Below, piece after piece: positions 1-64,000 of a stretch of DNA of 64,000 nt (positions within the stretch are counted from its first letter, which is position 1; each line of letters starts with the position of its first letter). The stretch comes from Mogibacterium sp. (GTDB lineage: Bacteria; Bacillota; Clostridia; Peptostreptococcales; Anaerovoracaceae): NCBI GenBank assembly GCA_017403955.1, contig JAFRDH010000007.1, positions 124,001 to 188,000 on the forward strand, given 5' to 3'. Under the pieces are notes generated by a model. The model did not search any database. It saw only the letters and a program-made list of their open reading frames with translations, and was not told the origin of the DNA. The position numbers were made by a program, and so were the translations under genes.

Positions 1-174
1 GACAGCGAAAGGTATTATGAACTGATCGAACGGGGAAATAAGTTCCTCGAAGACGGTAATATTGAGGCCCTGCGAGGGATAGTGATCTCTATCCTGAATC
101 TCAGAAAAGATGATGACGATGACATTGAGGAGATGACAGGCCTTATGGACGTCGCTAATATCATCAAAGGATAG
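1..174 (+). CDS. C-terminal end of a probable Hsp70-like chaperone (partial)
   Basis: Only the last 57 codons are in the window; the start lies upstream. The tail is helical and charged (ERGNKFLEDGNIEALRGI, then a run of five Asp residues). It resembles the C-terminal helical tail of non-DnaK Hsp70-family proteins, where a segment of the type 'GxxALxxxDxxxLR' precedes the end. The next genes are an AAA+ ATPase and two J-like proteins, which fits an Hsp70 partner. The assignment rests on this short tail and on context, so it is tentative. The stop is 11 bp before the AAA+ start, suggesting one operon. Confidence 0.4.
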   Translation, partial: DSERYYELIERGNKFLEDGNIEALRGIVISILNLRKDDDDDIEEMTGLMDVANIIKG

Positions 175-185
175 GAGAATAAGTA

Positions 186-1592
186 ATGAAAATGTGGCTT
201 AAAAAGGGCACGGCTGTTGGTGGCGCCACAGCCGGAAGAATGATAGCTTCCGGTGATGATTGGCAGATCTATAAGACTGACAGGGAGTCTTACATCCTTG
301 CTGTGCGCAAAAGCCTGGCGGCAAGATGGTCGGATCATCCTGAGACTGCTTCTCTTTTCACACCTTATACAAAAGATGAGGATATACTGACCTTTGTCTC
401 TAAACCGGGATGGTTAGTGTCGTCTCTGAGCAAAGGACCGTTCCCTCGCGCGAGAACACAGATCGAGAATTTTGACAATGCATGCGTGAGACTCAGGAGA
501 GAGTATCCCGATGCGCCTGTAACAGGAGCGTTATTCATAGAAGAATGTAACCTTATACTTCCTGCTGACCCTGACGCAGACAGATCAGACGATGATCTTG
601 CGATCGGCACCTGGATCACGGGCGGCGTCCACGTCCTCATATCGGATACAGCGGCGGCACACAGAATGGCGTCATGGTTCCCCGAAGAAGTGCTGATGAG
701 GATCGCAGAGGATGCAAAAGTGGTCCAGGGCAAAGGCGCGGGGCTGCGGACGAGAACGGATGTCGCAGATGCGAATGTGAACACTGATGATCCAGTGCCG
801 CCTGTATCTGCAAGGAGAGAGATGCCTGACGAACCGTTCAGCCTCCCGGGCAGCAGCAAACTCGAGAAGTTTTTCAATGAAGAAATAATAGATATCGTGC
901 GACACGCTGATGAGTACAAGAGGATGGGGATCGAATTCCCGGGAGCGGTAGTGCTCTACGGACCGCCGGGCACCGGCAAGACTTTTGCCGTAGAGAAACT
1001 CGCCGAATACCTCGGATGGCCGAGATACGACATCAACTCAGACAGTGTCGGCAGCACATACATACATGAGACAGGAATGAAGATCGCAAGGATTTTCGAC
1101 ATGGCGATCAGCAATGCACCGTCCGTTATAGTGATCGATGAGATGGAATCCTTCCTGTCTGAAAGGGCCGGAAAGCAGCAGCACCACGTTGAGGAAGTCG
1201 CAGAGTTTCTCCGCAAGATACCTGAAGCGACATCGAAAAATGTGCTTGTTTTCGGTATGACCAATGTCATAAAGGAAATCGATCAGGCTATACTCAGGCG
1301 GGGCAGATTCGACTATATGATAGAGGTCGATTACGCGGACAAGAACGATATAAGAAATTTGCTGGAGGCCAGAAAGAAAACGATCCCGATCGATGATGAT
1401 GCAGATCTTGACAGACTTGCCGGCGAACTTGCAGGACATCCTATGTCGGATGTGGTTTTCGTCCTGAAAGAAGCCGGAAGATACGCTGTCAAAAATAGGG
1501 TCAGGACAATAACAGATGAGGCTTTCAGAGCAGCACTCAAACAGCTTAAGGGCGTCAAGAAGACAAAAAACAAAATAGGTTTTTCAGTTTAG
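186..1592 (+). CDS. AAA+ ATPase of a putative Hsp70/J-like module
   Basis: The 468-aa product has a C-terminal AAA+ ATPase domain from about residue 220 on. Walker A is GPPGTGKT (259-266), Walker B is VIVIDEME (about 314-321), sensor 1 is the TN near 360, and the arginine-finger segment RRGRFD is at 371-376. This is the classical, FtsH/proteasomal-ATPase-like type. The first 210 residues match no domain I recognise and may bind substrate or partner. No transmembrane segment or protease domain is seen, so it probably acts as a cytosolic remodelling ATPase. A GGAGAAT ribosome site precedes the start. It lies between the probable Hsp70-like gene and two J-like genes, which suggests a joint chaperone function (inference). 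Confidence 0.8.
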   Translation: MKMWLKKGTAVGGATAGRMIASGDDWQIYKTDRESYILAVRKSLAARWSDHPETASLFTPYTKDEDILTFVSKPGWLVSSLSKGPFPRARTQIENFDNACVRLRREYPDAPVTGALFIEECNLILPADPDADRSDDDLAIGTWITGGVHVLISDTAAAHRMASWFPEEVLMRIAEDAKVVQGKGAGLRTRTDVADANVNTDDPVPPVSARREMPDEPFSLPGSSKLEKFFNEEIIDIVRHADEYKRMGIEFPGAVVLYGPPGTGKTFAVEKLAEYLGWPRYDINSDSVGSTYIHETGMKIARIFDMAISNAPSVIVIDEMESFLSERAGKQQHHVEEVAEFLRKIPEATSKNVLVFGMTNVIKEIDQAILRRGRFDYMIEVDYADKNDIRNLLEARKKTIPIDDDADLDRLAGELAGHPMSDVVFVLKEAGRYAVKNRVRTITDEAFRAALKQLKGVKKTKNKIGFSV

Positions 1593-1613
1593 ACAGCAGG
1601 AGTGAAGATAAGG

Positions 1614-2870
1614 ATGCTGCAGAATAATCCGTTTTACATATTGAATATCCCGATGAACGCGGGCAAAAGCGCGATAGTTGCCGCATCAGAAGCTGCGCTC
1701 CTGAAAGGCAGCAAAAAACCCGGCGATGAGAGCGAAGGCGCTTTTTCCGTGCTGGTAAATCCCGATCAGCGCCTTGCTGCCGAACTTGATTGGTTCCCGG
1801 GGCTTGAGGAAGAGAAAATCTCTGAGATATGCCGTGCGGTCAGATCTACTCTGCCGATAGATGAACAGGGACTCAGTGGTGTAGCTCTTCTCAATGCCGG
1901 GCTTTACAACCTTGGCCTCATGACAATGCAGAAGGGCGGGAGCAAAAAGAACTTCATACAGAGCGTTGCTGATGCTGTATGGAAGATCGCTGAGCTTTAT
2001 GACAATATCAATGTTGCTGAACTGACAGACGCGATCAATGTTTCGAGGCAGCAGGCGGGTATAACACCGGCTGATCTGGTGACGGTTTTTTCAGCATGGC
2101 AGGACAGAAAGTCAGAGATAAGCAAGATCATCGATAATGCACTGAAAAACTGCAGGAAAGATCTGTATATTCAGATCTTCAGCAAGATAGCCGACGACCT
2201 TACAGGCGAGAATGCATTACCGATGAGGGGTATCATCAACGATGCCATAGACTGGTATGAGATCAACACATATGCAGAGGCAGGGCAGCTTGCTTATAAG
2301 ATCCGTGAGCAGAGGGACCGTATCAAAGGATGCAGCAGCTGGAACAAAATAGTGACCGGAAATGCCAGGTCATGGCTTTTAAAAGCAGCGAGAAAGTGGC
2401 GTGATATAGCCAAACCGATGCTGGTAAGAGCGGATCTGTTCGGGGCAGAATACGAGTGGGGCAAACTGGTAGCTGATTATGCTTTGGACGCATCTGTATG
2501 TATCAATTCCGGGAAGACTTTCGATAACCACGAGTTGATGAGTCATGAAATGAACGTATCCATGTCGTATATTCTGGGGAAAAACCGAGCTCTCGCAGAA
2601 CCTTTTAAGACGAGAGTGACCAATTGGGAAGAACACGAAAGAAAACGCAGTGAAGCACTAAAACAGACCGGTTGCTATAAGATATGTGTCGTAATTGTAA
2701 TAATTATGATAGTGGGAACTCTGGGATCATTCGTGTTCGGATACCTGACATCTCCTGACTCAATGAAGGGCTCCATTTTGATTGGAATGAGCAGCGGACT
2801 GCTGGGGCTGGCAATTATGATCCTGATTCCATATTTCATAGCAAAGAACAAACATCGCAAAGACAAGTAA
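1614..2870 (+). CDS. J-domain-like membrane protein 1
   Basis: The 418-aa product begins MLQNNPFYILNIPMNAGKS and contains VNPDQRLAAELDWFP. This is the layout of degenerate J-like N termini found beside Hsp70 genes ('NPFxILxIPxxAS', then 'P..RL.AEL.WFP'). The HPD motif needed for classical J-domain stimulation of Hsp70 is absent. A long helical middle is followed by two membrane segments near residues 353-377 and 388-410, and then a basic tail. I chose the ATG at 1614 over an upstream GTG at 1602 because it matches the start of the paralogue at 2872 and leaves room for the AGGAG site. The gene ends one base before that paralogue. Confidence 0.65.
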   Translation: MLQNNPFYILNIPMNAGKSAIVAASEAALLKGSKKPGDESEGAFSVLVNPDQRLAAELDWFPGLEEEKISEICRAVRSTLPIDEQGLSGVALLNAGLYNLGLMTMQKGGSKKNFIQSVADAVWKIAELYDNINVAELTDAINVSRQQAGITPADLVTVFSAWQDRKSEISKIIDNALKNCRKDLYIQIFSKIADDLTGENALPMRGIINDAIDWYEINTYAEAGQLAYKIREQRDRIKGCSSWNKIVTGNARSWLLKAARKWRDIAKPMLVRADLFGAEYEWGKLVADYALDASVCINSGKTFDNHELMSHEMNVSMSYILGKNRALAEPFKTRVTNWEEHERKRSEALKQTGCYKICVVIVIIMIVGTLGSFVFGYLTSPDSMKGSILIGMSSGLLGLAIMILIPYFIAKNKHRKDK

Positions 2871-2871
2871 T

Positions 2872-4584
2872 ATGCTGAGAGATAATCCTTTCTACATTTT
2901 TGAAATACCCATGGACGCATCCAAGGAAAGGATCATGGCTGCTGCAGAGAGGCAGAGCCTGAGATCTGATTCCGGGAATTGTGACCGCATGGCTGAAATG
3001 CTCGTCAAACCGGCAATAAGACTGGAAGCCGAACTTGACTGGTTTCCGCAGGAAGATGAGGAAACAATCAGGGCCATATTGGAGGCTGTAAAGAGAGAAG
3101 AGCCGGTACCGGATGTAACGGTATCCGGACTCAGCGAGCTTGGCAAGTTAAACGCTGAAGTATATGAATTATCACTTCATGAACCATCCGGATGGAATGA
3201 AAGCTTTGAAGATTGCAAAAAGACACTAGATGCTATAAGAAAGTATCTCTACAGTTTCTTCACGGATGATCTGCTGACAGCCATCAACGAAGAACGGCGC
3301 GAAGCGGGCATCTCTGAGCTCGACCGGTACACTCTGAGGGCAGGGGTCGAAGAGAAGCGTAAACGCGTCGAAGACGATCTGTCTGATCTCATCGGGAAAA
3401 TGACTGATGAGCAGGAACTCACATTTATGAATTTGCTGGCAGACTCATTTGCACCGGGAGACAGAGGGGAAGTGTCAGAAGCCTTGCTTTTCAGTGCGCT
3501 TGCAGAACGCTTTGAAACGCGGACATCAGCAAAATATGTCACTTTGTCCGAAGAACTGAAGACCGCCATCGAGGGAGTGAATAAACCGGGCGGTTTTTTC
3601 ACGATGCATTTTCGCAGGAAGCGCTATAACGAGAAAATGAGTGCATGGCTCAGATACGACAAACCTTTGCATGTGGCAGCTGCTCTTTCGGGATTTGCCC
3701 GTGACGAGAGTCTGAATATGCTCCGTCGATGTTTAGGACTGATCAGCAAACTCGTTTCTGTAGATGGACCGGTAGATTGCTATGAATTTCTGAATGCTCT
3801 CGAAGAGCAATTTGCAGCGGTTCCCGGCGCTAAAGAATTGATTGCGGAGAATAAGGAGCATGTCGGGAAACTGATCAAAAAGCTATTAAAAGACACACCC
3901 GAAAATGCAATACGAAAGAGAAATTTTGAAAGAAAAAGCTCTAAATTCACAACCGCGTTTCTGATCGTAATGTTCCTGTTCTTTGGGTTTGCCATGCTTA
4001 CCGCACCTTCTGAGTCTGAGCAGGCAAATGATCCTTCAAGCAGAGTCTACAAGGAAATGAGACTTTCTTATGAGATCAATCAACATGGTGAATTTGAGCA
4101 AATAAGAATGCCTGTGACAGGATTCATATTCCAGGACACAATGGGAGATGAAGGCAGGAGTGTTACTGTGATCCTCAAAGGAGATATCAATACTTCCAGC
4201 TTTGTCAGGATCAGCGACCGGGACTATGGGGATGAAACCTATATCTTCCTACCGGATGAAGAAGTTCCTATTACATACAAGCTCCCTTTGGAAGAAGATG
4301 AAAAAGTAAAGCAGGACGATGTACCTTCGGATGCTAAGATCCTGAGTGTCATGGTACAGGATGATGAAGAGACTGAGATCACCCTGCCGCCGGGTGAGTA
4401 CTACCTTTCTCACGACTACGGCTATTTATGGTATGGCTGGAGACTCCGGTTCACAGGGGAGCCGCAGATGATCCTGGATCCGTATCCGGAAATCAAAATC
4501 CCTGAGATGAAACCTATGAATAGTACACCGGTCACATTCGAAGCAGGAAAGAAATACATAATCAGACTCGAACAATTACACTAG
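2872..4584 (+). CDS. J-domain-like membrane protein 2 with exported C-terminal domain
   Basis: This 570-aa paralogue of the preceding protein starts MLRDNPFYIFEIPMDASKE and again has KPAIRLEAELDWFP, with no HPD. A helical region runs to about residue 350, and a single membrane segment (about 359-377, TAFLIVMFLFFGFAML) leads to a C-terminal domain of about 190 residues rich in beta strands. That domain matches no family I recognise and is probably on the other side of the membrane. The start codon follows the previous stop by one base, so translation is probably coupled. It ends the Hsp70-AAA-J module; the next gene is 74 bp away with its own ribosome site. Confidence 0.6.
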   Translation: MLRDNPFYIFEIPMDASKERIMAAAERQSLRSDSGNCDRMAEMLVKPAIRLEAELDWFPQEDEETIRAILEAVKREEPVPDVTVSGLSELGKLNAEVYELSLHEPSGWNESFEDCKKTLDAIRKYLYSFFTDDLLTAINEERREAGISELDRYTLRAGVEEKRKRVEDDLSDLIGKMTDEQELTFMNLLADSFAPGDRGEVSEALLFSALAERFETRTSAKYVTLSEELKTAIEGVNKPGGFFTMHFRRKRYNEKMSAWLRYDKPLHVAAALSGFARDESLNMLRRCLGLISKLVSVDGPVDCYEFLNALEEQFAAVPGAKELIAENKEHVGKLIKKLLKDTPENAIRKRNFERKSSKFTTAFLIVMFLFFGFAMLTAPSESEQANDPSSRVYKEMRLSYEINQHGEFEQIRMPVTGFIFQDTMGDEGRSVTVILKGDINTSSFVRISDRDYGDETYIFLPDEEVPITYKLPLEEDEKVKQDDVPSDAKILSVMVQDDEETEITLPPGEYYLSHDYGYLWYGWRLRFTGEPQMILDPYPEIKIPEMKPMNSTPVTFEAGKKYIIRLEQLH

Positions 4585-4658
4585 CATGTCATTAGTTATG
4601 GTATCATTAAAGGCAGATCAATTAACAAATTAGTACGCTGCGGCAAAGGAGCAAAACT

Positions 4659-5870
4659 ATGAAAGGGAAAAATCATTTGGGCAAAACGATATCTCTTTTG
4701 TGCATGATTCTGATGCTTTCCGGACTCGCTGCGGGATGCGGAAATACTACAGGATTCGTATCACAGTCAGGAGACATAAATGCCGGTTCGGCAGAACTCG
4801 ATACTGACATTCAGGAATCAACTGAAAATGAACAGGAGCAGGCCTCTGATGAAGAACCGCCTGCTGATACTGAGGAGCCTGCAGATACTGCTTCTGTTGA
4901 AGTCAAAGAGATCGCCATCACCGATATTGGAGATATCGCGATCGGTCAGACGGAGAATGCAGAGGCAGGGACCGGCTGCACTGTGTTTATCAGCAAAGAG
5001 GGGATGCCGGCCGGACTTGATGTGCGAGGCGGAGGTCCTGCTTCTCGTGAGTCAGAACTCCTCGATCCTCTCGCGGCTGCTTCGAGCATCCACGCAATAG
5101 TGCTTTCAGGAGGATGCGCATTCGGACTCGGAACTGCTGATGGCGTAATGAAATACCTCGAGGAGAAGGACATAGGCTATGACACCGGTGTAGCCAAGGT
5201 TCCTCTGGTAGCTCAGGCAGATCTTTACGATCTGTCAGTTGGTGATGGTTCTGTAAGACCTGATGCGGATATGGGCTATGAAGCTGCCCGTATTGCCATG
5301 GAGTCACCTAATTACAAAGACGGCAATTATGGCGCGGGATGCGGAGCTACAGTCGGCAAAATTGCCGGTATGGAAACTTGCATGAAAGCCGGTATAGGGA
5401 GTTATGCTATACAGATCGGCGACCTGAAAGTCGGTGCGGTAGTAGCAGTCAACGCTCTCGGAGACATCTATGACTGGAAGACAGGCAAGAAAATCGCAGG
5501 ACTTCTGACGGAAGATGGTAAAGGTTTCCGCGATACTCTTGAGTATATGGCCATGGACACCTCGGCGAAGGACAACAAATTCACCGGAAATACCACACTC
5601 GGCGTGGTAATGACCAATGCTGCTTTCAACAAATCCCAGCTTTGCAAGATCGCAGGCATGACACATGACGGTTTTGCGAGGTCCATCAGACCTGTGCATA
5701 CTTCTATTGATGGCGACAGCATTTACGCTGTTTCGGTAGGAACTGTTGAAGCAGATCAGGATCTGGTCGGATCACTTTCTGCTGTTGTCATGAGCGAAGC
5801 GATCAAGAGAGCAGTCTATAACGCGGACAGCGCTTATGGATTCACGGCTGCCAAGGACCTGAAACAATAA
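4659..5870 (+). CDS. P1-family (DmpA-like) peptidase lipoprotein
   Basis: The 403-aa protein begins with a lipoprotein signal (lipobox LAAGC, Cys near residue 27) and an Asp/Glu-rich linker, so it should be anchored outside the cell. The rest is a P1/S58-family aminopeptidase (DmpA, L-aminopeptidase/D-esterase type). It has the glycine-rich GTGCTVF and VLSGGCAFGL segments, NYGAGCGATVGK, and GNTTLGVVMTNA, where the family self-cleaves before the nucleophilic Thr/Ser. Members are Ntn-type hydrolases that remove N-terminal residues from small peptides. Most known members lack a lipoprotein anchor, which makes this form notable. The ribosome site is AAGGAG. Confidence 0.85.
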   Translation: MKGKNHLGKTISLLCMILMLSGLAAGCGNTTGFVSQSGDINAGSAELDTDIQESTENEQEQASDEEPPADTEEPADTASVEVKEIAITDIGDIAIGQTENAEAGTGCTVFISKEGMPAGLDVRGGGPASRESELLDPLAAASSIHAIVLSGGCAFGLGTADGVMKYLEEKDIGYDTGVAKVPLVAQADLYDLSVGDGSVRPDADMGYEAARIAMESPNYKDGNYGAGCGATVGKIAGMETCMKAGIGSYAIQIGDLKVGAVVAVNALGDIYDWKTGKKIAGLLTEDGKGFRDTLEYMAMDTSAKDNKFTGNTTLGVVMTNAAFNKSQLCKIAGMTHDGFARSIRPVHTSIDGDSIYAVSVGTVEADQDLVGSLSAVVMSEAIKRAVYNADSAYGFTAAKDLKQ

Positions 5871-5981
5871 AGCAGACCGGGTGGTATGCTCTGTTTGTAA
5901 ACGGCCAGCTCAAGGAGCAGTCCGCAGATCATAATTATATCCTGAGACAATTTGATAAGTATTGATAAGAAGTTATAGTAG

Positions 5982-7061
5982 ATGAAAAAAAGGACCGTTT
6001 CTCATTTCATAATAGTTGTTCTTATAACCGTGCTGCTGTCAGCAGCTTCAAATATATGCATTGTGTGCTTCGCGGATACGGGTTCTTCATTTGAGTATAA
6101 GAACTTTGAAGATCCTTCAAAGTACGCCAGAGCCCTCAAAAGGGTGATGATCAATGTGTATAATGCTTTCAACGGAAAGACCATTGACGAAAAAACCATT
6201 CCGATCCCGGGTCTTGTGGAAACATGTATAGAGGTCGATGGCATAAGCAGTTCGTCAGATCAATATGTCCCGCAGGGATTGTGCCGCGCAGGGAATTACA
6301 TGCTGGTGACCGCCTATGATGTCCGAAAGAAACACAACTCGGTCATCTATGCTGTAGACATGAACAAGATGGAACTCGTTTCGACTCTCACCATGCCGAA
6401 CAAGTTCCACGCAGGCGGGATCGCTTATGACGGAGCGAATATCTGGATGACCGGAGAGACTTCGGACAGATACGAAGATTCCCCGTTCGTTCAGTATATG
6501 TCATATGAGACACTCCTTCGCCACCTGAAAAAGCCGGTGAGCGAAGTGAAAGCGTCTGAGCTTTCACCATACATATATATCAAAAATAAACCATCATTTC
6601 TCGAGTACGATAGAGGTGTGCTGTGGGTCGGTACTTATATAGGAAGAAAGAGCACGTCAGATTCATACATGTATGGCTATGATATCATTGGCGAGCCGGG
6701 AAACCGCAAACTGAATACGATCATGTATTCAGTCATTGACGGTATCGATTCCAGTTCACAGGGAGCGGATATTGTAGGCGATTACCTGTACGTATCAAGT
6801 TCTTATAATTCGGCGTCCCGCCTGAAAACTTCTTTCATAACCAAGTACAATCTCAAGCGTTCAAGGACCGGAACGGGTGACTATCATGTCGAGGGACATG
6901 AAGTGAAGAGAGTGGAAGTTCCGAAGATGAATGAGGAAATCATAATTGACGGTTCGACTGTATACATCAATTTTGAAGCAGGAGCCTCATACTGGAAGCA
7001 GGCCCTCGTCAAAACCGACAGAGTGCTTGCAGTAGATTTGTCATTATGGGGGAAGAGATGA
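5982..7061 (+). CDS. secreted protein with propeller-like repeats, function unknown
   Basis: The 359-aa product has an N-terminal signal segment (about residues 7-31, hydrophobic, ending near CFADTGSS). The mature part has recurring strand units such as YMLVTAYD, GGIAYDGANIWMTGE, GVLWVGTYIG and ADIVGDYLYVSSSY, typical of beta-propellers. No catalytic motif is evident. It overlaps the next gene by one base (TGATG), so both are co-translated and probably act together at the cell surface. I do not recognise a named family. Confidence 0.6.
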   Translation: MKKRTVSHFIIVVLITVLLSAASNICIVCFADTGSSFEYKNFEDPSKYARALKRVMINVYNAFNGKTIDEKTIPIPGLVETCIEVDGISSSSDQYVPQGLCRAGNYMLVTAYDVRKKHNSVIYAVDMNKMELVSTLTMPNKFHAGGIAYDGANIWMTGETSDRYEDSPFVQYMSYETLLRHLKKPVSEVKASELSPYIYIKNKPSFLEYDRGVLWVGTYIGRKSTSDSYMYGYDIIGEPGNRKLNTIMYSVIDGIDSSSQGADIVGDYLYVSSSYNSASRLKTSFITKYNLKRSRTGTGDYHVEGHEVKRVEVPKMNEEIIIDGSTVYINFEAGASYWKQALVKTDRVLAVDLSLWGKR

Positions 7062-8215
7062 TGAAGAAAATTTTGAAAATCCTCGGAGTGATCATTCTGC
7101 TGCTTGCAATAACACTGTTTGCAGTGATCATCTACCTCGGCCACCATCCTGAGATAGCCTTAAGAATTGTCTCGCAACCAATCAAAGAAGATCAGGTTGC
7201 CGAGGTTTCTTACACTTACAATTATGATAAAGAATCAGAGACTGATGCAATACCTGACTTCGCTTTCAGACCTTCCGGGAGCGGTAATTACACATTCAGT
7301 GCTATCGATCTTGAAAGCAGCACTGAAGTGTATATGACGATGAGTGTCACGGATAAATCACTTAATGATCACTTCATTGCAGACAACCTCGGCCGCAGAA
7401 ATGGAAGCCTGAAGAATGAAATATACGGGACGGCGACCCTTCAGGAAGATCAGGAAACCTATATACTTTTCACAGTAGAGCCGGTGAATGGAGATCTGAG
7501 TCAGTTCTCAGGTTCATTCAAATTGATCGTGACGAAAGATAAGGATGACGCAGGCCCTCCTCAGCTTACAATGGATGGACCTGTGAATGTCACAGTCAGT
7601 GGCGGAGGGCAGGGATGCGCTCTGTTTGTGCCGCCGGAGACAGGATATTACAGATTTGAGAATTCCTTAGTCTCGCGCGACTCTTCAATAGGTTATTCCA
7701 GCCTATCATCGATAACAACTACCGGGCGCAGCAAGGTCAGCGTGACCAGTGATATAAGTATGCTGCAGAAAGACAAAGAGTATTATGTCTGGGTCGTTGC
7801 GAATGAGTCCAACAGAAGAAGATCCAGGGTGCAGCTTTCATGCAGTCTGCTTAAGACGGAAAAAGCAACAGGCATTTGTTATCTGGATCTCAGCGGGGAA
7901 AGTGTGATCGAGTACGTTGCAGACAAAGCCTGTAACCTTGCCGTTTATACGGTGTCCGGAGGGGATCCGAGGGCTGTTATATACGATAAGGAAGGATACC
8001 CGTTACGTACCGATGACACATCTGATACATCGCTCAGCGATAATCCGCATGATATCGCAACGGTTCTCAAAGTTGAAAAAGGAACATTACTTCATATCTG
8101 TGTATATGGTGATGTTACTGACTGCCGCGTCTTCATCACGGAGTATACAGGTGACGGAACGACATTTACTAAAGATGATTTGACGCCGCTACCGGAGAGC
8201 GCTCCTGCGCCTTAG
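7061..8215 (+). CDS. membrane-anchored extracellular protein, function unknown
   Basis: The 384-aa product starts MKKILKILGVIILLL with one N-terminal membrane segment (about residues 4-27). A beta-rich exterior of about 350 residues follows, with tandem sandwich-like units (SGSGNYTFSAIDLES; PPETGYYRFENSL; DKACNLAVYTVSGG) resembling pre-peptidase C-terminal or similar surface folds. I chose the ATG at 7061 over in-frame ATGs at 7046 and 7058 because GGGGGAAG then has normal spacing, and the start overlaps the upstream stop. The C terminus is proline-rich. Family unknown. Confidence 0.6.
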   Translation: MKKILKILGVIILLLAITLFAVIIYLGHHPEIALRIVSQPIKEDQVAEVSYTYNYDKESETDAIPDFAFRPSGSGNYTFSAIDLESSTEVYMTMSVTDKSLNDHFIADNLGRRNGSLKNEIYGTATLQEDQETYILFTVEPVNGDLSQFSGSFKLIVTKDKDDAGPPQLTMDGPVNVTVSGGGQGCALFVPPETGYYRFENSLVSRDSSIGYSSLSSITTTGRSKVSVTSDISMLQKDKEYYVWVVANESNRRRSRVQLSCSLLKTEKATGICYLDLSGESVIEYVADKACNLAVYTVSGGDPRAVIYDKEGYPLRTDDTSDTSLSDNPHDIATVLKVEKGTLLHICVYGDVTDCRVFITEYTGDGTTFTKDDLTPLPESAPAP

Positions 8216-8248
8216 GATGATAGATATGATTAGGATAAGGAGGGTATC

Positions 8249-9607
8249 ATGAGCAAAGAGAAAAGAATCGACAAGCACGGTGCTCCACCTAAGAAAAAGG
8301 GCGGACTCTGGTGGCGGATCCCTATGTGGATCGTGATCGTTGCAGCACTTTGTTTCCTTTCCGCATGTGCTGTTAATCTCGGCGTGTCACTTCAACTGAG
8401 ACAATATATCAGTAGCTTTGACCCTGTTGACTACAGCGATGTTGACAGAGTTGTACCTGAAATCGACAGTGAAACGGGTTATTATACGTTCACTACAGAC
8501 AGAGAACTCAAGATCATGATGCTTACGGACATCCACCTTGGCGGAGGCTTCTGGAGTATCAAGAAGGACCAGAAGACTGTCTACGAAATCATCACGATGC
8601 TGCAGAAGGAGAAACCTGATCTTGTCATTCTGGACGGTGATAATACTTTTTCCGTACCCGGACCTGTCTATAATGGAGGCGGCACACTCAACAACTACAT
8701 GTCAGCCCACGATGTTATTGAAATTTTCAACCACGAGGGCGTATATTTCTCGACTGTATTCGGCAACCATGACACTGAGGTGTTCGATTATACCGGAAGA
8801 CAGAGACTGGGCGAACTGTATATGGAAGACCGTTTCGAATATTGCATATTCGACCAGAATTTCACTGACGGAGGAGATCTCCCGAGTGTAACGAACCAGA
8901 TAATCCTGGTCAAGAGCACAAAGGGCGATATCAAGAAGGCTATTTTGCTCGTAGACAGTAATGCATATGTGGACAACTCGATCAAGGCTGTCCTCGAATG
9001 GAACTATGATATCATCAGGGATTCAACAGTCGACTGGGCGGAAGATTCTCTCAAGAAACTCGGCAGTCCGGAGACAGTAGCGTTTTTCCATATCCCTACG
9101 AGTGAATTCAGGGTCGCTTATGAAGAACTTGCGGCGAACGATTTCAAGGACACTAAGGACACAAAATACATCTCAGGCGTATGGGACGAACTCATGGATG
9201 AGACTACAAACAGCCGCATCTGGCATGGCGGCATCACAAAGACTGATGTGCCGCTTGCAGATATTGACAGATTCTTCGAGACTCTGGGACCTGACGGACT
9301 CGGGATACTCGAAGCCTGCTACTGCGGGCATGACCACGTTAACAACGCATTTGTGAACTACAAAGGTGTAGATCTCTGCTATGGCTATTCAATAGATAAT
9401 CTGGCGTATGAGGATATCAATTATTCAGGCCTTCAGAGAGGTTCTACCATTATCACTATCGGACCTGACGGCAAACGGACGACTGAGTACAAGAACGCTT
9501 ACAAAGATTATGGCTTATCGACGGATATGTTCGTCGACATATATCTGGATAAATTGCTCTATGATGGCGGCGTGCCTGAAAGCGCAGTCAAAGCCCAGAC
9601 TGAATGA
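8249..9607 (+). CDS. membrane-anchored calcineurin-like metallophosphoesterase
   Basis: The 452-aa product has one membrane segment (about residues 24-46) followed by a metallophosphoesterase domain. The metal-binding blocks are TDIHLGGG (about 93-100), DGDN (129-132), FGNHDTE (171-177) and CGHDHV near residue 360, all intact. Such enzymes hydrolyse phosphomono- or diesters; substrate unknown. The order fits an extracytoplasmic active site. AAGGAGG precedes the start. It opens a run of five same-strand, closely spaced envelope genes, so a cell-wall or lipid phosphate substrate is plausible (inference). Confidence 0.85.
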   Translation: MSKEKRIDKHGAPPKKKGGLWWRIPMWIVIVAALCFLSACAVNLGVSLQLRQYISSFDPVDYSDVDRVVPEIDSETGYYTFTTDRELKIMMLTDIHLGGGFWSIKKDQKTVYEIITMLQKEKPDLVILDGDNTFSVPGPVYNGGGTLNNYMSAHDVIEIFNHEGVYFSTVFGNHDTEVFDYTGRQRLGELYMEDRFEYCIFDQNFTDGGDLPSVTNQIILVKSTKGDIKKAILLVDSNAYVDNSIKAVLEWNYDIIRDSTVDWAEDSLKKLGSPETVAFFHIPTSEFRVAYEELAANDFKDTKDTKYISGVWDELMDETTNSRIWHGGITKTDVPLADIDRFFETLGPDGLGILEACYCGHDHVNNAFVNYKGVDLCYGYSIDNLAYEDINYSGLQRGSTIITIGPDGKRTTEYKNAYKDYGLSTDMFVDIYLDKLLYDGGVPESAVKAQTE

Positions 9608-9652
9608 TCCGCGATCTATTATTAGAAAACTGAAAAAGGGGAGGAGATCACT

Positions 9653-9802
9653 ATGAAACTCGATGTCAAGAAAATCAATGAAAAAGTCTCCGGCGCTTCT
9701 GTGGGAGTTGCTGTTGCTGCAGCATTCTTTAATGTAGCGCTCATTCTGATACAGCTTGTCAAGACTGTATCTGAAGAATCCGATAAACAACAGGAAGAGT
9801 AA
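9653..9802 (+). CDS. 49-aa single-span membrane peptide
   Basis: This small ORF reads MKLDVKKINEKVSG, a 20-residue apolar stretch (VGVAVAAAFFNVALILIQLV), and an acidic tail ending QQEE. It has an excellent ribosome site (GGGGAGGAGA, 8 bp upstream) and sits 45 bp after the metallophosphoesterase and 12 bp before the DUF362 gene, so it is very likely expressed in that operon. No known family. It may be an accessory subunit of one of the membrane enzymes next to it. Confidence 0.7.
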   Translation: MKLDVKKINEKVSGASVGVAVAAAFFNVALILIQLVKTVSEESDKQQEE

Positions 9803-9814
9803 GGAGAAAGCAGA

Positions 9815-10930
9815 GTGCAAAGGAACGAGATATGGCGTTCATACGGAACAGACTTCAAGGAGATGACCAAAAGACTGCTTTCTCAGTCCGGTCTGGCCGA
9901 GCTGCTTCCGGGAACGGCTGATCATGACCCTTGTATTGCTATCAAACCGAACCTCGTGACACCTGCACCGGCTTTTTTCGGGGGAACGACTCATCCGGAA
10001 GTCGTTGCAGGTATTATCGAGTTTCTGCAGGAGAGGGGATACAATAATATCGTTATTGCAGAAGGCTCATGGGTCGGTGACAAGACCAGTGAAGCTTTCG
10101 AGTACTGTGGATACAATCAGATCGCACGCGAGTATGGTGTATCCCTTCTTGACATGCAGAAAGATAAGGGAATCGATGTTGACTGCGCAGGGGTAAAACT
10201 CTCGATCTGCCGCAGTGTCAGGAACTGGGATTTCCTTATCAATGTGCCTGTTCTCAAGGGACATTGCCAGACGAACATTACTTGCGCTCTCAAGAACATC
10301 AAAGGACTGATCCCGAATACTGAGAAGAGGAGATTCCACACGATGGGTCTCCATAAGCCTATTGCTCATCTTAACGCAGGCATCAGGCAGGATTTTATCG
10401 TAATTGATCATATCTGCGGAGATCTCAGTTTTGAAGAAGGCGGAGATCCGGTCACCCGCAATTGCATAATGACGGCAGTCGATCCGGTACTTGTGGATTC
10501 TTATGTATGTTCACTCCTCGGATATGAGACGGATGAAGTAGAGTATATTGGTCTGGCTGAGGAGCTGGGCATCGGCAGCAGCGATCTTTCGGCGCTTAGA
10601 ATCATAACCTGTGAAGGAGAGCCTTACGAAGATCTGCCTTCCCGCAGCATTCTGGATGTGAGTTACGCAGTGGATGAAGTGGATTCATGCAGCGCATGTT
10701 ACGGAGTTCTGATCCCTGTGCTTGAAAGACTTAAGAAAGAAGGTCTTCTGGACAAGCTTCCATGTCGGATCGCTATAGGACAAGGCCACCGCGGCAAAAC
10801 CGGAACGCTTGGAATCGGCAATTGTACATCAGGCTTTGAAACCTGCGTCAGAGGCTGCCCGCCTAAAGAAAATGACATATATCTCAAGCTGAAAGAAATA
10901 GCTGAGCGCAATCAAAAAATCCCGGAGTAA
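9815..10930 (+). CDS. DUF362 domain-containing protein
   Basis: The 371-aa product matches the DUF362 family: IAIKPNLVTPAP, THPEVVAGIIEFL, IVIAEGSW, PVLKGHCQTNITCALKNIKG and SFEEGGDPV. The C-terminal part carries Cys residues (DSCSACYGV and GNCTSGFETCVRGCPPKE), which may bind a metal or Fe-S cluster instead of the ferredoxin domain found in some relatives. The reaction is unknown. A GTG start is used, with AAGGAGAAAG 5 bp upstream; no in-frame ATG is nearby. It ends 4 bp before the MBOAT gene. Confidence 0.85.
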   Translation: MQRNEIWRSYGTDFKEMTKRLLSQSGLAELLPGTADHDPCIAIKPNLVTPAPAFFGGTTHPEVVAGIIEFLQERGYNNIVIAEGSWVGDKTSEAFEYCGYNQIAREYGVSLLDMQKDKGIDVDCAGVKLSICRSVRNWDFLINVPVLKGHCQTNITCALKNIKGLIPNTEKRRFHTMGLHKPIAHLNAGIRQDFIVIDHICGDLSFEEGGDPVTRNCIMTAVDPVLVDSYVCSLLGYETDEVEYIGLAEELGIGSSDLSALRIITCEGEPYEDLPSRSILDVSYAVDEVDSCSACYGVLIPVLERLKKEGLLDKLPCRIAIGQGHRGKTGTLGIGNCTSGFETCVRGCPPKENDIYLKLKEIAERNQKIPE

Positions 10931-10934
10931 ATGA

Positions 10935-12344
10935 ATGCTCTTTGTTAGTTTAACTTTTTTATTTCTCTTTCTGCCCATGGTATTGGGGCTGTATTACATA
11001 TTAAAGGGACACAGGAATTTGCAGAATATCGTTCTATTCCTTGCAAGTCTCTTTTTTTACGCGTGGGGCGAGCCAAAATTTGTAGTTGTTTTATTGATCT
11101 CTATTATCTGCAATTGGCTCCTTGCTGCACTGATCGACAGAAGTACATCCGAACCGATCAGAAAAACCTATTTGTCTGTTGCAGTCCTGATCAATATCGG
11201 GCTGCTTTTTGTATATAAATATCTGAATTTCTTCGTTGCGCAGATCAACCATCTGGGAAGTCTGGATATTCAAATACGTGAGATCGCTCTTCCTATAGGG
11301 ATCTCTTTCTTTACATTCCAGGCATTATCATATGTTATTGATGTTTTCAGAGGCGAGAAATGCCAGAGCAATCCGTTCTATGTCGGATTATACATTTCCT
11401 TTTTCCCGCAGCTGATCGCGGGACCGATCATAAGATATAACACCATAGAGGATCAGATACTCAACAGAAAAGAATCCTTTGACGACTTCAAGTATGGGAC
11501 ACTACGCTTCGTGCAGGGGTTTTCCAAGAAGGTCCTGCTGGCGAATACCATGGCAGTCATTGCAGATAAGGCGTTCAGCCTTACCGGCGGCGATCTCACT
11601 GTCAGTTTTGCCTGGCTCGGAGCGATCGCATATACATTGCAGATTTTTTTCGACTTCTCGGGATACTCAGATATGGCTATTGGCCTTGGCAAGATGTTCG
11701 GGTTTCATTTTGATGAGAACTTCAACTACCCGTACATTTCAAGTTCGGTAACTGAATTCTGGAGGAGATGGCACATATCTCTGAGCACATGGTTCAGAGA
11801 TTATGTATATATCCCTCTTGGAGGGAACAGGACCGGAAGTTCTGCAAGGAATTATCTCAATCTGTTCGTCGTCTGGCTCCTGACCGGGATATGGCATGGA
11901 GCAAACTGGACTTTTATAGCCTGGGGATTATTGTACTTCGTGTTCCTGATCATCGAGAAAGCGACTCAGTTCGGGCGTTTTATCAATGATCATAAAGTGA
12001 TCGGACATATCTACACATTGTTTGTCGTAATCATGCTTTGGGTGATCTTCAGAGCTGACGGAATCCATCAGGCGGCAACATATATTGGGACCATGCTGGG
12101 CATTGCAGGCGCGGATATATACTCCGGTATGACTTGGGTCTATATCAAAGAGAATCTTGTGTACTTCATATTTGCTGTCGCACTGTCTACTGATCTGTTT
12201 GCACGTATCAGAAATAAAAGAGAAGTGCGGATCAGTGTCTTTGCAGATATCGCCGGTGAAGTATGTCTTGCTGCTGTATTTGCAGTATCTATCGTATACA
12301 TAATCAACGGAACATATAACCCGTTTATATACTTCCACTTCTGA
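10935..12344 (+). CDS. MBOAT-family O-acyltransferase (AlgI/DltB-like)
   Basis: The 469-aa multi-span membrane protein has the AlgI signatures: FQALSYVIDVFRG, FFPQLIAGPI, FFDFSGYSDMAIG, EFWRRWHISLSTWFRDYVYI and WHGANWTFIAWG with the catalytic His. Such proteins pass acyl groups, usually acetyl, across the membrane for esterification of exopolysaccharide, peptidoglycan or teichoic acid. The next gene encodes a DHHW/AlgX-like protein, the usual acceptor-side partner. The start lies 4 bp after the previous stop, with CCGGAG as ribosome site. Confidence 0.93.
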   Translation: MLFVSLTFLFLFLPMVLGLYYILKGHRNLQNIVLFLASLFFYAWGEPKFVVVLLISIICNWLLAALIDRSTSEPIRKTYLSVAVLINIGLLFVYKYLNFFVAQINHLGSLDIQIREIALPIGISFFTFQALSYVIDVFRGEKCQSNPFYVGLYISFFPQLIAGPIIRYNTIEDQILNRKESFDDFKYGTLRFVQGFSKKVLLANTMAVIADKAFSLTGGDLTVSFAWLGAIAYTLQIFFDFSGYSDMAIGLGKMFGFHFDENFNYPYISSSVTEFWRRWHISLSTWFRDYVYIPLGGNRTGSSARNYLNLFVVWLLTGIWHGANWTFIAWGLLYFVFLIIEKATQFGRFINDHKVIGHIYTLFVVIMLWVIFRADGIHQAATYIGTMLGIAGADIYSGMTWVYIKENLVYFIFAVALSTDLFARIRNKREVRISVFADIAGEVCLAAVFAVSIVYIINGTYNPFIYFHF

Positions 12345-12359
12345 TGACAGGAAGACAAA

Positions 12360-13580
12360 GTGAGAACCAGAGAAATGAATGATATGCAGAAGGCGGGCAG
12401 GACCCGCGGGATCACATTACTGATAATATTCTTAGCAATAGTAGTAAGTGGTTTTGTGTTCTCAATTTTTCATATACGGGGAATAGCCGAAACCGGCCGC
12501 AAACAGCTGTCTTCTGTTTTGCATGGGAAATCTTCTGTTTCCGAAGCACCGGCTGCGTTCGAGTCTTATTATGATGCCCTGTATTCTGCTCAGCCCTGGA
12601 GTCTTGACGTATTTTCGCTGACTCAAAGGGCTCTATGCAAGCATGAGACGAGAAACTTCGAGGTACTGAGGGCAAATAACTGCGCGCTGTATCTGCATGG
12701 TACAGAAGGAGAGATAAACGTTAAGGATCTTGAGACATTTGCTGATGAATGCGAGTTGTTATATGAGGCTGCAAATGAGAACGGAGGGAAATTCCTGTAT
12801 GTTCAGGCTCCTTTCAAAAATGTCGGCCAGGCTCCCGAACTTGCGGATTATTCCGGAGATATTACTGAAGAAAGCGAATCTTATCTTGATGACCTCATCA
12901 GAGCAAAAGGGATACCTGTGCTTGACTTAAGAGAATTCAGCGAGTGTACGGAGTACTATAATACAGATCACCACTGGACAGTCGGATCCTCGTTCAACGC
13001 ATCAAGAATTATAGGAGACGAGATCGAGAAGACTTATGGCATCGATCTTAAGGGACATGATTATTACGGAGACATGAATAATTATGATCCTGTAACATAT
13101 AAGGACTGCTTCCTTGGTTCTATAGGGATCAAGGTCGGGCCGTACTTCGGAGGGCGTGATGATTTTACTTTCTATGACCCTAAGTTTGAGACAGATCTGG
13201 AGTTTGAACATTATATCGATAATAAACTTGATTTTGAGCATTCCGGATCATTCCGCGATACATTCATAGATCAGGCTATTCTCGAGGACAGTAAATTCTA
13301 CAATAAGTTCGAGGCGAATATGTACGGCGCATATGTCGAGTCGATAATTCATAATCACAAGGCGGAGAATGATTATAAGGCGCTTCTGATCACTCATTCT
13401 TACGGAAGATCCATGGCAGAATATATGTGTCTGGACTACAGCGAGCTGAGATACCTCGACCCGCAGAAGGGGAGATACAATGATGACCTCGTGGAATATA
13501 TAAAAGAATACAAACCTGATGTAGTGATCTATATGTTCAACGATGCGATAAATGTCGGCGATGGGAAGTGGACAGAATAG
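12360..13580 (+). CDS. DHHW-domain (AlgX/AlgJ-like) acetylation partner protein
   Basis: The 406-aa product has one N-terminal membrane anchor (about residues 17-38) and an extracytoplasmic SGNH-like domain. The DHHW signature TDHHWTVGSSFNASRII lies near residues 201-217, and LLITHSYGRSMAEY near 343 could hold the catalytic Ser. This is the standard partner of MBOAT acyltransferases and transfers the acyl group to the glycan. The GTG start has AGGAAG 5 bp upstream; an in-frame ATG at 12375 is the alternative. No promoter is visible in the 15-bp gap, so it is co-transcribed with the MBOAT gene. Confidence 0.85.
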   Translation: MRTREMNDMQKAGRTRGITLLIIFLAIVVSGFVFSIFHIRGIAETGRKQLSSVLHGKSSVSEAPAAFESYYDALYSAQPWSLDVFSLTQRALCKHETRNFEVLRANNCALYLHGTEGEINVKDLETFADECELLYEAANENGGKFLYVQAPFKNVGQAPELADYSGDITEESESYLDDLIRAKGIPVLDLREFSECTEYYNTDHHWTVGSSFNASRIIGDEIEKTYGIDLKGHDYYGDMNNYDPVTYKDCFLGSIGIKVGPYFGGRDDFTFYDPKFETDLEFEHYIDNKLDFEHSGSFRDTFIDQAILEDSKFYNKFEANMYGAYVESIIHNHKAENDYKALLITHSYGRSMAEYMCLDYSELRYLDPQKGRYNDDLVEYIKEYKPDVVIYMFNDAINVGDGKWTE

Positions 13581-13634
13581 CTGTCTCACGATGCGCTTTT
13601 GTCTTGCAATTGTCACAAGAATTGTTAAGAAAGC

Positions 13635-13663
13635 TTGACTTGAAGAGAGATTAAACGTAATAT
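13635..13663 (+). promoter_or_regulatory. sigma-A-type promoter for the glycerophosphodiesterase gene
   Basis: TTGACT (13635-13640) and TAATAT (13658-13663) are separated by 17 bp. The start codon is 75 bp downstream. It lies in the gap after the envelope operon and marks a new transcription unit. Confidence 0.7.
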
Positions 13664-13738
13664 CCAATACGCATAGACTTGCAGTACTATGCCCCAATAT
13701 TCATTAGACACAATATTACAGTAGTAAGGTAAAAATAA

Positions 13739-14677
13739 ATGGCTGGTAAACGTAAAAAGAATCAAAGAAAAACGATAATTCTCATAGTGGTAATGCTTCT
13801 CCTTTGCGTTGCTGCTTCATTATATATTCTGAAGCTGGCAGGCGGCGGTTTCCCGCAGGATAATACCGCGGAGAACACTGAGAACCAGGAAACTCCATCT
13901 GCTGAGGAGATCGCACAAGCTGAGGAGGAAGCTGCTGCCAAGGCTGCAGCTGAGGCTGAGGCAGCTTTGCTCGAGCAGGCGGCTTCGCATGTATATTCGC
14001 ACAGAGGAGCCGGCGGAGAAGACGAGCTTTCGGAGGTCGCTTATGAGCAGGCGGTAGCCGCAGGATCGAAGTTTATCGAGGCAGACATGGTCGTTTCCGC
14101 GCAAGGCACGATTTATGTTTCTCATGATGACTATGCCAAGGACATGACCGGAATAGACGGATATTTCTCCGGAATGACTGACGCACAGATCGATGCGATC
14201 ACTACAAGGGCCGGCCACAAAATGCTCAAACTCAGAGATCTTTTTGATAAATACGGCGACACTGTAACATACCTTGTCGATATCAAATATTCGAGCAACC
14301 GCAACTTCAATGCTTTGGCTGACCTCATCAGGGAATACGATAATGCCGACAACGTAATAGTAACATCCTTCTATCTGGATGCGATAAGCCCATTCGAGAG
14401 GAACTTCCCTGACATGAAAAAGCTCTACCTTTGCTATGATCAGGCTACTTTCAATGTTGCGCTCAACGCTTCATACCTTGACATCCTTTGCGTACCAAAG
14501 GAGATAATGAATGCAGACAATCTCAAAGCTGCTCATGACAGCGGCAAGCAGTTCAGCGCATGGGTACTGAACAGTGAAGAAGAGATCCGCTCCGCGATAG
14601 ACCTCGGTGTCGATTCATACTTTACTGATGACACCGGCCTCGCGATAGACCTCGAAAAACAATACAGAACCGAATAA
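13739..14677 (+). CDS. membrane-anchored glycerophosphodiester phosphodiesterase
   Basis: The 312-aa product has one membrane segment (about residues 11-31), an Ala/Glu-rich helical linker (about 42-82) and a GDPD domain. The catalytic blocks are HRGAGGE (near 87), FIEADM (near 115) and VSHDD (near 128), all present. It should hydrolyse glycerophosphodiesters, from phospholipids or teichoic acids, to glycerol-3-phosphate outside the membrane. The domain of about 230 residues is of normal size. A terminator follows. Confidence 0.88.
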   Translation: MAGKRKKNQRKTIILIVVMLLLCVAASLYILKLAGGGFPQDNTAENTENQETPSAEEIAQAEEEAAAKAAAEAEAALLEQAASHVYSHRGAGGEDELSEVAYEQAVAAGSKFIEADMVVSAQGTIYVSHDDYAKDMTGIDGYFSGMTDAQIDAITTRAGHKMLKLRDLFDKYGDTVTYLVDIKYSSNRNFNALADLIREYDNADNVIVTSFYLDAISPFERNFPDMKKLYLCYDQATFNVALNASYLDILCVPKEIMNADNLKAAHDSGKQFSAWVLNSEEEIRSAIDLGVDSYFTDDTGLAIDLEKQYRTE

Positions 14678-14700
14678 TTAAAAAAACAAACGAATAATAA

Positions 14701-14763
14701 AAAACCCTGCTTGAGATTAGATGGGAGATCATCTAATTGGGTGCGTCTCTTGCAGGGTTTTTT
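14701..14763 (+). terminator. nested stem-loop terminator
   Basis: An outer stem AAAACCCTGC / GCAGGGTTTT (14701-14710 with 14752-14761) encloses an inner stem TTAGATG / CATCTAA (14717-14723 with 14730-14736). A T run ends at 14763. It separates the phosphodiesterase gene from the convergent reductase gene, and the A-rich left flank would let it work on both strands. Confidence 0.75.
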
Positions 14764-14817
14764 GTATTGTAAGGAGATTGATGATTAACCAATGATGATT
14801 AATCATTGATAGTGAAA

Positions 14818-15756
14818 TTATCTGCCGAGGTAGAGTGACTGCTTAGCAAGTACGAGGTAGAGGATCATTTCGTTGCAAGGTGTTGGGATACCGTGCTTCT
14901 GGCCGAGCTTAACAACTGCGCCGTTGATGATCATGATCTCTGTCTCGCGCTGGTGAGTAACAGCCTGTACCATTGAGCTGATTGTCTCGTCTGTAGCACG
15001 GGATACTTCATATGCGTGCTCGAGTTCTTCTTCGTAGTTAAGTGTGCATCCGTCTGCATTAGCAACTGCGATAGCTTCTTTTACCAGTCTCTTTGTGAGC
15101 TCGTTAGCATATTTGTTCTTTGAAATGAATCCGTTAGGAGTTCCAAGAAGTGCGCTTACGCCGTTGATAGCAACGTTTGCGGAAAGCTTATGCCAAATAG
15201 CGTTAAGAACGTTCTCATGTACGTCTGTCTCAAGACCGGCGATGCGGAATGCCTCTGCAACTTCCTCGATCTTTGCCATAGGAGCCTTTGGGGAACCCAT
15301 GTTGGTTGAACCATAACCAGTGTGTCTTACATGACCAGGCTCGATTGGTGTAGCGCCGAATGCAGTGTTTCCGATGATGATCTGCTCTTCAGGAACAACC
15401 TTAGCGATCTCATCATAGTTACCATAACCGTTCTGCAGGCAAAGGATCATTGTGTGTTCATCGATCATTGGGAGAGCATTGCGAACAGCTGCCTCGAGGA
15501 ACTTATAGTGAACGAATACGATCAGGAGATCAACAACGCCGATTTCCTTAGGATCAGTAGTAGCGATAGCAGGGCGAACTGAAATAGTCTCACCGTCACC
15601 ATAGCCAGGTGCACATCTGTCGATCAGAATACCGTGCTTATTTATGTTCTCGATTACTGGTTCAAATGTGTCCAGAACACATACTTCATGCTTCTGAACA
15701 AGATAGCTAGCATAGCAGCTTCCGATTGCTCCACATCCGACAAATCCGATTCTCAT
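14818..15756 (-). CDS. ketopantoate reductase family oxidoreductase (ApbA/PanE-like)
   Basis: The 312-aa product starts MRIGFVGCGAIGSCYASYL, a Rossmann NAD(P)-binding motif, and carries the ApbA family layout: VLCLQNGYGN-type segment (MILCLQNGYGNYDEI), then a helical C-terminal domain with NAIWHKLSANVAINGVSALLG, where the conserved Lys and Asn lie. PanE reduces 2-dehydropantoate in CoA synthesis, but the family is broad and no other pantothenate gene is nearby, so the substrate is uncertain. AAGGAGGAAAT lies 5 bp upstream of the start. It stands alone on the minus strand. Confidence 0.8.
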   Translation of the reverse strand: MRIGFVGCGAIGSCYASYLVQKHEVCVLDTFEPVIENINKHGILIDRCAPGYGDGETISVRPAIATTDPKEIGVVDLLIVFVHYKFLEAAVRNALPMIDEHTMILCLQNGYGNYDEIAKVVPEEQIIIGNTAFGATPIEPGHVRHTGYGSTNMGSPKAPMAKIEEVAEAFRIAGLETDVHENVLNAIWHKLSANVAINGVSALLGTPNGFISKNKYANELTKRLVKEAIAVANADGCTLNYEEELEHAYEVSRATDETISSMVQAVTHQRETEIMIINGAVVKLGQKHGIPTPCNEMILYLVLAKQSLYLGR

Positions 15757-16023
15757 TGTAATTTCCTCCTTGATACGTTGTGAGTTATAAGAGATTTTTC
15801 TGTTTGATCTCCGATGGTTTTCGTTGTTTTCGTGTTAAAAAATAGTTTTCATCATGTGTCTGAAAAGTTAGTTAAAATATTGTCCTATGTCTGACATATG
15901 ATGTAATACAAAGATATACTTTTTGTCTCGGAATAGCAACCCCTTTTTGTGTTTTTTCTGTAAAATTTTTCATCTTTTCGGGGCAAAGTAGAGCGGATCG
16001 TAAAATGTACAGCAAAATAGCTA

Positions 16024-16051
16024 TTGACATTCATCTTTTTTGGAGTATGAT
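16024..16051 (+). promoter_or_regulatory. promoter of the GH13-glgA operon, in a 323-bp divergent gap
   Basis: TTGACA (16024-16029), a 16-bp spacer and TATGAT (16046-16051) lie just upstream of AAGGAGGG and the GH13 start, giving a short leader. The gap 15757-16079 separates divergent genes and is AT-rich. Apart from this promoter and the ribosome sites I see no gene or clear operator in it. Confidence 0.7.
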
Positions 16052-16079
16052 GCATCAAGTAAAGGAGGGTTAAAATCGA

Positions 16080-17663
16080 ATGGCATGGTATGAGGAAGCT
16101 GTTTTCTATCATATATATCCACTGGGACTTCTGGGAGCACCGGAGGAAAATAACTACGGCGAGCCGGTTCACAGGCTGCCGGAACTGAAAGAGTGGGTAA
16201 GTCATATGAAGACTATCGGCGCTGATGCACTCTACCTCGGACCGTGTTTTTCGTCCGGTTCTCACGGATACGATACAACAGATTACCGCAGACTGGATGA
16301 GCGCCTCGGAACGAATGAGGATCTCGCTGATCTTGTGGGATTCTGCCATGAGAACGGTGTGCGCGTGATCCTTGACGGAGTCTTCAACCACACAGGTCGC
16401 GATTTTTTCGCCTTCAGAGACCTTAAAGCATACAGGGAGAACAGCCGTTACCGTGAGTGGTATTGCGATGTCAACTTCATGGGCAATAACGAATACGGCG
16501 ATGGTTTTTCTTATCAGAACTGGGGCGGCTACAATCTGCTGCCAAAGCTGAACCTCTATAATCCGGAGGTCAGGGAATATCTGTATGATACTATCAGATT
16601 CTGGGTCAGAGAGTTCGATATCGATGGTCTCAGGCTCGATGCCGCTGACGTGCTGGAGCATAACTTCATGAGAGGCCTTCGCGGACTTGCAAATGATCTG
16701 GCGAATGGATCAAAGAAGGATTTCTGGCTTATGGGCGAAGTGATCCATGGTGACTATTCACGCTGGGTCAACGAGAATACTTTACACTCCGTCACAAACT
16801 ATGCGCTGCACAAAGCTCTTTACAGTGCGCACAATGACCATAACTACTTTGAGATCGCACATACTATCCGCAGGCAGGAACAGATGGGCCTCGGCGGCAA
16901 CGTGCATCTATACAATTTTACAGACAATCATGATGTCGAGCGCATCATGACCAAGCTCAATAACAAGCGTCATTTCCTGCCGGTGCATGTCCTGCTGTAT
17001 ACTTTGCCGGGGATACCTTCCGTGTATTACGGTTCGGAGTTCGGCATCGAGGGAAAGAAGATGAGAGGAAGCGATGCATCGCTCAGGCCGTATCTTTCAC
17101 TCTCGGAGCTTACGGCAGAGAGAAAAGCTCCGCTTGAGATCATGCAGGCGCTCGGACATATCCACCGTGAAGAATCAGCACTTTGGTACGGGGATTATCG
17201 TGAGCTTGAATTGACTACGACAAAATATGCTTATGCACGCGGCGACCTTCTTGTGACGGTCACAAACAGCGATGCAGAGGAACATTTTGATCTTCCGGCA
17301 AGCGGCACGTATAAAGGCGCGCTTACTGGAAGAGAAATAAAAGAAGATCAAGGCAGACTTCGCTTCTCGCTTGAAGGAAATAGCGGCGAGATCTGGATAC
17401 CTGCCGGTGAGAAGAAGCAATATGAGCCGGTCAGAACGGTGATCGAAGTCCGGGACACATCTCACGACGAGACATCGACCGCAGATTTTGCACCTGAAAG
17501 GGCTAAAGGAAAGAGCTACGAAGAGATGAGTATCGAAGAGCTTCAGGCTGAGATACTCGCAAAACTTGCCGCAAACGGGCCTGTCACTGATCGCATGAAA
17601 CAAGATGTAAGAGAAAATGTTTACCGGGATTCTCTGCTCAACTGGGTCAAGAGCTTCCGGTAG
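16080..17663 (+). CDS. GH13 alpha-amylase family enzyme with extra C-terminal tail
   Basis: The 527-aa protein has a GH13 catalytic barrel with all four regions: DGVFNHTG (about 98-105), GLRLDAADV with the nucleophile Asp (about 183-191), GEVIHGD with the acid/base Glu (about 219-225) and FTDNHDVER (about 280-288). There is no signal peptide, so it acts on cytosolic alpha-glucans. A beta domain (about 375-450) and a charged helical tail of about 60 residues follow. The start follows AAGGAGGG. It lies 33 bp before glycogen synthase, pointing to glycogen or maltodextrin turnover. The exact specificity cannot be told. Confidence 0.88.
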   Translation: MAWYEEAVFYHIYPLGLLGAPEENNYGEPVHRLPELKEWVSHMKTIGADALYLGPCFSSGSHGYDTTDYRRLDERLGTNEDLADLVGFCHENGVRVILDGVFNHTGRDFFAFRDLKAYRENSRYREWYCDVNFMGNNEYGDGFSYQNWGGYNLLPKLNLYNPEVREYLYDTIRFWVREFDIDGLRLDAADVLEHNFMRGLRGLANDLANGSKKDFWLMGEVIHGDYSRWVNENTLHSVTNYALHKALYSAHNDHNYFEIAHTIRRQEQMGLGGNVHLYNFTDNHDVERIMTKLNNKRHFLPVHVLLYTLPGIPSVYYGSEFGIEGKKMRGSDASLRPYLSLSELTAERKAPLEIMQALGHIHREESALWYGDYRELELTTTKYAYARGDLLVTVTNSDAEEHFDLPASGTYKGALTGREIKEDQGRLRFSLEGNSGEIWIPAGEKKQYEPVRTVIEVRDTSHDETSTADFAPERAKGKSYEEMSIEELQAEILAKLAANGPVTDRMKQDVRENVYRDSLLNWVKSFR

Positions 17664-17696
17664 TACCCGTATATGAAACAGGAGGTTATTCCAATA

Positions 17697-19184
17697 ATGA
17701 CTGAAACTAAAACAACAACTACAATGCCTGAGCCAAGAAGAAGTATTGCCTTCATCGGTTCAGAATGCTATCCGTTCGTCAAGACAGGCGGACTCGGAGA
17801 CGTAATGTACGCACTCCCTAAAGCTTTGACAGAGCTCAACTGCGACGTGAAGGTCATCCTTCCTCGTTACAGCTGCATCCCACAGAAATATCAGGAAAAA
17901 ATGGTCTATCGCGGATCATTCAACATGGATCTTTGTGCAGACGGAAGATCATTCTATGTAGGAATCATGGAATACGTATGGGACGGAGTAGTCTACGATT
18001 TCATCGACAACCAGGAATTCTTCTCAAACGGCAATCCGTATACGAACCTCGTTGACGATATCCCGAAATTCTGCTACTTCTCCAAGGCAGCTTTGGCGGC
18101 TCTGAACTATATGGACTGGATCCCTGATGTGATCCACTGCCACGACTGGCAGGCAAGCCTTGTACCTGTGCTCCTTCGCACACAGTTCGCAGATACACCG
18201 ATCAAGGATGCCAAGACGATCGTTACGATCCACAACCTCAGATTCCAGGGCGTTTATAACATCGACACTGTCCGTTACTGGACCAACCTGCCTGAATACA
18301 TCTTCAACAAAGACGTACTCAAGACAGGATATGAAGATGCCAACATGCTCAAGGGCGGACTTACTTATGCAGATGTCATCACGACTGTCAGCAACACTTA
18401 CTCCGGTGAGATCCAGACTCCGTTCTTCGGAGAAAGCCTTGATGCACATCTTCGCTACCACTCAGGAAAGCTTCGCGGCATAGTCAATGGTATCGACGTT
18501 ATCCAGTGGAATCCGAAGGAAGATACCAAGCTTGCTGCTCCTTATGATATCAGTGATGTTCTCGAACAGAAGAAAGCTAACAAGAAAGCTCTTCAGGAAG
18601 AACTCGGACTTGAGGTTAATGAAGACAAGTTTGTCATCGGACTTATTTCAAGACTGACAGACCAGAAGGGTCTCGATCTTGTCAACGAGATCCTGCCGTC
18701 ACTTATCGACGGTAACACACAGGTAGTCGTTCTCGGAACAGGCGACCCGCGCTATGAAGAATCATTCCGCAACTTTGAGTATCAGTTCAAGGGAAGCGAA
18801 TGTTCATGCATCATGTACGATGAGGGAAGAGCACACAGGATCTACGCCGGTTCAGACGCGCTTCTGGTACCATCACTCTTCGAGCCATGTGGACTGACAC
18901 AGCTTATCGCTATGCGCTACGGTACAGTTCCAATCGTTCGTGAAACAGGCGGACTCAAGGATACAGTCGAGCCGTACAACCAGTTCACAAATGAGGGCAA
19001 TGGCTTCACATTCGACCGTTACGAAGCAGGTCTTCTCTATGACGCAGTCAACCGTGCTAAGACATTGTATTTCACGAACCGCTGGTGCTGGGATGAGATG
19101 GTCCAGCGCAACATGGCAAAAGATGTTTCCTGGGAGGTTTCAGCACAGCAATACAGAGATCTTTACCTCGAACTTAAACCGTGA
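17697..19184 (+). CDS. glgA: glycogen synthase
   Basis: The 495-aa protein is a GT5 glycogen/starch synthase: FVKTGGLGDVMYALPKAL (ADP-glucose binding Lys), CHDWQASLVPVLLRT, ITTVSNTYSGEI, GLISRLTDQKGLDL and LVPSLFEPCGLTQL with the E-X7-E region. It extends glycogen chains from ADP-glucose. I chose the ATG at 17697 because the AGGAGG site (17681-17686) lies inside an in-frame extension that begins at 17673. Length is typical. It follows the GH13 gene and is closed by a terminator. Confidence 0.95.
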   Translation: MTETKTTTTMPEPRRSIAFIGSECYPFVKTGGLGDVMYALPKALTELNCDVKVILPRYSCIPQKYQEKMVYRGSFNMDLCADGRSFYVGIMEYVWDGVVYDFIDNQEFFSNGNPYTNLVDDIPKFCYFSKAALAALNYMDWIPDVIHCHDWQASLVPVLLRTQFADTPIKDAKTIVTIHNLRFQGVYNIDTVRYWTNLPEYIFNKDVLKTGYEDANMLKGGLTYADVITTVSNTYSGEIQTPFFGESLDAHLRYHSGKLRGIVNGIDVIQWNPKEDTKLAAPYDISDVLEQKKANKKALQEELGLEVNEDKFVIGLISRLTDQKGLDLVNEILPSLIDGNTQVVVLGTGDPRYEESFRNFEYQFKGSECSCIMYDEGRAHRIYAGSDALLVPSLFEPCGLTQLIAMRYGTVPIVRETGGLKDTVEPYNQFTNEGNGFTFDRYEAGLLYDAVNRAKTLYFTNRWCWDEMVQRNMAKDVSWEVSAQQYRDLYLELKP

Positions 19185-19189
19185 TAATG

Positions 19190-19217
19190 AAAACCGCTGC
19201 GAAGACAGCGGTTTTTT
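19190..19217 (+). terminator. Rho-independent terminator after glgA
   Basis: Stem AAAACCGCTG / CAGCGGTTTT with a 6-base loop, followed by a T run to 19217, just after the glgA stop. Confidence 0.9.
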
Positions 19218-19285
19218 GATGCCATGAGCATACATAGTATGTTAAAATCATTAAGATAGGGGGAATAGCGGAAGGTATCGTAACT

Positions 19286-22200
19286 ATGAGAAATAACTGC
19301 AAAATGAAAAACGGAAGAAGAAAAGCCTGGCTGCTGGTTTTTCTTGCGTTTATTTTTGTTTTGCTGACGCAGGTCGTTAGTGCCGACGGAGAAGGAATAG
19401 TGTATAAAGACCCTGTTAAGGACAGGGACAATTATTCCACTGTTGTATATAACAGCACAAACGGTCTGGATATTTCTGAAGCGAACGATATTGCTGAAAC
19501 AAGAGACGGCTTTATCTGGATCGGAAACTATGCGGGTCTGATCAGATATGACGGTAACACTTTTGAACGTATGGACTCTACTACCGGAATCAGAACGGTC
19601 GAGTGTTTGCATGTAGATAAAAAAGACCGTCTCTGGATCGGCACCAATGATGATGGACTTGCAGTTATGGAACGCGGACAATTCCGCTTCTGGAAAGCTG
19701 AAGACGGTCTGCTCTCAAACAAAATCAATGACATTAGTGAATCTGATGATGGACTCATCTATATCGGTACGACAAGCGGCATGAGCTATATCCGTGAAGA
19801 CGATGAAGCTCTTGAAGTCACGCATGTTGATGACCCTAAGATAGCAAATGCATACATTGAGCGGAGCACTCTTGGAAGCGATGGACTTATATACTGCAAT
19901 ACCACGGAGGACGACATTTTCACCCTCCGCGATGGCAAACTGGTCGACTATGTAGATCACAATGCATCAGAATTCAGCGGAATCACCTGCATTTTCCAGG
20001 ACCCGGATGACCCGACCAAAACATATATAGGAACGGAGAGTTCTGATTTTTATCTCGGCGATCCGAGACTCGGACCTGAAGCTGCTGAGCTTATCGATAT
20101 CAAGCCGCTGACGAACGTTCTGGCCATTGAAAAATTCGGCAAATATATCTGGATAACCGGACGTAACGGAATCGGAGTGCTCGGGAGCAGAGGTTTCCAT
20201 TACATGAGAGACCTTCCGCTCAACAACTCTGTCAACTGTATGATGGAGGACTATGAGGGAAATCTCTGGTTCACATCTTCACGGCAGGGCGTGATGAAGA
20301 TAGTGCCTAATCGTTTCACCGATGTTTTCGAGCGTTATAGTCTTCCGAAAAACGTTGTTAATACCACATGTGTATATGACGGGAAATTGTTCATCGGAAC
20401 CGAGCTGGGTATTAACGTGATCGATTCAAATGGTGCGATGGATACATTCCCGCTCGACTCAGTCGAGATATCGGGTGCTGTGGATCAGACCGGGGCGGAC
20501 CTTATAAATATGCTTGAAGGTGTAAGGATACGTTCTATCATCCGGGACAGCAAAGGCGGATTGTGGATATCTACATGGAGATCACTGGGACTGCTTTACT
20601 ACAAAGACGGAAAGTTGAAGGTCATTACAGAAGCTGACGGACTTCCTTCAAACCATATCCGTGCAGTACATGAGACTCAGGACGGCAGGATGCTTGTAGT
20701 TTGTACCGGCGGGCTGGGTGTCATCAAAGATGGCAAGATCATTAAGACGTATGGACAGGCCGAAGGGATCGACAATCAGGAGAGTCTTACGGTATGTGAA
20801 GCGCCAAACGGGGACATCCTGCTTGGATCAAACGGATCCGGTATCTATGTCATCAACAAGGATGGTGTCAGGACAATAGGGACTGAAGATGGTCTGGAAT
20901 CCGGCATTATTATGCGTATCAAGCATGATGCAAAGAGACATGTCTTCTGGATCGTTACCGGCAACTCTATTGCATATATAAATGAGGATTATCAGGTCAC
21001 TCCGATAACCAAATTCCCTTATCCTGATAACTTCGATATGTTCGAAAACAGCAAAGGGGATATGTGGATCATCAGCAGTAATGGTATTTATATTATTTCT
21101 GCGGACGATCTTATTGCCAATGAAAAGGTCGAGCCGATCCATTACGGACATGAAAATGGTATACCGTACGATGCTACCAGTAATGCTTACAGTGAACTTA
21201 CCCCGGAAGGAAACCTGTACATATCCGGAAATGCGGGTGTCACAAAGGTAAACATCGAGAATCCGCTCGAGGTGATAAGTGACCTCAAGCAAGCTGTACC
21301 ATACATAGATATAGACGCCCAGCGCATTTATCCGGATGAAAACGGAAACTTTAGGATCTCTGCTGATATACATAAGCTGACAATATATGGATATGTATTC
21401 AATTATTCACTGACAGATCCGCTGGTATCATATCAGCTCGAAGGGTTTGACCCGAAACCGATCACTGTCCGCAGGAGTGAGCTCGGACCGATAACATATA
21501 CAAACCTTCATGGTGGGAGTTATACCTTCAATATGGAACTCAAGGATGCGATGGGCAGGGGCAGCAAAATGCTGTCTATTGCAATCGTCAAAGAGAAGGC
21601 ATTATATGAAGAGATAGGCTTCTATTTATTCATCTTCCTCGTTTTGAGTATAATTCTGGGAAAACTGGTCCAGAATTATGTCCACAAAAAGATGACTTCG
21701 CTCGAAGAAAAGCACCGCGAGCAGTCGAGGCGTGAGCGTGTCAATAATGAGCTTCAAATGGCAAATCGCATTCAGGCAAGCACGCTTCCTCACGACTTCC
21801 CGCCATTCCCTGAAAGACACGAATTCGATGTCTTTGCCAGCATGGATCCGGCAAGAGAAGTTGGCGGAGATTTCTACGACTTCTTCATGATCGATGATGA
21901 CCATCTGTGTCTTATCATAGCCGATGTCAGCGACAAAGGAATCCCTGCAGCGCTCTTCATGATGAACTCGAAGGTCATTCTCGAGAGCTTCTCGGCATTG
22001 GGACGTTCACCTGCGCAGATCCTCACAGACACTAATAAGAAGATCTGTTCCAACAATACGATGGAAATGTTCGTGACGGTATGGCTCGGTATCCTTGAAA
22101 TTTCAACAGGAAAACTCACTGCGGCGAATGCAGGACATGAATATCCTGTGATCGGACATGCAGGCGGAAACTTTGAACTTTTCAAAGACAAGCACGGCTT

Positions 22201-22495
22201 CGTGATCGGAGGCATGGACGATATCGTTTATAAAGAATACGAGTTGCAGCTCCAGCCAGGCGACAAGCTCTTCCTTTACACTGATGGTGTAACTGAAGCT
22301 ATGAATGCAGAGGATGAGATGTTCGGAGTCGACAGAATGCTCGATGCCCTTAATCAGGATATTGAGGCTGATCCTGAGCAGCTCCTCATCAATGTTGGAA
22401 AGGCAGTCGAAGAGTTCGTCAAAAATGCAGAGCAGTTCGATGACCTTACAATGCTGAGCATTGCGTATAAAGGACCGGAAGCGAATAATGACTGA
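19286..22495 (+). CDS. Reg_prop/Y_Y_Y sensor with SpoIIE-type PP2C phosphatase
   Basis: The 1069-aa protein has a signal-anchor segment (about 13-33) and an extracytoplasmic double beta-propeller of two-component-regulator repeats (units such as DGFIWIGNYAGLIRYDG, KDRLWIGTNDDGLAV, EGNLWFTSSRQGVMK). A Y_Y_Y domain (about 700-770), a membrane segment (about 775-797), a short coiled coil and a C-terminal SpoIIE-like PP2C domain follow, with VGGDFYDFF, IADVSDKGIPAALFM and LFLYTDGVTEAMNA. It should sense an external ligand and dephosphorylate a protein target inside, perhaps an anti-sigma-factor antagonist. Most Reg_prop proteins instead carry histidine kinase or GGDEF outputs. No target is encoded nearby. 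Confidence 0.9.
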   Translation: MRNNCKMKNGRRKAWLLVFLAFIFVLLTQVVSADGEGIVYKDPVKDRDNYSTVVYNSTNGLDISEANDIAETRDGFIWIGNYAGLIRYDGNTFERMDSTTGIRTVECLHVDKKDRLWIGTNDDGLAVMERGQFRFWKAEDGLLSNKINDISESDDGLIYIGTTSGMSYIREDDEALEVTHVDDPKIANAYIERSTLGSDGLIYCNTTEDDIFTLRDGKLVDYVDHNASEFSGITCIFQDPDDPTKTYIGTESSDFYLGDPRLGPEAAELIDIKPLTNVLAIEKFGKYIWITGRNGIGVLGSRGFHYMRDLPLNNSVNCMMEDYEGNLWFTSSRQGVMKIVPNRFTDVFERYSLPKNVVNTTCVYDGKLFIGTELGINVIDSNGAMDTFPLDSVEISGAVDQTGADLINMLEGVRIRSIIRDSKGGLWISTWRSLGLLYYKDGKLKVITEADGLPSNHIRAVHETQDGRMLVVCTGGLGVIKDGKIIKTYGQAEGIDNQESLTVCEAPNGDILLGSNGSGIYVINKDGVRTIGTEDGLESGIIMRIKHDAKRHVFWIVTGNSIAYINEDYQVTPITKFPYPDNFDMFENSKGDMWIISSNGIYIISADDLIANEKVEPIHYGHENGIPYDATSNAYSELTPEGNLYISGNAGVTKVNIENPLEVISDLKQAVPYIDIDAQRIYPDENGNFRISADIHKLTIYGYVFNYSLTDPLVSYQLEGFDPKPITVRRSELGPITYTNLHGGSYTFNMELKDAMGRGSKMLSIAIVKEKALYEEIGFYLFIFLVLSIILGKLVQNYVHKKMTSLEEKHREQSRRERVNNELQMANRIQASTLPHDFPPFPERHEFDVFASMDPAREVGGDFYDFFMIDDDHLCLIIADVSDKGIPAALFMMNSKVILESFSALGRSPAQILTDTNKKICSNNTMEMFVTVWLGILEISTGKLTAANAGHEYPVIGHAGGNFELFKDKHGFVIGGMDDIVYKEYELQLQPGDKLFLYTDGVTEAMNAEDEMFGVDRMLDALNQDIEADPEQLLINVGKAVEEFVKNAEQFDDLTMLSIAYKGPEANND

Positions 22496-22514
22496 TAGCA
22501 AAAGGTGATTTGTA

Positions 22515-22715
22515 ATGGACGCAAGAAAACGTACAGTTCTATTGAGCATAGCGAGCGGAGGCCTGTCTGTCGCAGGCCTGATCTTCATCCTGATTTCTAT
22601 TTTCGGACATGAAGACTCACAATGGCCATTGATCGCAGGCTTGTTCTTCGTAGTACTTGGCAGTCTGTTTAATGTGATAAACACCCTTCTGAACAAGAAA
22701 GAGAAAGACAAATAA
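22515..22715 (+). CDS. small two-span membrane protein
   Basis: The 66-aa product has two apolar segments (about 9-29 and 38-58) joined by GHEDSQWPL, and a lysine-rich tail (NKKEKEKDK-like). AAAGGTGAT precedes the start. It is 19 bp after the SpoIIE-type sensor and its stop overlaps the next start by one base (TAATG), so all three genes form one operon. Function unknown; similar small proteins are common next to signalling genes in Bacillota. Confidence 0.65.
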   Translation: MDARKRTVLLSIASGGLSVAGLIFILISIFGHEDSQWPLIAGLFFVVLGSLFNVINTLLNKKEKDK

Positions 22716-23092
22716 TGGGATATTACGATGAGCTCCCGGAGCTCGACATAAATGAACTTCTCGAAGAAACAAGTCTCATAAAGAATAAAGTACTGGTGGA
22801 TGTCAGAACACCTGAAGAATATCTTGAAGGTCACATCCCGGGAGCAATCAATATAGAAGCTAAACTCTGCAAACGGTCTAACCGTTCTGGTATCGAATCG
22901 ATTCTGACTGACAAAACCGCCCATGTATATATGTATTGCTTCAGCGGTGCAAGAAGCGGTATGGCCGCAGCCTTCCTGAGACAAATGGGCTATGACCGCG
23001 CTGAAAACATCGGCGGCTACAAAGACTACACCGGCCCGGTAAGCATCACCTCATGTGCCACCGGGTGTGTCAACGGGGACGGTTCTTTCTGA
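22715..23092 (+). CDS. rhodanese-like domain protein
   Basis: The 125-aa protein is a single rhodanese domain: VLVDVRTPEEYLEGHIPGAINI, then YMYCFSGARSGMAAAFLRQ with the active-site Cys in CFSGARSG, and MGYDRAENIGGY. It likely carries persulfide sulfur or acts in stress signalling. After the domain comes a tail, SITSCATGCVNGDGSF, whose last residues VNGDGSF and stop are encoded by a copy of the palindromic-ended repeat described at 23065-23097. The original C terminus was therefore probably altered by the repeat. Confidence 0.88.
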   Translation: MGYYDELPELDINELLEETSLIKNKVLVDVRTPEEYLEGHIPGAINIEAKLCKRSNRSGIESILTDKTAHVYMYCFSGARSGMAAAFLRQMGYDRAENIGGYKDYTGPVSITSCATGCVNGDGSF

Positions 23093-23097
23093 CACAC
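23065..23097 (+). repeat. palindromic-ended repeat copy R1
   Basis: Ends GTGTGTCA / TGACACAC are a perfect 8-bp inverted repeat around a core with GGGGACGGTTCT. The copy overlaps the last codons and stop of the rhodanese gene. Five more copies are in this window (31753, 39544, 43498, 45424 and, inverted, 46356). Confidence 0.85.
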
Positions 23098-23130
23098 TTT
23101 TCTGTGGCATTGGGGGCGGGGCTCCGGCAA

Positions 23131-23277
23131 TTTACTGTAAAAGTCGGCTGGAATTCGGCGAATTGTCATGAAATATCGTTAAAAACGGGCTTTTCGGAGC
23201 CTGTTTTGTTGATTTTACTGTAAAAAACGCATTATACGGTGGCTTTGACATGAAAAACCGCCAATTTTCATGACAAA
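23131..23277. repeat. dyad-rich intergenic region, gap 23093-23466
   Basis: This 374-bp gap holds two near-identical palindromes, TTTACTGTAAAA at 23131-23142 and TTTTACTGTAAAA at 23213-23225, flanking a terminator. A further imperfect inverted repeat TTTGACATGAAAA / TTTTCATGACAAA lies at 23244-23277, and TTGTCATGAAA (23163-23173) resembles its arms. No gene is visible. A weak promoter (TTCGAC, 17 bp, TAGAAT at 23412-23417) may serve the next gene. Confidence 0.5.
23182..23207 (+). terminator. probable terminator after the rhodanese operon
   Basis: Stem AAAACGGGC / GCCTGTTTT (one G-U pair), 8-base loop, followed by a T-rich stretch. It lies 90 bp after the rhodanese stop. Confidence 0.65.
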
Positions 23278-23466
23278 CAACTATATATCAAGAGATTTTT
23301 ACATTAAGCCCTGCAGATTGCTGCCGCCCCGGTTGGGCTGTCAGGTATCAAAAAAAGCAGATATGGATGAATATACGTACTTTCATGTTTCGACCACTAT
23401 TTGAAAAATGGTAGAATTAGAGAAAAGAGCAGAAGGATGATACTGAGATCATAAAGGAGGTACAGG

Positions 23467-24135
23467 ATGTTTGTTTTCTGGGGCGATGGATCGCAGACTG
23501 CGATGGACCTTGTGAACAGTATAGTTGTTCGCAGCACTGAGAATTTCAATTGGACATTTATCTTCATTCTTGCAGTAGTCTTCTATGTATACTGGTCGGA
23601 GATCAATAAGAAAAACTTCGAGGTAATCTATGCCGGCCTTGCGCTGTATGGGGTTCACTGGCTGTACGAGATCGGGAATGCGATCATCGGGCATGTGACC
23701 GGATATCCGCTTTGGTCGGTCAGCAATGAGTCGACAACGTTTATCCTGCTGATCGGTGTTTGCTGGGAACTCTCGATGATGTTCTCCCTCGCAGGAATCA
23801 TTTCGTTCAAAATGCTGCCGCAGGACCGTAACACCAGATATTTTGCCAAAGACGGTAAGGGTGGGATCAGCTGCAAGTTTGCAGGCGCGCTAAGTATGGC
23901 GCTTCTGTTCGCGCTTTTTGAATCCTTCCTCGCAGGCACATCGAATCACTCTTTTATCTGGGTATATAAATGGTGGGGCGTGCTGCCTGTCTTCATCACG
24001 ACTTATATACCGTTCTTCCTTGCCAGCAACTATGTGCCTGACATGAAGACGGCTAACAGGAAGCGGTTCCTGATCTCGGTGTGGGGACTGGTCGCAGTAC
24101 TGCTCATAATTCTCATACCAACAGGTATCATATGA
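23467..24135 (+). CDS. multi-span membrane protein, function unknown
   Basis: The 222-aa product has about six apolar segments (for example FIFILAVVFYVYW, FILLIGVCWELSMMFSLAGI and LISVWGLVAVLLIILI). Polar and aromatic residues lie between them, including VHWLYEIGNAIIGH. No family is recognised. AAAGGAGG precedes the ATG. It stands alone between the dyad-rich gap and the CAP-domain surface protein. Confidence 0.65.
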   Translation: MFVFWGDGSQTAMDLVNSIVVRSTENFNWTFIFILAVVFYVYWSEINKKNFEVIYAGLALYGVHWLYEIGNAIIGHVTGYPLWSVSNESTTFILLIGVCWELSMMFSLAGIISFKMLPQDRNTRYFAKDGKGGISCKFAGALSMALLFALFESFLAGTSNHSFIWVYKWWGVLPVFITTYIPFFLASNYVPDMKTANRKRFLISVWGLVAVLLIILIPTGII

Positions 24136-24137
24136 GG

Positions 24138-24166
24138 TTGTGTCGCCGGGAAACAATAGTTATCAT
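24138..24166 (+). promoter_or_regulatory. possible promoter for the CAP-domain protein
   Basis: TTGTGT (24138-24143), 17 bp, TATCAT (24161-24166), 60 bp before the start codon. The -35 element is weak. Confidence 0.4.
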
Positions 24167-24225
24167 ATATGGAAAGGGCCGTTTGGCGGCTGCATAAATC
24201 GTTGATTCAGAAGAGGAAAAGAAAA

Positions 24226-26127
24226 ATGTTTAAAAGTCGTAAATTGTATGCTTTATTATTGTCCCTTGCACTGGTGCTCGCATATATGCCTGTGATGGCT
24301 TTCGCGGGTGATGGTGTTGATCGCGCTAATGAGCCGAAAATCAGGGAGACAGATTGTGAAAAACCGGATGAAGGAAATTCGTTCGTATATCTTTCAGGAG
24401 AATTCAATTATCTCCCGAAGGACGAAATAATAGATTACATCAACGAGATAAGACTGGAAGCATGCGAAGAGGGTGTACCTAATCCGAACGACCCTTCAGT
24501 GAAGCTTGGGGTGAATGACTATAAACCGATCAAATGGTCATCAGATCTTGAATGGATCGCACAGACCAGGGCAGCTGAGGCTGTGGTTCATAGGGCTCAT
24601 GTCAGGCCAAACGGAAGTAGATGGAGCTCTATCTACTATAACGGTACTAAATCTCGAGCTGAGGATCTGGCATGGAACAGTACAGCGAATATCATCGGTG
24701 GAATAAACCAGTGGTATGACGAGAAGGAGGACTGGGTCGATCAGATATCTGACAAAGTGACCGGCCATTATACTTCGATCATCAATCCTAACTATAATTA
24801 CATCGGTATCGGTGCATTTGATCCTGACATCGGTTATGGTGCTGTTGCAGGTGAGCTCGGCATGAGTGTTAACGACAACGGTGAACAGACCGGCAGTTAT
24901 GGACAATATCACCAGATAATCGAAGTCCATAACTCTGCTCTGTCAGCAAAAGAAACGGATCCGGTCACTGTCCATGTAACTAAGGATGCAGAACTGGAGC
25001 TGACCGCTGAGACAACATATAAAAATGACCTTCCAGACCCATGGAGTACTGTCATTTGCGATGTCATTCCGATCGGTAATGCGGAGTGGAGAAGCACTGA
25101 CGAAACTGTAGCAACAGTCAGCGATTCAGGGATCGTAAACGGAGCAAATCCGGGAAATGCGACCGTCAAAGCAATGCTTAACGACATTGAGTATAGTTTT
25201 GACATCACTGTTGAAGACCACAAGGCATCAGCTCCGGTCAGGGAAAACGAAGTCGCTGCTGAATGCGAAAAAGACGGACACTATGACGAGGTCACATATT
25301 GTAAAGTCTGCGGTTCAGAGATTTCAAGAGAGACCAAACCGATCAATGCGCTTGGCCATATTTTTAAAGACGTAGAGGGTACTGCGGTTAAGCCGACTTG
25401 TACAGAGCCGGGTAAGAAGGCGGACAGAAAGTGCACAAGATGCGATAGCTTCATTGAAGGAGAGACTATAGAAGCGACCGGTCACAGAGCGGGAGAGGCA
25501 GTTTCTGAGAACGAAGTACCTGCTACGATCGAAGCCGAAGGCGGTTTTGACAGCGTTGTATATTGCTCGAATTGTCATGAGGAACTCAGCCGTACGCACA
25601 ATACGATCGACAGACTCATAGACCTGAATGGCGCAGCTGTTTCCGGGATTGGAGCGAAAGTGTATACCGGAAGAGCGCAGACGCAGGCAGTTGCGGTCGT
25701 ACTGGATGGTGAAAGACTGGCAGCAGGCGCTGACTATAAAGTTTCGTATAAGAACAACACAAACGTCGGAACAGCAACTTTGGTCGTAGAAGGAACCGGA
25801 AAATACGGCGGAAAGCTCACAAGGACTTTTGTCATCAACCCGAAGGGAACGACCCTCAGCAAACCGAAAGCCGCAAAGAAAGCTTTTACCGCAAAATGGA
25901 AAAAACAGGCGGTCCAGACAACGGGTTATGAGATCCAGTACGGTCTCAAGAAGAACTTCAAAGGCGCCAAAACGGTAGCTGTTAAGAAGGCAAGTGCTGT
26001 CTCCAAGAAAATATCAAAGCTCAAGGCAAAAAAGAAATATTACATCCGCATCCGTACATACAAGACCGTTGGCGGCAGAAAATACGTCTCAGCATGGAGC
26101 AGCGCAAAAACCGTCAAGACCAAATAG
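24226..26127 (+). CDS. secreted CAP-domain surface protein with Ig-like, Cys-repeat and fibronectin-like domains
   Basis: The 633-aa product has a signal peptide (MFKSRKLYALLLSLALVLAY, cleavage after AFA). Next comes a CAP/SCP domain (about 45-240, with INEIRLEACEEG, WIAQTRAAEAVVHRAHVRP and SGCs of the fold), then a BIG2-like unit (AEWRSTDETVATVSDSGIV). Two Cys-containing surface repeats of the type 'C..DG.YD.VTYC..C' follow, then a repeat with GTGKYGGKLTRTF, and a C-terminal fibronectin-like unit rich in lysine (GYEIQYGLKKNF, YYIRIRTYK). The ATG at 24226 has GAGGAAAAG upstream; an in-frame extension from 24169 lacks a ribosome site. It likely sits in the cell wall. Confidence 0.85.
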   Translation: MFKSRKLYALLLSLALVLAYMPVMAFAGDGVDRANEPKIRETDCEKPDEGNSFVYLSGEFNYLPKDEIIDYINEIRLEACEEGVPNPNDPSVKLGVNDYKPIKWSSDLEWIAQTRAAEAVVHRAHVRPNGSRWSSIYYNGTKSRAEDLAWNSTANIIGGINQWYDEKEDWVDQISDKVTGHYTSIINPNYNYIGIGAFDPDIGYGAVAGELGMSVNDNGEQTGSYGQYHQIIEVHNSALSAKETDPVTVHVTKDAELELTAETTYKNDLPDPWSTVICDVIPIGNAEWRSTDETVATVSDSGIVNGANPGNATVKAMLNDIEYSFDITVEDHKASAPVRENEVAAECEKDGHYDEVTYCKVCGSEISRETKPINALGHIFKDVEGTAVKPTCTEPGKKADRKCTRCDSFIEGETIEATGHRAGEAVSENEVPATIEAEGGFDSVVYCSNCHEELSRTHNTIDRLIDLNGAAVSGIGAKVYTGRAQTQAVAVVLDGERLAAGADYKVSYKNNTNVGTATLVVEGTGKYGGKLTRTFVINPKGTTLSKPKAAKKAFTAKWKKQAVQTTGYEIQYGLKKNFKGAKTVAVKKASAVSKKISKLKAKKKYYIRIRTYKTVGGRKYVSAWSSAKTVKTK

Positions 26128-26167
26128 TGACACTTCTGCGATCATTCTTTTCTGCCTCAGGGGGGCG

Positions 26168-26176
26168 TGCTATAAT
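26168..26176 (+). promoter_or_regulatory. extended -10 promoter for the TM2 protein
   Basis: TGCTATAAT gives an extended -10 element 38 bp before the TM2 gene; no good -35 box is seen. Confidence 0.6.
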
Positions 26177-26213
26177 ACGATTTGCAATTAATTGATTAGA
26201 TGAGGACTAAAAA

Positions 26214-26645
26214 ATGGTAACTGTACAAGATAGCAAAGCAAGCGCGATCGATGTTGAAATCGAAGATGCCGCTGAAGCAGAAAACATAGAATGGGAAGTT
26301 GAAAGCGAGCCGGCACCTATCCCGCAGGTAGTAGAACCGGAGGATCAATATTATCAGGAAGAGCCATATCAGCAGCCTTACTACGAGGACTATTCATATG
26401 GAAGGAAGCCCGCGAGGTTCTTCAACAAACACATCTTTACGTGGCTGTTCTCATTTTTCCTCGGGTTTTATGGCGCGGATAGGTTTGCCAGAGGTCAGAT
26501 CGGACTTGGATTGCTCAAACTCATGACCTTTGGCGGATTGGGCTTCTGGTATTTTGCAGACCTCTTCATCGCTTTTTCCAAGTCATATCCGTATAATGAC
26601 ACGGAATATCTTGCGTTCGATGCCTATGGCCGATACATAGATTGA
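26214..26645 (+). CDS. TM2 domain-containing protein
   Basis: The 143-aa product has an acidic, proline- and tyrosine-rich N-terminal half (about residues 1-60) and a TM2 domain from about 70 on: FTWLFSFFLGFYGADRFARG, then GLLKLMTFGGLGFWYFADL. TM2 proteins are two-span membrane proteins of unclear role, with a conserved Asp-Arg-Phe between the helices. The gene has its own promoter and terminator, so it is expressed alone. Confidence 0.88.
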   Translation: MVTVQDSKASAIDVEIEDAAEAENIEWEVESEPAPIPQVVEPEDQYYQEEPYQQPYYEDYSYGRKPARFFNKHIFTWLFSFFLGFYGADRFARGQIGLGLLKLMTFGGLGFWYFADLFIAFSKSYPYNDTEYLAFDAYGRYID

Positions 26646-26650
26646 TAAAA

Positions 26651-26686
26651 TGCCCCGTCCGCAGTTGGACGGGGCACTCTTCTTTT
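26651..26686. terminator. bidirectional terminator
   Basis: Stem TGCCCCGTCC / GGACGGGGCA with a 6-base loop and T-rich flank lies between the convergent TM2 gene and the minus-strand gene ending at 26698. Confidence 0.85.
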
Positions 26687-26697
26687 ATCCGACTATT

Positions 26698-27048
26698 CTA
26701 ATTGAATCCCATTTCTTTTTCATATACCGCTATGCCTTCGTCTTCAAGTTCCCGCATGATTTCCGGCGCACATTCATAGCACTCATTATAGTTGTTGATT
26801 ATGCTGTACAAGAAGCTGTTAGTGTCGTACCAGTAAACTCTTATGATCGGCGGGTCCATACTCAGACCTCTGAAAACCGAGACGTGGGAATAATTCTTTT
26901 TCTGCTTGAACCGATCCATTCCCTTGATGTTGTAGTAGTTAGGATCCGGGCAATACTTTTCCATTTGCCTTCTTGCCCAGTTATAAGCTGCAAGTCGTTT
27001 TCTTCTTTTTCGCTCTTTCTGTTTGTCATCCATGCTTTTGTTCTCCAT
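26698..27048 (-). CDS. hypothetical protein, basic N terminus
   Basis: The 116-aa product begins MENKSMDDKQKERKRRKRL, a strongly basic segment. A part rich in Tyr and Asn follows (YCPDPNYYNIKGMDRF, then PPIIRVYWYDTNSF and NNYNECYECAPEIM). I recognise no family. The start at 27048 has GGAAG 7 bp upstream; an in-frame extension to 27102 has no ribosome site. Composition and lack of a homologue suggest a lineage-specific gene. Confidence 0.5.
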   Translation of the reverse strand: MENKSMDDKQKERKRRKRLAAYNWARRQMEKYCPDPNYYNIKGMDRFKQKKNYSHVSVFRGLSMDPPIIRVYWYDTNSFLYSIINNYNECYECAPEIMRELEDEGIAVYEKEMGFN

Positions 27049-27141
27049 TTCTACTTCCAGAGAGATACGATGCACATGCATTATAGCACAGTGTTGCTGC
27101 ATTCAATAATATAGGGGGGACAGAGATCCGTGAAGCACCTC

Positions 27142-27170
27142 GTGACACGAATGGTGAGCACTGTTATAAT
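27142..27170 (+). promoter_or_regulatory. promoter for the WYL regulator
   Basis: GTGACA (27142-27147), 17 bp, TATAAT (27165-27170), followed by AAAGGAG and the start at 27201. Confidence 0.75.
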
Positions 27171-27200
27171 TGTGGGTAGAATCAGTAAAGGAGTTGTTCT

Positions 27201-28202
27201 ATGTCTAAAGAACGCAAGGGTGATAATCAGAAACTGAAGATGCTCTATCTGGTCAAGATTTTCTCGGAGGAGACGGATGATAATCATTTCCTCACGATGC
27301 CGGAGATCATCGCCAAACTCTCAGCTTATGGCGTGAACGCGGACCGCAAGACGATCTATCAGGATATCGCAGAACTCCGCAAATTCGGCTTTGATATTTT
27401 GACCCAGCAGGAAGGCCGCAACTATTACTATTTTCTCGGCAGCCGTGAGTTCGAACTGCCTGAACTGAAGCTTCTCGTGGATGCGGTCCAGTCATCCAGA
27501 TTCATCACGGACAAAAAGTCCGCCCAGCTGATCAAGAAGCTCGAATCGCTCGTCAGCCGTTACGAAGGCCGCAAACTCCACCGGCAGGTCATTATTGCCG
27601 GCAGAGTCAAAGCGATGAATGAGACGATTTACTACATTGTCGATAAGATCCATGAGGCGATCAGCGATGATAAACAGATCCGTTTCCGTTATTTCGACTG
27701 GAATCTGAAGAAGGAGATGGAGCCTCGTTATGACGGCAAATGGTACCAGCTGAGTCCGTGGGCGCTGATGTGGGACGATGAGAAATACTACCTTGTGGCG
27801 TATGATTCCAAGCACAAAGACATCATCCACTACCGCGTGGACAAAATGATGAATCTTGAGATACTTGAAGATGCCCGTGAAGGCAAAGAGGCTTTCAGGG
27901 AATTCAACATCGCGCGTTACACCAATACCCTTTTCGGTATGTATGCAGGCGATGAGACCAAAGTCACGCTTGAGGCGACGAACAATATGATCGGCGTTCT
28001 GATAGACAGATTCGGCAAAGATATTATTATAGCACCTGTCGATGAAGAGCATTTCCGCACGACCGTGACGGTCGCAGTCAGCAGCCATTTCTTCGGATGG
28101 ATCATGTCGCTCGGCGGTGACATTCGTATAGTCGGCCCGGACAAAGTAGTCGGGCAAATGGCAGACCTATTGCAACAATTGAGTGAACAATATAATGTTT
28201 GA
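27201..28202 (+). CDS. HTH/WYL-domain transcriptional regulator
   Basis: The 333-aa protein has an N-terminal winged helix (LTMPEIIAKLSAYGVNADRKTIYQDIAELRKFG), then a WYL domain with IRFRYFDWNLKKEME, YQLSPWALMWDDEKYYLVAYD and IIHYRVDKM. The WCX part follows (KVTLEATNNMIGVLIDRFG). WYL regulators bind small ligands or nucleic acids and often control stress or defence genes. No target is evident; the gene downstream at 28238 may be co-transcribed, as only 35 bp separate them. Confidence 0.92.
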   Translation: MSKERKGDNQKLKMLYLVKIFSEETDDNHFLTMPEIIAKLSAYGVNADRKTIYQDIAELRKFGFDILTQQEGRNYYYFLGSREFELPELKLLVDAVQSSRFITDKKSAQLIKKLESLVSRYEGRKLHRQVIIAGRVKAMNETIYYIVDKIHEAISDDKQIRFRYFDWNLKKEMEPRYDGKWYQLSPWALMWDDEKYYLVAYDSKHKDIIHYRVDKMMNLEILEDAREGKEAFREFNIARYTNTLFGMYAGDETKVTLEATNNMIGVLIDRFGKDIIIAPVDEEHFRTTVTVAVSSHFFGWIMSLGGDIRIVGPDKVVGQMADLLQQLSEQYNV

Positions 28203-28237
28203 TTGGCATAAGTTAACAACTATGAGAGGAGAGATCT

Positions 28238-28765
28238 ATGGATAAGTTTGACGAATACTTGGACAAAGCAAAAGAACTTGCTGAGGAAGCAGGCGGTATG
28301 GCGAAGAATTTGATGGGAGAAGTTGTAGACAAAGCAAAAGAGCTTGCTGATGAACATGGCAAAGTCAAGGAACTTGCAAAAAGTGCCAAGGAACAGTCCG
28401 CAACTCTGGCTTTTGGCGCAAAGGAGAAAGTGCAGGGTATTTTGCAGGATGCCAAGACAGGAAAAGAAATCAAGCAGGGTATCAACGAGCTTGAAAATCT
28501 TCCTGAACTCGAAGGATCCATATTATATAGTATGGAGCTCGGAACAATGGTCAATGATCTCAGCTCTCTCTATCTGATCATAAATGACAGTCGTATGGAT
28601 GATGCCTCTGTAATTGAAGAAATCAGAAAAGTCCTGAGCAAAGTTCAGCCTGCAGGGGAATTGCCGGAAGATGCATCTGATGAACAGAAGGCAATAGAAA
28701 AAGCTAAGACTATCGCATTCAGCGCCTGCAAGAGCGCAATGGAAGTCTTAAACATTTCCGAATAG
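28238..28765 (+). CDS. helical coiled-coil-like protein, function unknown
   Basis: The 175-aa product has an N-terminal half built of 11-residue-like helical repeats rich in Lys, Glu and Ala (LDKAKELAEEAGG, VVDKAKELADEHG, VKELAKSAKEQS). This is like LEA, CsbD or apolipoprotein-type amphipathic helices. The C-terminal half is helical and globular. AGAGGAGAGA precedes the start. The repeats suggest membrane-surface or stress-protein behaviour, but no family is certain. Confidence 0.65.
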   Translation: MDKFDEYLDKAKELAEEAGGMAKNLMGEVVDKAKELADEHGKVKELAKSAKEQSATLAFGAKEKVQGILQDAKTGKEIKQGINELENLPELEGSILYSMELGTMVNDLSSLYLIINDSRMDDASVIEEIRKVLSKVQPAGELPEDASDEQKAIEKAKTIAFSACKSAMEVLNISE

Positions 28766-28793
28766 CCAGAAAATAGCACCAGTTAAATGAAGA

Positions 28794-28836
28794 CCCTTTT
28801 GCCGGAATCTTTCCTGCAAAAGGGCATTTCTTTTTC
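28794..28836 (+). terminator. terminator after the 28238 gene
   Basis: Stem CCCTTTTGC / GCAAAAGGG with a 13-base loop, followed by a T run. Confidence 0.8.
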
Positions 28837-28915
28837 CTGCCAAGCTTTTTTAGGTTCGCTTAAGTAACGTGGCCTATCATACGCTTGAAAGAGAAAACAA
28901 GGAGGGAAACCTACG

Positions 28916-30355
28916 ATGAAAAATCATAAAAAGAAAAAGATACTGGCATGTATTCTGGCATTTGCAATGATGTCCGGGCTGTGCGCGTGCGCAGGGCAGT
29001 CCTCTGCTGATACTACTTCAAATGATGCTGAATACCTGACCAAAGAAGATATAACTGTCAATGAGACGATTTCAAATGATGCAGATGGAGAACACGCAAT
29101 AGAGATAAATGGTGAAGAAGCCGAATACTCCAATGCAGGTGTGACCAAGACAGGTGATGCGGATGGAGACGAAGCCGATTTTTACGGAGAGAACTCTGCG
29201 GTATTCGCGACCGAAAAAGGCACGCTTACCATGACGGATTCGCTTATTGAGACCAATGGTAAGCATGCAAATGCAGTTTTCTCCTACGGAGAAGGCACGA
29301 CAGTCAATATATCTAACTCCGTTATCGAGACACAAGGAGACTGCTCGGGCGGTCTCATGACCACAGGCGGCGGTACAATGAATGCTGAGAACCTGACTGT
29401 CAACACGTCCGGACGATCATCGGCTGCTATCAGATCAGACCGCGGAGGCGGTACTGTGAACGTTTCAAAGGGCTACTACAAAACCACAGGCATGGGATCT
29501 CCGGTCGTCTACTCAACCGCAGACATCACAGTCAGCGATGCCTATATGGAATCGACAGCTTCACAGGGTATCGTGGTAGAAGGCAAAAACTCAGTCACAC
29601 TTAACAACGATACTTTGATCGCAGATAACAATACAAAGAATAGCGACAAATCCGATTGCTATCAGGCTGTCATGATCTACCAGTCGATGTCGGGAGACGC
29701 AGCAGAGGGAACTTCTTCATTCACGGCAAACGGCGGCAGCATCACCAACAAAAACGGAGACATATTCTTCGTGAACAACACAGCTACCGAGATCAACCTA
29801 AGTGGAGTTGAGATCACCAACGAAGATGCGGAAGGTGTCTTTCTGAGAGCTGAAGCGGCCGGATGGGGCATTGAAGGTTCCAACGGCGGCAAAGTAAATA
29901 TGACCGCATCGGGGCAAGTCATCAACGGCGACATGGTTGTAGATGACGTTTCGACACTAAACCTCTATTTAAAGGATAATTCTTCATTCACAGGATCCGT
30001 TAACAACAGCGGACAGAGCGGAGACGTATATGTAGAGATCGAGGACGGAAGCACATGGACACTTACAGCAGACTCATATGTCTCCGGACTGACAGTAAGC
30101 GAAGGTTCGGCGATCGACCTGAACGGTCATAAACTCTATATCGATGGAAAGGAATATTCTGCAGGATCCGCATCGACAGGTGAGGCTTTTGATATCAGTA
30201 CCGGAAGCGGTTCCGGCAACGGAACACCTGATGGGAACGGCGGCCCGGGAGGGAATCCTCCTGACGGCGAACCACCTGAAAAACCTGACGGCAATGGCGG
30301 CCCTGGAGGAAACCCTCCTGACGGCGAACCGCCGGAAAAACCAGACAACAACTAA
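28916..30355 (+). CDS. beta-helix lipoprotein with Gly/Pro-rich tandem tail
   Basis: The 479-aa product has a lipoprotein signal (GLCAC, Cys near residue 25) and a long parallel beta-helix-like region with recurring short strands (TLTMTDSLIETNG, TVNISNSVIETQG, TMNAENLTVNTSG, VTLNNDTLIADN). The last 45 residues hold two copies of a 20-residue Gly/Pro/Glu unit around NGGPGGNPPDGEPPEKPD. Such proteins are usually surface adhesins or carbohydrate-related; no catalytic residue is recognised. AAGGAGGG precedes the ATG. A terminator follows. Confidence 0.75.
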   Translation: MKNHKKKKILACILAFAMMSGLCACAGQSSADTTSNDAEYLTKEDITVNETISNDADGEHAIEINGEEAEYSNAGVTKTGDADGDEADFYGENSAVFATEKGTLTMTDSLIETNGKHANAVFSYGEGTTVNISNSVIETQGDCSGGLMTTGGGTMNAENLTVNTSGRSSAAIRSDRGGGTVNVSKGYYKTTGMGSPVVYSTADITVSDAYMESTASQGIVVEGKNSVTLNNDTLIADNNTKNSDKSDCYQAVMIYQSMSGDAAEGTSSFTANGGSITNKNGDIFFVNNTATEINLSGVEITNEDAEGVFLRAEAAGWGIEGSNGGKVNMTASGQVINGDMVVDDVSTLNLYLKDNSSFTGSVNNSGQSGDVYVEIEDGSTWTLTADSYVSGLTVSEGSAIDLNGHKLYIDGKEYSAGSASTGEAFDISTGSGSGNGTPDGNGGPGGNPPDGEPPEKPDGNGGPGGNPPDGEPPEKPDNN

Positions 30356-30385
30356 CCAAGAACCGCACAATCAGAAACAAAAAAG

Positions 30386-30413
30386 AACGCCCGTTTTACA
30401 AAGGGCGTTTTTT
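30386..30413 (+). terminator. terminator after the beta-helix lipoprotein
   Basis: Stem AACGCCC / GGGCGTT with a 10-base loop, then a T run. Confidence 0.85.
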
Positions 30414-30481
30414 GGTACATGTGTTCGGCTAGAATATAGGCAACAGAAACTTAGGAGGATGCGGAAACGGAGGTTTTGGAT

Positions 30482-30568
30482 ATGAAAATGATAACCATCA
30501 GAGAACACATTGCATTGATACTGGTGCTTTTCGCGGACTTATTCTTTCTGGGCGGAATACTGATATAG
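30482..30568 (+). CDS. 28-aa membrane peptide, possible holin-like type I toxin
   Basis: The peptide reads MKMITIREH, then an apolar stretch ending GGILI. Its layout (short Thr-Ile start, then about 20 apolar residues with a central Phe-Ala-Asp) resembles the short putative holin-like toxins of Bacillota type I toxin-antitoxin loci. GGAGG lies 7 bp upstream. The 250 bp downstream hold direct repeats and a terminator and no larger gene, as in such loci. No antisense promoter was recognised with confidence, so the toxin call is tentative. Confidence 0.4.
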   Translation: MKMITIREHIALILVLFADLFFLGGILI

Positions 30569-30608
30569 CAGATAACACAGGCATCCCTTGAAACGGCGGG
30601 GGCTCGGC

Positions 30609-30630
30609 AAGCCTACTCATAAGCCTACTC
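30609..30630 (+). repeat. tandem direct repeats in the gap 30569-30821
   Basis: AAGCCTACTC occurs twice, at 30609-30618 and 30621-30630, just after the 28-aa ORF. An inverted pair GATATCC / GGATATC (30638-30644 with 30663-30669) follows. Together with the terminator this suggests a structured 3' region of a short transcript. Near 30782-30800 a small dyad TGAGC / GCTCA precedes the NADAR gene. Confidence 0.5.
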
Positions 30631-30671
30631 TTAAATAGATATCCTCTGCTAAGGCCTCCGCCGGATATCGT

Positions 30672-30701
30672 ATCACCGGACGATCATTCCGGTGATTTTT
30701 T
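30672..30701 (+). terminator. terminator of the short transcript
   Basis: Stem ATCACCGGA / TCCGGTGAT with a 7-base loop, followed by a T run to 30701. It would end a transcript of roughly 250 nt that includes the 28-aa ORF. Confidence 0.8.
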
Positions 30702-30821
30702 ATCCCGAAAATGTAGCTGTGGCAGGCATAGCAAGCAGCCTCGATAGACGAAAAGGGCCAACTTCTGATATACTCAATAATACTTGAGCGTCAGCTCACT
30801 TGAATTAATCGGAGGTGTATT

Positions 30822-31778
30822 GTGTGTGCAAAACAATTGAAAATAGATAATGGATTTGTCTTTTTCTGGCAACTTGAAGAAGAGAATGAGGAGCTGACCA
30901 ACTTCTTCGAATCTTATTTTGTAGTTGAAGGGATCGGATATTCATGCGTCGAGCAGTATATGATGTCTAAGAAGGCTCTGATGTTTGGTGATACCGAGAC
31001 TTACGCCAAGATCATGGAGTCAACAGAACCGGATGAGATAAAAGCCTTTGGCAGAAAAGTGAAGAATTTCGACTCAGATGACTGGGACATCAGCAAGTGG
31101 AAAATCGTGTATAACGGAAATTTCGCCAAATTCACCCAGAACCCGCTGCTTCGGGATAAGCTGCTTGCTACAGGTGATGCAATCCTGGCTGAAGCAAGCC
31201 CGCACGATAAGATATGGGGGATAGGAGTGGACCGGAGCGATCCTCTGGCTCAGAAACCTGAATGCTGGGAAGGAGAGAACCTGCTGGGACAGATCCTGCA
31301 GGAGATCCGCGACGAATTAAGGACAGGAAAACTCAGCAAATCACGCTTCAGGGGAAGCATGAAACTTGATGAAACTGATAAAGAGATCCTCAGGAAGGTG
31401 GACCGTGATCGACTCCTGAAGCTTATAAGTGAGTTGAAGGAAGTCGATAATATTGAGTGGGGCGGCGGACCGACGGGAAAGAAAAATGAGTTTGGCGGAG
31501 AGATAATACAATGGCCTTTCCCGAAATATCCGGGTTGTGTTTTCGATGCTCTTGAAATCGTGGGCCGCGCCGGAGGAACAGGAAACGGTATAGTCCCACC
31601 AAGAACCCCATATGATCTCGATCCATACGAAATCAAATCATATTTCTCATCTTTGCGCCGGGAAGAGCGGTTCTGTGATGGCTTGATCGCTTCAGCAGCC
31701 AGAAACGGGCGCATCCTTGCATGCCTCGAACGTTTGCTGGAACTTCTCGACAGTGTCACCGGGGACAGTTCTCTCTGA
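30822..31778 (+). CDS. NADAR-domain protein with C-terminal DUF6508-like domain
   Basis: The 318-aa product has an N-terminal NADAR (YbiA/RibX-like) domain, about residues 8-165: FFWQLEEE, NFFESYFVVEGIGYSCVEQY, and IWGIGVDRSDPLA. NADAR proteins cleave N-glycosidic bonds, including ADP-ribose on guanine. The C-terminal part (about 195-310) with GGGPTGKKNEFGG, FPKYPGCVFDAL and REERFCDGLIASAARNG looks like a separate small domain, perhaps DUF6508 (uncertain). A GTG start has GGAGG 6 bp upstream. The last residues, VTGDSSL, and the stop come from repeat copy R2. Confidence 0.8.
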   Translation: MCAKQLKIDNGFVFFWQLEEENEELTNFFESYFVVEGIGYSCVEQYMMSKKALMFGDTETYAKIMESTEPDEIKAFGRKVKNFDSDDWDISKWKIVYNGNFAKFTQNPLLRDKLLATGDAILAEASPHDKIWGIGVDRSDPLAQKPECWEGENLLGQILQEIRDELRTGKLSKSRFRGSMKLDETDKEILRKVDRDRLLKLISELKEVDNIEWGGGPTGKKNEFGGEIIQWPFPKYPGCVFDALEIVGRAGGTGNGIVPPRTPYDLDPYEIKSYFSSLRREERFCDGLIASAARNGRILACLERLLELLDSVTGDSSL

Positions 31779-31781
31779 CAC
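31753..31781 (+). repeat. palindromic-ended repeat copy R2
   Basis: GTGTCA / TGACAC ends around GGGGACAGTTCT, one base different from the core of the other copies. It supplies the end of the NADAR gene. Confidence 0.8.
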
Positions 31782-31803
31782 ATTTTAAATACGAATACTG
31801 TAT

Positions 31804-32655
31804 ATGATTTATCTGATATTAGCGATTTGCTCAAGTGCTCTCATTTCGATTTTCATGAGGGCAGGTGAAAATAAGATCCGTAATAATATTTCCACGTTGG
31901 CTGTTAATTACGTGGTGTGCCTGCTGCTCGGCATGTACTACAGTGCCGGCAGTGGAAGTTTTATTGTGCCATGGGATACAGGTAAGGTGACGATCTTTCT
32001 GGGAGTGATCGAAGGCTTTCTATTTGTCGCGTCATTTATCTTGTACCAATTCAATATCTTCAGGAACGGTGTTGTGATGTCATCGACTTTCATGAAACTG
32101 GGGGTCCTCATTCCAACGCTCGTCGCGATCCTGATATTCGGAGAACATCCGAGCATAATACAGATCCTTGGAATAGTAATGGCTGTTCTGGCCATCATCA
32201 TAGTCAATGGAGTTAAAGGGAAAACCGATGAGACCGGGACCGTAACTGCTCCGCATGCTCTTGCTTTGCTGCTTCTTTGCGGAGGATTGGGCGACTCATT
32301 GACGAAGTTTTACGATGAACTCGGACCGGCAGAATACAGTTCGCATTTTCTTCTGTATGTTTTCGCAGTGGCGCTGGTGCTTTGCACGACCGTCGCCCTT
32401 GCGAAAGGACAGCGTTTCACCGTGCCGGATATCCTGTTCGGATGCCTGATAGGTTTCCCGAATTACTATTCCGCCAGATTCCTGCTGCTGTCTCTCTCAC
32501 ATGTACCCGCAGTGATAGCGTATCCGATGCTCAGCGTAGGAACGATTTTGCTGGTCAGCATAGCAGGAGTGATGCTGTTCCACGAAAAGATGACGCGCAG
32601 ACAGTGGGCCTCAGTAGGGGTCGTGATCGCAGCAATGATCCTGCTGAATGTGTGA
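31804..32655 (+). CDS. EamA/DMT-superfamily transporter
   Basis: The 283-aa protein has about ten membrane helices in the EamA arrangement: two halves of five, with VIEGFLFVASFILYQFNIF, STFMKLGVLIPTLVAILIFGE and, in the second half, PVIAYPMLSVGTILLVSIAGVMLF-like segments (PAVIAYPMLSVGTIL) and FHEKMTRRQWASVGVVI. Such proteins export or import small metabolites; the substrate cannot be told. It starts 25 bp after the NADAR stop, just past repeat R2, with no obvious ribosome site. Confidence 0.85.
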   Translation: MIYLILAICSSALISIFMRAGENKIRNNISTLAVNYVVCLLLGMYYSAGSGSFIVPWDTGKVTIFLGVIEGFLFVASFILYQFNIFRNGVVMSSTFMKLGVLIPTLVAILIFGEHPSIIQILGIVMAVLAIIIVNGVKGKTDETGTVTAPHALALLLLCGGLGDSLTKFYDELGPAEYSSHFLLYVFAVALVLCTTVALAKGQRFTVPDILFGCLIGFPNYYSARFLLLSLSHVPAVIAYPMLSVGTILLVSIAGVMLFHEKMTRRQWASVGVVIAAMILLNV

Positions 32656-32717
32656 CAGCGGATCGATTATGGTATTATCTGTATTAGATTTATATGACTT
32701 ACTTCAGGAGGTTTATG

Positions 32718-33170
32718 ATGCTGAGCGAAGGTACGAAAGCTCCGGCGTTCTCGTTGCCGGATCAGAATGGAAAGATCCACACACTGACGGAGTATAGCGG
32801 ACAGAAAGTGGTTTTGTACTTCTATTCCAAGGACATGACTTCAGGTTGTTCCAAGCAGGCTTGCGGATTTGCAGAAAGATATCCGCAGTTCACTGAAAAG
32901 GGTGCAGTGATCCTGGGCGTGAGCAAGGATTCAGTAGAATCACATAAGAGGTTCGAAGAGAAGTACGGACTTCCGTTCAAACTACTTTCAGATCCCGGAC
33001 TGGATGTAATCAAGGCGTACGAAGCAGTTCAGATGAAAGCGACAGATACAGGTGAGAAGCCGAAAGTCATCCGTACCACTTATCTGATCGATGAAAACGG
33101 AACTATAGTCAGGGCGATGAGCAAAGTCAAAGCGGCAGATAATCCTGCCGAGATGCTCGATCTGCTGTAG
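32718..33170 (+). CDS. bcp: thioredoxin-dependent peroxiredoxin (BCP type)
   Basis: The 150-aa protein matches the BCP/PrxQ class: SEGTKAPAFSLPDQNG, then VLYFYSKDMTSGCSKQACGF, where the peroxidatic Cys replaces the usual 'DMTPGCT' pattern with SGCS and a second Cys lies five residues on, as in PrxQ. It reduces peroxides. I chose ATG 32718 because AGGAGG (32706-32711) then has 6-bp spacing; an upstream in-frame ATG at 32694 would place the ribosome site inside the gene. A redox group with flavodoxin and nitroreductase follows. Confidence 0.88.
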   Translation: MLSEGTKAPAFSLPDQNGKIHTLTEYSGQKVVLYFYSKDMTSGCSKQACGFAERYPQFTEKGAVILGVSKDSVESHKRFEEKYGLPFKLLSDPGLDVIKAYEAVQMKATDTGEKPKVIRTTYLIDENGTIVRAMSKVKAADNPAEMLDLL

Positions 33171-33199
33171 AGCTGCATAGAATAAACTGGAGGACGGAG

Positions 33200-33652
33200 A
33201 TGAAAACATTAGTAGCATTTTTCAGCGCTGAGTTCGGCAATACCGCAAAAGTCGCCAAAGATTTTGCCGAAATAATTGGAGCCGACATATTCGAGATCGT
33301 CCCGGAAAAGCCATATACTCAAGGGGATCTCAAGTACATGAATCCTCTCGCACGCTGCAACCGCGAACATTTTGCGAAAAAGCGTGTGCCTGTTGCAGGC
33401 AAAGTCCGTAACTTTGACGAATATGACACCGTGTATATCGGATTTCCGATCTGGTACGGATGTGCACCTAACGTAGTGAATACATTCTGCGAAGGATACG
33501 ACTGGAAGGGCAAAAAGGTGTACGCATTTGCCACTTCGGGTGGAAGCGGGATCGGTAAGACCGCAGAAAAGCTTCAGCTATATGTATACGGCGGACCTGT
33601 AGTTGGAGCATCACTTGTGCACAGCGCATCAGAAATACCGACACAGATATAG
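33200..33652 (+). CDS. flavodoxin-family protein
   Basis: The 150-aa protein has a flavodoxin-like fold: MKTLVAFFSAEFGNTAKVAK (phosphate loop with altered TGNT, here EFGNTAK), YDTVYIGFPIWYGCAPNVV and YAFATSGGSGIGKTAEKL. It should bind FMN and pass electrons. The gene lies 29 bp after the peroxiredoxin and 48 bp before the nitroreductase, suggesting joint redox work. GGAGGACG precedes the ATG. Confidence 0.88.
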   Translation: MKTLVAFFSAEFGNTAKVAKDFAEIIGADIFEIVPEKPYTQGDLKYMNPLARCNREHFAKKRVPVAGKVRNFDEYDTVYIGFPIWYGCAPNVVNTFCEGYDWKGKKVYAFATSGGSGIGKTAEKLQLYVYGGPVVGASLVHSASEIPTQI

Positions 33653-33700
33653 TTGACATGAATAATCAAGTGACATGTATTAAATGAGGAGGACTATGAG

Positions 33701-34222
33701 ATGAAGATGGAAGCAATGGAAGTATTGAAGAACAGAAGAGCGATCAGAAAATTCAAAGCTGAACAGATCAAGGATGATGAACTGAATGCAGTTCTCGAGG
33801 CAGGTACATTTGCGCCTACAGGACATGGCTCACAGGCTGTAAAGATCGTAGCGGTCCAGAGTCCGGAATACCGCAACAGAGTATCCGCACTCAACGCATC
33901 AATTCTGGGAGCGGATATGGACCCGTATTACGGAGCTCCGACCATCGTTCTTATTTTCGAAACAGAGGGAAGCTATACACCTGGTTTTGACGGACCTGCA
34001 GTAACGACTAATATAGTGAATGCGGCTTACGCAGCCGGACTCGGCTCATGCTGGATCCACAGATGCAAGCAGATGTTCGAGACAGAGGAGGGAAAAGCAC
34101 TCCTCAAAGAATGGGGACTGCCGGAGGACCTCAGAGGCAGCTGCTCTGTCGCACTTGGCTATGCGGACTGCGAACAACCACAGCCAAAACCACGCAAAGA
34201 AGACTATATAGTAAGAGTGTAA
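33701..34222 (+). CDS. nitroreductase-family flavoprotein
   Basis: The 173-aa protein matches the nitroreductase family: VLKNRRAIRKFKAEQIKDDEL, FAPTGHGSQAVKIVAVQ and AAYAAGLGSCWIHRCKQMF. These FMN enzymes reduce nitro or quinone compounds with NAD(P)H. Length is on the short side of the family, normal for the 170-residue group. GGAGGAC precedes the start. Confidence 0.92.
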   Translation: MKMEAMEVLKNRRAIRKFKAEQIKDDELNAVLEAGTFAPTGHGSQAVKIVAVQSPEYRNRVSALNASILGADMDPYYGAPTIVLIFETEGSYTPGFDGPAVTTNIVNAAYAAGLGSCWIHRCKQMFETEEGKALLKEWGLPEDLRGSCSVALGYADCEQPQPKPRKEDYIVRV

Positions 34223-34252
34223 GACTATTATTACAAGAGGTTATTGCTTATT

Positions 34253-34567
34253 ATGGATGAACTAAAACAAGCCTTTCGTGAATTCAATGAGGAACGTGAC
34301 TGGGACCAGTTCCATTCACCTGAAAATCTGGCGAAATCAATAAGTATCGAGGCTGGTGAGTTACTGGAATGCTTCCAGTGGAATAATGATTTTGACAAGG
34401 AACATCTTTGCGAAGAACTTGCAGATGTGATCAGCTACTGCATCATGCTTGCAGACAAAATCGATGTCAACATAGAAACAATCGTATTGGATAAACTCGA
34501 AAAGACAAAGAAAAAGTATCCTGTGGACAAGGCGCGGGGAACAAGCGCAAAGTATGATCAGCTGTAA
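34253..34567 (+). CDS. MazG-like nucleotide pyrophosphohydrolase
   Basis: The 104-aa protein reads MDELKQAFREFNEERDWDQ, then SIEAGELLECFQWN and EELADVISYCIMLADKI, the all-alpha NTP pyrophosphohydrolase pattern with metal-binding Glu and Asp. It hydrolyses (d)NTPs to monophosphates. A close paralogue lies at 59444. The ATG at 34253 was chosen by comparison with that paralogue. It ends 3 bp before the GIY-YIG/DUF2075 gene, a tight coupling that suggests joint action. Confidence 0.9.
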   Translation: MDELKQAFREFNEERDWDQFHSPENLAKSISIEAGELLECFQWNNDFDKEHLCEELADVISYCIMLADKIDVNIETIVLDKLEKTKKKYPVDKARGTSAKYDQL

Positions 34568-34570
34568 TTT

Positions 34571-36295
34571 ATGGCATTTATAGACAAGTTTGATTTTACT
34601 GTTAATTCAATAGGGAGTATCAAAAGCCTCCGTCATAATAAGAACAAGGTCGGTGAGAACTGGCCCGTAGTTTATGTACTCAATAATGACACTGAAGCAT
34701 ATATTGGGGAAACTGTTAATGTTGCAAGAAGAACAGAGCAGCACCTTGGTAGTTCTGCAAAGCAGAAACTTACAGAAATACGAATCATTAGTGATAAAGA
34801 CTTCAATAAGTCCGTAGTGCTTGATCTTGAGTCATTTCTAATCAAACACATGGCAGCTGACGGAAAGTACAGATTGCTCAATGGAAATAATGGTATCCAG
34901 GACCATGACTACTATGAACGTTCGAGATATGAGAATGAGTTCAGAACAATCTGGAATAAGCTTAAGAAACTTGGCGTTGTAGACAGATCGATCGAGGACA
35001 TAGAAAATTCTGAACTCTTCAAGTATTCTCCTTATAAATCCCTCGGGCCTGAGCAACTTGATGCTGAACTAGAGATCCTTAAAGCGTTTGAAGACCACAG
35101 ATATGATAAAAATGGAGTGTCTATCATTGTTCGTGGCGGGGCCGGCACCGGAAAGACGATCCTTGCAATCTATTTAATGAAACTGTTTGCAGACATTAAT
35201 AGTAAGGACAATGAAGAGAGAGAACAGGATGATTACCTTGACGAAGATATAGAGTACATTTATGCTGCAGAAAGAGTAGATGGCTTGAATAAAATCGGCA
35301 TAGTGTTTCCACAGAAGTCTCTGAGGACATCGCTCAAAGATGTTTTCAAAGGTATAAGAGGCCTATCTAAAGATATGGTGCTGGATACAACAGATGTAGT
35401 GAATAATTATATCAAGACTGGTGAGAAATATGATCTTCTGATAGTGGATGAAGCTCATAGACTGAAATGCAGGAACAAAGGGCATCTGTCGTTTTATGGC
35501 CGATTTGATAAATGCAATGAGCTTCTCGGACTGGATAAAATGACAGGAACTGAGCTTGACTGGATATATCTCTGCAGCCGGAATCAGATCATTTTCAGAG
35601 ATGATCTGCAGACCATCAGACCGTGTGATATAGATAATGAAGTATTCCGAGAGATAGTTGGCAAAAGATACCCAAAGACTGTTGTTGAACAGGCGCTCGA
35701 TACTCAGTGGAGATGTTTGGGCGGTAATGATTACATCGACTATCTCAGGAAAATCATGAGCTGCACTCCGGTAAAGCTCCGAGAAATCGACAACTATGAT
35801 TTCAAGCTATATACGGATGTAGGCAAAATGGTAGATGACATCAAAGAGCTTGACAAAAAATACAGCCTATGCAGAACTGCTGCAGGCTATGCGTGGAAAT
35901 GGATCACCAAGAAAGACAAAAAAGCGTTCGATATAGTTATTGGTGAGAATAAGTTCAGATGGAATTCTACATATGATAACTGGATCACTTCGCCAAATGC
36001 TGTGAACGAGATTGGCTGCATACATACTGTACAAGGATATGACCTGAACTATCTGGGAGTAATAATTGGTGAAGATTTGAAATATGATCCGGATAAGAAG
36101 CAGATCTACGCTGATAAGAACAACTACTATGATCAGCAGGGGAAATCAGGTGTAGCAAATGACCCTGAAGGGCTCAAAGAATATCTGACAAACATATATC
36201 TTACACTTATGACCAGAGGAATAAGAGGCACATTCGTATATGTGTGCAACGATGAATTACGAGATTATCTCGCGCAATACATAGAAAAAGCATAA
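34571..36295 (+). CDS. GIY-YIG plus DUF2075 helicase-like protein
   Basis: The 574-aa protein has an N-terminal GIY-YIG-type nuclease domain (about 30-110: VVYVLNNDTEAYIGETVNVARR, a variant of the family's paired motifs). The DUF2075 ATPase domain follows, with Walker A RGGAGTGKT (about 188-196), DEAH-like IVDEAHRL (about 291-298), TGEKYDLL before it, and the C-terminal CIHTVQGYDLNYLGVIIGEDL and YLTLMTRGIRGTFVYV, as in superfamily I helicases. It likely cuts or unwinds nucleic acid. Coupling with a MazG-like enzyme suggests a stress or anti-phage role (inference). The AT-richer sequence here hints at transfer. Confidence 0.8.
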   Translation: MAFIDKFDFTVNSIGSIKSLRHNKNKVGENWPVVYVLNNDTEAYIGETVNVARRTEQHLGSSAKQKLTEIRIISDKDFNKSVVLDLESFLIKHMAADGKYRLLNGNNGIQDHDYYERSRYENEFRTIWNKLKKLGVVDRSIEDIENSELFKYSPYKSLGPEQLDAELEILKAFEDHRYDKNGVSIIVRGGAGTGKTILAIYLMKLFADINSKDNEEREQDDYLDEDIEYIYAAERVDGLNKIGIVFPQKSLRTSLKDVFKGIRGLSKDMVLDTTDVVNNYIKTGEKYDLLIVDEAHRLKCRNKGHLSFYGRFDKCNELLGLDKMTGTELDWIYLCSRNQIIFRDDLQTIRPCDIDNEVFREIVGKRYPKTVVEQALDTQWRCLGGNDYIDYLRKIMSCTPVKLREIDNYDFKLYTDVGKMVDDIKELDKKYSLCRTAAGYAWKWITKKDKKAFDIVIGENKFRWNSTYDNWITSPNAVNEIGCIHTVQGYDLNYLGVIIGEDLKYDPDKKQIYADKNNYYDQQGKSGVANDPEGLKEYLTNIYLTLMTRGIRGTFVYVCNDELRDYLAQYIEKA

Positions 36296-36304
36296 AACAA
36301 AAGA

Positions 36305-36341
36305 TGGCTGCATCACATGATGCAGCCACAACTGTTTTTTT
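36305..36341. terminator. bidirectional terminator
   Basis: A palindrome TGGCTGCAT / ATGCAGCCA around CACATG, with a T run at 36334-36341, lies between the convergent DUF2075 gene and the minus-strand membrane gene. Confidence 0.8.
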
Positions 36342-36348
36342 GTTTGAT

Positions 36349-37197
36349 TTATTCTTCCGGTGCTGATCCTTCCACGAATTTTTTGGCTTTACTCTTTAAG
36401 TGCATTGGGGATTTCATCACTGAACCCACATTTATATTCGTGCCGAACAGGCCGTTTATGATCATCAATAGTATTATGAATATGATGATAGGGATCAGGC
36501 AGGTCGTTACAAAGAACAACGCGACGCCATCGATCATCTTGTCCCTCAATTCTTTGACCTTATCCAGACTGAAAGAAATCGCGCTTTTAGCTTTTCCTGC
36601 TAATTGCTGGAGAATATTTGCATCAGCAGCAGCTCCGGTAGCTCCAACAGAGTCATTGATTGCATCTGTTTCTTTGTCAAGGTTTTCTGTTATATTATCC
36701 ATTGAAACATTGGCTGTATCCATGATTTTCTGGGATACCCATACACTCGATGGCACGAGCATGAAGAGCACAAGACCAAGAGTGATCATTTTCATGCCGG
36801 CAGGCTTCAAACCATCTCTTTTTACCAAAATGCATATGGCTATTATTATTAGTCCTAGCGGTATCAGCAACTTGAATGCTGCGAAACCGCCTATTGCAAG
36901 TAGGACTTTCTCTAAATATATAGCTGCAAATATCAGTACAAAATATCCGCCGAGATCGACCAGCGCTTCGGAAATTGATTTTCCCGCTTCTCCCGGAAGA
37001 AGGTCGATTGCAGCAGCTGCTGCGAAAGATGCCGCAGACATCGCTGCAACGGTATTCTTTTCCTTGTCCAGCACTTCGATCGTGCTCTTGAACGTTTCAG
37101 GATCTGAGAAAACCTTGGATAAACCGAAAAATGATACTAACGAAGCGAGTATTAGTATCACAGCTAATAAAACCGCTAATTTCCTGTTCTCTGCCAT
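36349..37197 (-). CDS. membrane protein, function unknown
   Basis: The 282-aa product has five or so apolar segments (LAVLLAVILILASLVSFFGL, YFVLIFAAIYLEKVLLAI, IPLGLIIIAICILV, ITLGLVLFMLVPS and LIPIIIFIILLMIINGL). A hydrophilic helical loop of about 75 residues lies before the last one, and the tail is lysine-rich. GGAGG lies 9 bp upstream of the start. It is convergent with the DUF2075 gene and divergent from 37410. I recognise no family. A plus-strand reading frame covers the same region but lacks a ribosome site. Confidence 0.65.
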   Translation of the reverse strand: MAENRKLAVLLAVILILASLVSFFGLSKVFSDPETFKSTIEVLDKEKNTVAAMSAASFAAAAAIDLLPGEAGKSISEALVDLGGYFVLIFAAIYLEKVLLAIGGFAAFKLLIPLGLIIIAICILVKRDGLKPAGMKMITLGLVLFMLVPSSVWVSQKIMDTANVSMDNITENLDKETDAINDSVGATGAAADANILQQLAGKAKSAISFSLDKVKELRDKMIDGVALFFVTTCLIPIIIFIILLMIINGLFGTNINVGSVMKSPMHLKSKAKKFVEGSAPEE

Positions 37198-37409
37198 TGC
37201 TATAAACCTCCGTATATTATTTCCAGAAAATTGATTAGTGATTGGATAGTGTGTTTGAATTAATAATACTATGACACTTCAGAGAAACGTGTCCGATAAT
37301 GTGGACAACGTGAGCGTATCGATTAACAAGTGCGTTAAATTTGTAGTAATGGATGTTATACTATCTATGATAGGTTAATACTTCTGTCAGAGCAAACATT
37401 TTGAGGACT

Positions 37410-38591
37410 ATGAAAGAGATAATTAACAGAGAAGAAGCACTGGCACAGATAATGGATGTAGATTGTTATCTGATGCCGGAAGACACGGACCTTGATAACT
37501 ATCATAGAATTCCGATTACTGAAATCGGAGCTATCGGTGCAGGTATGTCTTCGTTACCGGCTGCATTTAGAACGGTAACTACACAAATGTCGGTAAATGC
37601 CAATAACCTATATGAGTTGACCAATGACATTACGCTGAAAGCGGCTAAAGAGGGGAGAGGCCTGCTTCGCGGATTTGAAATGGGCAAGAATGGGATTGTG
37701 GAACAAGGCCTTTTCAGGAAGGCAGGAGATTTAAAGACAACAGCTACTTCGACTATGCCAATAAATCCGGCAACCATGTGCATGGCGGTAGCTATTGTTG
37801 GTCTCGATAAGAAAATGGATAAGATTCTTGAAATAGAGCAAACTATTCTTGACAGGATTGTGGCCAAAGACAGAGCCCAACTTAGGAATAATATCGAGTT
37901 CTTATCAGAAATGCTTAGAGACTATAAGTACAATTGGAATAATGAGCGATTCCTTAACAGTAACCATGTAATGGTTCTTCAGATAAAGAGAGAAGCAGGA
38001 GCCTTCATAAAGCAATATAAAGAACTTATCGAAAAGAGCTTGAAAATAAAAGGCTTGATCAGAGGCGATGCAGAAATCAATAAGGCCATAAACAAAATCG
38101 CAAAGGATATGACCGAATATCAAATCGCTGTTTATGTCTATGCTTTTGCATCTTTCATTGAAGTAATGCTCAAGGGGAATTTCAATTCTGAGTACCTAAG
38201 GAAAGTGTCTGATCGTATAGAGGAATACTCGATTCAGTACAGAGAACACTATACGAAAATATACAACAAGTTGTTAAATGAGGCGGATCAGACGGTAGAG
38301 TCACAGATATTGGGGACTCTATCATCCATTAGCAAAGCTGCAGGAAAGCTTGCCGCGAAGTCTCCTGCGTTGGACTTGCTTGATGTTGATGATGCACTTA
38401 AGAAAGGCTCAGATAGTCTGAATAAGATCAATACCCGCAAAATCAGAAATGAACTCAAAAAACTTGAGAATAAACAAGCTGTTTTCATCAGACCTTTCGT
38501 TCAAAACATCGCGCTTGTCGATCGCGCCTACAATGAACCAATGCAGGTATTGTTTGATGATAAATATGTATACCTGCCAGAGGTAGGATAA
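37410..38591 (+). CDS. helical protein of unknown function
   Basis: The 393-aa product is almost all helical, with no membrane segment. Near residues 40-120 it has a Gly/Ala/Thr-rich part (ITEIGAIGAGMSSLPAAF, GLLRGFEMGKNGIVEQ), then long charged helices (YIQY, LKKLENKQAVFIRPF). I recognise no family; proteins of this kind occur near defence and phage genes. The ATG at 37410 follows GAGG closely; a TTG at 37401 is a possible alternative. The 212-bp divergent gap (37198-37409) is AT-rich, probably with promoters both ways. Confidence 0.6.
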   Translation: MKEIINREEALAQIMDVDCYLMPEDTDLDNYHRIPITEIGAIGAGMSSLPAAFRTVTTQMSVNANNLYELTNDITLKAAKEGRGLLRGFEMGKNGIVEQGLFRKAGDLKTTATSTMPINPATMCMAVAIVGLDKKMDKILEIEQTILDRIVAKDRAQLRNNIEFLSEMLRDYKYNWNNERFLNSNHVMVLQIKREAGAFIKQYKELIEKSLKIKGLIRGDAEINKAINKIAKDMTEYQIAVYVYAFASFIEVMLKGNFNSEYLRKVSDRIEEYSIQYREHYTKIYNKLLNEADQTVESQILGTLSSISKAAGKLAAKSPALDLLDVDDALKKGSDSLNKINTRKIRNELKKLENKQAVFIRPFVQNIALVDRAYNEPMQVLFDDKYVYLPEVG

Positions 38592-38653
38592 ATGATAGAT
38601 CGAATGCCTGTGGAAGAAAGGCGTTGCTAAAATAGGGTACATTGTATCTTCGT

Positions 38654-38669
38654 TATCTTAGGTAAGATA
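38654..38669. promoter_or_regulatory. palindrome over the leader of the 38671 gene
   Basis: TATCTTA / TAAGATA around GG makes a perfect 7-bp inverted repeat ending one base before the start codon at 38671. It could be an operator or a translation-controlling hairpin; the ribosome site would lie in it. Confidence 0.35.
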
Positions 38670-38670
38670 T

Positions 38671-39012
38671 ATGTTCGGTAACTACAAAGTAATAACATTA
38701 TGCGGCAGCACACGTTTCAAGGATGCCTTTTTTGAAGTGCAGAAAAGACTGACACTTGAAGGCAATATTGTTATTAGCGTCGGTCTTTTTGGTCATTCCG
38801 GCGACAATGAGGTCTGGGAAAACATGGACGAAGGCACACTGACCAAGACTAAAGAGATGCTTGACGATATGCATAAGCGAAAGATCGATATGGCCGATGA
38901 GATATTTGTTATCAATGTTGGCGGGTATATTGGCGAGAGCACCAGATCAGAAATCGAATATGCAGTAAAGACCGGTAAAGTCGTCCGATATCTTGAAGCT
39001 TCGAAAGCATAA
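38671..39012 (+). CDS. nucleoside 2-deoxyribosyltransferase-like protein
   Basis: The 113-aa protein begins KVITLCGSTRFKDAF, the nucleotide-binding start of the nucleoside 2-deoxyribosyltransferase-like/DUF4406 fold, and has EIFVINVGGYIGESTRSEIEYA with a Ser and Glu typical of the family's active site. It likely acts on a nucleotide or nucleoside glycosidic bond. It is 8 bp before kptA, which also works on a nucleotide-type substrate, so the two are likely co-expressed. Confidence 0.75.
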   Translation: MFGNYKVITLCGSTRFKDAFFEVQKRLTLEGNIVISVGLFGHSGDNEVWENMDEGTLTKTKEMLDDMHKRKIDMADEIFVINVGGYIGESTRSEIEYAVKTGKVVRYLEASKA

Positions 39013-39020
39013 ATAGATGC

Positions 39021-39569
39021 ATGAATTACAAGAAGACTAGTAAGTTCATAAGCCTTATTCTGCGTCATCATCCCGAGTCTGTCGGGATCACTCTTGATGA
39101 ACATGGATGGGCTGTTGTAGAGGACTTGATCAGGGGCGTTAGCAAGACGCATCCTTTGGATATGGAGATCCTCGAGAAGATCGTTGCTGAAGATGAGAAG
39201 CAGCGATATTCTTTCAATGAGGACAAAACTCTCATCAGGGCGAATCAGGGTCATTCGATCCCGGTCGATGTGGAGCTTCAGGAGATGACTCCTCCGGATG
39301 TTCTTTATCACGGCACCGGACTCAAGTACAAGGTCTCAATCGATGCGCAGGGATTATTGCCAAAATCCCGTCTCTATGTGCATCTGTCCCTGGATACCGA
39401 GACCGCGACAAAGGTCGGAAAACGCCACGGCGAGCCGGTGATTTACACTATTGACGCTGCAGCGATGCACAGAGACGGCTACATTTTCTACCGCTCAGTG
39501 AACGGCGTCTGGCTCACCAGATCCGTCCCGAAACAATATCTCCGTGTCACTGGGGACGGTTCTTTCTGA
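39021..39569 (+). CDS. kptA: RNA 2'-phosphotransferase (Tpt1/KptA family)
   Basis: The 182-aa protein matches Tpt1/KptA: KFISLILRHHPESVGITLDEHGW, LIRANQGHSIPVDVEL, LYHGTG, and YVHLSLDTETATKVGKRHG. The enzyme removes an internal 2'-phosphate from RNA using NAD+, forming ADP-ribose 1'',2''-cyclic phosphate; bacterial targets are unclear. The C terminus VTGDGSF and stop come from repeat copy R3, which follows the normal end of the domain (VPKQYLR). It follows the deoxyribosyltransferase-like gene by 8 bp. Confidence 0.93.
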   Translation: MNYKKTSKFISLILRHHPESVGITLDEHGWAVVEDLIRGVSKTHPLDMEILEKIVAEDEKQRYSFNEDKTLIRANQGHSIPVDVELQEMTPPDVLYHGTGLKYKVSIDAQGLLPKSRLYVHLSLDTETATKVGKRHGEPVIYTIDAAAMHRDGYIFYRSVNGVWLTRSVPKQYLRVTGDGSF

Positions 39570-39572
39570 CAC
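39544..39572 (+). repeat. palindromic-ended repeat copy R3
   Basis: GTGTCA / TGACAC ends around GGGGACGGTTCTTTC. It supplies the last seven codons and stop of kptA. Confidence 0.85.
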
Positions 39573-39615
39573 ACTTTGACCGGAACAAAAAACAGTTTTT
39601 ACCAAGGAGCCCGCT

Positions 39616-40014
39616 ATGACTATCACGCTTGAACCGTTGAATGTAACATTGTCCGTGTGCAAGGTCGAGGACTACTCGAAGATCGACATCACCATGCCTT
39701 TCTGCTTTACCGGCAGTACTGATGAAGAGCTCTCGCTTGTTTGCCCGGTGAACTTAGTGCCGGACAATACCACAGAAAGGGATGACGGCTGGAAAGCTTT
39801 CCGCATTGTCGGCGTCCTGGATTTTTCGCTGATAGGCATTTTGTCTAAGATCTCCGGAATACTCGCAGACAACAAGATCGGCATTTTTGCCATTTCAACA
39901 TACAATACAGACTATATCCTGACCAAAGAAGAGGACTTCGCCAGAGCACTCGAAGTCCTGAAGAACGCAGGTTACACTATCAAGGAATCATTATCAGAAG
40001 GGGGAATATCATGA
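39616..40014 (+). CDS. ACT-domain protein
   Basis: The 132-aa protein is an ACT/CASTOR-like tandem: VCKVEDYSKIDITM in the first half and FRIVGVLDFSLIGILSKISGILADNKIGIFAISTYNTDYILT in pieces in the second, with the typical ligand-binding Gly-Ile turn. Such proteins bind amino acids and regulate metabolism. It overlaps the flavin reductase by 4 bp (ATGA), so both are co-translated. AAGGAG precedes the start. Confidence 0.85.
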   Translation: MTITLEPLNVTLSVCKVEDYSKIDITMPFCFTGSTDEELSLVCPVNLVPDNTTERDDGWKAFRIVGVLDFSLIGILSKISGILADNKIGIFAISTYNTDYILTKEEDFARALEVLKNAGYTIKESLSEGGIS

Positions 40015-40544
40015 AGGAAATCAAAGTATCGGATTATGCAGGTATCATCATGGAAGCACTGCGCAAAGGTATTTTGCTTACATCTAAGGCGGACGATAAA
40101 GTCAACAGCATGGTGATCGGTTGGGGAACATTCGGGATCAACTGGAGCAAGCCGGTTTTTGCTGTTTATGTGCGCGAAGGAAGGTTCACAAGAGAACAGC
40201 TTGACAAGAATCCGGAATTCACGATCAATGTACCGCTTGGCGATTTTGACAAGAACATCATCGCAGTCTGCGGCGGCAAGAGCGGCAGAGATATCGACAA
40301 GGTCCGGGAAGCGGGACTCACTTTGGCAGAGCCTCAAGTCGTTTCGGTTCCTGCGGTCAAAGAGTTTCCGCTGACCCTGGAGTGCAAGATCATTTACAGG
40401 CAGAAACAGGAACTTGAGCTGCTCCCTCAGGATATCGTCGAAAGGATGTATCCGCAGAATGTGCCGAGCACGAATCCTATGGCAAACAGAGATCCGCACG
40501 TAACATATTATGGAGAAATCGTGGCTGCATATATAGCAGACTGA
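40011..40544 (+). CDS. flavin reductase family protein
   Basis: The 177-aa protein has the flavin reductase-like FMN-binding split-barrel pattern: LLTSKADDKVNSMVIGWGTFGINWSKPVF, here quoted in part, then FAVYVREGRFTREQLDKN and FTINVPLGDFDKNI. It binds FMN and transfers electrons, partner unknown. Co-translated with the ACT-domain gene, which may tune it to an amino-acid signal (inference). Confidence 0.88.
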   Translation: MKEIKVSDYAGIIMEALRKGILLTSKADDKVNSMVIGWGTFGINWSKPVFAVYVREGRFTREQLDKNPEFTINVPLGDFDKNIIAVCGGKSGRDIDKVREAGLTLAEPQVVSVPAVKEFPLTLECKIIYRQKQELELLPQDIVERMYPQNVPSTNPMANRDPHVTYYGEIVAAYIAD

Positions 40545-40602
40545 GTCAGCAGGAGCGCAAAAGTCCACCGCTCTGATGCTTTGACGTAAAGAGGTACAAG
40601 TT

Positions 40603-40833
40603 ATGGAAATGTTCGATTTTACCGATCCGGGTTTTCTCGGTTTTCTGGAATCCGAAGGATGCATGGATACAAATGAAGGACTGATCAATCGGGTAGCAAA
40701 AGTCCTCAGAAGCAGCCCAAATGATGTGATAGACACTGAGGAATTCCGCAGTGCATGTACTAAGGCCGGTGTAGATCCCGACTCGTTCACACAAGCAGAC
40801 CTCGACGCATTGCAGAGCAGATTGAACAAATAG
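40603..40833 (+). CDS. small acidic hypothetical protein
   Basis: The 76-aa product begins MEMFDFTDPGFLGFLESEG and continues with a helical, EF-hand- or SAM-like part (AKVLRSSPNDVIDTEEFRSA, DPDSFTQADLDALQSRL). AAGAGG precedes the ATG. No family is recognised. Confidence 0.55.
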   Translation: MEMFDFTDPGFLGFLESEGCMDTNEGLINRVAKVLRSSPNDVIDTEEFRSACTKAGVDPDSFTQADLDALQSRLNK

Positions 40834-40919
40834 CATAGAACCGGCAGGATATGTTGCATATTATTGGCTGATTCTAATGTATAATTAAGTAATATTTTTT
40901 CTCTCCGGAGGTATAAAAA

Positions 40920-41579
40920 ATGGATATAATGCTTATAATCATTATCGTAGTTTTTGCGGTGGGTTTCTTCCTTATTCGAACTATGTTCAAACAACAGAGA
41001 TACAGAAATCCGGGCGAAGTGGTTGATGAAAGGAATTTGCAGGAATACGGGGTGCCGGCCAAGACGCTCTATACATCATCCAAAGTTCTCACGCTGCATC
41101 ATCGAATCGATGTCACTGATGCTCAGGAGAACGTTGTTTACCGTGCTGAAACGAACTTCCCGTCGATCCACGACAAGACGAACATTTACACTGCTGACGG
41201 CAGACACGTTGCATACATGGAACGCAAACTCATCACTTTGCATGAGATCCATTATATCGACATGGATAACGGAACAAGCTTCACTCTTTCCAATGAGATT
41301 TTCCATATCATAAGGGACGTTACGAATATCGAAGGCCTAGACTGGATACTGGAAGGTAATTTGCTGCAGCTCAATTTCACTATAAGAGATGCAGAGGGCG
41401 AGCTCATAGCGGCAGTAAGCCAGAAGGTCCTCTCCATACATGATAAATATTCAGTCGATATTTACAAACCTGAGTACGAAGAAGAAGTCGTTGCGATCCT
41501 TATCGCACTTCAGCACATGATCCAGGACAGAGAAAGCGCAGCATCAAGTGGGGGCAGCTCCAGCAGCTCAGCATCATAA
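40920..41579 (+). CDS. LURP-one-related (Tubby-like) membrane-anchored protein
   Basis: The 219-aa protein has an N-terminal membrane segment (about 3-19) and a LURP-one-related/Tubby C-terminal-like barrel: LTLHHRIDVTDAQENVVY, YMERKLITLHEIHYI and VSQKVLSIHDKYSVDI. The tail is Ser/Gly-rich. The fold binds lipids or acts in membrane signalling in other organisms; the bacterial role is unclear. CTCCGGAGG precedes the start. Confidence 0.8.
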   Translation: MDIMLIIIIVVFAVGFFLIRTMFKQQRYRNPGEVVDERNLQEYGVPAKTLYTSSKVLTLHHRIDVTDAQENVVYRAETNFPSIHDKTNIYTADGRHVAYMERKLITLHEIHYIDMDNGTSFTLSNEIFHIIRDVTNIEGLDWILEGNLLQLNFTIRDAEGELIAAVSQKVLSIHDKYSVDIYKPEYEEEVVAILIALQHMIQDRESAASSGGSSSSSAS

Positions 41580-41584
41580 AGCCA

Positions 41585-41758
41585 ATGATACCAAGCGATC
41601 CATATATTCTGTTCAGCTATATCAACATGAAACTGAGAGACACATATGATTCTCTTGAGGATTTTTGTGCGGATAATGATGCGGACATCGAAATGATCAG
41701 GAGCAAGCTAGAAGCAGCAGGCTTTGAATACGACATAGAACAGAACCAATTCAGATAA
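41585..41758 (+). CDS. DUF4250 domain-containing protein
   Basis: The 57-aa product starts MIPSDPYILFSYINMKLRD and ends EYDIEQNQFR, matching the short DUF4250 family typical of Clostridia ('MIPxDPxxLLSxxNxKLRDxYxSL' and 'YDxExNQF'). Function unknown. It starts 5 bp after the LURP-one-like gene, so it is probably translated by coupling, since no strong ribosome site is seen. Confidence 0.85.
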   Translation: MIPSDPYILFSYINMKLRDTYDSLEDFCADNDADIEMIRSKLEAAGFEYDIEQNQFR

Positions 41759-41777
41759 AAAAGAGGAGAAATGCAAG

Positions 41778-42314
41778 ATGAAGATTCTTGTACTTGAGAG
41801 CAGCGGAAACATCAAAGGGTCATCGAATATGCTGGCGGATGAGTTCATTCGCGGGGCAGAGGAGAACGGCCACGAAGTCACGATATATAATGTGATCAGG
41901 AAAAACATCAAGCCATGTCTCGGCTGCGGGCATTGCGGAATGTCTGGCAATTGTATCCTTCAGGATGACTATGATAATGAGCTTAAACCGCTGATCCTGA
42001 ATACAGACATGATAGTTTTTGTTATGCCGGTTTACTATTACAACTGGCCGGCACCACTCAAGGCATGCATCGACCGTTTTTACAGCTTTACCGTAGAACT
42101 CACATCGATGCACAAGAAGACAGCTTTCCTGTCAGTTGCCTGGGACGACACCGACACAGTTTTCAACGTTCCGGAAGCATATTATAAGCAGATCTGCAAT
42201 TATATGCAGTTCACAGACTGTGGAATTGTACTGGGTAAAGGCTGCGGCACACCGTCAATGACAAGAAACAGTATTTATCCGCAGAAAGCATACGAACTAG
42301 GCAAAAGCATCTAG
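41778..42314 (+). CDS. flavodoxin-family NAD(P)H oxidoreductase
   Basis: The 178-aa protein has the NADPH-dependent FMN reductase / iron-sulfur flavoprotein fold: KILVLESSGNIKGSSNMLAD, then KPCLGCGHCGMSGNC with four cysteines (an Fe-S or redox motif), and MPVYYYNWPAPLKACIDRFY. It likely passes electrons to an unknown partner. AGAGGAG precedes the ATG. A 7-bp hairpin AGCGTGT / ACACGCT at 42313-42332 overlaps its stop, perhaps as a weak terminator. Confidence 0.88.
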   Translation: MKILVLESSGNIKGSSNMLADEFIRGAEENGHEVTIYNVIRKNIKPCLGCGHCGMSGNCILQDDYDNELKPLILNTDMIVFVMPVYYYNWPAPLKACIDRFYSFTVELTSMHKKTAFLSVAWDDTDTVFNVPEAYYKQICNYMQFTDCGIVLGKGCGTPSMTRNSIYPQKAYELGKSI

Positions 42315-42356
42315 CGTGTATCGTGACACGCTGCTTTGCAATGGAAGGTGGGATCA

Positions 42357-43523
42357 ATGTTATTCATATACATTTTGCTGAAGATCATTAATCATGCAAT
42401 TGGTATCGGCCTTATTTTGTTGTGTCTGCCGCCTGTTCGCGCAGCACTTCATGTCAATGTACCGATAATTGTTTTTGTGATTGCATATGTAGTGTATACA
42501 TTGATTCGTTTGCTCCGCATTTCTGCTGCGGCGCCGAGATATGTTCAACACACCGAAGATAGATATTATGGGCCGGGTTCTGCTTCTGCGCCAAGTCCTT
42601 CACGCAGCTACAGTATGCCGCAGTATGGAGGCTCATACGGTGGATACGATCAAAGCAGTTATGACTTTAGTCCGCCTGCCGGAGATTTTAGTGATCATGA
42701 AGACAAGCTGGATATCAGGAGAGTGCAGTTCTCAGCCATATCACCTCAATCTATTGAGAAAGGTGATTATGCAGTGATAGACATTGCGATGTATGAAGCT
42801 CCTTTCCGCGGGATCGTGAGAGAGATCATGAAAACGGTTGATTATCCGGTAAAAGAAAAAATCAGTGCTTCAAGTATCCGGATGGAATCCAATGTTATGA
42901 TCAGGCTTACATCCCCGGACCTTGAGATCGAGGATAACGAGATCGAACAGCAGTGGCTGGGCGAATACCTGATTTACAGCTTTGCAGTGCAGATCCCGGA
43001 AGACTATAGCAAGAACAAAATCCTGTTCAACGCGGTAGTCTATGAAAACAGCATTATGCGTACAAGGATGATCTTCAGCGTTAATTGCTCTGAAGCAGCA
43101 CAGGAAATCACTGTGTTCAGAAAGGATATTATGTCTGCCTTTATGTCTTATGCCAGTGAAGATCGCGCGCGGGTTGCTTCTATCGCTCAGGGAATCAAGG
43201 CGATCTGCCCGGACCTTGATTTGTTCCTTGATGTCAACAGCCTTAAGACCGGGGAAGACTGGGAACAGGCGATCTACCGGGAAATCGAGAAACGCGACAT
43301 GTTGTTCCTGTGCTGGTCTAGCAACGCCAAACGCTCCGAATGGGTAGAGAAAGAATGGCGGTACGCATTGAAAACAAAAGGCCTGGACTACATAGAACCG
43401 GTACCTCTGGAACTGCCTGACGAATGTCCTCCGCCAAGTGAACTTCACACCAAGCACTTCAGCAGCAACCTGCTTTACATAATCTCAAAGTACGGTCGTG
43501 TCAGCGGGGACGGTTCTTCCTGA
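42357..43523 (+). CDS. membrane TIR-domain protein
   Basis: The 388-aa protein has two N-terminal membrane segments (about 2-22 and 30-49), a Ser/Tyr/Gly-rich linker, a beta domain (about 110-245), and a C-terminal TIR domain (about 258-380). The TIR has DIMSAFMSYASEDRARV, FLDVNSLKTGEDWEQAI and SEWVEKEW with the Glu that is catalytic in NADase TIRs. Its bacterial relatives often serve in abortive infection. The membrane anchor is unusual. The tail VSGDGSS and stop come from repeat R4. The ATG at 42357 is preceded by GGAAGGTGGG; an upstream TTG at 42336 is less likely. Confidence 0.85.
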   Translation: MLFIYILLKIINHAIGIGLILLCLPPVRAALHVNVPIIVFVIAYVVYTLIRLLRISAAAPRYVQHTEDRYYGPGSASAPSPSRSYSMPQYGGSYGGYDQSSYDFSPPAGDFSDHEDKLDIRRVQFSAISPQSIEKGDYAVIDIAMYEAPFRGIVREIMKTVDYPVKEKISASSIRMESNVMIRLTSPDLEIEDNEIEQQWLGEYLIYSFAVQIPEDYSKNKILFNAVVYENSIMRTRMIFSVNCSEAAQEITVFRKDIMSAFMSYASEDRARVASIAQGIKAICPDLDLFLDVNSLKTGEDWEQAIYREIEKRDMLFLCWSSNAKRSEWVEKEWRYALKTKGLDYIEPVPLELPDECPPPSELHTKHFSSNLLYIISKYGRVSGDGSS

Positions 43524-43526
43524 CAC
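43498..43526 (+). repeat. palindromic-ended repeat copy R4
   Basis: GTGTCA / TGACAC ends around GGGGACGGTTCTTCC. It supplies the end of the TIR gene. A short GCGGCA / TGCCGC hairpin lies just after it (43536-43549). Confidence 0.85.
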
Positions 43527-43687
43527 ACCTGGCCCGCGGCATTTGCCGCATTCAAGTGCGCAACAAATTAAAGTTTTAACTTCTCGGGAAAAACACCTAT
43601 GAGGCTGACAAAATGATATAATTCATATACGGTCATCCGGGGTGCTTTTTTCTGTCACGCTAAGTGGCACAGATAGAGGAGAGTTAT

Positions 43688-44068
43688 ATGTCACCATTGC
43701 TTATGAAGGCGGTTATCGCCATTACACTCGCGCTTGTTTTCTATACGATCGGTGTCTGGTCAGAGCATATTGCCAAGGTTCTCAAGCCAATGCATCTTGC
43801 GTTCTTCTGGCTGGGTCTTTGTATGGACACTGCGGGTACTATGATGATGACACGTATGGCGGACGGATCGGGCGGCGGACTTATGAGCGCTCACGGAATC
43901 ACTGGGGCGATCGCCATAGTACTGATGATGATCCATGCGATCTGGGCGACAGTGGTTCTTGTACGCAAAGACGAAGTCGCAAAGAGGACTTTCCACAAAT
44001 TCAGCATCATTGTCTGGATTATCTGGCTCATTCCGTACGTACTCGGCATGATAATGGGAATGCGGTAG
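43688..44068 (+). CDS. HsmA/TIGR03987-family membrane protein
   Basis: The 126-aa protein has four membrane segments (LLMKAVIAITLALVFYTIGV, LAFFWLGLCMDTAGTMMM, ITGAIAIVLMMIHAIWATVV, and IIVWIIWLIPYVLGMIMG) with GVWSEHIAKVLKPMH, matching the small TIGR03987/HsmA family. Function is unknown. ATG 43688 has AGAGGAGAG 5 bp upstream; an in-frame GTG at 43664 would place that site inside the gene. Confidence 0.8.
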   Translation: MSPLLMKAVIAITLALVFYTIGVWSEHIAKVLKPMHLAFFWLGLCMDTAGTMMMTRMADGSGGGLMSAHGITGAIAIVLMMIHAIWATVVLVRKDEVAKRTFHKFSIIVWIIWLIPYVLGMIMGMR

Positions 44069-44083
44069 ATGCAGAGGTGAGTC

Positions 44084-44329
44084 ATGGGTGCACCGATAAT
44101 CAATGTAGATTTGCACGGATTGTTCCGTGACGAGGCGATCAAAGTCATCGACCGGGCGCTGAAAAACGCCGACAGTACAACATATCAGCTGAAATTGATC
44201 CACGGCTACAACCGCGGGACCAGTCTCAAGAATATGATAATAGATGAATACAAGTATCATCCCAAGGTCCTGAGGATACAGCCGGGAGAAAACCTTGGAA
44301 TAACAATACTTGTTTTGCGTGAACTCTGA
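44084..44329 (+). CDS. Smr-domain protein
   Basis: The 81-aa protein is a stand-alone Smr domain: INVDLHGLFRDEAI and LKLIHGYNRGTSLKNMI, with the LDxH-like VDLHG and the HGxGxG-like HGYNRG. Smr domains are nucleases or ribosome-linked. The small size without MutS2 is common. GAGGTGAG precedes the start. The next gap (44330-44472) holds a small hairpin CTGGC / GCCAG and nothing I can name. Confidence 0.9.
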   Translation: MGAPIINVDLHGLFRDEAIKVIDRALKNADSTTYQLKLIHGYNRGTSLKNMIIDEYKYHPKVLRIQPGENLGITILVLREL

Positions 44330-44472
44330 TGATGCTGTACAATAATAATGTTGCATAAAAGACTGACCGGAAACTGGCAAAAGGGCGATAGCCAGATTTG
44401 AACAAGTTTTTGAAGAAAAAATAATGGGCGGCCTTGCCGCAGATTTTGGGAATTAATAGAGGGCATTGAACG

Positions 44473-44904
44473 ATGGATAAGAATAACAATATAACTGATT
44501 TTGAATACACTATCGTGATGGATCCTAAACATCCGATTTCAGATACAGAAAAAGAGATACCTCAAGAAGAGACTGCTGCGCAGGGCGCTGCACAGACAGG
44601 TGCTGCATCTGCGCCTCAAACCAAACCGGAAGCACCTAAGCAGACTATGAATCTCAGAGATCTGATGGATCGACTCTACTATGAGTATGAGAGAATGTGC
44701 CTCAAAGAGCCAACGATCCTCGACAGAGATGACGCATACCCGCACTCATATCAGTGGCGTATGGGCGGCAGATATGACCCGGAGAAGAAGGATGTACTCA
44801 TAGAGGCAATCAAGCTCGGCAAGAAAATCTCCGATACGGAAGCCTACGAAAGATACGTCGCCTTAGTCAAAAATCGCAAATTCAATCCTGAATCGTGGGA
44901 CTAA
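44473..44904 (+). CDS. hypothetical protein with low-complexity N terminus
   Basis: The 143-aa product has an Ala/Gln/Thr-rich N-terminal half (about 20-55, TAAQGAAQTGAAS) and a helical C-terminal part (MNLRDLMDRLYYEYERMC, KEPTILDRDDAY). I recognise no family. Its stop abuts the next start without a gap, so it is co-translated with the NUDIX gene. Confidence 0.55.
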   Translation: MDKNNNITDFEYTIVMDPKHPISDTEKEIPQEETAAQGAAQTGAASAPQTKPEAPKQTMNLRDLMDRLYYEYERMCLKEPTILDRDDAYPHSYQWRMGGRYDPEKKDVLIEAIKLGKKISDTEAYERYVALVKNRKFNPESWD

Positions 44905-45450
44905 ATGGATAGATATGCTGTTCTGGTCCCGTGGGTTAGGACCGAATATGGTGACGCGCTGCTGATGGAAGTTCGATCGGAAAAAGTCAAACAGCCCGGG
45001 GAGATCTGTTTTCCCGGGGGCAGGGCTGAGCCGGGAGAATCTCCTTCAGAAACAGCGGTGCGTGAATGTTGCGAAGAGCTTGGGATCGCTCCTGACAAAA
45101 TAAAAGTGACCGGCGAGCTGCCGGCCTTGCATATGAGTGACGGCAGGGTGGTTTACCCGGTAGAAGCCGCACTGGAAATTGATGATATAGGAGAGCTGCG
45201 ACTGTCCGAGTATGAAGTTGCTGAAGTATTTCTCCTCCCGAGGAATTGGCTTGAGGAGAACAAACCGGTTCACTTTGACCTGTCCGCAACTCCTTTTGAA
45301 TTGCTTCCGGACAAGCTCCAGGGATATCTTTCTTACTATACGAACTTTCGCAGAAGAGGTCAGACCGATTATCTTGAATATGAAGGACATGGGATCTGGG
45401 GCCTGACTGCCAGAATAATAAAATGTGTCATGGGGGACGGTTCTCAGTGA
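44905..45450 (+). CDS. NUDIX hydrolase (CoA pyrophosphatase-like)
   Basis: The 181-aa protein has a complete Nudix box GGRAEPGESPSETAVREC followed by CEELGI, preceded by KQPGEICFPGG, which is the layout of CoA-diphosphatase-type members. It would cleave a nucleoside diphosphate derivative. The tail VMGDGSQ and stop come from repeat R5. It starts directly after the previous stop. Confidence 0.85.
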   Translation: MDRYAVLVPWVRTEYGDALLMEVRSEKVKQPGEICFPGGRAEPGESPSETAVRECCEELGIAPDKIKVTGELPALHMSDGRVVYPVEAALEIDDIGELRLSEYEVAEVFLLPRNWLEENKPVHFDLSATPFELLPDKLQGYLSYYTNFRRRGQTDYLEYEGHGIWGLTARIIKCVMGDGSQ

Positions 45451-45454
45451 CACA
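45424..45454 (+). repeat. palindromic-ended repeat copy R5
   Basis: TGTGTCA / TGACACA ends around GGGGGACGGTTCTCAG. It ends the NUDIX gene and lies 10 bp before the TatD start. Confidence 0.85.
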
Positions 45455-45464
45455 CGTATATACT

Positions 45465-46382
45465 ATGATCATCGACAGCCATATTCATTTAACAAATTTT
45501 GCATATGAGGGCACGTTCACTTTCTTCAATGAAGAGAACGGCTCTTTTGTGTTGTCTGAAGGTAACAGGGAAGATATTCTGAGGCTGTGCCGGGAGGCGG
45601 GGGTCGGAGCCTTTGTCGAGCCGGCAATAGAGATCGAATCGAATTACAAGATTTTGGCGGCTGCAAAGAATCATCCGGGTTTATTTTTTCCGGTAATTGG
45701 CGTCCATCCGACGAGAACATACAAATACCGGACTGTCGATGCGAATGGTGTTCATCATGACTATTATCTCCGCTGGACTGAGAGGCATGAGGTAGAAATG
45801 CTGGCTCGCACGCCGGGTGTGGTCGCGATCGGTGAGACCGGTCTTGACTACCACTTCGAGAGAGCGGAGCAGCACCGCACACATCAGAAGGCTTGGTTCA
45901 TCTGGCAGATTTCTCTTGCTGACAAACTGGGACTCCCGCTTGTGCTTCATATCCGAGAGGCTGACCGGGATGCGCTCAGGATCCTCAGGCGTTACAGGAA
46001 CAAGCTGCATGGCGGTGTAGTGCATTGCTTCTACGGTGATGCTGAACGCGCGAGAGAATATACGGATCTCGGATTGATGATAGGGATAGGCGGTGCGCTT
46101 CTCTCCGACCCGGCTGAGGATAATCCTCTGGAGGATGCGGTCAAAGCAATTCCACTCGAGTCGATCCTGATCGAGACTGACGGACCATATGTCAAACCAT
46201 ACATTACCGGAGTTTCAGGAAAGAAGAGGAAAAAGGCCAGGAACACGAGCCTGATCCTGCCGCAACTGATCAAGAGGATCGCCGAATTAAAGAATTCTAC
46301 ACCTGGGGAAGTCGAGCAAATCGCAACAGAAAACGCAATAAGACTATTTTCGTTGTGTGTCAATGAGAACCGTCCCCAGTGA
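45465..46382 (+). CDS. TatD-family metal-dependent hydrolase
   Basis: The 305-aa protein has the TatD pattern: MIIDSHIHLTNF (metal-binding His pair), VIGVHPTRTYKY, VAIGETGLDYHFERAEQH, LVLHIREADRDAL and VHCFYGDAERA, then LIETDGPYVKP. It is a DNase or general hydrolase. I chose ATG 45465 because the upstream extension to 45423 is repeat R5. No clear ribosome site precedes it. The end CVNENRPQ and stop come from repeat R6, so the gene is flanked by repeats of opposite orientation. Confidence 0.88.
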   Translation: MIIDSHIHLTNFAYEGTFTFFNEENGSFVLSEGNREDILRLCREAGVGAFVEPAIEIESNYKILAAAKNHPGLFFPVIGVHPTRTYKYRTVDANGVHHDYYLRWTERHEVEMLARTPGVVAIGETGLDYHFERAEQHRTHQKAWFIWQISLADKLGLPLVLHIREADRDALRILRRYRNKLHGGVVHCFYGDAERAREYTDLGLMIGIGGALLSDPAEDNPLEDAVKAIPLESILIETDGPYVKPYITGVSGKKRKKARNTSLILPQLIKRIAELKNSTPGEVEQIATENAIRLFSLCVNENRPQ

Positions 46383-46386
46383 CACA
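46356..46386 (-). repeat. palindromic-ended repeat copy R6 (inverted)
   Basis: TGTGTCA / TGACACA ends around AGAACCGTCCCC, the reverse complement of the core of R1-R5. It ends the TatD gene and lies just before the NAD(P)HX epimerase start. Confidence 0.85.
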
Positions 46387-46404
46387 TGGAGTATGATAAG
46401 AACT

Positions 46405-47025
46405 ATGAAAGATAAAGTGGTTTCTGTTGATCAGATGAGAAGAAGTGATGCTTACACGATCGAGCATTTCGTGCCTGGTAAGGAACTGATGTACCGTGCA
46501 GCACAAGGTGTCTTTGACTCGTACGACGGCTGGGCGGGCAGATCTATCGCGATCGTTACCGGCGGAGGGAATAATGGCGGAGACGGATACGCTCTGGCCG
46601 GGATCCTCAAGAACCAAGGCATCGAACCGGTTGTTTACAGGGTATCCGACAAACTGTCTGATGACGGTTTGTATTATCTTGAGATCGCGACAGATCTTGG
46701 CGTTCCGGTCCGCAACTTTGATGAGGAAACTGACTTTTCGGGTTATGATGTGATCGTTGACTGCATCCTTGGTACAGGCTTCAAGGGCGAGGTCCGCGGC
46801 AAAGCTGCTGATGCGATCAAAGCGATAAATGCTTCAGACGCCTATGTTATCAGTGTTGACATCAACAGCGGCATGAACGGTGACACCGGTGAGGCGCATC
46901 TTGCTGTCATGTCAGATCTGACAGTCTCGATTGGCTACTACAAACAAGGCCTTTTCAAAGGCGATGCCGACAAATACATCGGTAAACTTACCAATGTAGA
47001 TATCGGCATCGTACTGATAGACTGA
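46405..47025 (+). CDS. nnrE: NAD(P)H-hydrate epimerase (YjeF N-terminal domain)
   Basis: The 206-aa protein is a YjeF_N/NnrE domain: VSVDQMRRSDAYTIE, IVTGGGNNGGDGYALAGIL, YDVIVDCILGTGFKGEVRG and VISVDINSGMNGDTG. It epimerises damaged hydrated NAD(P)H for repair; the usual dehydratase half is missing here, so it may be encoded elsewhere. ATG 46405 was preferred to 46363 and 46393 because those lie in or near the repeat. Convergent with proC, 3 bp from its end. Confidence 0.88.
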   Translation: MKDKVVSVDQMRRSDAYTIEHFVPGKELMYRAAQGVFDSYDGWAGRSIAIVTGGGNNGGDGYALAGILKNQGIEPVVYRVSDKLSDDGLYYLEIATDLGVPVRNFDEETDFSGYDVIVDCILGTGFKGEVRGKAADAIKAINASDAYVISVDINSGMNGDTGEAHLAVMSDLTVSIGYYKQGLFKGDADKYIGKLTNVDIGIVLID

Positions 47026-47027
47026 AA

Positions 47028-47834
47028 TTACATAGAGTGTTTTTTCTCCATTATCTTGTCGACTGCATATATAAGTGAGTGTCTGAAGCCGGTTTCTTCG
47101 AGTGCGCTGATCCCGACTATAGTGGTGCCTCCCGGTGTGCAGACCGCATCTTTGAGTTCGCCCGGATGCTTGCCGCTTTTCATCATATATGTGGCGGCTC
47201 CTACAAGCATTTGCGGGACGATGCTGTAAGCCTGGCTCCTGGTCATACCATTTTTTACAAGTCCATCTGCCAGAGCTTCTATGAAAACATCTACAAAAGC
47301 AGGTGCGCATCCGGCGCCTGTTCCGCCTAAAGACAGCAGATCAGAACTGAAATACTCTATTTTGGCGATTTGCCCGAATACATCTTCGAACAATTCGAGC
47401 TGCTCTTCAGTAAGAGAGTGTCTGGATTCTGCAATTATGATCCCCTCACCGACAGCAATCGGAGTGTTAGGGATCGTGCTGATATGATTGAAACCCTCAC
47501 CAAGATAACTGATGTAACGGTCAAAATCTATCCCCGCTGCGATCGAGAACATGGCTTTGCCCTTAAGAGCATCAGCCGCACCTTTGACAACGCCCTCGAC
47601 CTGCTGCGGCAGAACACCGATCACGACGATATCACTGGCGGCAGCCACTTCAGCGGCGTCAGCGCAAGCATTGATCCCGCGGGACCCGCATTTTGCAAGG
47701 AGCTTTTCCTGGTCTCTGGCACACGCATAAATATTGGAAGGATCGGCAGCATTTCTGGTCAGAAGCCCGTCGCAGATCGCGCTTGCCATATTTCCGAATC
47801 CCACGAACCCTACTTTCGCTTTTTTGATATCCAT
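47028..47834 (-). CDS. proC: pyrroline-5-carboxylate reductase
   Basis: The 268-aa protein has KVGFVGFGNMASAICDGL (NADPH binding), DIVVIGVLPQQVEGVV, and the P5CR signature GGTGAGCAPAFVDVFIEALADG near the C terminus. It makes proline from pyrroline-5-carboxylate. The start at 47834 has GGTGAGG upstream; an extension to 47846 is possible. Length is normal. Confidence 0.93.
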   Translation of the reverse strand: MDIKKAKVGFVGFGNMASAICDGLLTRNAADPSNIYACARDQEKLLAKCGSRGINACADAAEVAAASDIVVIGVLPQQVEGVVKGAADALKGKAMFSIAAGIDFDRYISYLGEGFNHISTIPNTPIAVGEGIIIAESRHSLTEEQLELFEDVFGQIAKIEYFSSDLLSLGGTGAGCAPAFVDVFIEALADGLVKNGMTRSQAYSIVPQMLVGAATYMMKSGKHPGELKDAVCTPGGTTIVGISALEETGFRHSLIYAVDKIMEKKHSM

Positions 47835-47958
47835 AGTCCTCACCATCCTTATTTTGCGAAAAATAACTCTACATATAAACTATCAACTATCGCGCAGCCA
47901 AAATCAACTGTATAATGAATATATATTGTGCAGAAATGTAATTGGATGGAGGCGCTTT

Positions 47959-48462
47959 ATGAGCAGGATCACTAATGAATCAAAAATAAAGAACCCGCTT
48001 ATAGTCGGTATCCGTGAGCAGCTTGAACACAGGGCGCTCTGGATGTATCTTCTGTGTGATGAAGCGGAAAAACACGGACTCAAGGCTGAGGATTTTGCGC
48101 CGGATGCGATCAAGAGATGCGGCCTCTATCAGGGCAGGAATCTGGTAGAGAAGGGCGGCAAGGGCCAGTCCCTCAAAGGCCTCAAAAAGGCGCTTTTCGG
48201 CTTCTTCGCTCAAAAGGTGTTCGAGATGGATATTCTCAGATGTGATGACGATCATCTGGATATAGATTTCCACTATTGCCCGCTCGTCAAGGCATGGCAG
48301 AAGCAGGGCTGTTCTGATGAGCAGATCGCGATGATGTGCGATCATGCGATGTGCGGCGACAGAGGGATCGGTGAATCATTTGGCGTTGAGCTGGATCTCC
48401 CGGGAACTATTGCAAAAGGTGACCCGACCTGCCAGCTCAGATACATAAGAAGAAACAAGTAA
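47959..48462 (+). CDS. L-2-amino-thiazoline-4-carboxylic acid hydrolase-family protein
   Basis: The 167-aa protein matches the ATC hydrolase family: FHYCPLVKAWQKQGCSDEQI, then MMCDHAMCGDRGIGESFGVE, with clustered Cys, Asp and His, and DLPGTIAKGDPTCQLRY. These convert ATC to cysteine-like compounds or act on related substrates. The ATG at 47959 follows GGATGGAGG; longer upstream extensions overlap proC and are unlikely. Confidence 0.85.
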   Translation: MSRITNESKIKNPLIVGIREQLEHRALWMYLLCDEAEKHGLKAEDFAPDAIKRCGLYQGRNLVEKGGKGQSLKGLKKALFGFFAQKVFEMDILRCDDDHLDIDFHYCPLVKAWQKQGCSDEQIAMMCDHAMCGDRGIGESFGVELDLPGTIAKGDPTCQLRYIRRNK

Positions 48463-48484
48463 TAAAAGATCAAAGGGGAATGTA

Positions 48485-48976
48485 ATGGACTATATTATTC
48501 GGGAACTGGAGGCGAAAGACGATAAGAAAATTGAAGCGGTCATCAGAGCTTGCCTCATTGAATATGGTGCAAATCATGACGGTACGGCATGGGCAGACCC
48601 GCATCTTGGGGAATTCTCAACGATATATACAGATCCGAAGAACAAGTACTGGGTCATAGAAACCACGGACGGGAGGATCGTCGGCGGTTCGGGAATAGGC
48701 GAGATAGCCGGTTCGGGCGATATTTGCGAACTGCAGAAGATGTATTGCCTGCCTGAAATACGCGGGACCGGGGCAGCTCACAAACTGATAACGATCGCCC
48801 TCGATTATGCGAAGCAATTCTACAAAAAGTGTTATCTTGAGACTTTCAGCAATATGATCCCTGCCCACAAATTCTACAAGAAACACGGCTTTGTTCTGAC
48901 GGATGAGAGACTTGGGGACACCGGGCACTTTGCCTGCGATGTACTTTTTATCAAAGATCTGACTGATCAACAATGA
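48485..48976 (+). CDS. GNAT-family N-acetyltransferase
   Basis: The 163-aa protein has the GNAT fold: YIIRELEAKDDKKIEAVI, GGSGIGEIAGSGDICELQKMYCLPEIRGTGAAHKLITIAL in pieces (acetyl-CoA loop RGTGAA) and PAHKFYKKHGFVLTDERLG. The acceptor is unknown. AAAGGGG precedes the ATG. Confidence 0.9.
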   Translation: MDYIIRELEAKDDKKIEAVIRACLIEYGANHDGTAWADPHLGEFSTIYTDPKNKYWVIETTDGRIVGGSGIGEIAGSGDICELQKMYCLPEIRGTGAAHKLITIALDYAKQFYKKCYLETFSNMIPAHKFYKKHGFVLTDERLGDTGHFACDVLFIKDLTDQQ

Positions 48977-48993
48977 CTTGAAAGGGGTGCTTT

Positions 48994-49932
48994 ATGGGTA
49001 TCAATGAACTGGGATTCAATAAGGGTATCAATCTGGGTGGCTGGATGTCGCAATGTGATTACAGTGAGGACAGACTCGACAACTTTATCAAAGACAGCGA
49101 TTTTGCGGTCATCAAATCATGGGGACTCGATCATGTCAGACTTCCGGTCGACTACAATGTCCTTGAGGAAAGGGAAGACGGGATGTCAAGAGTTCGCAGG
49201 GCTGTAGATGCTGCACGCTCGTGCGGGCTGAACGTTGTCATCGACCTCCATAAAACAGCGGGCTATTCGTTCGATGAAGGGGAGAATGAATCCGGATTTT
49301 TCGATAATGCCGCCTATCAGGAACGTTTCTACAATCTCTGGGAATGTCTGGCAAAGGAGTTCGGGGATGATCCGGGACATATCATGTTCGACATTCTCAA
49401 TGAGATCACCGACAAAGGCGTTCTCACCAGCTGGCAAAGGATCGCTGCTGAGTGTGTCCGCCGTATACGGATCCATGCGCCGGAAACTTACATACTTGTC
49501 GGTAGTTACAATTATAATGATGTCCGCGCGCTTTCAGATCTTGAGCTCCCTGATGATGAACACCTCGTGCTGAGTTTCCACTGTTATGAACCTCATTTCT
49601 ATACACATCAGGGTGCTTACTGGAGCACGGATATCGATCAGGACCGCAGGGTGACTTTCGAAGAAGCAGGGCTTGGCGAGGACTATTTCGACAAATTGTT
49701 TGAGTCCGCTCTGGCAAAATCAGCAAGAGAGTCCCGCAGCCTGTATTGCGGCGAGTTCGGCGTGATCGATGTTGTTCCGCCGGAAGATGCGCTGAAATGG
49801 TTCAAAACGATCCATAAGGCTTTCGAGAAATATAACATCGCGCGTGCGGTATGGAGCTATAAAGAAATGGATTTCGGCCTTGTCGATGCGAGAATGGATG
49901 GCGTCAGAGCTGAGCTCCTGCAATACCTGTAA
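48994..49932 (+). CDS. GH5-family glycoside hydrolase
   Basis: The 312-aa protein is a GH5 cellulase-type barrel: GFNKGINLGGWMSQCDYSED, VRLPVDYNVLEE, NVVIDLHKTAGY, FDILNEITD with the acid/base Glu (about residue 137), FHCYEPHFYTHQGAYW, and LYCGEFGVID with the nucleophile Glu (about 254). There is no signal peptide, so it should act on imported beta-glucan oligosaccharides. It is next to the divergent GH94 and ABC-importer locus. AAGGGG precedes the start. Confidence 0.9.
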   Translation: MGINELGFNKGINLGGWMSQCDYSEDRLDNFIKDSDFAVIKSWGLDHVRLPVDYNVLEEREDGMSRVRRAVDAARSCGLNVVIDLHKTAGYSFDEGENESGFFDNAAYQERFYNLWECLAKEFGDDPGHIMFDILNEITDKGVLTSWQRIAAECVRRIRIHAPETYILVGSYNYNDVRALSDLELPDDEHLVLSFHCYEPHFYTHQGAYWSTDIDQDRRVTFEEAGLGEDYFDKLFESALAKSARESRSLYCGEFGVIDVVPPEDALKWFKTIHKAFEKYNIARAVWSYKEMDFGLVDARMDGVRAELLQYL

Positions 49933-49955
49933 AAGTGATCAGACATAAATGATAT

Positions 49956-50005
49956 AACCTAATAAAGAACAGATCCCGGCTCAAGGATCTGTTCTTTATT
50001 AGGTT
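49956..50005. terminator. perfect 21-bp hairpin between convergent genes
   Basis: A perfect inverted repeat, 49956-49976 with 49985-50005, surrounds an 8-base loop; the arm reads AACCTAATAAAGAACAGATC plus C. It lies between the convergent GH5 and GH94 genes and likely stops transcription from both sides, though a T run after the stem is missing. Unusually long and exact for a terminator. Confidence 0.65.
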
Positions 50006-50040
50006 GTTGGAAATTATTGTATGTTGGAGGGAAAAAATGA

Positions 50041-52476
50041 TCATCCCATAAGGATCTCAATATTGAGCTCTGCAGGCTCATCCGGCATTTTGATCAGATT
50101 GGTGTCGGAAGGGATGCCGTTGACTTTGACGGAAGCGATCCCGCTCTGAACTCCGTCAGGATTCTCTATGCTGATTCGGCATGTAGACCCGCGGAATTTT
50201 CGTACGCAGCTCAGCTTCTTCATATCTGAAGGGATGCAAGGGTCTATCCTGAGTCCGCCGAATTCCGGCTTGATACCCAGTATGTACTGGCTCATGCAGG
50301 TGAAAGTCCAGGCAGCTGTTCCTGTAAGCCAGCTGTTCTTGCCTTCGCCGAAAGTCGCTGCATCTCTGCCTGCGACCATCTGGCAGTAAGCATAAGGCTC
50401 AGTGCGGTGGATCTCGCTGATATCTTCGAGATAAACAGGGCAGGTCTTGCGGAAGAGACTGAATGCACGGTCACCATGGCCGAGCATGGTTTCGGCACAA
50501 ACCACCCAAGGGTTATTGTGGCAGAAAATACCGGCGTTTTCTTTATATCCCGGCGGATAGGATGAGATCTCTCCGAGCTCCAGATGGTATTCCGTGTAAG
50601 GAGGCTGGAGGATAACGATCCCGTACTGTGTCTCGAGATGTTCTTCTACACTCGCAAGAGCAGCTGCGGCTTCTCCGGTCTCAAGACCGATGCCGGCCAT
50701 AACGCACATGCCCTGCGGCTCTATATAGATCTTTCCTTCTTTGCATACCTTGCTTCCGACAGGATTGCTGAATGCATCATATGCGCGGACGAACCAGTCA
50801 CCGTCCCAGCCGGATTCAAGAACTGCTTTGCGCATCTTCTCGACTTCTTCCATTACAGACGAAGCCTCACCGTCACGTCCGGTCTGCCTGAGGATCTCGG
50901 CGAATTCTTTGCCGTATTTGACATACATGCCCGCGATGAAAACACTTTCAGCTACAGGACCTTCGCTCGGACCTGTGATCTGGAAGCTTTCCCCCGGATG
51001 GTCTGAGAAGCAATTCAGATTGAGGCAGTCATTCCAGTCTGCGCGTCCGATGAGAGGAAGTGCATGAGGACCGACATGTGTCGTTGTGAATCCAAAGCTC
51101 CTGCGGAGGTGCTCGAGCAGAGTCGCTTTGTCATTCTCGTTACTGTCAAATGTGCACTGTTCATCGAGGATGCTGAAGTCTCCGGTCTCGCGCAGATACG
51201 CTGCTGTACAAGCTATCAGCCAGAGCGGGTCATCATTGAATCCGCCGCCGATATCTGCATTCCCGCGCTTGGTGAGCGGCTGGTACTGATGATATGTGCT
51301 GCCGTCAGGAAGCTGCGTGTTCGCAATGTCTATGATACGTTCTCTTGCTCTTGAAGGAACGAGGTGAACGAATCCGAGAATGTCCTGACAAGAGTCTCTG
51401 AATCCCATCCCGCGTCCGAGACCGCTCTCATAATAGCTGGCTGACCTGCTGAGATTGAAGGTGACCATGCACTGGTACTGATTCCATACGTTGACCAGCC
51501 TGTCCAGCTTGTCATCACCGGTCGAGATGCAGAAAGTTGAAAGGAGATCTTCCCAGTATTGTCTGAGTGCGGCAAGTGCCTGATCGAACTGTTCATCTGT
51601 CCTGAACTTGGCCAGAAGAGTGTCGGCTGGTTCCTTATTGATCACACCAGGCGCCTCGAACTTGCGGTCATCAGGATTTTCGCAATATCCGAGAACGAAG
51701 ATGAAAGAACGGCTTTCGCCCGGTTCAAGTCTCATCCTGAAGTGATGGCTCCCGACCGGCGCCCAGCCATGCGCAATGCTGTTGAAGCTCTTGCCTTCGA
51801 GAACTGCCTTAGGTTCTGAAGGGCCGTTGTAAAGACCGACGAACTCGTCGCGGCTCGTATCGAAACCGTCTACCGGCTGATTCGCAGCGAAAACAGCATA
51901 GTGATTACGGCGCTCGCGGTATTCAGTCTTATGATAGATCGCACTGCCGATTACCTCGACCTCACCGATCGAAAGGTTACGCTGGAAGTTCGATGAGTCA
52001 TCGACTGCGTCCCACAGACAGAATTCAACGTAGCTGTACAGATCGAGATCATGAGCAATGTCGGATCCATTGGACAAAGTGACTCTGGTGACTTCGCAGT
52101 TCTCGCCGATAGGGACGAAAACTTCCTGGACTGCGCGGATGCCGTTCTTAGTGCTGTCAAAGACCGAATAACCAAGACCGTGTCTGCAAACGTATGAGTC
52201 GAGCTCAGTCCTGACAGGCTGCCAGCCCGGATTCCAGACTGTGCTGCCATCCTTTATATAGTAGTAATGTCCGTTGCAGTCGATCGGGCTGTTATTATAA
52301 CGGTAACGTGTCAGCCTCAGGAGCTTGGCATCCTTATAAAAACAGTAACCTCCGGATGTATTGGATATAAGTCTGAAGAAATCCTGTGATCCGAGGTAGT
52401 TGATCCACGGAAGGGGAGTTCTTGGGGTGGTTACTACATATTCTCTATTCTTGTCGTCAAAATATCCGTATTTCAT
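50041..52476 (-). CDS. cellobiose phosphorylase-type GH94 enzyme
   Basis: The 811-aa protein has the GH94 layout: MKYGYFDDKNREYVVTTPRT, LPWINYLGSQDFF, the beta-sandwich N-terminal domain, then GMGFRDSCQDILGF (about 356-369), GGGFNDDPLW, and RADWNDCLN (about 479-487), where the general-acid Asp lies. It phosphorolyses cellobiose (or a close relative) to glucose 1-phosphate and glucose. The length fits cellobiose rather than longer cellodextrin phosphorylases. An operator-like site sits between its promoter and start. Confidence 0.9.
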   Translation of the reverse strand: MKYGYFDDKNREYVVTTPRTPLPWINYLGSQDFFRLISNTSGGYCFYKDAKLLRLTRYRYNNSPIDCNGHYYYIKDGSTVWNPGWQPVRTELDSYVCRHGLGYSVFDSTKNGIRAVQEVFVPIGENCEVTRVTLSNGSDIAHDLDLYSYVEFCLWDAVDDSSNFQRNLSIGEVEVIGSAIYHKTEYRERRNHYAVFAANQPVDGFDTSRDEFVGLYNGPSEPKAVLEGKSFNSIAHGWAPVGSHHFRMRLEPGESRSFIFVLGYCENPDDRKFEAPGVINKEPADTLLAKFRTDEQFDQALAALRQYWEDLLSTFCISTGDDKLDRLVNVWNQYQCMVTFNLSRSASYYESGLGRGMGFRDSCQDILGFVHLVPSRARERIIDIANTQLPDGSTYHQYQPLTKRGNADIGGGFNDDPLWLIACTAAYLRETGDFSILDEQCTFDSNENDKATLLEHLRRSFGFTTTHVGPHALPLIGRADWNDCLNLNCFSDHPGESFQITGPSEGPVAESVFIAGMYVKYGKEFAEILRQTGRDGEASSVMEEVEKMRKAVLESGWDGDWFVRAYDAFSNPVGSKVCKEGKIYIEPQGMCVMAGIGLETGEAAAALASVEEHLETQYGIVILQPPYTEYHLELGEISSYPPGYKENAGIFCHNNPWVVCAETMLGHGDRAFSLFRKTCPVYLEDISEIHRTEPYAYCQMVAGRDAATFGEGKNSWLTGTAAWTFTCMSQYILGIKPEFGGLRIDPCIPSDMKKLSCVRKFRGSTCRISIENPDGVQSGIASVKVNGIPSDTNLIKMPDEPAELNIEILMG

Positions 52477-52492
52477 GATTGACTCCTTGCTA

Positions 52493-52508
52493 ACGAATAC
52501 GTTTTCGT
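52493..52508. promoter_or_regulatory. operator-like site 1 (LacI family)
   Basis: ACGAATACGTTTTCGT has ACGAA / TTCGT arms. It lies just upstream of the GH94 start and downstream of its promoter. Two matching sites are at 52623 and 52655. Confidence 0.7.
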
Positions 52509-52520
52509 AAGTGTACTGTT

Positions 52521-52550
52521 ATTATAGATGCAAATTATTTGATTTGTAAA
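52521..52550 (-). promoter_or_regulatory. promoter of the GH94 gene
   Basis: On the minus strand, TTTACA (52550-52545), 18 bp, TATAAT (52526-52521). Operator-like site 1 lies just downstream, in a position to block elongation. Confidence 0.7.
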
Positions 52551-52619
52551 GATTAAACGTCAAAAAAGTCATGAAAAAAATAAAAAATCCAATTTTTATG
52601 AAAAATCTCAAAAAACATA

Positions 52620-52648
52620 TTGACGAAATCGTTTTAGTAAACTAAAAT
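52620..52648 (+). promoter_or_regulatory. promoter of the lacI-ABC operon
   Basis: TTGACG (52620-52625), 17 bp, TAAAAT (52643-52648). Operator-like site 2 covers the spacer, and TTTTAGT-AA-ACTAAAA is a second dyad in it. Confidence 0.65.
52623..52638. promoter_or_regulatory. operator-like site 2
   Basis: ACGAAATCGTTTTAGT; arms ACGAA / TTAGT, one base off. It overlaps the promoter of the regulator gene, suggesting self-repression. Confidence 0.65.
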
Positions 52649-52654
52649 GAAGCT

Positions 52655-52670
52655 ACGAAATCGTGTTCGT
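52655..52670. promoter_or_regulatory. operator-like site 3
   Basis: ACGAAATCGTGTTCGT; perfect ACGAA / TTCGT arms, about 60 bp before the regulator's start codon and 32 bp after site 2. Confidence 0.65.
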
Positions 52671-52730
52671 GAGATCCGCAAGCTTTTCGTAATGCGATTT
52701 CAAAAATTACACCAAAGGAGGAGAGTCAAC

Positions 52731-53741
52731 ATGGTAACTATCAAGGACATCTCGAAAGCCTGCGGTGTTTCTCCGGCTACTGTTTCCAAGGCACTCAACG
52801 GTTATTCTGAGATCAGCCGGGAAACTGTAGAACTGGTAAAGCGCACGGCAAGAGAGCTCAACTACTTGCCGAATGCAGCTGCCAGACTGCTTAAGACGAA
52901 TATTTCCCACAATCTGGGAGTCCTGTTCGTTGATGACACCATGAGCGGTCTGACACACGAGTACTTCTCCCGCATACTTAACAGTGTAAAGGAAGAGGCA
53001 GAGGCCAGAGGTTACGACATCACTTTTATCAGTAATAATATAGGGAAAGAGAAGATGTCGTTTCTCCAGCACTGTCGTTACAGGAATTGTGACGGCGTCG
53101 TTATTGCAAGTGTAGACTTCCAGAATCCTGAAGTCCTCGAGCTTGTGAAGAGCGAAGTTCCGGTAGTAACGATCGACTACTCATTCGACAACTCAAGCTC
53201 TGTTGTTTCGGACAACGAAGAAGGATGCTACTATCTGGCATCTTATATGGCAGAACAGGGTCACAGGAAGATCGCATTCATCCACGGCGAAGGCACACTG
53301 GTAACGCAGAGGCGACTCAGAGGTTTTTATAAAGCCATGAAGGACCACGGCATTGAGGTACCGCCTGAATACGTCAAAGAGGCAAGATACCACAATGCGG
53401 ATGCAGTACGCAGGGCGACTGCAGAGCTTCTGGACCTGGAAGAGCCGCCGACAGCAATACTATATCCGGACGACTTTTCCTTCATAGGCGGGCAGACGGA
53501 AATCATTGAGAGAGGACTCGGCATCCCCGATGACATAAGCGTCTGCGGATACGATGGTATCAATCTCTCGAAGATCCTTAATCCTAAACTGACTACCTGG
53601 TATCAGGACGCTGACAGAATAGGAAGAGAATCGGTACGTAAACTCGTCGAATCGATTGAAGGAGAGGGAACGGGTGCAGCCGAACAAATCATGGTGTCAG
53701 GAAAGTTTCTTGCCGGAAACAGTGTTAAAAAAAATAATTAG
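52731..53741 (+). CDS. LacI-family transcriptional regulator
   Basis: The 336-aa protein starts MVTIKDISKACGVSPATVSK, a LacI helix-turn-helix, followed by the hinge (LPNAAARLLKT) and a periplasmic-binding-like sensor domain (LGVLFVDDTMSGLTHEYF, ISVCGYDGINLSKILNPKLT). It likely represses the GH94 gene and its own operon through the ACGAA-N6-TTCGT sites until a sugar is bound. AAGGAGGAG precedes the ATG; a longer in-frame start at 52647 would overlap operator site 3. Confidence 0.93.
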   Translation: MVTIKDISKACGVSPATVSKALNGYSEISRETVELVKRTARELNYLPNAAARLLKTNISHNLGVLFVDDTMSGLTHEYFSRILNSVKEEAEARGYDITFISNNIGKEKMSFLQHCRYRNCDGVVIASVDFQNPEVLELVKSEVPVVTIDYSFDNSSSVVSDNEEGCYYLASYMAEQGHRKIAFIHGEGTLVTQRRLRGFYKAMKDHGIEVPPEYVKEARYHNADAVRRATAELLDLEEPPTAILYPDDFSFIGGQTEIIERGLGIPDDISVCGYDGINLSKILNPKLTTWYQDADRIGRESVRKLVESIEGEGTGAAEQIMVSGKFLAGNSVKKNN

Positions 53742-53764
53742 TGCAGCATGTAAGGAGGATTATC

Positions 53765-55153
53765 ATGAATAAGAAGTTCAAGGCATTCCTGAGCATCGTA
53801 CTTGCCGGAGTTATGATCTTCGGCGTAACAGCCTGCGGCGGCGGTAATGGCGGCGGTGAGGAAGCCACAACAGAAGAAGGAAAAGTACTGAACATCTGGT
53901 GCTGGAACGACGAATTCCAGACACGTTTCAACGACTATTATCCGGAAGTTGCTGAGGCAGCTGAAGATGGTTCCACAACCACTCTTAAGGACGGAACTGT
54001 AGTTAACTGGGTCATCGAACCTAACGAAAACAACAACTATCAGAATAAGCTTGACGAGGCTCTTCTCAATCAGGAAAATGCCGAGGCTGACAGCAAGATC
54101 GACATGTTCCTCGTAGAAGCAGACTATGCAAGAAAGTACACCAACTCTGATGCAACAATGAAGGTTGCAGATCTCAACGGAGTACTTGATGCAACAGCTG
54201 ATCAGTATGATTACACTAAGGAAGTAGTATCTGATGCAGATGGCAATGTTAAGGGCGTTTCCTGGCAGGCTTGCCCGGGACTGATCGCTTACAGACGTTC
54301 GATCGCTAAGGCAGTTCTCGGATCAGACGATCCTGAAACAGTTCAGGCAGCTCTTGCTGACTGGGACAAGTTTGCTGAGACAGCTCAGAAGATGTCCGAT
54401 GCAGGTTACAAGATGCTCTCCGGATATGATGATACATTCAGACCTTTCTACAACAATGACGCAGCTCCATTCGTAGAGGATGGCAAGACCCTGAACATTG
54501 ATAAGAACATCATGGACTGGGTAGCTATGACTAAGGATTACACAGATAAGGGATTCAACAACAAGACTTCACTCTGGCAGCCTGACTGGGCAGCAGACCA
54601 GGGCAAAGACGCTAAGGTGTTCTGCATCCCGGCTTGCACATGGGAGATCGACTTCACTCTGACAGGCAACGCTGACCCGGATGGAACAAAGGATCCTGAG
54701 AAGAGCGCATGGGGCGACTATGCAGTATGCGTAGGACCAGTATCCTGGTGCTGGGGCGGTACATGGATCACCGCTGCAACCGGAACTGACAACGCAGCTC
54801 TCATCTCTGACATCATGATCAAGATGACAACAGACGCTGACATCCTCAACAAGATCGCTACAGAAAAGGGCGACTTCGTAAACAGCAAGTCCGTAATCGC
54901 TGACCTCGCTGCTAACTATGAAGGCAACGACTTCCTCGGCGGACAGAATCACTATGCACTGCTCTCCGACTCTGCAGCCGGCCTCAGCCTGAAGATCGCT
55001 TCAGCTTATGACCAGGGTGTAATCGAGAAAATGCAGAACTCAATGAAGGATTACTTCGACGGAAACGTTGACCTCGAAGGAGCTAAGGCTAACTTTGAGA
55101 CAGCAATCAAGGAGATCTATCCAGAGATCGAAACAGTTAACTGGCCGGAATAA
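53765..55153 (+). CDS. sugar ABC transporter substrate-binding lipoprotein
   Basis: The 462-aa product has a lipoprotein signal (MNKKFKAFLSIVLAGVMIF, lipobox VTAC) and a family 1 extracellular solute-binding fold (KVLNIWCWNDEFQTRF, ADSKIDMFLVEADYARKY, FCIPACTWEIDF). It captures an oligosaccharide, presumably cellobiose-type from context. AAGGAGGAT precedes the ATG, 23 bp after the regulator. A stable hairpin follows, which would hold expression of this gene above that of the permeases. Confidence 0.92.
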   Translation: MNKKFKAFLSIVLAGVMIFGVTACGGGNGGGEEATTEEGKVLNIWCWNDEFQTRFNDYYPEVAEAAEDGSTTTLKDGTVVNWVIEPNENNNYQNKLDEALLNQENAEADSKIDMFLVEADYARKYTNSDATMKVADLNGVLDATADQYDYTKEVVSDADGNVKGVSWQACPGLIAYRRSIAKAVLGSDDPETVQAALADWDKFAETAQKMSDAGYKMLSGYDDTFRPFYNNDAAPFVEDGKTLNIDKNIMDWVAMTKDYTDKGFNNKTSLWQPDWAADQGKDAKVFCIPACTWEIDFTLTGNADPDGTKDPEKSAWGDYAVCVGPVSWCWGGTWITAATGTDNAALISDIMIKMTTDADILNKIATEKGDFVNSKSVIADLAANYEGNDFLGGQNHYALLSDSAAGLSLKIASAYDQGVIEKMQNSMKDYFDGNVDLEGAKANFETAIKEIYPEIETVNWPE

Positions 55154-55168
55154 TTTCCAGCTTAAGGG

Positions 55169-55197
55169 AAAGGGGTGGCCTGGCGGTCACCCCTTTT
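55169..55197 (+). terminator. hairpin between the binding protein and permease genes
   Basis: Stem AAAGGGGTGGCC / GGTCACCCCTTT (one G-T pair, 4-base loop) with a short T run. Likely a partial terminator or mRNA stabiliser. Confidence 0.75.
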
Positions 55198-55242
55198 ATC
55201 ATAAAGAATGATTCAGAACACAGCTCCATCAAGGAGGTCCGT

Positions 55243-56211
55243 ATGAATAAAAGAAAAAAAGCAGCGGAAAAAGAAATCAGTTACGCTAAGTGGGGGTATA
55301 TTTTCATCGCTCCTTTCTTCATAGCATTCCTGGTATTCCAGCTGATACCGCTTGTACAGACTGTTTACTACAGCTTTTTCGAATATTATCGTTCCGGACT
55401 GACCGTCATAGGTCCGAATCCGGTTGGCTTTGACAACTACAAGGCACTTTTTGAAAGTGACTTTCTCAAATATACAGGAAACACGATCATTTTGTGGATA
55501 GCGGGATTCATACCGCAGATCATTATATCGCTGCTTCTCGCGGCATGGTTCACGGATGTGAGACTCAGGATCAAGGGCAAACAGTTCTTCAAAGTAGTCA
55601 TCTACATGCCGAACCTGATCATGGCTTCGGCTTTCGCGATGCTGTTCTTCGCTCTGTTCTCAGATAACGGGCCAGTCAACGCGGCATTGATCTCAGCAGG
55701 CATCCTCAAAACTCCGTTCAGATTCCTTTCGTCTGTATCAGGAACCAGAGGGCTTGTTGCGCTGATGAACTTCCTGATGTGGTTCGGTAATACAACGATT
55801 CTGCTGATGGCTGCAGTTATGGGAATAAACCCTGCGCTCTTCGAAGCAGCCGAGCTCGATGGCTGCTCGCCTAGGCAGACCTTCTTCAGAATCACTTTAC
55901 CGATGATCAGACCGATATTGGTATACGTACTCATTACCTCGATGATCGGCGGACTGCAGATGTTCGATGTTCCGCAGATTTTGACAAATGGTAAAGGATC
56001 ACCGGACCGTACAGCAACGACATTGATCATGTTCCTGAACAACCACTTGTACAGCAAGAACTACGGAATGGCGGGTGCCATCTCAGTCATCCTGTTCATC
56101 ATATGCGCTATACTGTGCCTGCTCGTTTACTTCAACCTGAATCCGACAGAATCGGACCGCAAGACCGGGAAGAAGGGCAGAGCTGCAAGAAAGGAGGCCG
56201 TCAATGGATAA
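55243..56211 (+). CDS. sugar ABC transporter permease (MalF-like)
   Basis: The 322-aa protein has about six membrane helices and the ABC permease EAA loop EAAELDGCSPRQTFFRITLP near residues 205-224. It pairs with the next permease. AAGGAGG precedes the ATG. It overlaps the next gene by 8 bp. Confidence 0.95.
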   Translation: MNKRKKAAEKEISYAKWGYIFIAPFFIAFLVFQLIPLVQTVYYSFFEYYRSGLTVIGPNPVGFDNYKALFESDFLKYTGNTIILWIAGFIPQIIISLLLAAWFTDVRLRIKGKQFFKVVIYMPNLIMASAFAMLFFALFSDNGPVNAALISAGILKTPFRFLSSVSGTRGLVALMNFLMWFGNTTILLMAAVMGINPALFEAAELDGCSPRQTFFRITLPMIRPILVYVLITSMIGGLQMFDVPQILTNGKGSPDRTATTLIMFLNNHLYSKNYGMAGAISVILFIICAILCLLVYFNLNPTESDRKTGKKGRAARKEAVNG

Positions 56212-57046
56212 GAAGCCTTCAAACATAAGGACGATCATCGCCTATATAGTGCTGATATTACTGACATTCCTGTGTCTGTTCTTCTTCTATATACTGATCA
56301 TCAACTGCACAAGAAGTCATCAGCAGATCCAGTCGGGATTCTCGTTCCTGCCGGGCAAATCATTTGCGCAGAACTTCAATAATGTAATACATGACGCCAA
56401 GCTGCCGGTTCTGTCCGGTATCAAAAACAGCCTTATCGTATCGTCATGCAGTGCTATCCTTGCGACATATTTCTCAGCACTGACAGCTTACGGCCTGTAT
56501 GCGTACAACTTCAAACTCAAGAAGCCTGCATTCATTTTCATCATGCTGATCCTGGTAATGCCTACACAGGTATCCGCAATGGGATTTATCAACATAATCA
56601 CCAAAATGGGAATGATCAATACGCTTTATCCGCTGATCCTGCCTTCGATAGCAGCACCTGCAGTATTCTACTTCATGTACAGCTATATGCAGTCGAGTCT
56701 TCCGCTCGAACTCATCGAGGCAGCAAGGATCGATGGATGTAATGAGTTCAAAACGTTCAACAGGATCGTTATCCCTATCATGAAGCCGGCGCTGGCAGTT
56801 CAGGCAATATTCGCCTTCGTACAGAGCTGGAACAACTTCTTCATCCCGGCACTTGTTCTTCAGGAAAACAGCAAGAGAACACTGCCGATCCTGATCGCAA
56901 TGCTCAGAAGCGCGGACTTCCTCAAGTTCGATATGGGTAAAGTCTACATGCTTATTACTGTCGCGATCGTGCCGATCATAATCGTATACATCGCTTTGTC
57001 GAGGTACATCGTTGCCGGTGTCGCTCTTGGCGGTGTCAAGGAATAG
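56204..57046 (+). CDS. sugar ABC transporter permease (MalG-like)
   Basis: The 280-aa protein has six membrane helices and the EAA loop EAARIDGCNEFKTFNRIVIP near residues 171-190. It forms the channel with the MalF-like protein. The start overlaps the previous gene by 8 bp, so translation is coupled; AGGAGG-like AAGGAGG precedes it. Confidence 0.95.
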   Translation: MDKKPSNIRTIIAYIVLILLTFLCLFFFYILIINCTRSHQQIQSGFSFLPGKSFAQNFNNVIHDAKLPVLSGIKNSLIVSSCSAILATYFSALTAYGLYAYNFKLKKPAFIFIMLILVMPTQVSAMGFINIITKMGMINTLYPLILPSIAAPAVFYFMYSYMQSSLPLELIEAARIDGCNEFKTFNRIVIPIMKPALAVQAIFAFVQSWNNFFIPALVLQENSKRTLPILIAMLRSADFLKFDMGKVYMLITVAIVPIIIVYIALSRYIVAGVALGGVKE

Positions 57047-57056
57047 GAGGCTGGAA

Positions 57057-58148
57057 ATGGCTGGAATTACATTTAAAAATGTTGTAAAGACATATGATAA
57101 CGGCGTGACCGTTATTCCTGATCTCAACATGGAGATCAAAGATAAAGAATTCGTTGTACTCGTAGGACCTTCGGGCTGCGGTAAATCAACTACTCTCAGA
57201 ATGATCGCGGGTCTTGAATCCATATCAAGCGGAGACCTTTACATAGGTGACAGGAGGATCAATGCAGTTCCTCCTAAGTCAAGGAACATCGCAATGGTAT
57301 TCCAGAGTTATGCGCTTTATCCGCACATGAGTGTTTACAAGAATATGGCGTTTGCTCTTGAACTCGCCAAGACTCCGAAGGATGAGATCGACAGAAAGGT
57401 CAAAGCTGCTGCATCTATCCTCGGACTCGAACCTTACCTCGACAGAAAGCCAAAAGCTTTGTCAGGCGGCCAGAGACAGAGAGTAGCTCTCGGCAGAGCC
57501 ATGGTCCGTAACCCTGAGGTATTCCTCCTCGACGAACCGCTTTCCAACCTCGATGCCAAGCTGAGAACTGAGATGAGATCCCAGATCAGCAAACTGCACA
57601 AGCGTCTCGGAACTACTTTCGTCTATGTAACTCACGATCAGACGGAAGCTATGACGATGGGCGACAGGATCTGTGTAATGAAGGACGGGATCATCCAGCA
57701 GTTCGACACACCGCAGAATCTGTATGATTATCCTTGCAACCTCTTCGTAGCAGGATTTATCGGTTCACCGCAGATGAACTTCATCGATGCGAAGGTCAAA
57801 AAGACCGAAAACGGATATGCTCTCTGCTTCGGTGACACTGAAGTCGCAATGGACAAGGAAGAACTTGCGGCATATGAAGGCAAAGAAGTGATTTGCGGTA
57901 TCAGGCCGGAAGACTTCCATGCAGAGAAGCACTTCTTCCACGGCAACAATGTCATGGAAGCATATATCGATCTCGATGAGATGATGGGTTCAGAGTCATA
58001 CCTGTATCTCGAATACGCAGGTCAGAAGCTGATCGCAAGAGTACCTGCAAGATACGCCAAGAAATCCGAAGAAAACATCAAGCTCGCGATCGATACCGAG
58101 AAGATCCACGTATTTGACAAAGAATCTGAATTGGCGATTTGTCACTGA
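57057..58148 (+). CDS. sugar ABC transporter ATPase (MsmK/UgpC type)
   Basis: The 363-aa protein has Walker A VGPSGCGKST, Q-loop AMVFQSYALYPHM, signature LSGGQRQRVALGRAMVR, Walker B VFLLDEPLSNLD and switch His YVTHDQTEAMTM. A C-terminal regulatory beta domain follows (ICGIRPEDFH), typical of multi-sugar ATPases. ATG 57057 has AGGAGG 6 bp upstream; longer upstream starts overlap the permease. Having its own ATPase in the operon is less common in Clostridia, where one ATPase often serves many importers. Confidence 0.95.
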   Translation: MAGITFKNVVKTYDNGVTVIPDLNMEIKDKEFVVLVGPSGCGKSTTLRMIAGLESISSGDLYIGDRRINAVPPKSRNIAMVFQSYALYPHMSVYKNMAFALELAKTPKDEIDRKVKAAASILGLEPYLDRKPKALSGGQRQRVALGRAMVRNPEVFLLDEPLSNLDAKLRTEMRSQISKLHKRLGTTFVYVTHDQTEAMTMGDRICVMKDGIIQQFDTPQNLYDYPCNLFVAGFIGSPQMNFIDAKVKKTENGYALCFGDTEVAMDKEELAAYEGKEVICGIRPEDFHAEKHFFHGNNVMEAYIDLDEMMGSESYLYLEYAGQKLIARVPARYAKKSEENIKLAIDTEKIHVFDKESELAICH

Positions 58149-58165
58149 AAGATAGAATGAATAGG

Positions 58166-58211
58166 CAAAAATGCTCTCCGCTTCGCACCCTCCCTGCAGA
58201 GGGCATTTTTG
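58166..58211 (+). terminator. terminator after the ABC operon
   Basis: Stem CAAAAATGCTCT / AGAGGGCATTTTTG (one G-T pair) with a 22-base loop, ending in a T run. Confidence 0.85.
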
Positions 58212-58276
58212 TTTGCTGTTTTATATATTGGATATGGTAAAATGAATGCATCTTATAGAGTATGGAGAGGACTAAA

Positions 58277-58879
58277 ATGCATAAATTACTTGATCTGTAT
58301 CTGACTTTTGCGAAGGTCGGCGGCATGATGTTCGGCGGGGGCTATGCCATGCTGCCAATACTTCAGCGCGAAGTAGTAGATAATAAAGGCTGGGCGACTG
58401 CTGATCAGCTGGCTGATTATTATGCTGTCGGGCAATGCACACCCGGTGTTATAGCGGTCAACACAGCTACATTCATCGGAGCATCTCAGGCAGGCGTTGC
58501 CGGTGCGGTCGCTGCGACGCTTGGTGTTGTAACGGTCCCGGCGATAATCATTCTTATAGTTGCTGCATTTCTCAGTAATTTCATGCATCTTGAGATAGTT
58601 GCACACGCTTTCAATGGGATACGTGCGGGAGTTACGGCACTGATCCTTGTCAGTGTGATCAAGCTGTTTAAGGGATCAGTCAAAGATATCCCGACATTTC
58701 TGATCTATATCGTGGTACTCGGACTTGCGGCTGCCGGCTCATTCCTTGCTGCGCCTTCAGGTATGGAGCAAGTGTGGAATTTCGTGACTTCACCGGTTTT
58801 CCTGGTAATGGTTTCCGGTATTGCAGGCTTTTTGATCAAAACAGCCAAAGGGCAAGGGAAAGGAGGGCAGGATAAATGA
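58277..58879 (+). CDS. chromate transporter, first half
   Basis: The 200-aa protein is one CHR domain: TFAKVGGMMFGGGYAMLPIL, ADYYAVGQCTPGVIAVNTATFIG, with about five membrane helices. Bacillota often split the CHR pair into two adjacent genes, as here. Export of chromate or sulfate-like anions is presumed. ATG 58277 has GGAGAGG 6 bp upstream; the ATG at 58262 would lie before that site. It overlaps the next gene by 4 bp. Confidence 0.92.
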   Translation: MHKLLDLYLTFAKVGGMMFGGGYAMLPILQREVVDNKGWATADQLADYYAVGQCTPGVIAVNTATFIGASQAGVAGAVAATLGVVTVPAIIILIVAAFLSNFMHLEIVAHAFNGIRAGVTALILVSVIKLFKGSVKDIPTFLIYIVVLGLAAAGSFLAAPSGMEQVWNFVTSPVFLVMVSGIAGFLIKTAKGQGKGGQDK

Positions 58880-59439
58880 TTTACCTCCGTCTCTTCTTCG
58901 AATTCTGCAAGGTCGGGCTGTTCTCTGTGGGCGGCGGTCTTGCTACGATCCCTTTCCTTTATGATCTCGGACACAGGACCGGATGGTTCACTTCGGGACA
59001 GCTTGCTGACATGATCGCTATTTCTGAATCGACTCCGGGACCTATCGGAGTCAACATGGCGACTTATGTAGGTTATACATGCGGAGGAATACCGGGAGGA
59101 ATCGTATCGACATTGGGCCTGATCTTCCCATCGATCATTATCATCCTTGTGATCGCAAGTTTTCTGAACAAATTCCGTGAATCCAGGGTCGTTGATTCGA
59201 TATTCTACGGACTGAGGGCTGCATCGGTCGCACTGATAACAGCGGCTTTGCTCCAGGTCGCCAGGATCGCACTCCTTAATCACGAGCTTGCTGACGGAAC
59301 GACTCAGCTGTTCTACTGGCCTGCGATCATTCTCGCCGTTGCTGTCTTCGTGATCAGCAAATACTCACCACTCAAGAAGATCCACCCGATCGTCTTCATT
59401 GCCGCATCCGCAGCAGCAGGAATAATGATAGGTATGTAA
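58876..59439 (+). CDS. chromate transporter, second half
   Basis: The 187-aa protein is the partner CHR domain: EFCKVGLFSVGGGLATIPFL, AISESTPGPIGVNMATYVG. It forms a heteromer with the previous protein. ATGA overlap shows translational coupling. It ends 4 bp before the MazG-like gene. Confidence 0.92.
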   Translation: MIYLRLFFEFCKVGLFSVGGGLATIPFLYDLGHRTGWFTSGQLADMIAISESTPGPIGVNMATYVGYTCGGIPGGIVSTLGLIFPSIIIILVIASFLNKFRESRVVDSIFYGLRAASVALITAALLQVARIALLNHELADGTTQLFYWPAIILAVAVFVISKYSPLKKIHPIVFIAASAAAGIMIGM

Positions 59440-59443
59440 TAAT

Positions 59444-59794
59444 ATGGACAGATTAAAACAAGCATTTCGTGATTTTACTGAGGAGCGGGACTGGGATCAG
59501 TTCCACACTCCGGAGAACCTTGCTAAGTCGGTAAGTATCGAAGCGGGCGAACTGCTCGAATGTTTCCAGTGGGACAATTCTTTTGACAAGACGCATGTCT
59601 GCGAGGAGCTGGCGGATGTTCTGAGTTACTGCATCATGCTTGCTGACAAACTCGACGTTGACATAGAAGAAATCGTTCTTGACAAGCTGGAGAAAACGAA
59701 GAAAAAGTATCCTGTAGAAATGGCTAAAGGCAGCAGTGCCAAATACGATCAACTGAAGGCATATGAGACTATTCATCGCGATTCTTCTGAATGA
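59444..59794 (+). CDS. MazG-like nucleotide pyrophosphohydrolase, second copy
   Basis: The 116-aa protein, MDRLKQAFRDFTEERDWDQF, is a close paralogue of the enzyme at 34253, with the same SIEAGELLECFQW and EELADVLSYCIMLADKL blocks and a longer C-terminal tail. It overlaps the next gene by 32 bp. Two such close copies in 25 kb point to recent duplication or a shared function. Here no DUF2075 partner follows. Confidence 0.9.
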   Translation: MDRLKQAFRDFTEERDWDQFHTPENLAKSVSIEAGELLECFQWDNSFDKTHVCEELADVLSYCIMLADKLDVDIEEIVLDKLEKTKKKYPVEMAKGSSAKYDQLKAYETIHRDSSE

Positions 59795-60272
59795 TGAAAT
59801 GAAGGATGCTCTGGAAGCCATGCAGGCCGGAATGCGCAGATCCGGCGTGCGGGGCAATTTCACGAAGCGGCAGAATCTTCATCTGACATTGGCTTTTATC
59901 GGCGAATATGATGATCCGGACAAAGTCCTTGAGGTCATCAGGTCTACCGGTTTCAGGCCTTTTGAACTGTGGTTGACCGGAACGGGAGCCTTTCGCAAAC
60001 TCTGGTGGGCAGGCATAGATGGCGGAGCAGCGCTTGGAGCGTATACCCGGAGACTTCGCCGCGCTCTTGATGAAGCCGGGATCCCTTTTGACCGCAAGAA
60101 ATTCTCTCCGCATATTACATTGGTACGGCAGCCTTCATATAACGGTGGGATGACAGAAGCTGAGATCCTGGGAGCTTTGAACGGCTCAGGGGAAGCCGGG
60201 ATGACGGTCACACGAGTCTCTCTGATGAGATCGGATAGAAATGAACGAGGTGTGATCTATACAGAACTGTGA
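59763..60272 (+). CDS. thpR: RNA 2',3'-cyclic phosphodiesterase
   Basis: The 169-aa protein is a 2H phosphoesterase (LigT/ThpR type) with two HxT motifs: LHLTLAFIGEY (near 40) and PHITLVRQPSY (near 117). It opens 2',3'-cyclic phosphates on RNA to 2'-phosphate ends. It starts within the MazG-like gene (32-bp overlap). KptA at 39021 acts on internal 2'-phosphates, so this window holds two RNA 2'-phosphate enzymes. Confidence 0.9.
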   Translation: MRLFIAILLNDEMKDALEAMQAGMRRSGVRGNFTKRQNLHLTLAFIGEYDDPDKVLEVIRSTGFRPFELWLTGTGAFRKLWWAGIDGGAALGAYTRRLRRALDEAGIPFDRKKFSPHITLVRQPSYNGGMTEAEILGALNGSGEAGMTVTRVSLMRSDRNERGVIYTEL

Positions 60273-60377
60273 TCCGGCGCTTCCGGGCACATTCTCCCCG
60301 GTACGGAAGGAACTGAACGGATCGTGTTAGAATGTGACCGTCAATCAGAGATTATTGCTGACAGAAAGGTAAGTTCA

Positions 60378-60659
60378 ATGAGCAGATCATTTCGCAAAAA
60401 TCCATACAAAATCGCCGGAAAGCGCCGCAGCCAGATGACAAGGGTGCATCACCGTCTTGCAAGAGCCAGATTCAAGAGAGATCCTGAACTTCCAAGCCAT
60501 GCTTTTAACAAGATCGAATCTGACATCAACTATGAACTTCATGCAGGCTACCCAGGTCCGACATGGGAGGAGTTCGAAGAACAGGAAAGGGAAAAAGACC
60601 CTACTGTCAGCACCAAAGTTCTCAAGCGCAAATATTACAGACTTTACAGAAATAAATAA
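60378..60659 (+). CDS. small basic protein, function unknown
   Basis: The 93-aa product is strongly basic (SRSFRKNPYKIAGKRRSQM, RRLARARFKRD-like and VLKRKYYRLYRNK), with an acidic middle (TWEEFEEQEREKD). It looks like a nucleic-acid-binding protein. ATG 60378 follows GAAAGGTAAG; longer starts lack a site. It lies 63 bp before the SNF2-type helicase, perhaps a partner. Confidence 0.55.
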   Translation: MSRSFRKNPYKIAGKRRSQMTRVHHRLARARFKRDPELPSHAFNKIESDINYELHAGYPGPTWEEFEEQEREKDPTVSTKVLKRKYYRLYRNK

Positions 60660-60722
60660 GGATGCAGACGCATTCTTATTTTTCGTGGACTGCATCTGCA
60701 GGTAGGACCTATATAAAGAACA

Positions 60723-63518
60723 ATGAATAAAGATTTTAATAGTAAAGAAGCAAAGTCGCTGATCCTTCGCCATCAGGCTCTTATTTCGAAGCTCAGGCTC
60801 ACAGAAAAAGAATCGGAAAAATGGCGGAAACGGATCGGCGGATTTTATGAGGAGCTAGTTGAGAGTGGTGAAATAGAAGCACTTGTTGATGCGGAGATCA
60901 AAATGCTGTTCACCGCGGATATAGCTGCAGAATTGAAGAAAGAAGCAGAAGCGGGGCAACGCACAGCCGGGATTTACGATGTTCCCCCAACTCTTTCTCC
61001 TGCGCTGAGGGATCTCATCATTCAGCTATTTCAGTACAGAAAGTTTGCAGAGGCAGAGAAGAAGTGCCGCTCACTTGAGACTGATTATGTCAGAAAGATA
61101 GAGAAAAGGTTGGAGGAACTCAAACCTGCAGCTGGAACACTCCGTTGGCTTTTCACCTCCCGGGTAGATCAGCAGAGAGCTATTAATGCATTTGATTTCC
61201 TGAGCAGGATCCTGGATACACGTTATCCCGATGATGTGGCCTTGGCAACTCAGATATTAGACGAGTCCCATGCAGAATCCTTCGAGCCTTCATTCGAGAA
61301 CGCTTTTGCAGATCTCAGGACACACTCCAAGTCATACAGATCAGCATTGCTGGCTGCGATCGGAGACAGGAATATAGACACCGCAAGACCTGTAAGCGCA
61401 TGTGCGGGACTTTTGTCACGGCAGGAACAGCTGGATCAACTGAACAAAGTTGTTTTTGACAGTATCAATGACAAGCGCGGAAAGATCAAAGACGCGGCAA
61501 ATGACTACATACACAAAGCAGCTTTGCGCATCCTCAATGAAGTTCCTGTTGAAGAACTCAATCATCACGGTGCGGGCGGCATACGCGTCAAACTTTTGCG
61601 TGACAAAGGCATGACGACGATGGCAGATGTCTACAAAGCATCGCATTACAAGCTCAAGATCATCAAGGGTATCAGCAATGAAGGAGCAAGCGAGATCAAA
61701 AGAATTGCTGAACTCATGATGATGACTGCTCAGAATGCTGTGAGGATCAGGCTCAATGCAGATGATCAGAATAAAGAAGCGACTGAGATCGTAAAGGCGG
61801 TCTGCCCGTACAGGAAGATCAGACCGCAGATCGAAAAAGTCCTCAGGCAGGATGATGAATATGGAGAGATGATGATCGCTGCGGCCGGAACTATCAGGAA
61901 GATAGGGAACGGTACGGAGTGGCTTTTCTATTCCGCTAAAGAAAGATCCGCGGCTATCGATGCGATGAGGGTGCTTGCTAAAATCCAGACAGGCGATCAT
62001 GCATCGATCCTCAAAGAGGCTCACAATGCATTACTCAGTTCCGGCAAAGTGACCAAGTCTGAGGCGTGGAAAGACTTCGTTGAAAACACGATCTCTTACT
62101 ATACGATCATCGAAAGTATCGTTCCGGGCGTTCTCGGAGATGATTCCGGCTACGGGCTCCCGGAGGAACTCGCGGAAGCAATCAAGGGAGAGTCGCTTGA
62201 TCCTGAAGGTCTCAGGTGCGATCTCAGGCCATATCAGGTCATGGGAGTCAAATACATCCTTCATCAGAAGAATGTCCTGCTCGGTGATGAGATGGGGCTC
62301 GGCAAAACCATCGAGGCGATTGCGACTATGGTCTGCCTCAGAAATACCGGTGCGACGCATTTTCTTGTCGTATGCCCGGCGAGCGTTCTTTCGAATTGGT
62401 GCCGTGAGATACATAAGCATAGTGATCTCAAGGTGACGAGGATACATGGGGCAGACAAAGAAAGTGCGATCAGGATATGGAAACGCAGGGGCGGCGTCGC
62501 GGTCACGACTTACGAAACGACCGGACATTTCAATTTCCGCAGGAATCAGCGGCTCGATCTTCTGGTCGTTGATGAGGCCCATTACATCAAAAATTCAGGA
62601 GCACAGCGTACGAAGAATGTCAGATCTATCTGTGAATATGCTGACCGTCTGCTTTTCATGACCGGAACAGCGCTTGAGAACAGGGTCGATGAGATGATCT
62701 CGCTTGTGTCAGTTCTCCAGCCTGCAACTGCTGATTCGATCCGGAGCCTTGCGTTCATGTCGACTGCGCCGCAGTTCCGTACTGCTGCAGCACCTGTTTA
62801 CTACAGGCGAAAGCGAGATGATGTTCTTCAGGAACTGCCTGATCTCATCGAAACAGAAGAATGGTGCGAGATGGGTGCGGAGGAAGAACGTGCCTACGAG
62901 GAAGCCGTTCTCTCGAGGAATTTCATGGAGGTAAGGAGAGTTTCCTGGAACGTTGATGATCTCAACGATTCATCCAAGGCAAAGCGGCTTAAGGAAATCA
63001 TCGAAGAAGCCAGGGAAGACGGCAGGAAGGTGATCGTTTTCTCTTTCTTTCTTGATACGATAGACCGGATCAGGAACATGTTGGGCAATAGCTGCTACGG
63101 TCCGATAAACGGGTCTGTTTCACCTGACAAAAGGCAGCAGATCATCGATGAGTTCGAGCGTTCTCCGGACGGAAGTGTATTGGTTTCTCAGATCATGTCA
63201 GGAGGTACAGGCCTCAACATCCAGGCAGCCAGCGTTGTCGTTATATGCGAGCCTCAGTTCAAACCTTCGACAGAGAACCAGGCCATTTCCAGAGCTTACA
63301 GGATGGGCCAGTCCAGAAATGTACAGGTCTTCCGTCTGCTCTGCGAATCCACAGTAGACGAGAAACTCACTGAAATGCTCGCTAATAAACAGGCTGTTTT
63401 CGATGCTTTCGCGGACAGGTCTGCGGCAGCAGAAGAGAGCTTCGCGATAGACAGCAAGACATTTGCTCAGATCATCGAAGAGGAAATAGAAAGAATCAAA
63501 AAGAAACATATGGTATAA
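60723..63518 (+). CDS. SNF2-family DEAD/DEAH-box helicase with unusual N-terminal half
   Basis: The 931-aa protein has a SNF2 helicase core from about residue 500: LRPYQVMGVKYIL, LLGDEMGLGKTIEAIAT (Walker A), LLVVDEAHYIKN (about 615), FMTGTALENRVDEM, and in the second lobe VIVFSFFLDTIDRIRN, LVSQIMSGGTGLNIQAASVV and SRAYRMGQSRNVQVFRLL. The first 480 residues are helical and match no domain I know, except a helix-hairpin-helix-like patch (LRDKGMTTMADVYKASHYKL, about 293-330). SNF2-like proteins in bacteria often belong to defence or repair systems (inference). Confidence 0.85.
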   Translation: MNKDFNSKEAKSLILRHQALISKLRLTEKESEKWRKRIGGFYEELVESGEIEALVDAEIKMLFTADIAAELKKEAEAGQRTAGIYDVPPTLSPALRDLIIQLFQYRKFAEAEKKCRSLETDYVRKIEKRLEELKPAAGTLRWLFTSRVDQQRAINAFDFLSRILDTRYPDDVALATQILDESHAESFEPSFENAFADLRTHSKSYRSALLAAIGDRNIDTARPVSACAGLLSRQEQLDQLNKVVFDSINDKRGKIKDAANDYIHKAALRILNEVPVEELNHHGAGGIRVKLLRDKGMTTMADVYKASHYKLKIIKGISNEGASEIKRIAELMMMTAQNAVRIRLNADDQNKEATEIVKAVCPYRKIRPQIEKVLRQDDEYGEMMIAAAGTIRKIGNGTEWLFYSAKERSAAIDAMRVLAKIQTGDHASILKEAHNALLSSGKVTKSEAWKDFVENTISYYTIIESIVPGVLGDDSGYGLPEELAEAIKGESLDPEGLRCDLRPYQVMGVKYILHQKNVLLGDEMGLGKTIEAIATMVCLRNTGATHFLVVCPASVLSNWCREIHKHSDLKVTRIHGADKESAIRIWKRRGGVAVTTYETTGHFNFRRNQRLDLLVVDEAHYIKNSGAQRTKNVRSICEYADRLLFMTGTALENRVDEMISLVSVLQPATADSIRSLAFMSTAPQFRTAAAPVYYRRKRDDVLQELPDLIETEEWCEMGAEEERAYEEAVLSRNFMEVRRVSWNVDDLNDSSKAKRLKEIIEEAREDGRKVIVFSFFLDTIDRIRNMLGNSCYGPINGSVSPDKRQQIIDEFERSPDGSVLVSQIMSGGTGLNIQAASVVVICEPQFKPSTENQAISRAYRMGQSRNVQVFRLLCESTVDEKLTEMLANKQAVFDAFADRSAAAEESFAIDSKTFAQIIEEEIERIKKKHMV

Positions 63519-63560
63519 TTCAGGGGTAAAGGGTGTTCGCAGGAGACAGGGGGTAATGAC

Positions 63561-64000
63561 ATGTATCCATCAGAGAAGATCGTAAAGGAATGCTTGTCGC
63601 TTTTCACAAGTTGTGATGGCAATATCGTTGATGTTCCGGGGGTTGGAAGGACGGTCTTGTACGAGGAGCCGCTTATCGGTTTTGCATCAGCTTCCGATGA
63701 TATTTTTACTACCTTTTGCCGTGAAGGAGTCGTCGGGCCGAATTACATGGCTCCTTCCGGATGGCTTCCTTCTGCCAAGACAGTGATCGCCTTTTTCCTG
63801 CCTTTTTCGGATGCTGTTCGTGTCAGCAACAGGGCGGATATGCTGGAGCCTTCGATCGAATGGCTGTATGCCAGGATAGAGGGGCAGGAATTCATCGGTA
63901 ATTACATGAGATCCATTGACCGGTTTCTGGCGGACAAAGGCATAGCGTCATGTGTGCCGAGTCTGGATGAACGTTTTGGCGTCAAAATCGAGACGATTGA
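63561..64000 (+). CDS. probable Fe-S oxidoreductase, N-terminal part (QueG-like)
   Basis: The window holds the first 146 codons: MYPSEKIVKECLSLF, then EEPLIGFASASDDIF, GPNYMAPSGWLPSAKTVIAF, FLPFSDAVRVSNRAD and an Ala-Ser-Cys segment near the end. It resembles epoxyqueuosine-reductase-like proteins without the cobalamin-binding part, usually with a C-terminal 4Fe-4S domain; that part is outside the window, so the call is tentative. AGGAGACAGGGGG lies upstream. Confidence 0.5.
   Translation, partial: MYPSEKIVKECLSLFTSCDGNIVDVPGVGRTVLYEEPLIGFASASDDIFTTFCREGVVGPNYMAPSGWLPSAKTVIAFFLPFSDAVRVSNRADMLEPSIEWLYARIEGQEFIGNYMRSIDRFLADKGIASCVPSLDERFGVKIETI

Follow-up and report, generated by a model that had tools for sequence, protein, structure and literature searches.

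A GrpE–Hsp70–AAA+–J-like operon of mobile elements, a candidate membrane-tethered defence machine

The GAP1-N2 conflict systems, predicted in firmicutes and actinobacteria and thought to act near the membrane, include, in the portion of Kaur et al. 2020 (PMC7159879) used here, an HSP70/GrpE theme that, like the operon analysed in this work, has an HSP70, a GrpE and a DnaJ- or TPR-fused protein. In contrast to these systems, which in the same portion (PMC7159879) centre on a GTPase and GAP1, our operon has a Cdc48-like AAA+ protein and lacks the HPD motif, and no Pfam match to a GTPase or GAP1 was obtained in the four of its five proteins that were scanned (all but the GrpE-like protein of the window). 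No description of a GrpE-Hsp70-AAA-J operon turned up in literature searches; the portions consulted of a paper on DnaK duplication (PMC11019930) and of an E. coli defence-island paper (PMC10121019) hold nothing on such an operon, and a word search of the main text of the latter returned neither pheU, pheV nor Hsp70.

Gene content and protein features

The window, i.e., the whole stretch of 64,000 nucleotides that was analysed, opens inside a five-gene operon of the gut bacterium Mogibacterium, with the order GrpE-like, Hsp70, AAA+, J-like 1 (J1) and J-like 2 (J2). The original prediction had described four adjoining genes separated by 1–21 bp, and these were reproduced in the ORF list, with gaps of 11, 9 and 1 bp between Hsp70, AAA+, J1 and J2, or of 21 bp before J1 if it starts at the ATG at 1614. 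The unit proved larger than predicted, with a fifth gene upstream. Its features are as follows:

L007:7335–7691 (contig C22:121335–121691), upstream of the window: GrpE-like gene
L007:7688–10174, forward strand: full Hsp70 gene, likely starting at ATG 7691, mostly outside the window
1–174, forward strand: 3′ end of the Hsp70 gene (PF00012 on the full protein), with C terminus ANIIKG at 154–171
186–1592, forward strand: AAA+ ATPase of 468 aa, single-module classical (PF00004, Cdc48 chain match, motifs)
960–983, forward strand: Walker A, GPPGTGKT, AAA+ residues 259–266
1125–1148, forward strand: Walker B, VIVIDEME, AAA+ residues 314–321
1296–1313, forward strand: arginine-finger box, RRGRFD, AAA+ residues 371–376
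1602–2870, forward strand: J1, 422 aa, with an HPD-less J-like N terminus and two C-terminal hydrophobic segments
1626–1796, forward strand: putative J-like domain of J1, residues 9–65 (motif and profile comparison)
2655–2846, forward strand: two predicted transmembrane segments of J1, residues 352–384 and 389–415 (hydropathy scan)
2872–4584, forward strand: J2, 570 aa, with an HPD-less J-like N terminus, helical body, one transmembrane segment and a C-terminal domain
2884–3045, forward strand: putative J-like domain of J2, residues 5–58 (four predicted helices)
3937–4017, forward strand: predicted transmembrane segment of J2, residues 356–382 (hydropathy scan, predicted structure)
4018–4581, forward strand: C-terminal part of J2 past the membrane segment, with some strands predicted at low confidence

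The AAA+ protein matched PF00004 (E 5.1e-28) and, over residues 225–441, a Cdc48 chain (E 6.4e-54), Cdc48/p97 being its nearest solved relatives. All the motifs predicted to be intact were found: Walker A, Walker B and the arginine box R[RK]GRFD in 12/12 members, and the sensor-1 MTN visible in the alignment. An aromatic pore-loop-like motif was present as well. The same 12 members end in IGF plus 0–2 residues. The N-terminal domain is conserved among members, and a PDB profile search gave no credible match for its fold. A kinase origin had been hinted at by a fusion of kinase and AAA in Haliscomenobacter (PF00069, E 6.8e-35) and by how the strands are ordered in a weak model of this domain (pTM 0.42). 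It was rejected, as the profile comparison was no better than shuffles (29/40 reached the real score).

The 57 codons at the window start, from which an Hsp70 partner had been surmised, were identified by upstream extension and Pfam search as the end of an 828-aa Hsp70 (PF00012, E 5.5e-56). The match spans the ATPase part only; where the substrate-binding domain would be, SIGIEV was aligned with SLSIET of DnaK, and a tail [ASCT]NI[ILV]x[GS] lies at the C terminus, or no more than 2 residues from it, in 12/12 AAA-type Hsp70s. Alignment to DnaK showed that the five catalytic residues, D8, K70, E171, D194 and T199 in E. coli DnaK numbering, are kept in 17/17 Hsp70s of this kind. R167, the DnaK arginine that contacts the HPD of J proteins according to the part of PMC7289447 available, is replaced in the same 17/17 (by A in 13 of them). 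Also absent from all 17 is the usual DVLLLD-type interdomain linker, 20 residues of the genome's own DnaK aligning with 71–81 of theirs. Among 29 control Hsp70 locus rows from 24 genomes, with the two divergent Hsp70s of the Mogibacterium genome counted among the 17, R was present in 28, and the only exception was the G010 copy of this same Hsp70 family; the linker pattern was present in 26.

Both J-like paralogues start with NPFYI and lack HPD, as had been noted, and the motif is missing from all 17 proteins taken as J-like. The membrane segments foreseen near residue 355 were recovered as hydrophobic stretches at 352–415 in J1 (two segments) and 356–382 in J2, whereas the exported beta-rich domain proposed beyond the latter found weak support, strands being predicted with a pLDDT mostly <50 over residues 396–570. 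At the N terminus of J2, AlphaFold predicted four helices (residues 6–9, 18–29, 34–45 and 47–55; pLDDT ~90), and a profile built from 14 J-like N termini scored 24.1 against canonical J domains, compared with 14.8 for the best of 60 column shuffles (0/60 reaching the real score) and 8.8 for the reversed profile. On the other side, only 22 columns, from helix I and the beginning of helix II, are aligned locally, with a probability of 46%; in global mode it is 26%. A Pfam scan of 8 members gave no match to DnaJ (PF00226), and comparison of the profile with the PDB gave chance-level matches only. Kinship of these N termini with J domains, as judged from the short profile match and the predicted helix pattern, is supported but not proved. 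Some members have transmembrane or peptidoglycan-binding parts fused to J, and others have them separately.

For the GrpE-like protein, a family profile compared with 8 canonical GrpE gave an hhalign probability of 94% and a score of 50.3 (best shuffle 19.6, 0/60), and PF01025 was matched by 3/6 members, the best at E 3e-4, the window's own protein lying outside these six. The GrpE-like protein of a second cluster reached 21.0 bits with PF01025, under the Pfam gathering cut-off of 25.8.

Distribution and co-inheritance

The operon is rare in its own lineage, being detected in 2/119 relatives and 2/398 genomes of the phylum, own genome included (one of the searches used the strict limit of 1e-40). 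This rarity led us to reject a housekeeping chaperone of Clostridia. A family restricted to Mogibacterium, suggested by a contig scan that found one relative, was also rejected, given the members on plasmids, on viral contigs and in other phyla; that scan used exact peptide patterns and missed proteobacterial members.

The GrpE-Hsp70-AAA-J core was found on four plasmids, from Vibrio, Shewanella, Aeromonas and Polaromonas, the Shewanella and Aeromonas copies lying within similar Tn7-like elements, one of which adjoins mercury resistance. In addition, it is present on five IMG/VR contigs (complete in L039–L041 and L043, and beginning inside Hsp70 in L042), in the tRNA-Phe island of E. coli HeN100, and in another genome of the phylum, G535, where it directly precedes cas3 of a CRISPR-Cas locus. 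The operon-type AAA and the Hsp70 co-occur on the same four plasmids and five viral contigs. IMG/VR gave matches to the Hsp70 profile and none to the J1/J2 profile, and no match was obtained in 50,697 records of cultured phages at E 1e-60. Weak matches were seen in G216 (E 2.8e-4) and in L077 (E 3e-6), as well as a partial one in G214.

Pairwise distances among four operon genes, calculated over 11 loci (v42, with its GrpE-like gene off the contig, set aside), correlate with r = 0.90–0.97, a value reached in 0/2000 permutations for each of the six pairs. Chance grouping is excluded by these correlated distances and by the recurrence of the operon in further genera and phyla. The expectation that the AAA+ and J-like genes stay together across Clostridia did not hold, as the unit is rare there and moves between phyla on mobile elements. 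As an interpretation, the original prediction is partly supported: its Hsp70 stood, its J-like proteins are supported short of proof, and its spread across Clostridia failed.

Neighbouring genes and competing explanations

In 6/12 loci, the operon has within 9 kb a gene that matches a defence model or bears a defence name; the count leaves out the fragment NH-21 and draws in part on PADLOC scans, which had no matched control. These neighbours are zorA with brxD; rdrB with a dptF remnant; Cas3e; HmaA/HmaB/PtuA; and, as single-gene model matches short of whole systems, QatC and DrmC. Among chosen neighbours, none was recognised as a defence gene for the window copy, the Shewanella and Aeromonas Tn7-like copies and L042, and L043 showed a weak LeoBC match only. 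The core genes are not covered by any PADLOC model; PADLOC gave weak partial matches to the Hsp70 and J-like proteins (E 1e-4 or worse) and none to the E. coli GrpE-like protein. In a same-plasmid control, annotated defence genes appeared in 4/8 case versus 2/8 control windows, a difference that is not significant in counts made by eye from product names, with this AAA on only 3 of the 8 plasmids and with L024 (a near copy of L023), L031 (a locus like L028) and L032 (no annotation) left out.

We regard a membrane-tethered Hsp70/AAA+ machine on mobile elements, most likely an uncharacterised defence system, as the best explanation, with about an even chance of being right. The operon could instead be accessory cargo for stress tolerance, a quality control that extracts damaged membrane proteins and is mobile since it helps stressed hosts, with no defence role. 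The non-significant control is compatible with such cargo, as are the location in Tn7-like plasmid elements (one next to mercury resistance), the recognised parts being chaperone parts with intact ATPase motifs, and the lack of an evident effector enzyme, the operon holding no nuclease, NADase or proven pore. However, the anti-phage matches in half of the loci argue against it, and so does the much faster divergence of the J-like proteins than of Hsp70 (mean identity 0.34 vs 0.57 over 11 loci), which would be expected of a changing target more than of a general chaperone; we consider it unlikely, while still giving it serious weight.

A function for the mobile element itself (in its maintenance, in counter-defence or in competing against rival phages), with protection of the host a by-product, is suggested by the carriers: plasmids, Tn7-like elements, the tRNA-Phe island and contigs that bear phage-like genes. 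Inspection by eye of the ORF lists ~7 kb on either side of the window copy showed no recognisable mobile genes, however, and the G535 copy sits before cas3; we hold this function to be improbable. Finally, a factor dedicated to assembling or maturing a single envelope complex of the host, to which the membrane segments and the peptidoglycan-binding domains in J-like or linked proteins could point, is very improbable given a presence that is sporadic within the genus and spans at least two phyla, and with no conserved linked client gene seen by eye across the inspected loci.

Proposed machine and known systems

Under the defence explanation, the four genes and the GrpE-like gene would constitute a self-contained chaperone machine on mobile elements. 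The J-like proteins may be membrane-tethered adaptors bringing a client, probably a protein of an invader or of the envelope, to a dedicated Hsp70, which the GrpE-like protein would reset, while the AAA+ ring may thread or extract the client. The paired loss of HPD on one side, and of R167 and the linker on the other, points at the sequence level to a rewired Hsp70-J switch. With HPD absent from the J-like proteins, and with the compared Hsp70s lacking both the contact arginine and the linker, the J-like protein would serve as a dock or scaffold and would not act through the ATPase switch that HPD normally triggers. We infer that the machine would most likely act in defence, at the membrane, against phages or other mobile DNA.

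More tentatively, and with somewhat less than an even chance, the operon may represent a mobile immune machine of a new class, in which the Hsp70 replaces the HPD-arginine-linker switch by another coupling, membrane-anchored HPD-less J-like proteins sense infection, and clients are passed to the Cdc48-like ring. If true, a complete Hsp70 machine would be serving as transferable immunity. The operon is also a natural test case for the way J proteins drive Hsp70: the HPD-R167 contact has lost its two halves, and the linker is gone with them, while the ATPase site is intact, so that coupling of Hsp70 to a J-type partner by another route could be tested directly.

Compared with known systems, the operon shares with the canonical GrpE-DnaK-DnaJ, found in the same genome at contig C22:16338–18790 (its GrpE assigned from a weak match, E 0.025), an Hsp70 with its catalytic residues, a J-type protein and a GrpE-type exchange factor. 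It differs in an Hsp70 without R167 and linker, a J protein without HPD, an AAA+ in the operon and, relative to DnaJ, in the predicted membrane tethers of the J-like proteins. Unlike Cdc48/p97, its AAA+ has one AAA module, a different N-terminal domain and the C-terminal IGF tail. The AAA domain matches the PADLOC IetA models of IetAS in the AAA region (best E 3.6e-27), a match that we read as shared AAA ancestry; the partner of IetA is a subtilase, and no subtilase was seen in the operon. As with bNACHT25 and host DnaJ (PMC12169576), a J protein would take part in phage sensing, that paper, in the part consulted, concerning DnaJ and an NLR-related protein and not a dedicated Hsp70/AAA operon. 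The Hsp70-like CnuD of CoCoNuT systems, in the available part of PMC11090510, differs from the operon Hsp70 in its degenerate Walker A-like motifs and its tie to McrBC, and a word search of that main text returned neither DnaJ, J-domain nor GrpE. In common with the operon, CoCoNuT type III and the SpoVK/Cdc48-like extensions described in that part (PMC11090510) place Hsp70-like and Cdc48-like proteins inside defence operons.

The operon and its Hsp70 and GrpE-like genes

The original prediction of a chaperone module at the start of the window (an Hsp70-like tail, a AAA+ ATPase and two membrane J-like proteins) proved real, with one gene more than had been noted, encoding a GrpE-like protein, and the module forms a mobile unit. 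The Hsp70 partner, previously deduced from the tail, was confirmed by the upstream DNA, which completes the gene (828 aa if counted from the earliest start codon; Pfam HSP70, E 5.5e-56). Its true start is probably the ATG overlapping the stop of the preceding gene, giving 827 aa. That preceding gene encodes the GrpE-like protein (118 aa; identity 60% to its counterpart in another Mogibacterium genome). A profile built from GrpE-like proteins matched eight canonical GrpE proteins with 94% probability, with equally good shuffles in 0/60 cases. Three genes follow the Hsp70 gene, at these window positions:

186-1592, AAA+ protein, after Hsp70
1602-2870, J-like 1, after AAA+
2872-4584, J-like 2, after J-like 1

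A gene for a lipoprotein-like Peptidase S58 family protein (PF03576, E 2.5e-32) at 4659-5870, 74 bp downstream of J-like 2, is probably outside the operon.

As for whether the AAA+ and J-like genes stay together across Clostridia, which the original prediction had asked, they turned out not to be widespread. With counts that include the own genome, and some sampled genomes being incomplete, J-like 1 was present in 2/119 relatives, and in the class samples (291 genomes) the J-like 1/J-like 2 profile found the own genome and one weak match, the AAA profile at 1e-40 the own genome only, and a first Hsp70 C-terminal profile the own genome and one partial match; a second such profile found 2/398 genomes across the phylum. 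Among 72,556 plasmids, 15 carried a wider-family Hsp70 at E 1e-60 and four its C-terminal part (at least 80% covered), these four being the only ones with the operon-type AAA at 1e-60. Five IMG/VR contigs carried the operon-type Hsp70 and also the AAA, a sixth AAA match being weak. Two of 5426 E. coli genomes were positive, one with a complete operon and the other with one truncated between IS1 elements, and none of the 50,697 phage records contained it.

The Hsp70s of loci with the Cdc48-like AAA+ (AAA-type) formed a single clade (99/99) in a tree with long branches on four rows. Across 11 loci, the pairwise distances of the four protein types (Hsp70, AAA, GrpE-like, J-like) were correlated (r 0.90-0.97; 0/2000 permutations), with mean identity from 0.57 for Hsp70 down to 0.34 for J-like proteins. 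In addition, an AAA-less variant, in which GrpE-like and Hsp70 genes accompany a J-like gene or one in a comparable position, was found on Sinorhizobium, Aminobacter and Pseudomonas plasmids (L026, L028-L031). PADLOC recognised Gabija-like genes close to the Aminobacter copy, and genes annotated as restriction or UvrD/endonuclease lie near the Sinorhizobium copies. On a Haliscomenobacter plasmid, a protein kinase domain fused to AAA is encoded directly after the Hsp70 gene (L027:12505-14319), adjoining TerB and BREX genes.

J-like proteins and the Hsp70-J switch

Pfam matches of J-like 1 were all sub-threshold, and J-like 2 had none. Both N termini carry N-P-F-x-I-L and a later R-L-x-x-E-x-x-W, common to proteins of other operons; this pattern was matched in 14/17 proteins taken as J-like, with a variant seen by eye in those of L041 (an IMG/VR contig) and Aminobacter, while the Pseudomonas protein was counted by gene position only. 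A profile of 14 J-like domains scored 24.1 against 15 J domains from the own and related genomes, versus at most 14.8 for 60 column shuffles and 8.8 for the reversed profile. Locally the match spanned just 22 columns (46% probability) and globally 48 (26%), and the second half alone scored 12.4, barely higher than the 11.1 of shuffles. AlphaFold predicted helices at residues 6-9, 18-29, 34-45 and 47-55 of the N terminus (pLDDT about 90), and beyond them a helical body, a single long helix in the membrane and a low-confidence C-terminal part. The model fits a J domain that is shortened and has no HPD loop. The J-like reading was favoured by score and predicted helices, and because the profile match is short the original prediction as a whole counts as partly supported.

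HPD contacts DnaK at arginine R167, a residue that additionally pairs with an aspartate in the interdomain linker (PMC7289447). HPD was found in 0/17 of the proteins taken as J-like, and arginine at the R167 position in 0/17 Hsp70s (12 AAA-type, three AAA-less relatives, the window genome's second cluster and Haliscomenobacter), where A occurs in 13 and S, V, I or E in the others. The 20-residue linker-bearing stretch of DnaK aligned with 71-81 other residues, less certainly for the most divergent rows, and five catalytic residues were conserved in 17/17. The control comprised 29 Hsp70 locus rows, drawn from 24 genomes and in some cases pieces of one gene. R was present in 28, the exception being the operon-family copy in the same-genus genome G010, and the linker pattern in 26; the pattern was not seen in the G010 copy, in a fragment and in a second Hsp70 that G078 carries. 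The two halves of the usual switch are thus lost together with the ATPase site intact, from which we infer that Hsp70 and J-like proteins would be coupled by another route than HPD-R167.

The second cluster of the window genome (contig C12, L008:6986-15204) encodes an Hsp70 (838 aa), likewise without R167 (I instead), a GrpE-like protein (141 aa), a SpoVK-like AAA (480 aa) and a J-like/Sel1/DUF1883 protein (747 aa). Its fifth product is a zinc-ribbon protein whose TPR matches are weak.

Membrane links and C-terminal tails

Transmembrane (TM) segments were found in both J-like proteins of the window genome, one of two in G010 and the single one of G535, another genome of the phylum. In 7/9 proteobacterial or viral AAA-type loci (Aeromonas not counted apart), a separate protein replaces the TM-bearing J-like form; none was identified in the Polaromonas or L041 loci. 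Six of these seven carry GFAGL...SDVD near the N terminus, four reach the hydropathy threshold for a TM segment, and that of Shewanella contains a domain for peptidoglycan binding (E 1.5e-15). A single protein of the AAA-less relative in Aminobacter unites the J-like, TM and peptidoglycan-binding parts. Such fusion in one lineage and separation in another suggests that these parts cooperate.

The AAA+ protein contains a single AAA module of the classical type, close to Cdc48. Four motifs (Walker A, Walker B, R[RK]GRFD and S-x-[YF]-I-H-[DE]-T) are present in 12/12 members, and the N-terminal domain of about 200 aa is conserved within the family, without a credible sequence match in PDB. The protein ends in IGF plus 0-2 residues (12/12), and AAA-type Hsp70s end in [ASCT]NI[ILV]x[GS] (12/12, one with two residues beyond); both ends may be docking tails.

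Genomic neighbourhood and possible role

Of 12 AAA-type loci taken as independent (Shewanella merged with Aeromonas, NH-21 excluded), six had a defence-model match or defence-named gene within 9 kb: zorA and brxD in Polaromonas; rdrB and the remnant of a dptF gene, within a tRNA-Phe island, in E. coli; Cas3e, beginning 147 bp past the final gene of the operon, with further cas genes recognised by eye, in G535; HmaA (2139 bits), HmaB and PtuA in the IMG/VR contig L040; and single-gene matches to QatC in L039, another such contig, and to a DrmC-like model in Vibrio. Two cases were weaker. In G010, a TIR-domain protein (L013:12716-13652; PF13676, E 2.2e-21) is encoded shortly beyond the operon, with a small lipoprotein-like gene in between; at L041, a UvrD helicase is encoded nearby. 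Among the chosen neighbours, little or no defence gene was found beside the Tn7-like, L042, L043 (weak LeoBC match) and window copies. The Tn7-like genes (annotated TnsA, Mu-type transposase, TnsD, TnsE) adjoin the operon on Shewanella and Aeromonas plasmids (L023:3559-23253, L024:3556-23379), with several small linked genes as well in the two genera. In a same-plasmid control, tallied by eye from product names, annotated defence genes occurred in 4/8 case and 2/8 control windows, which was not significant, and PADLOC had no model for the operon core apart from the AAA domain.

Defence is the role that we prefer, at about an even chance, and its main rival is that the operon would be stress cargo. 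Literature titles and abstract openings, a scope outside which most subscription papers fell, gave no description of the operon. The closest described there are the GAP1-N2 systems, with their HSP70/GrpE theme, and the Hsp70-like proteins of CoCoNuT systems.
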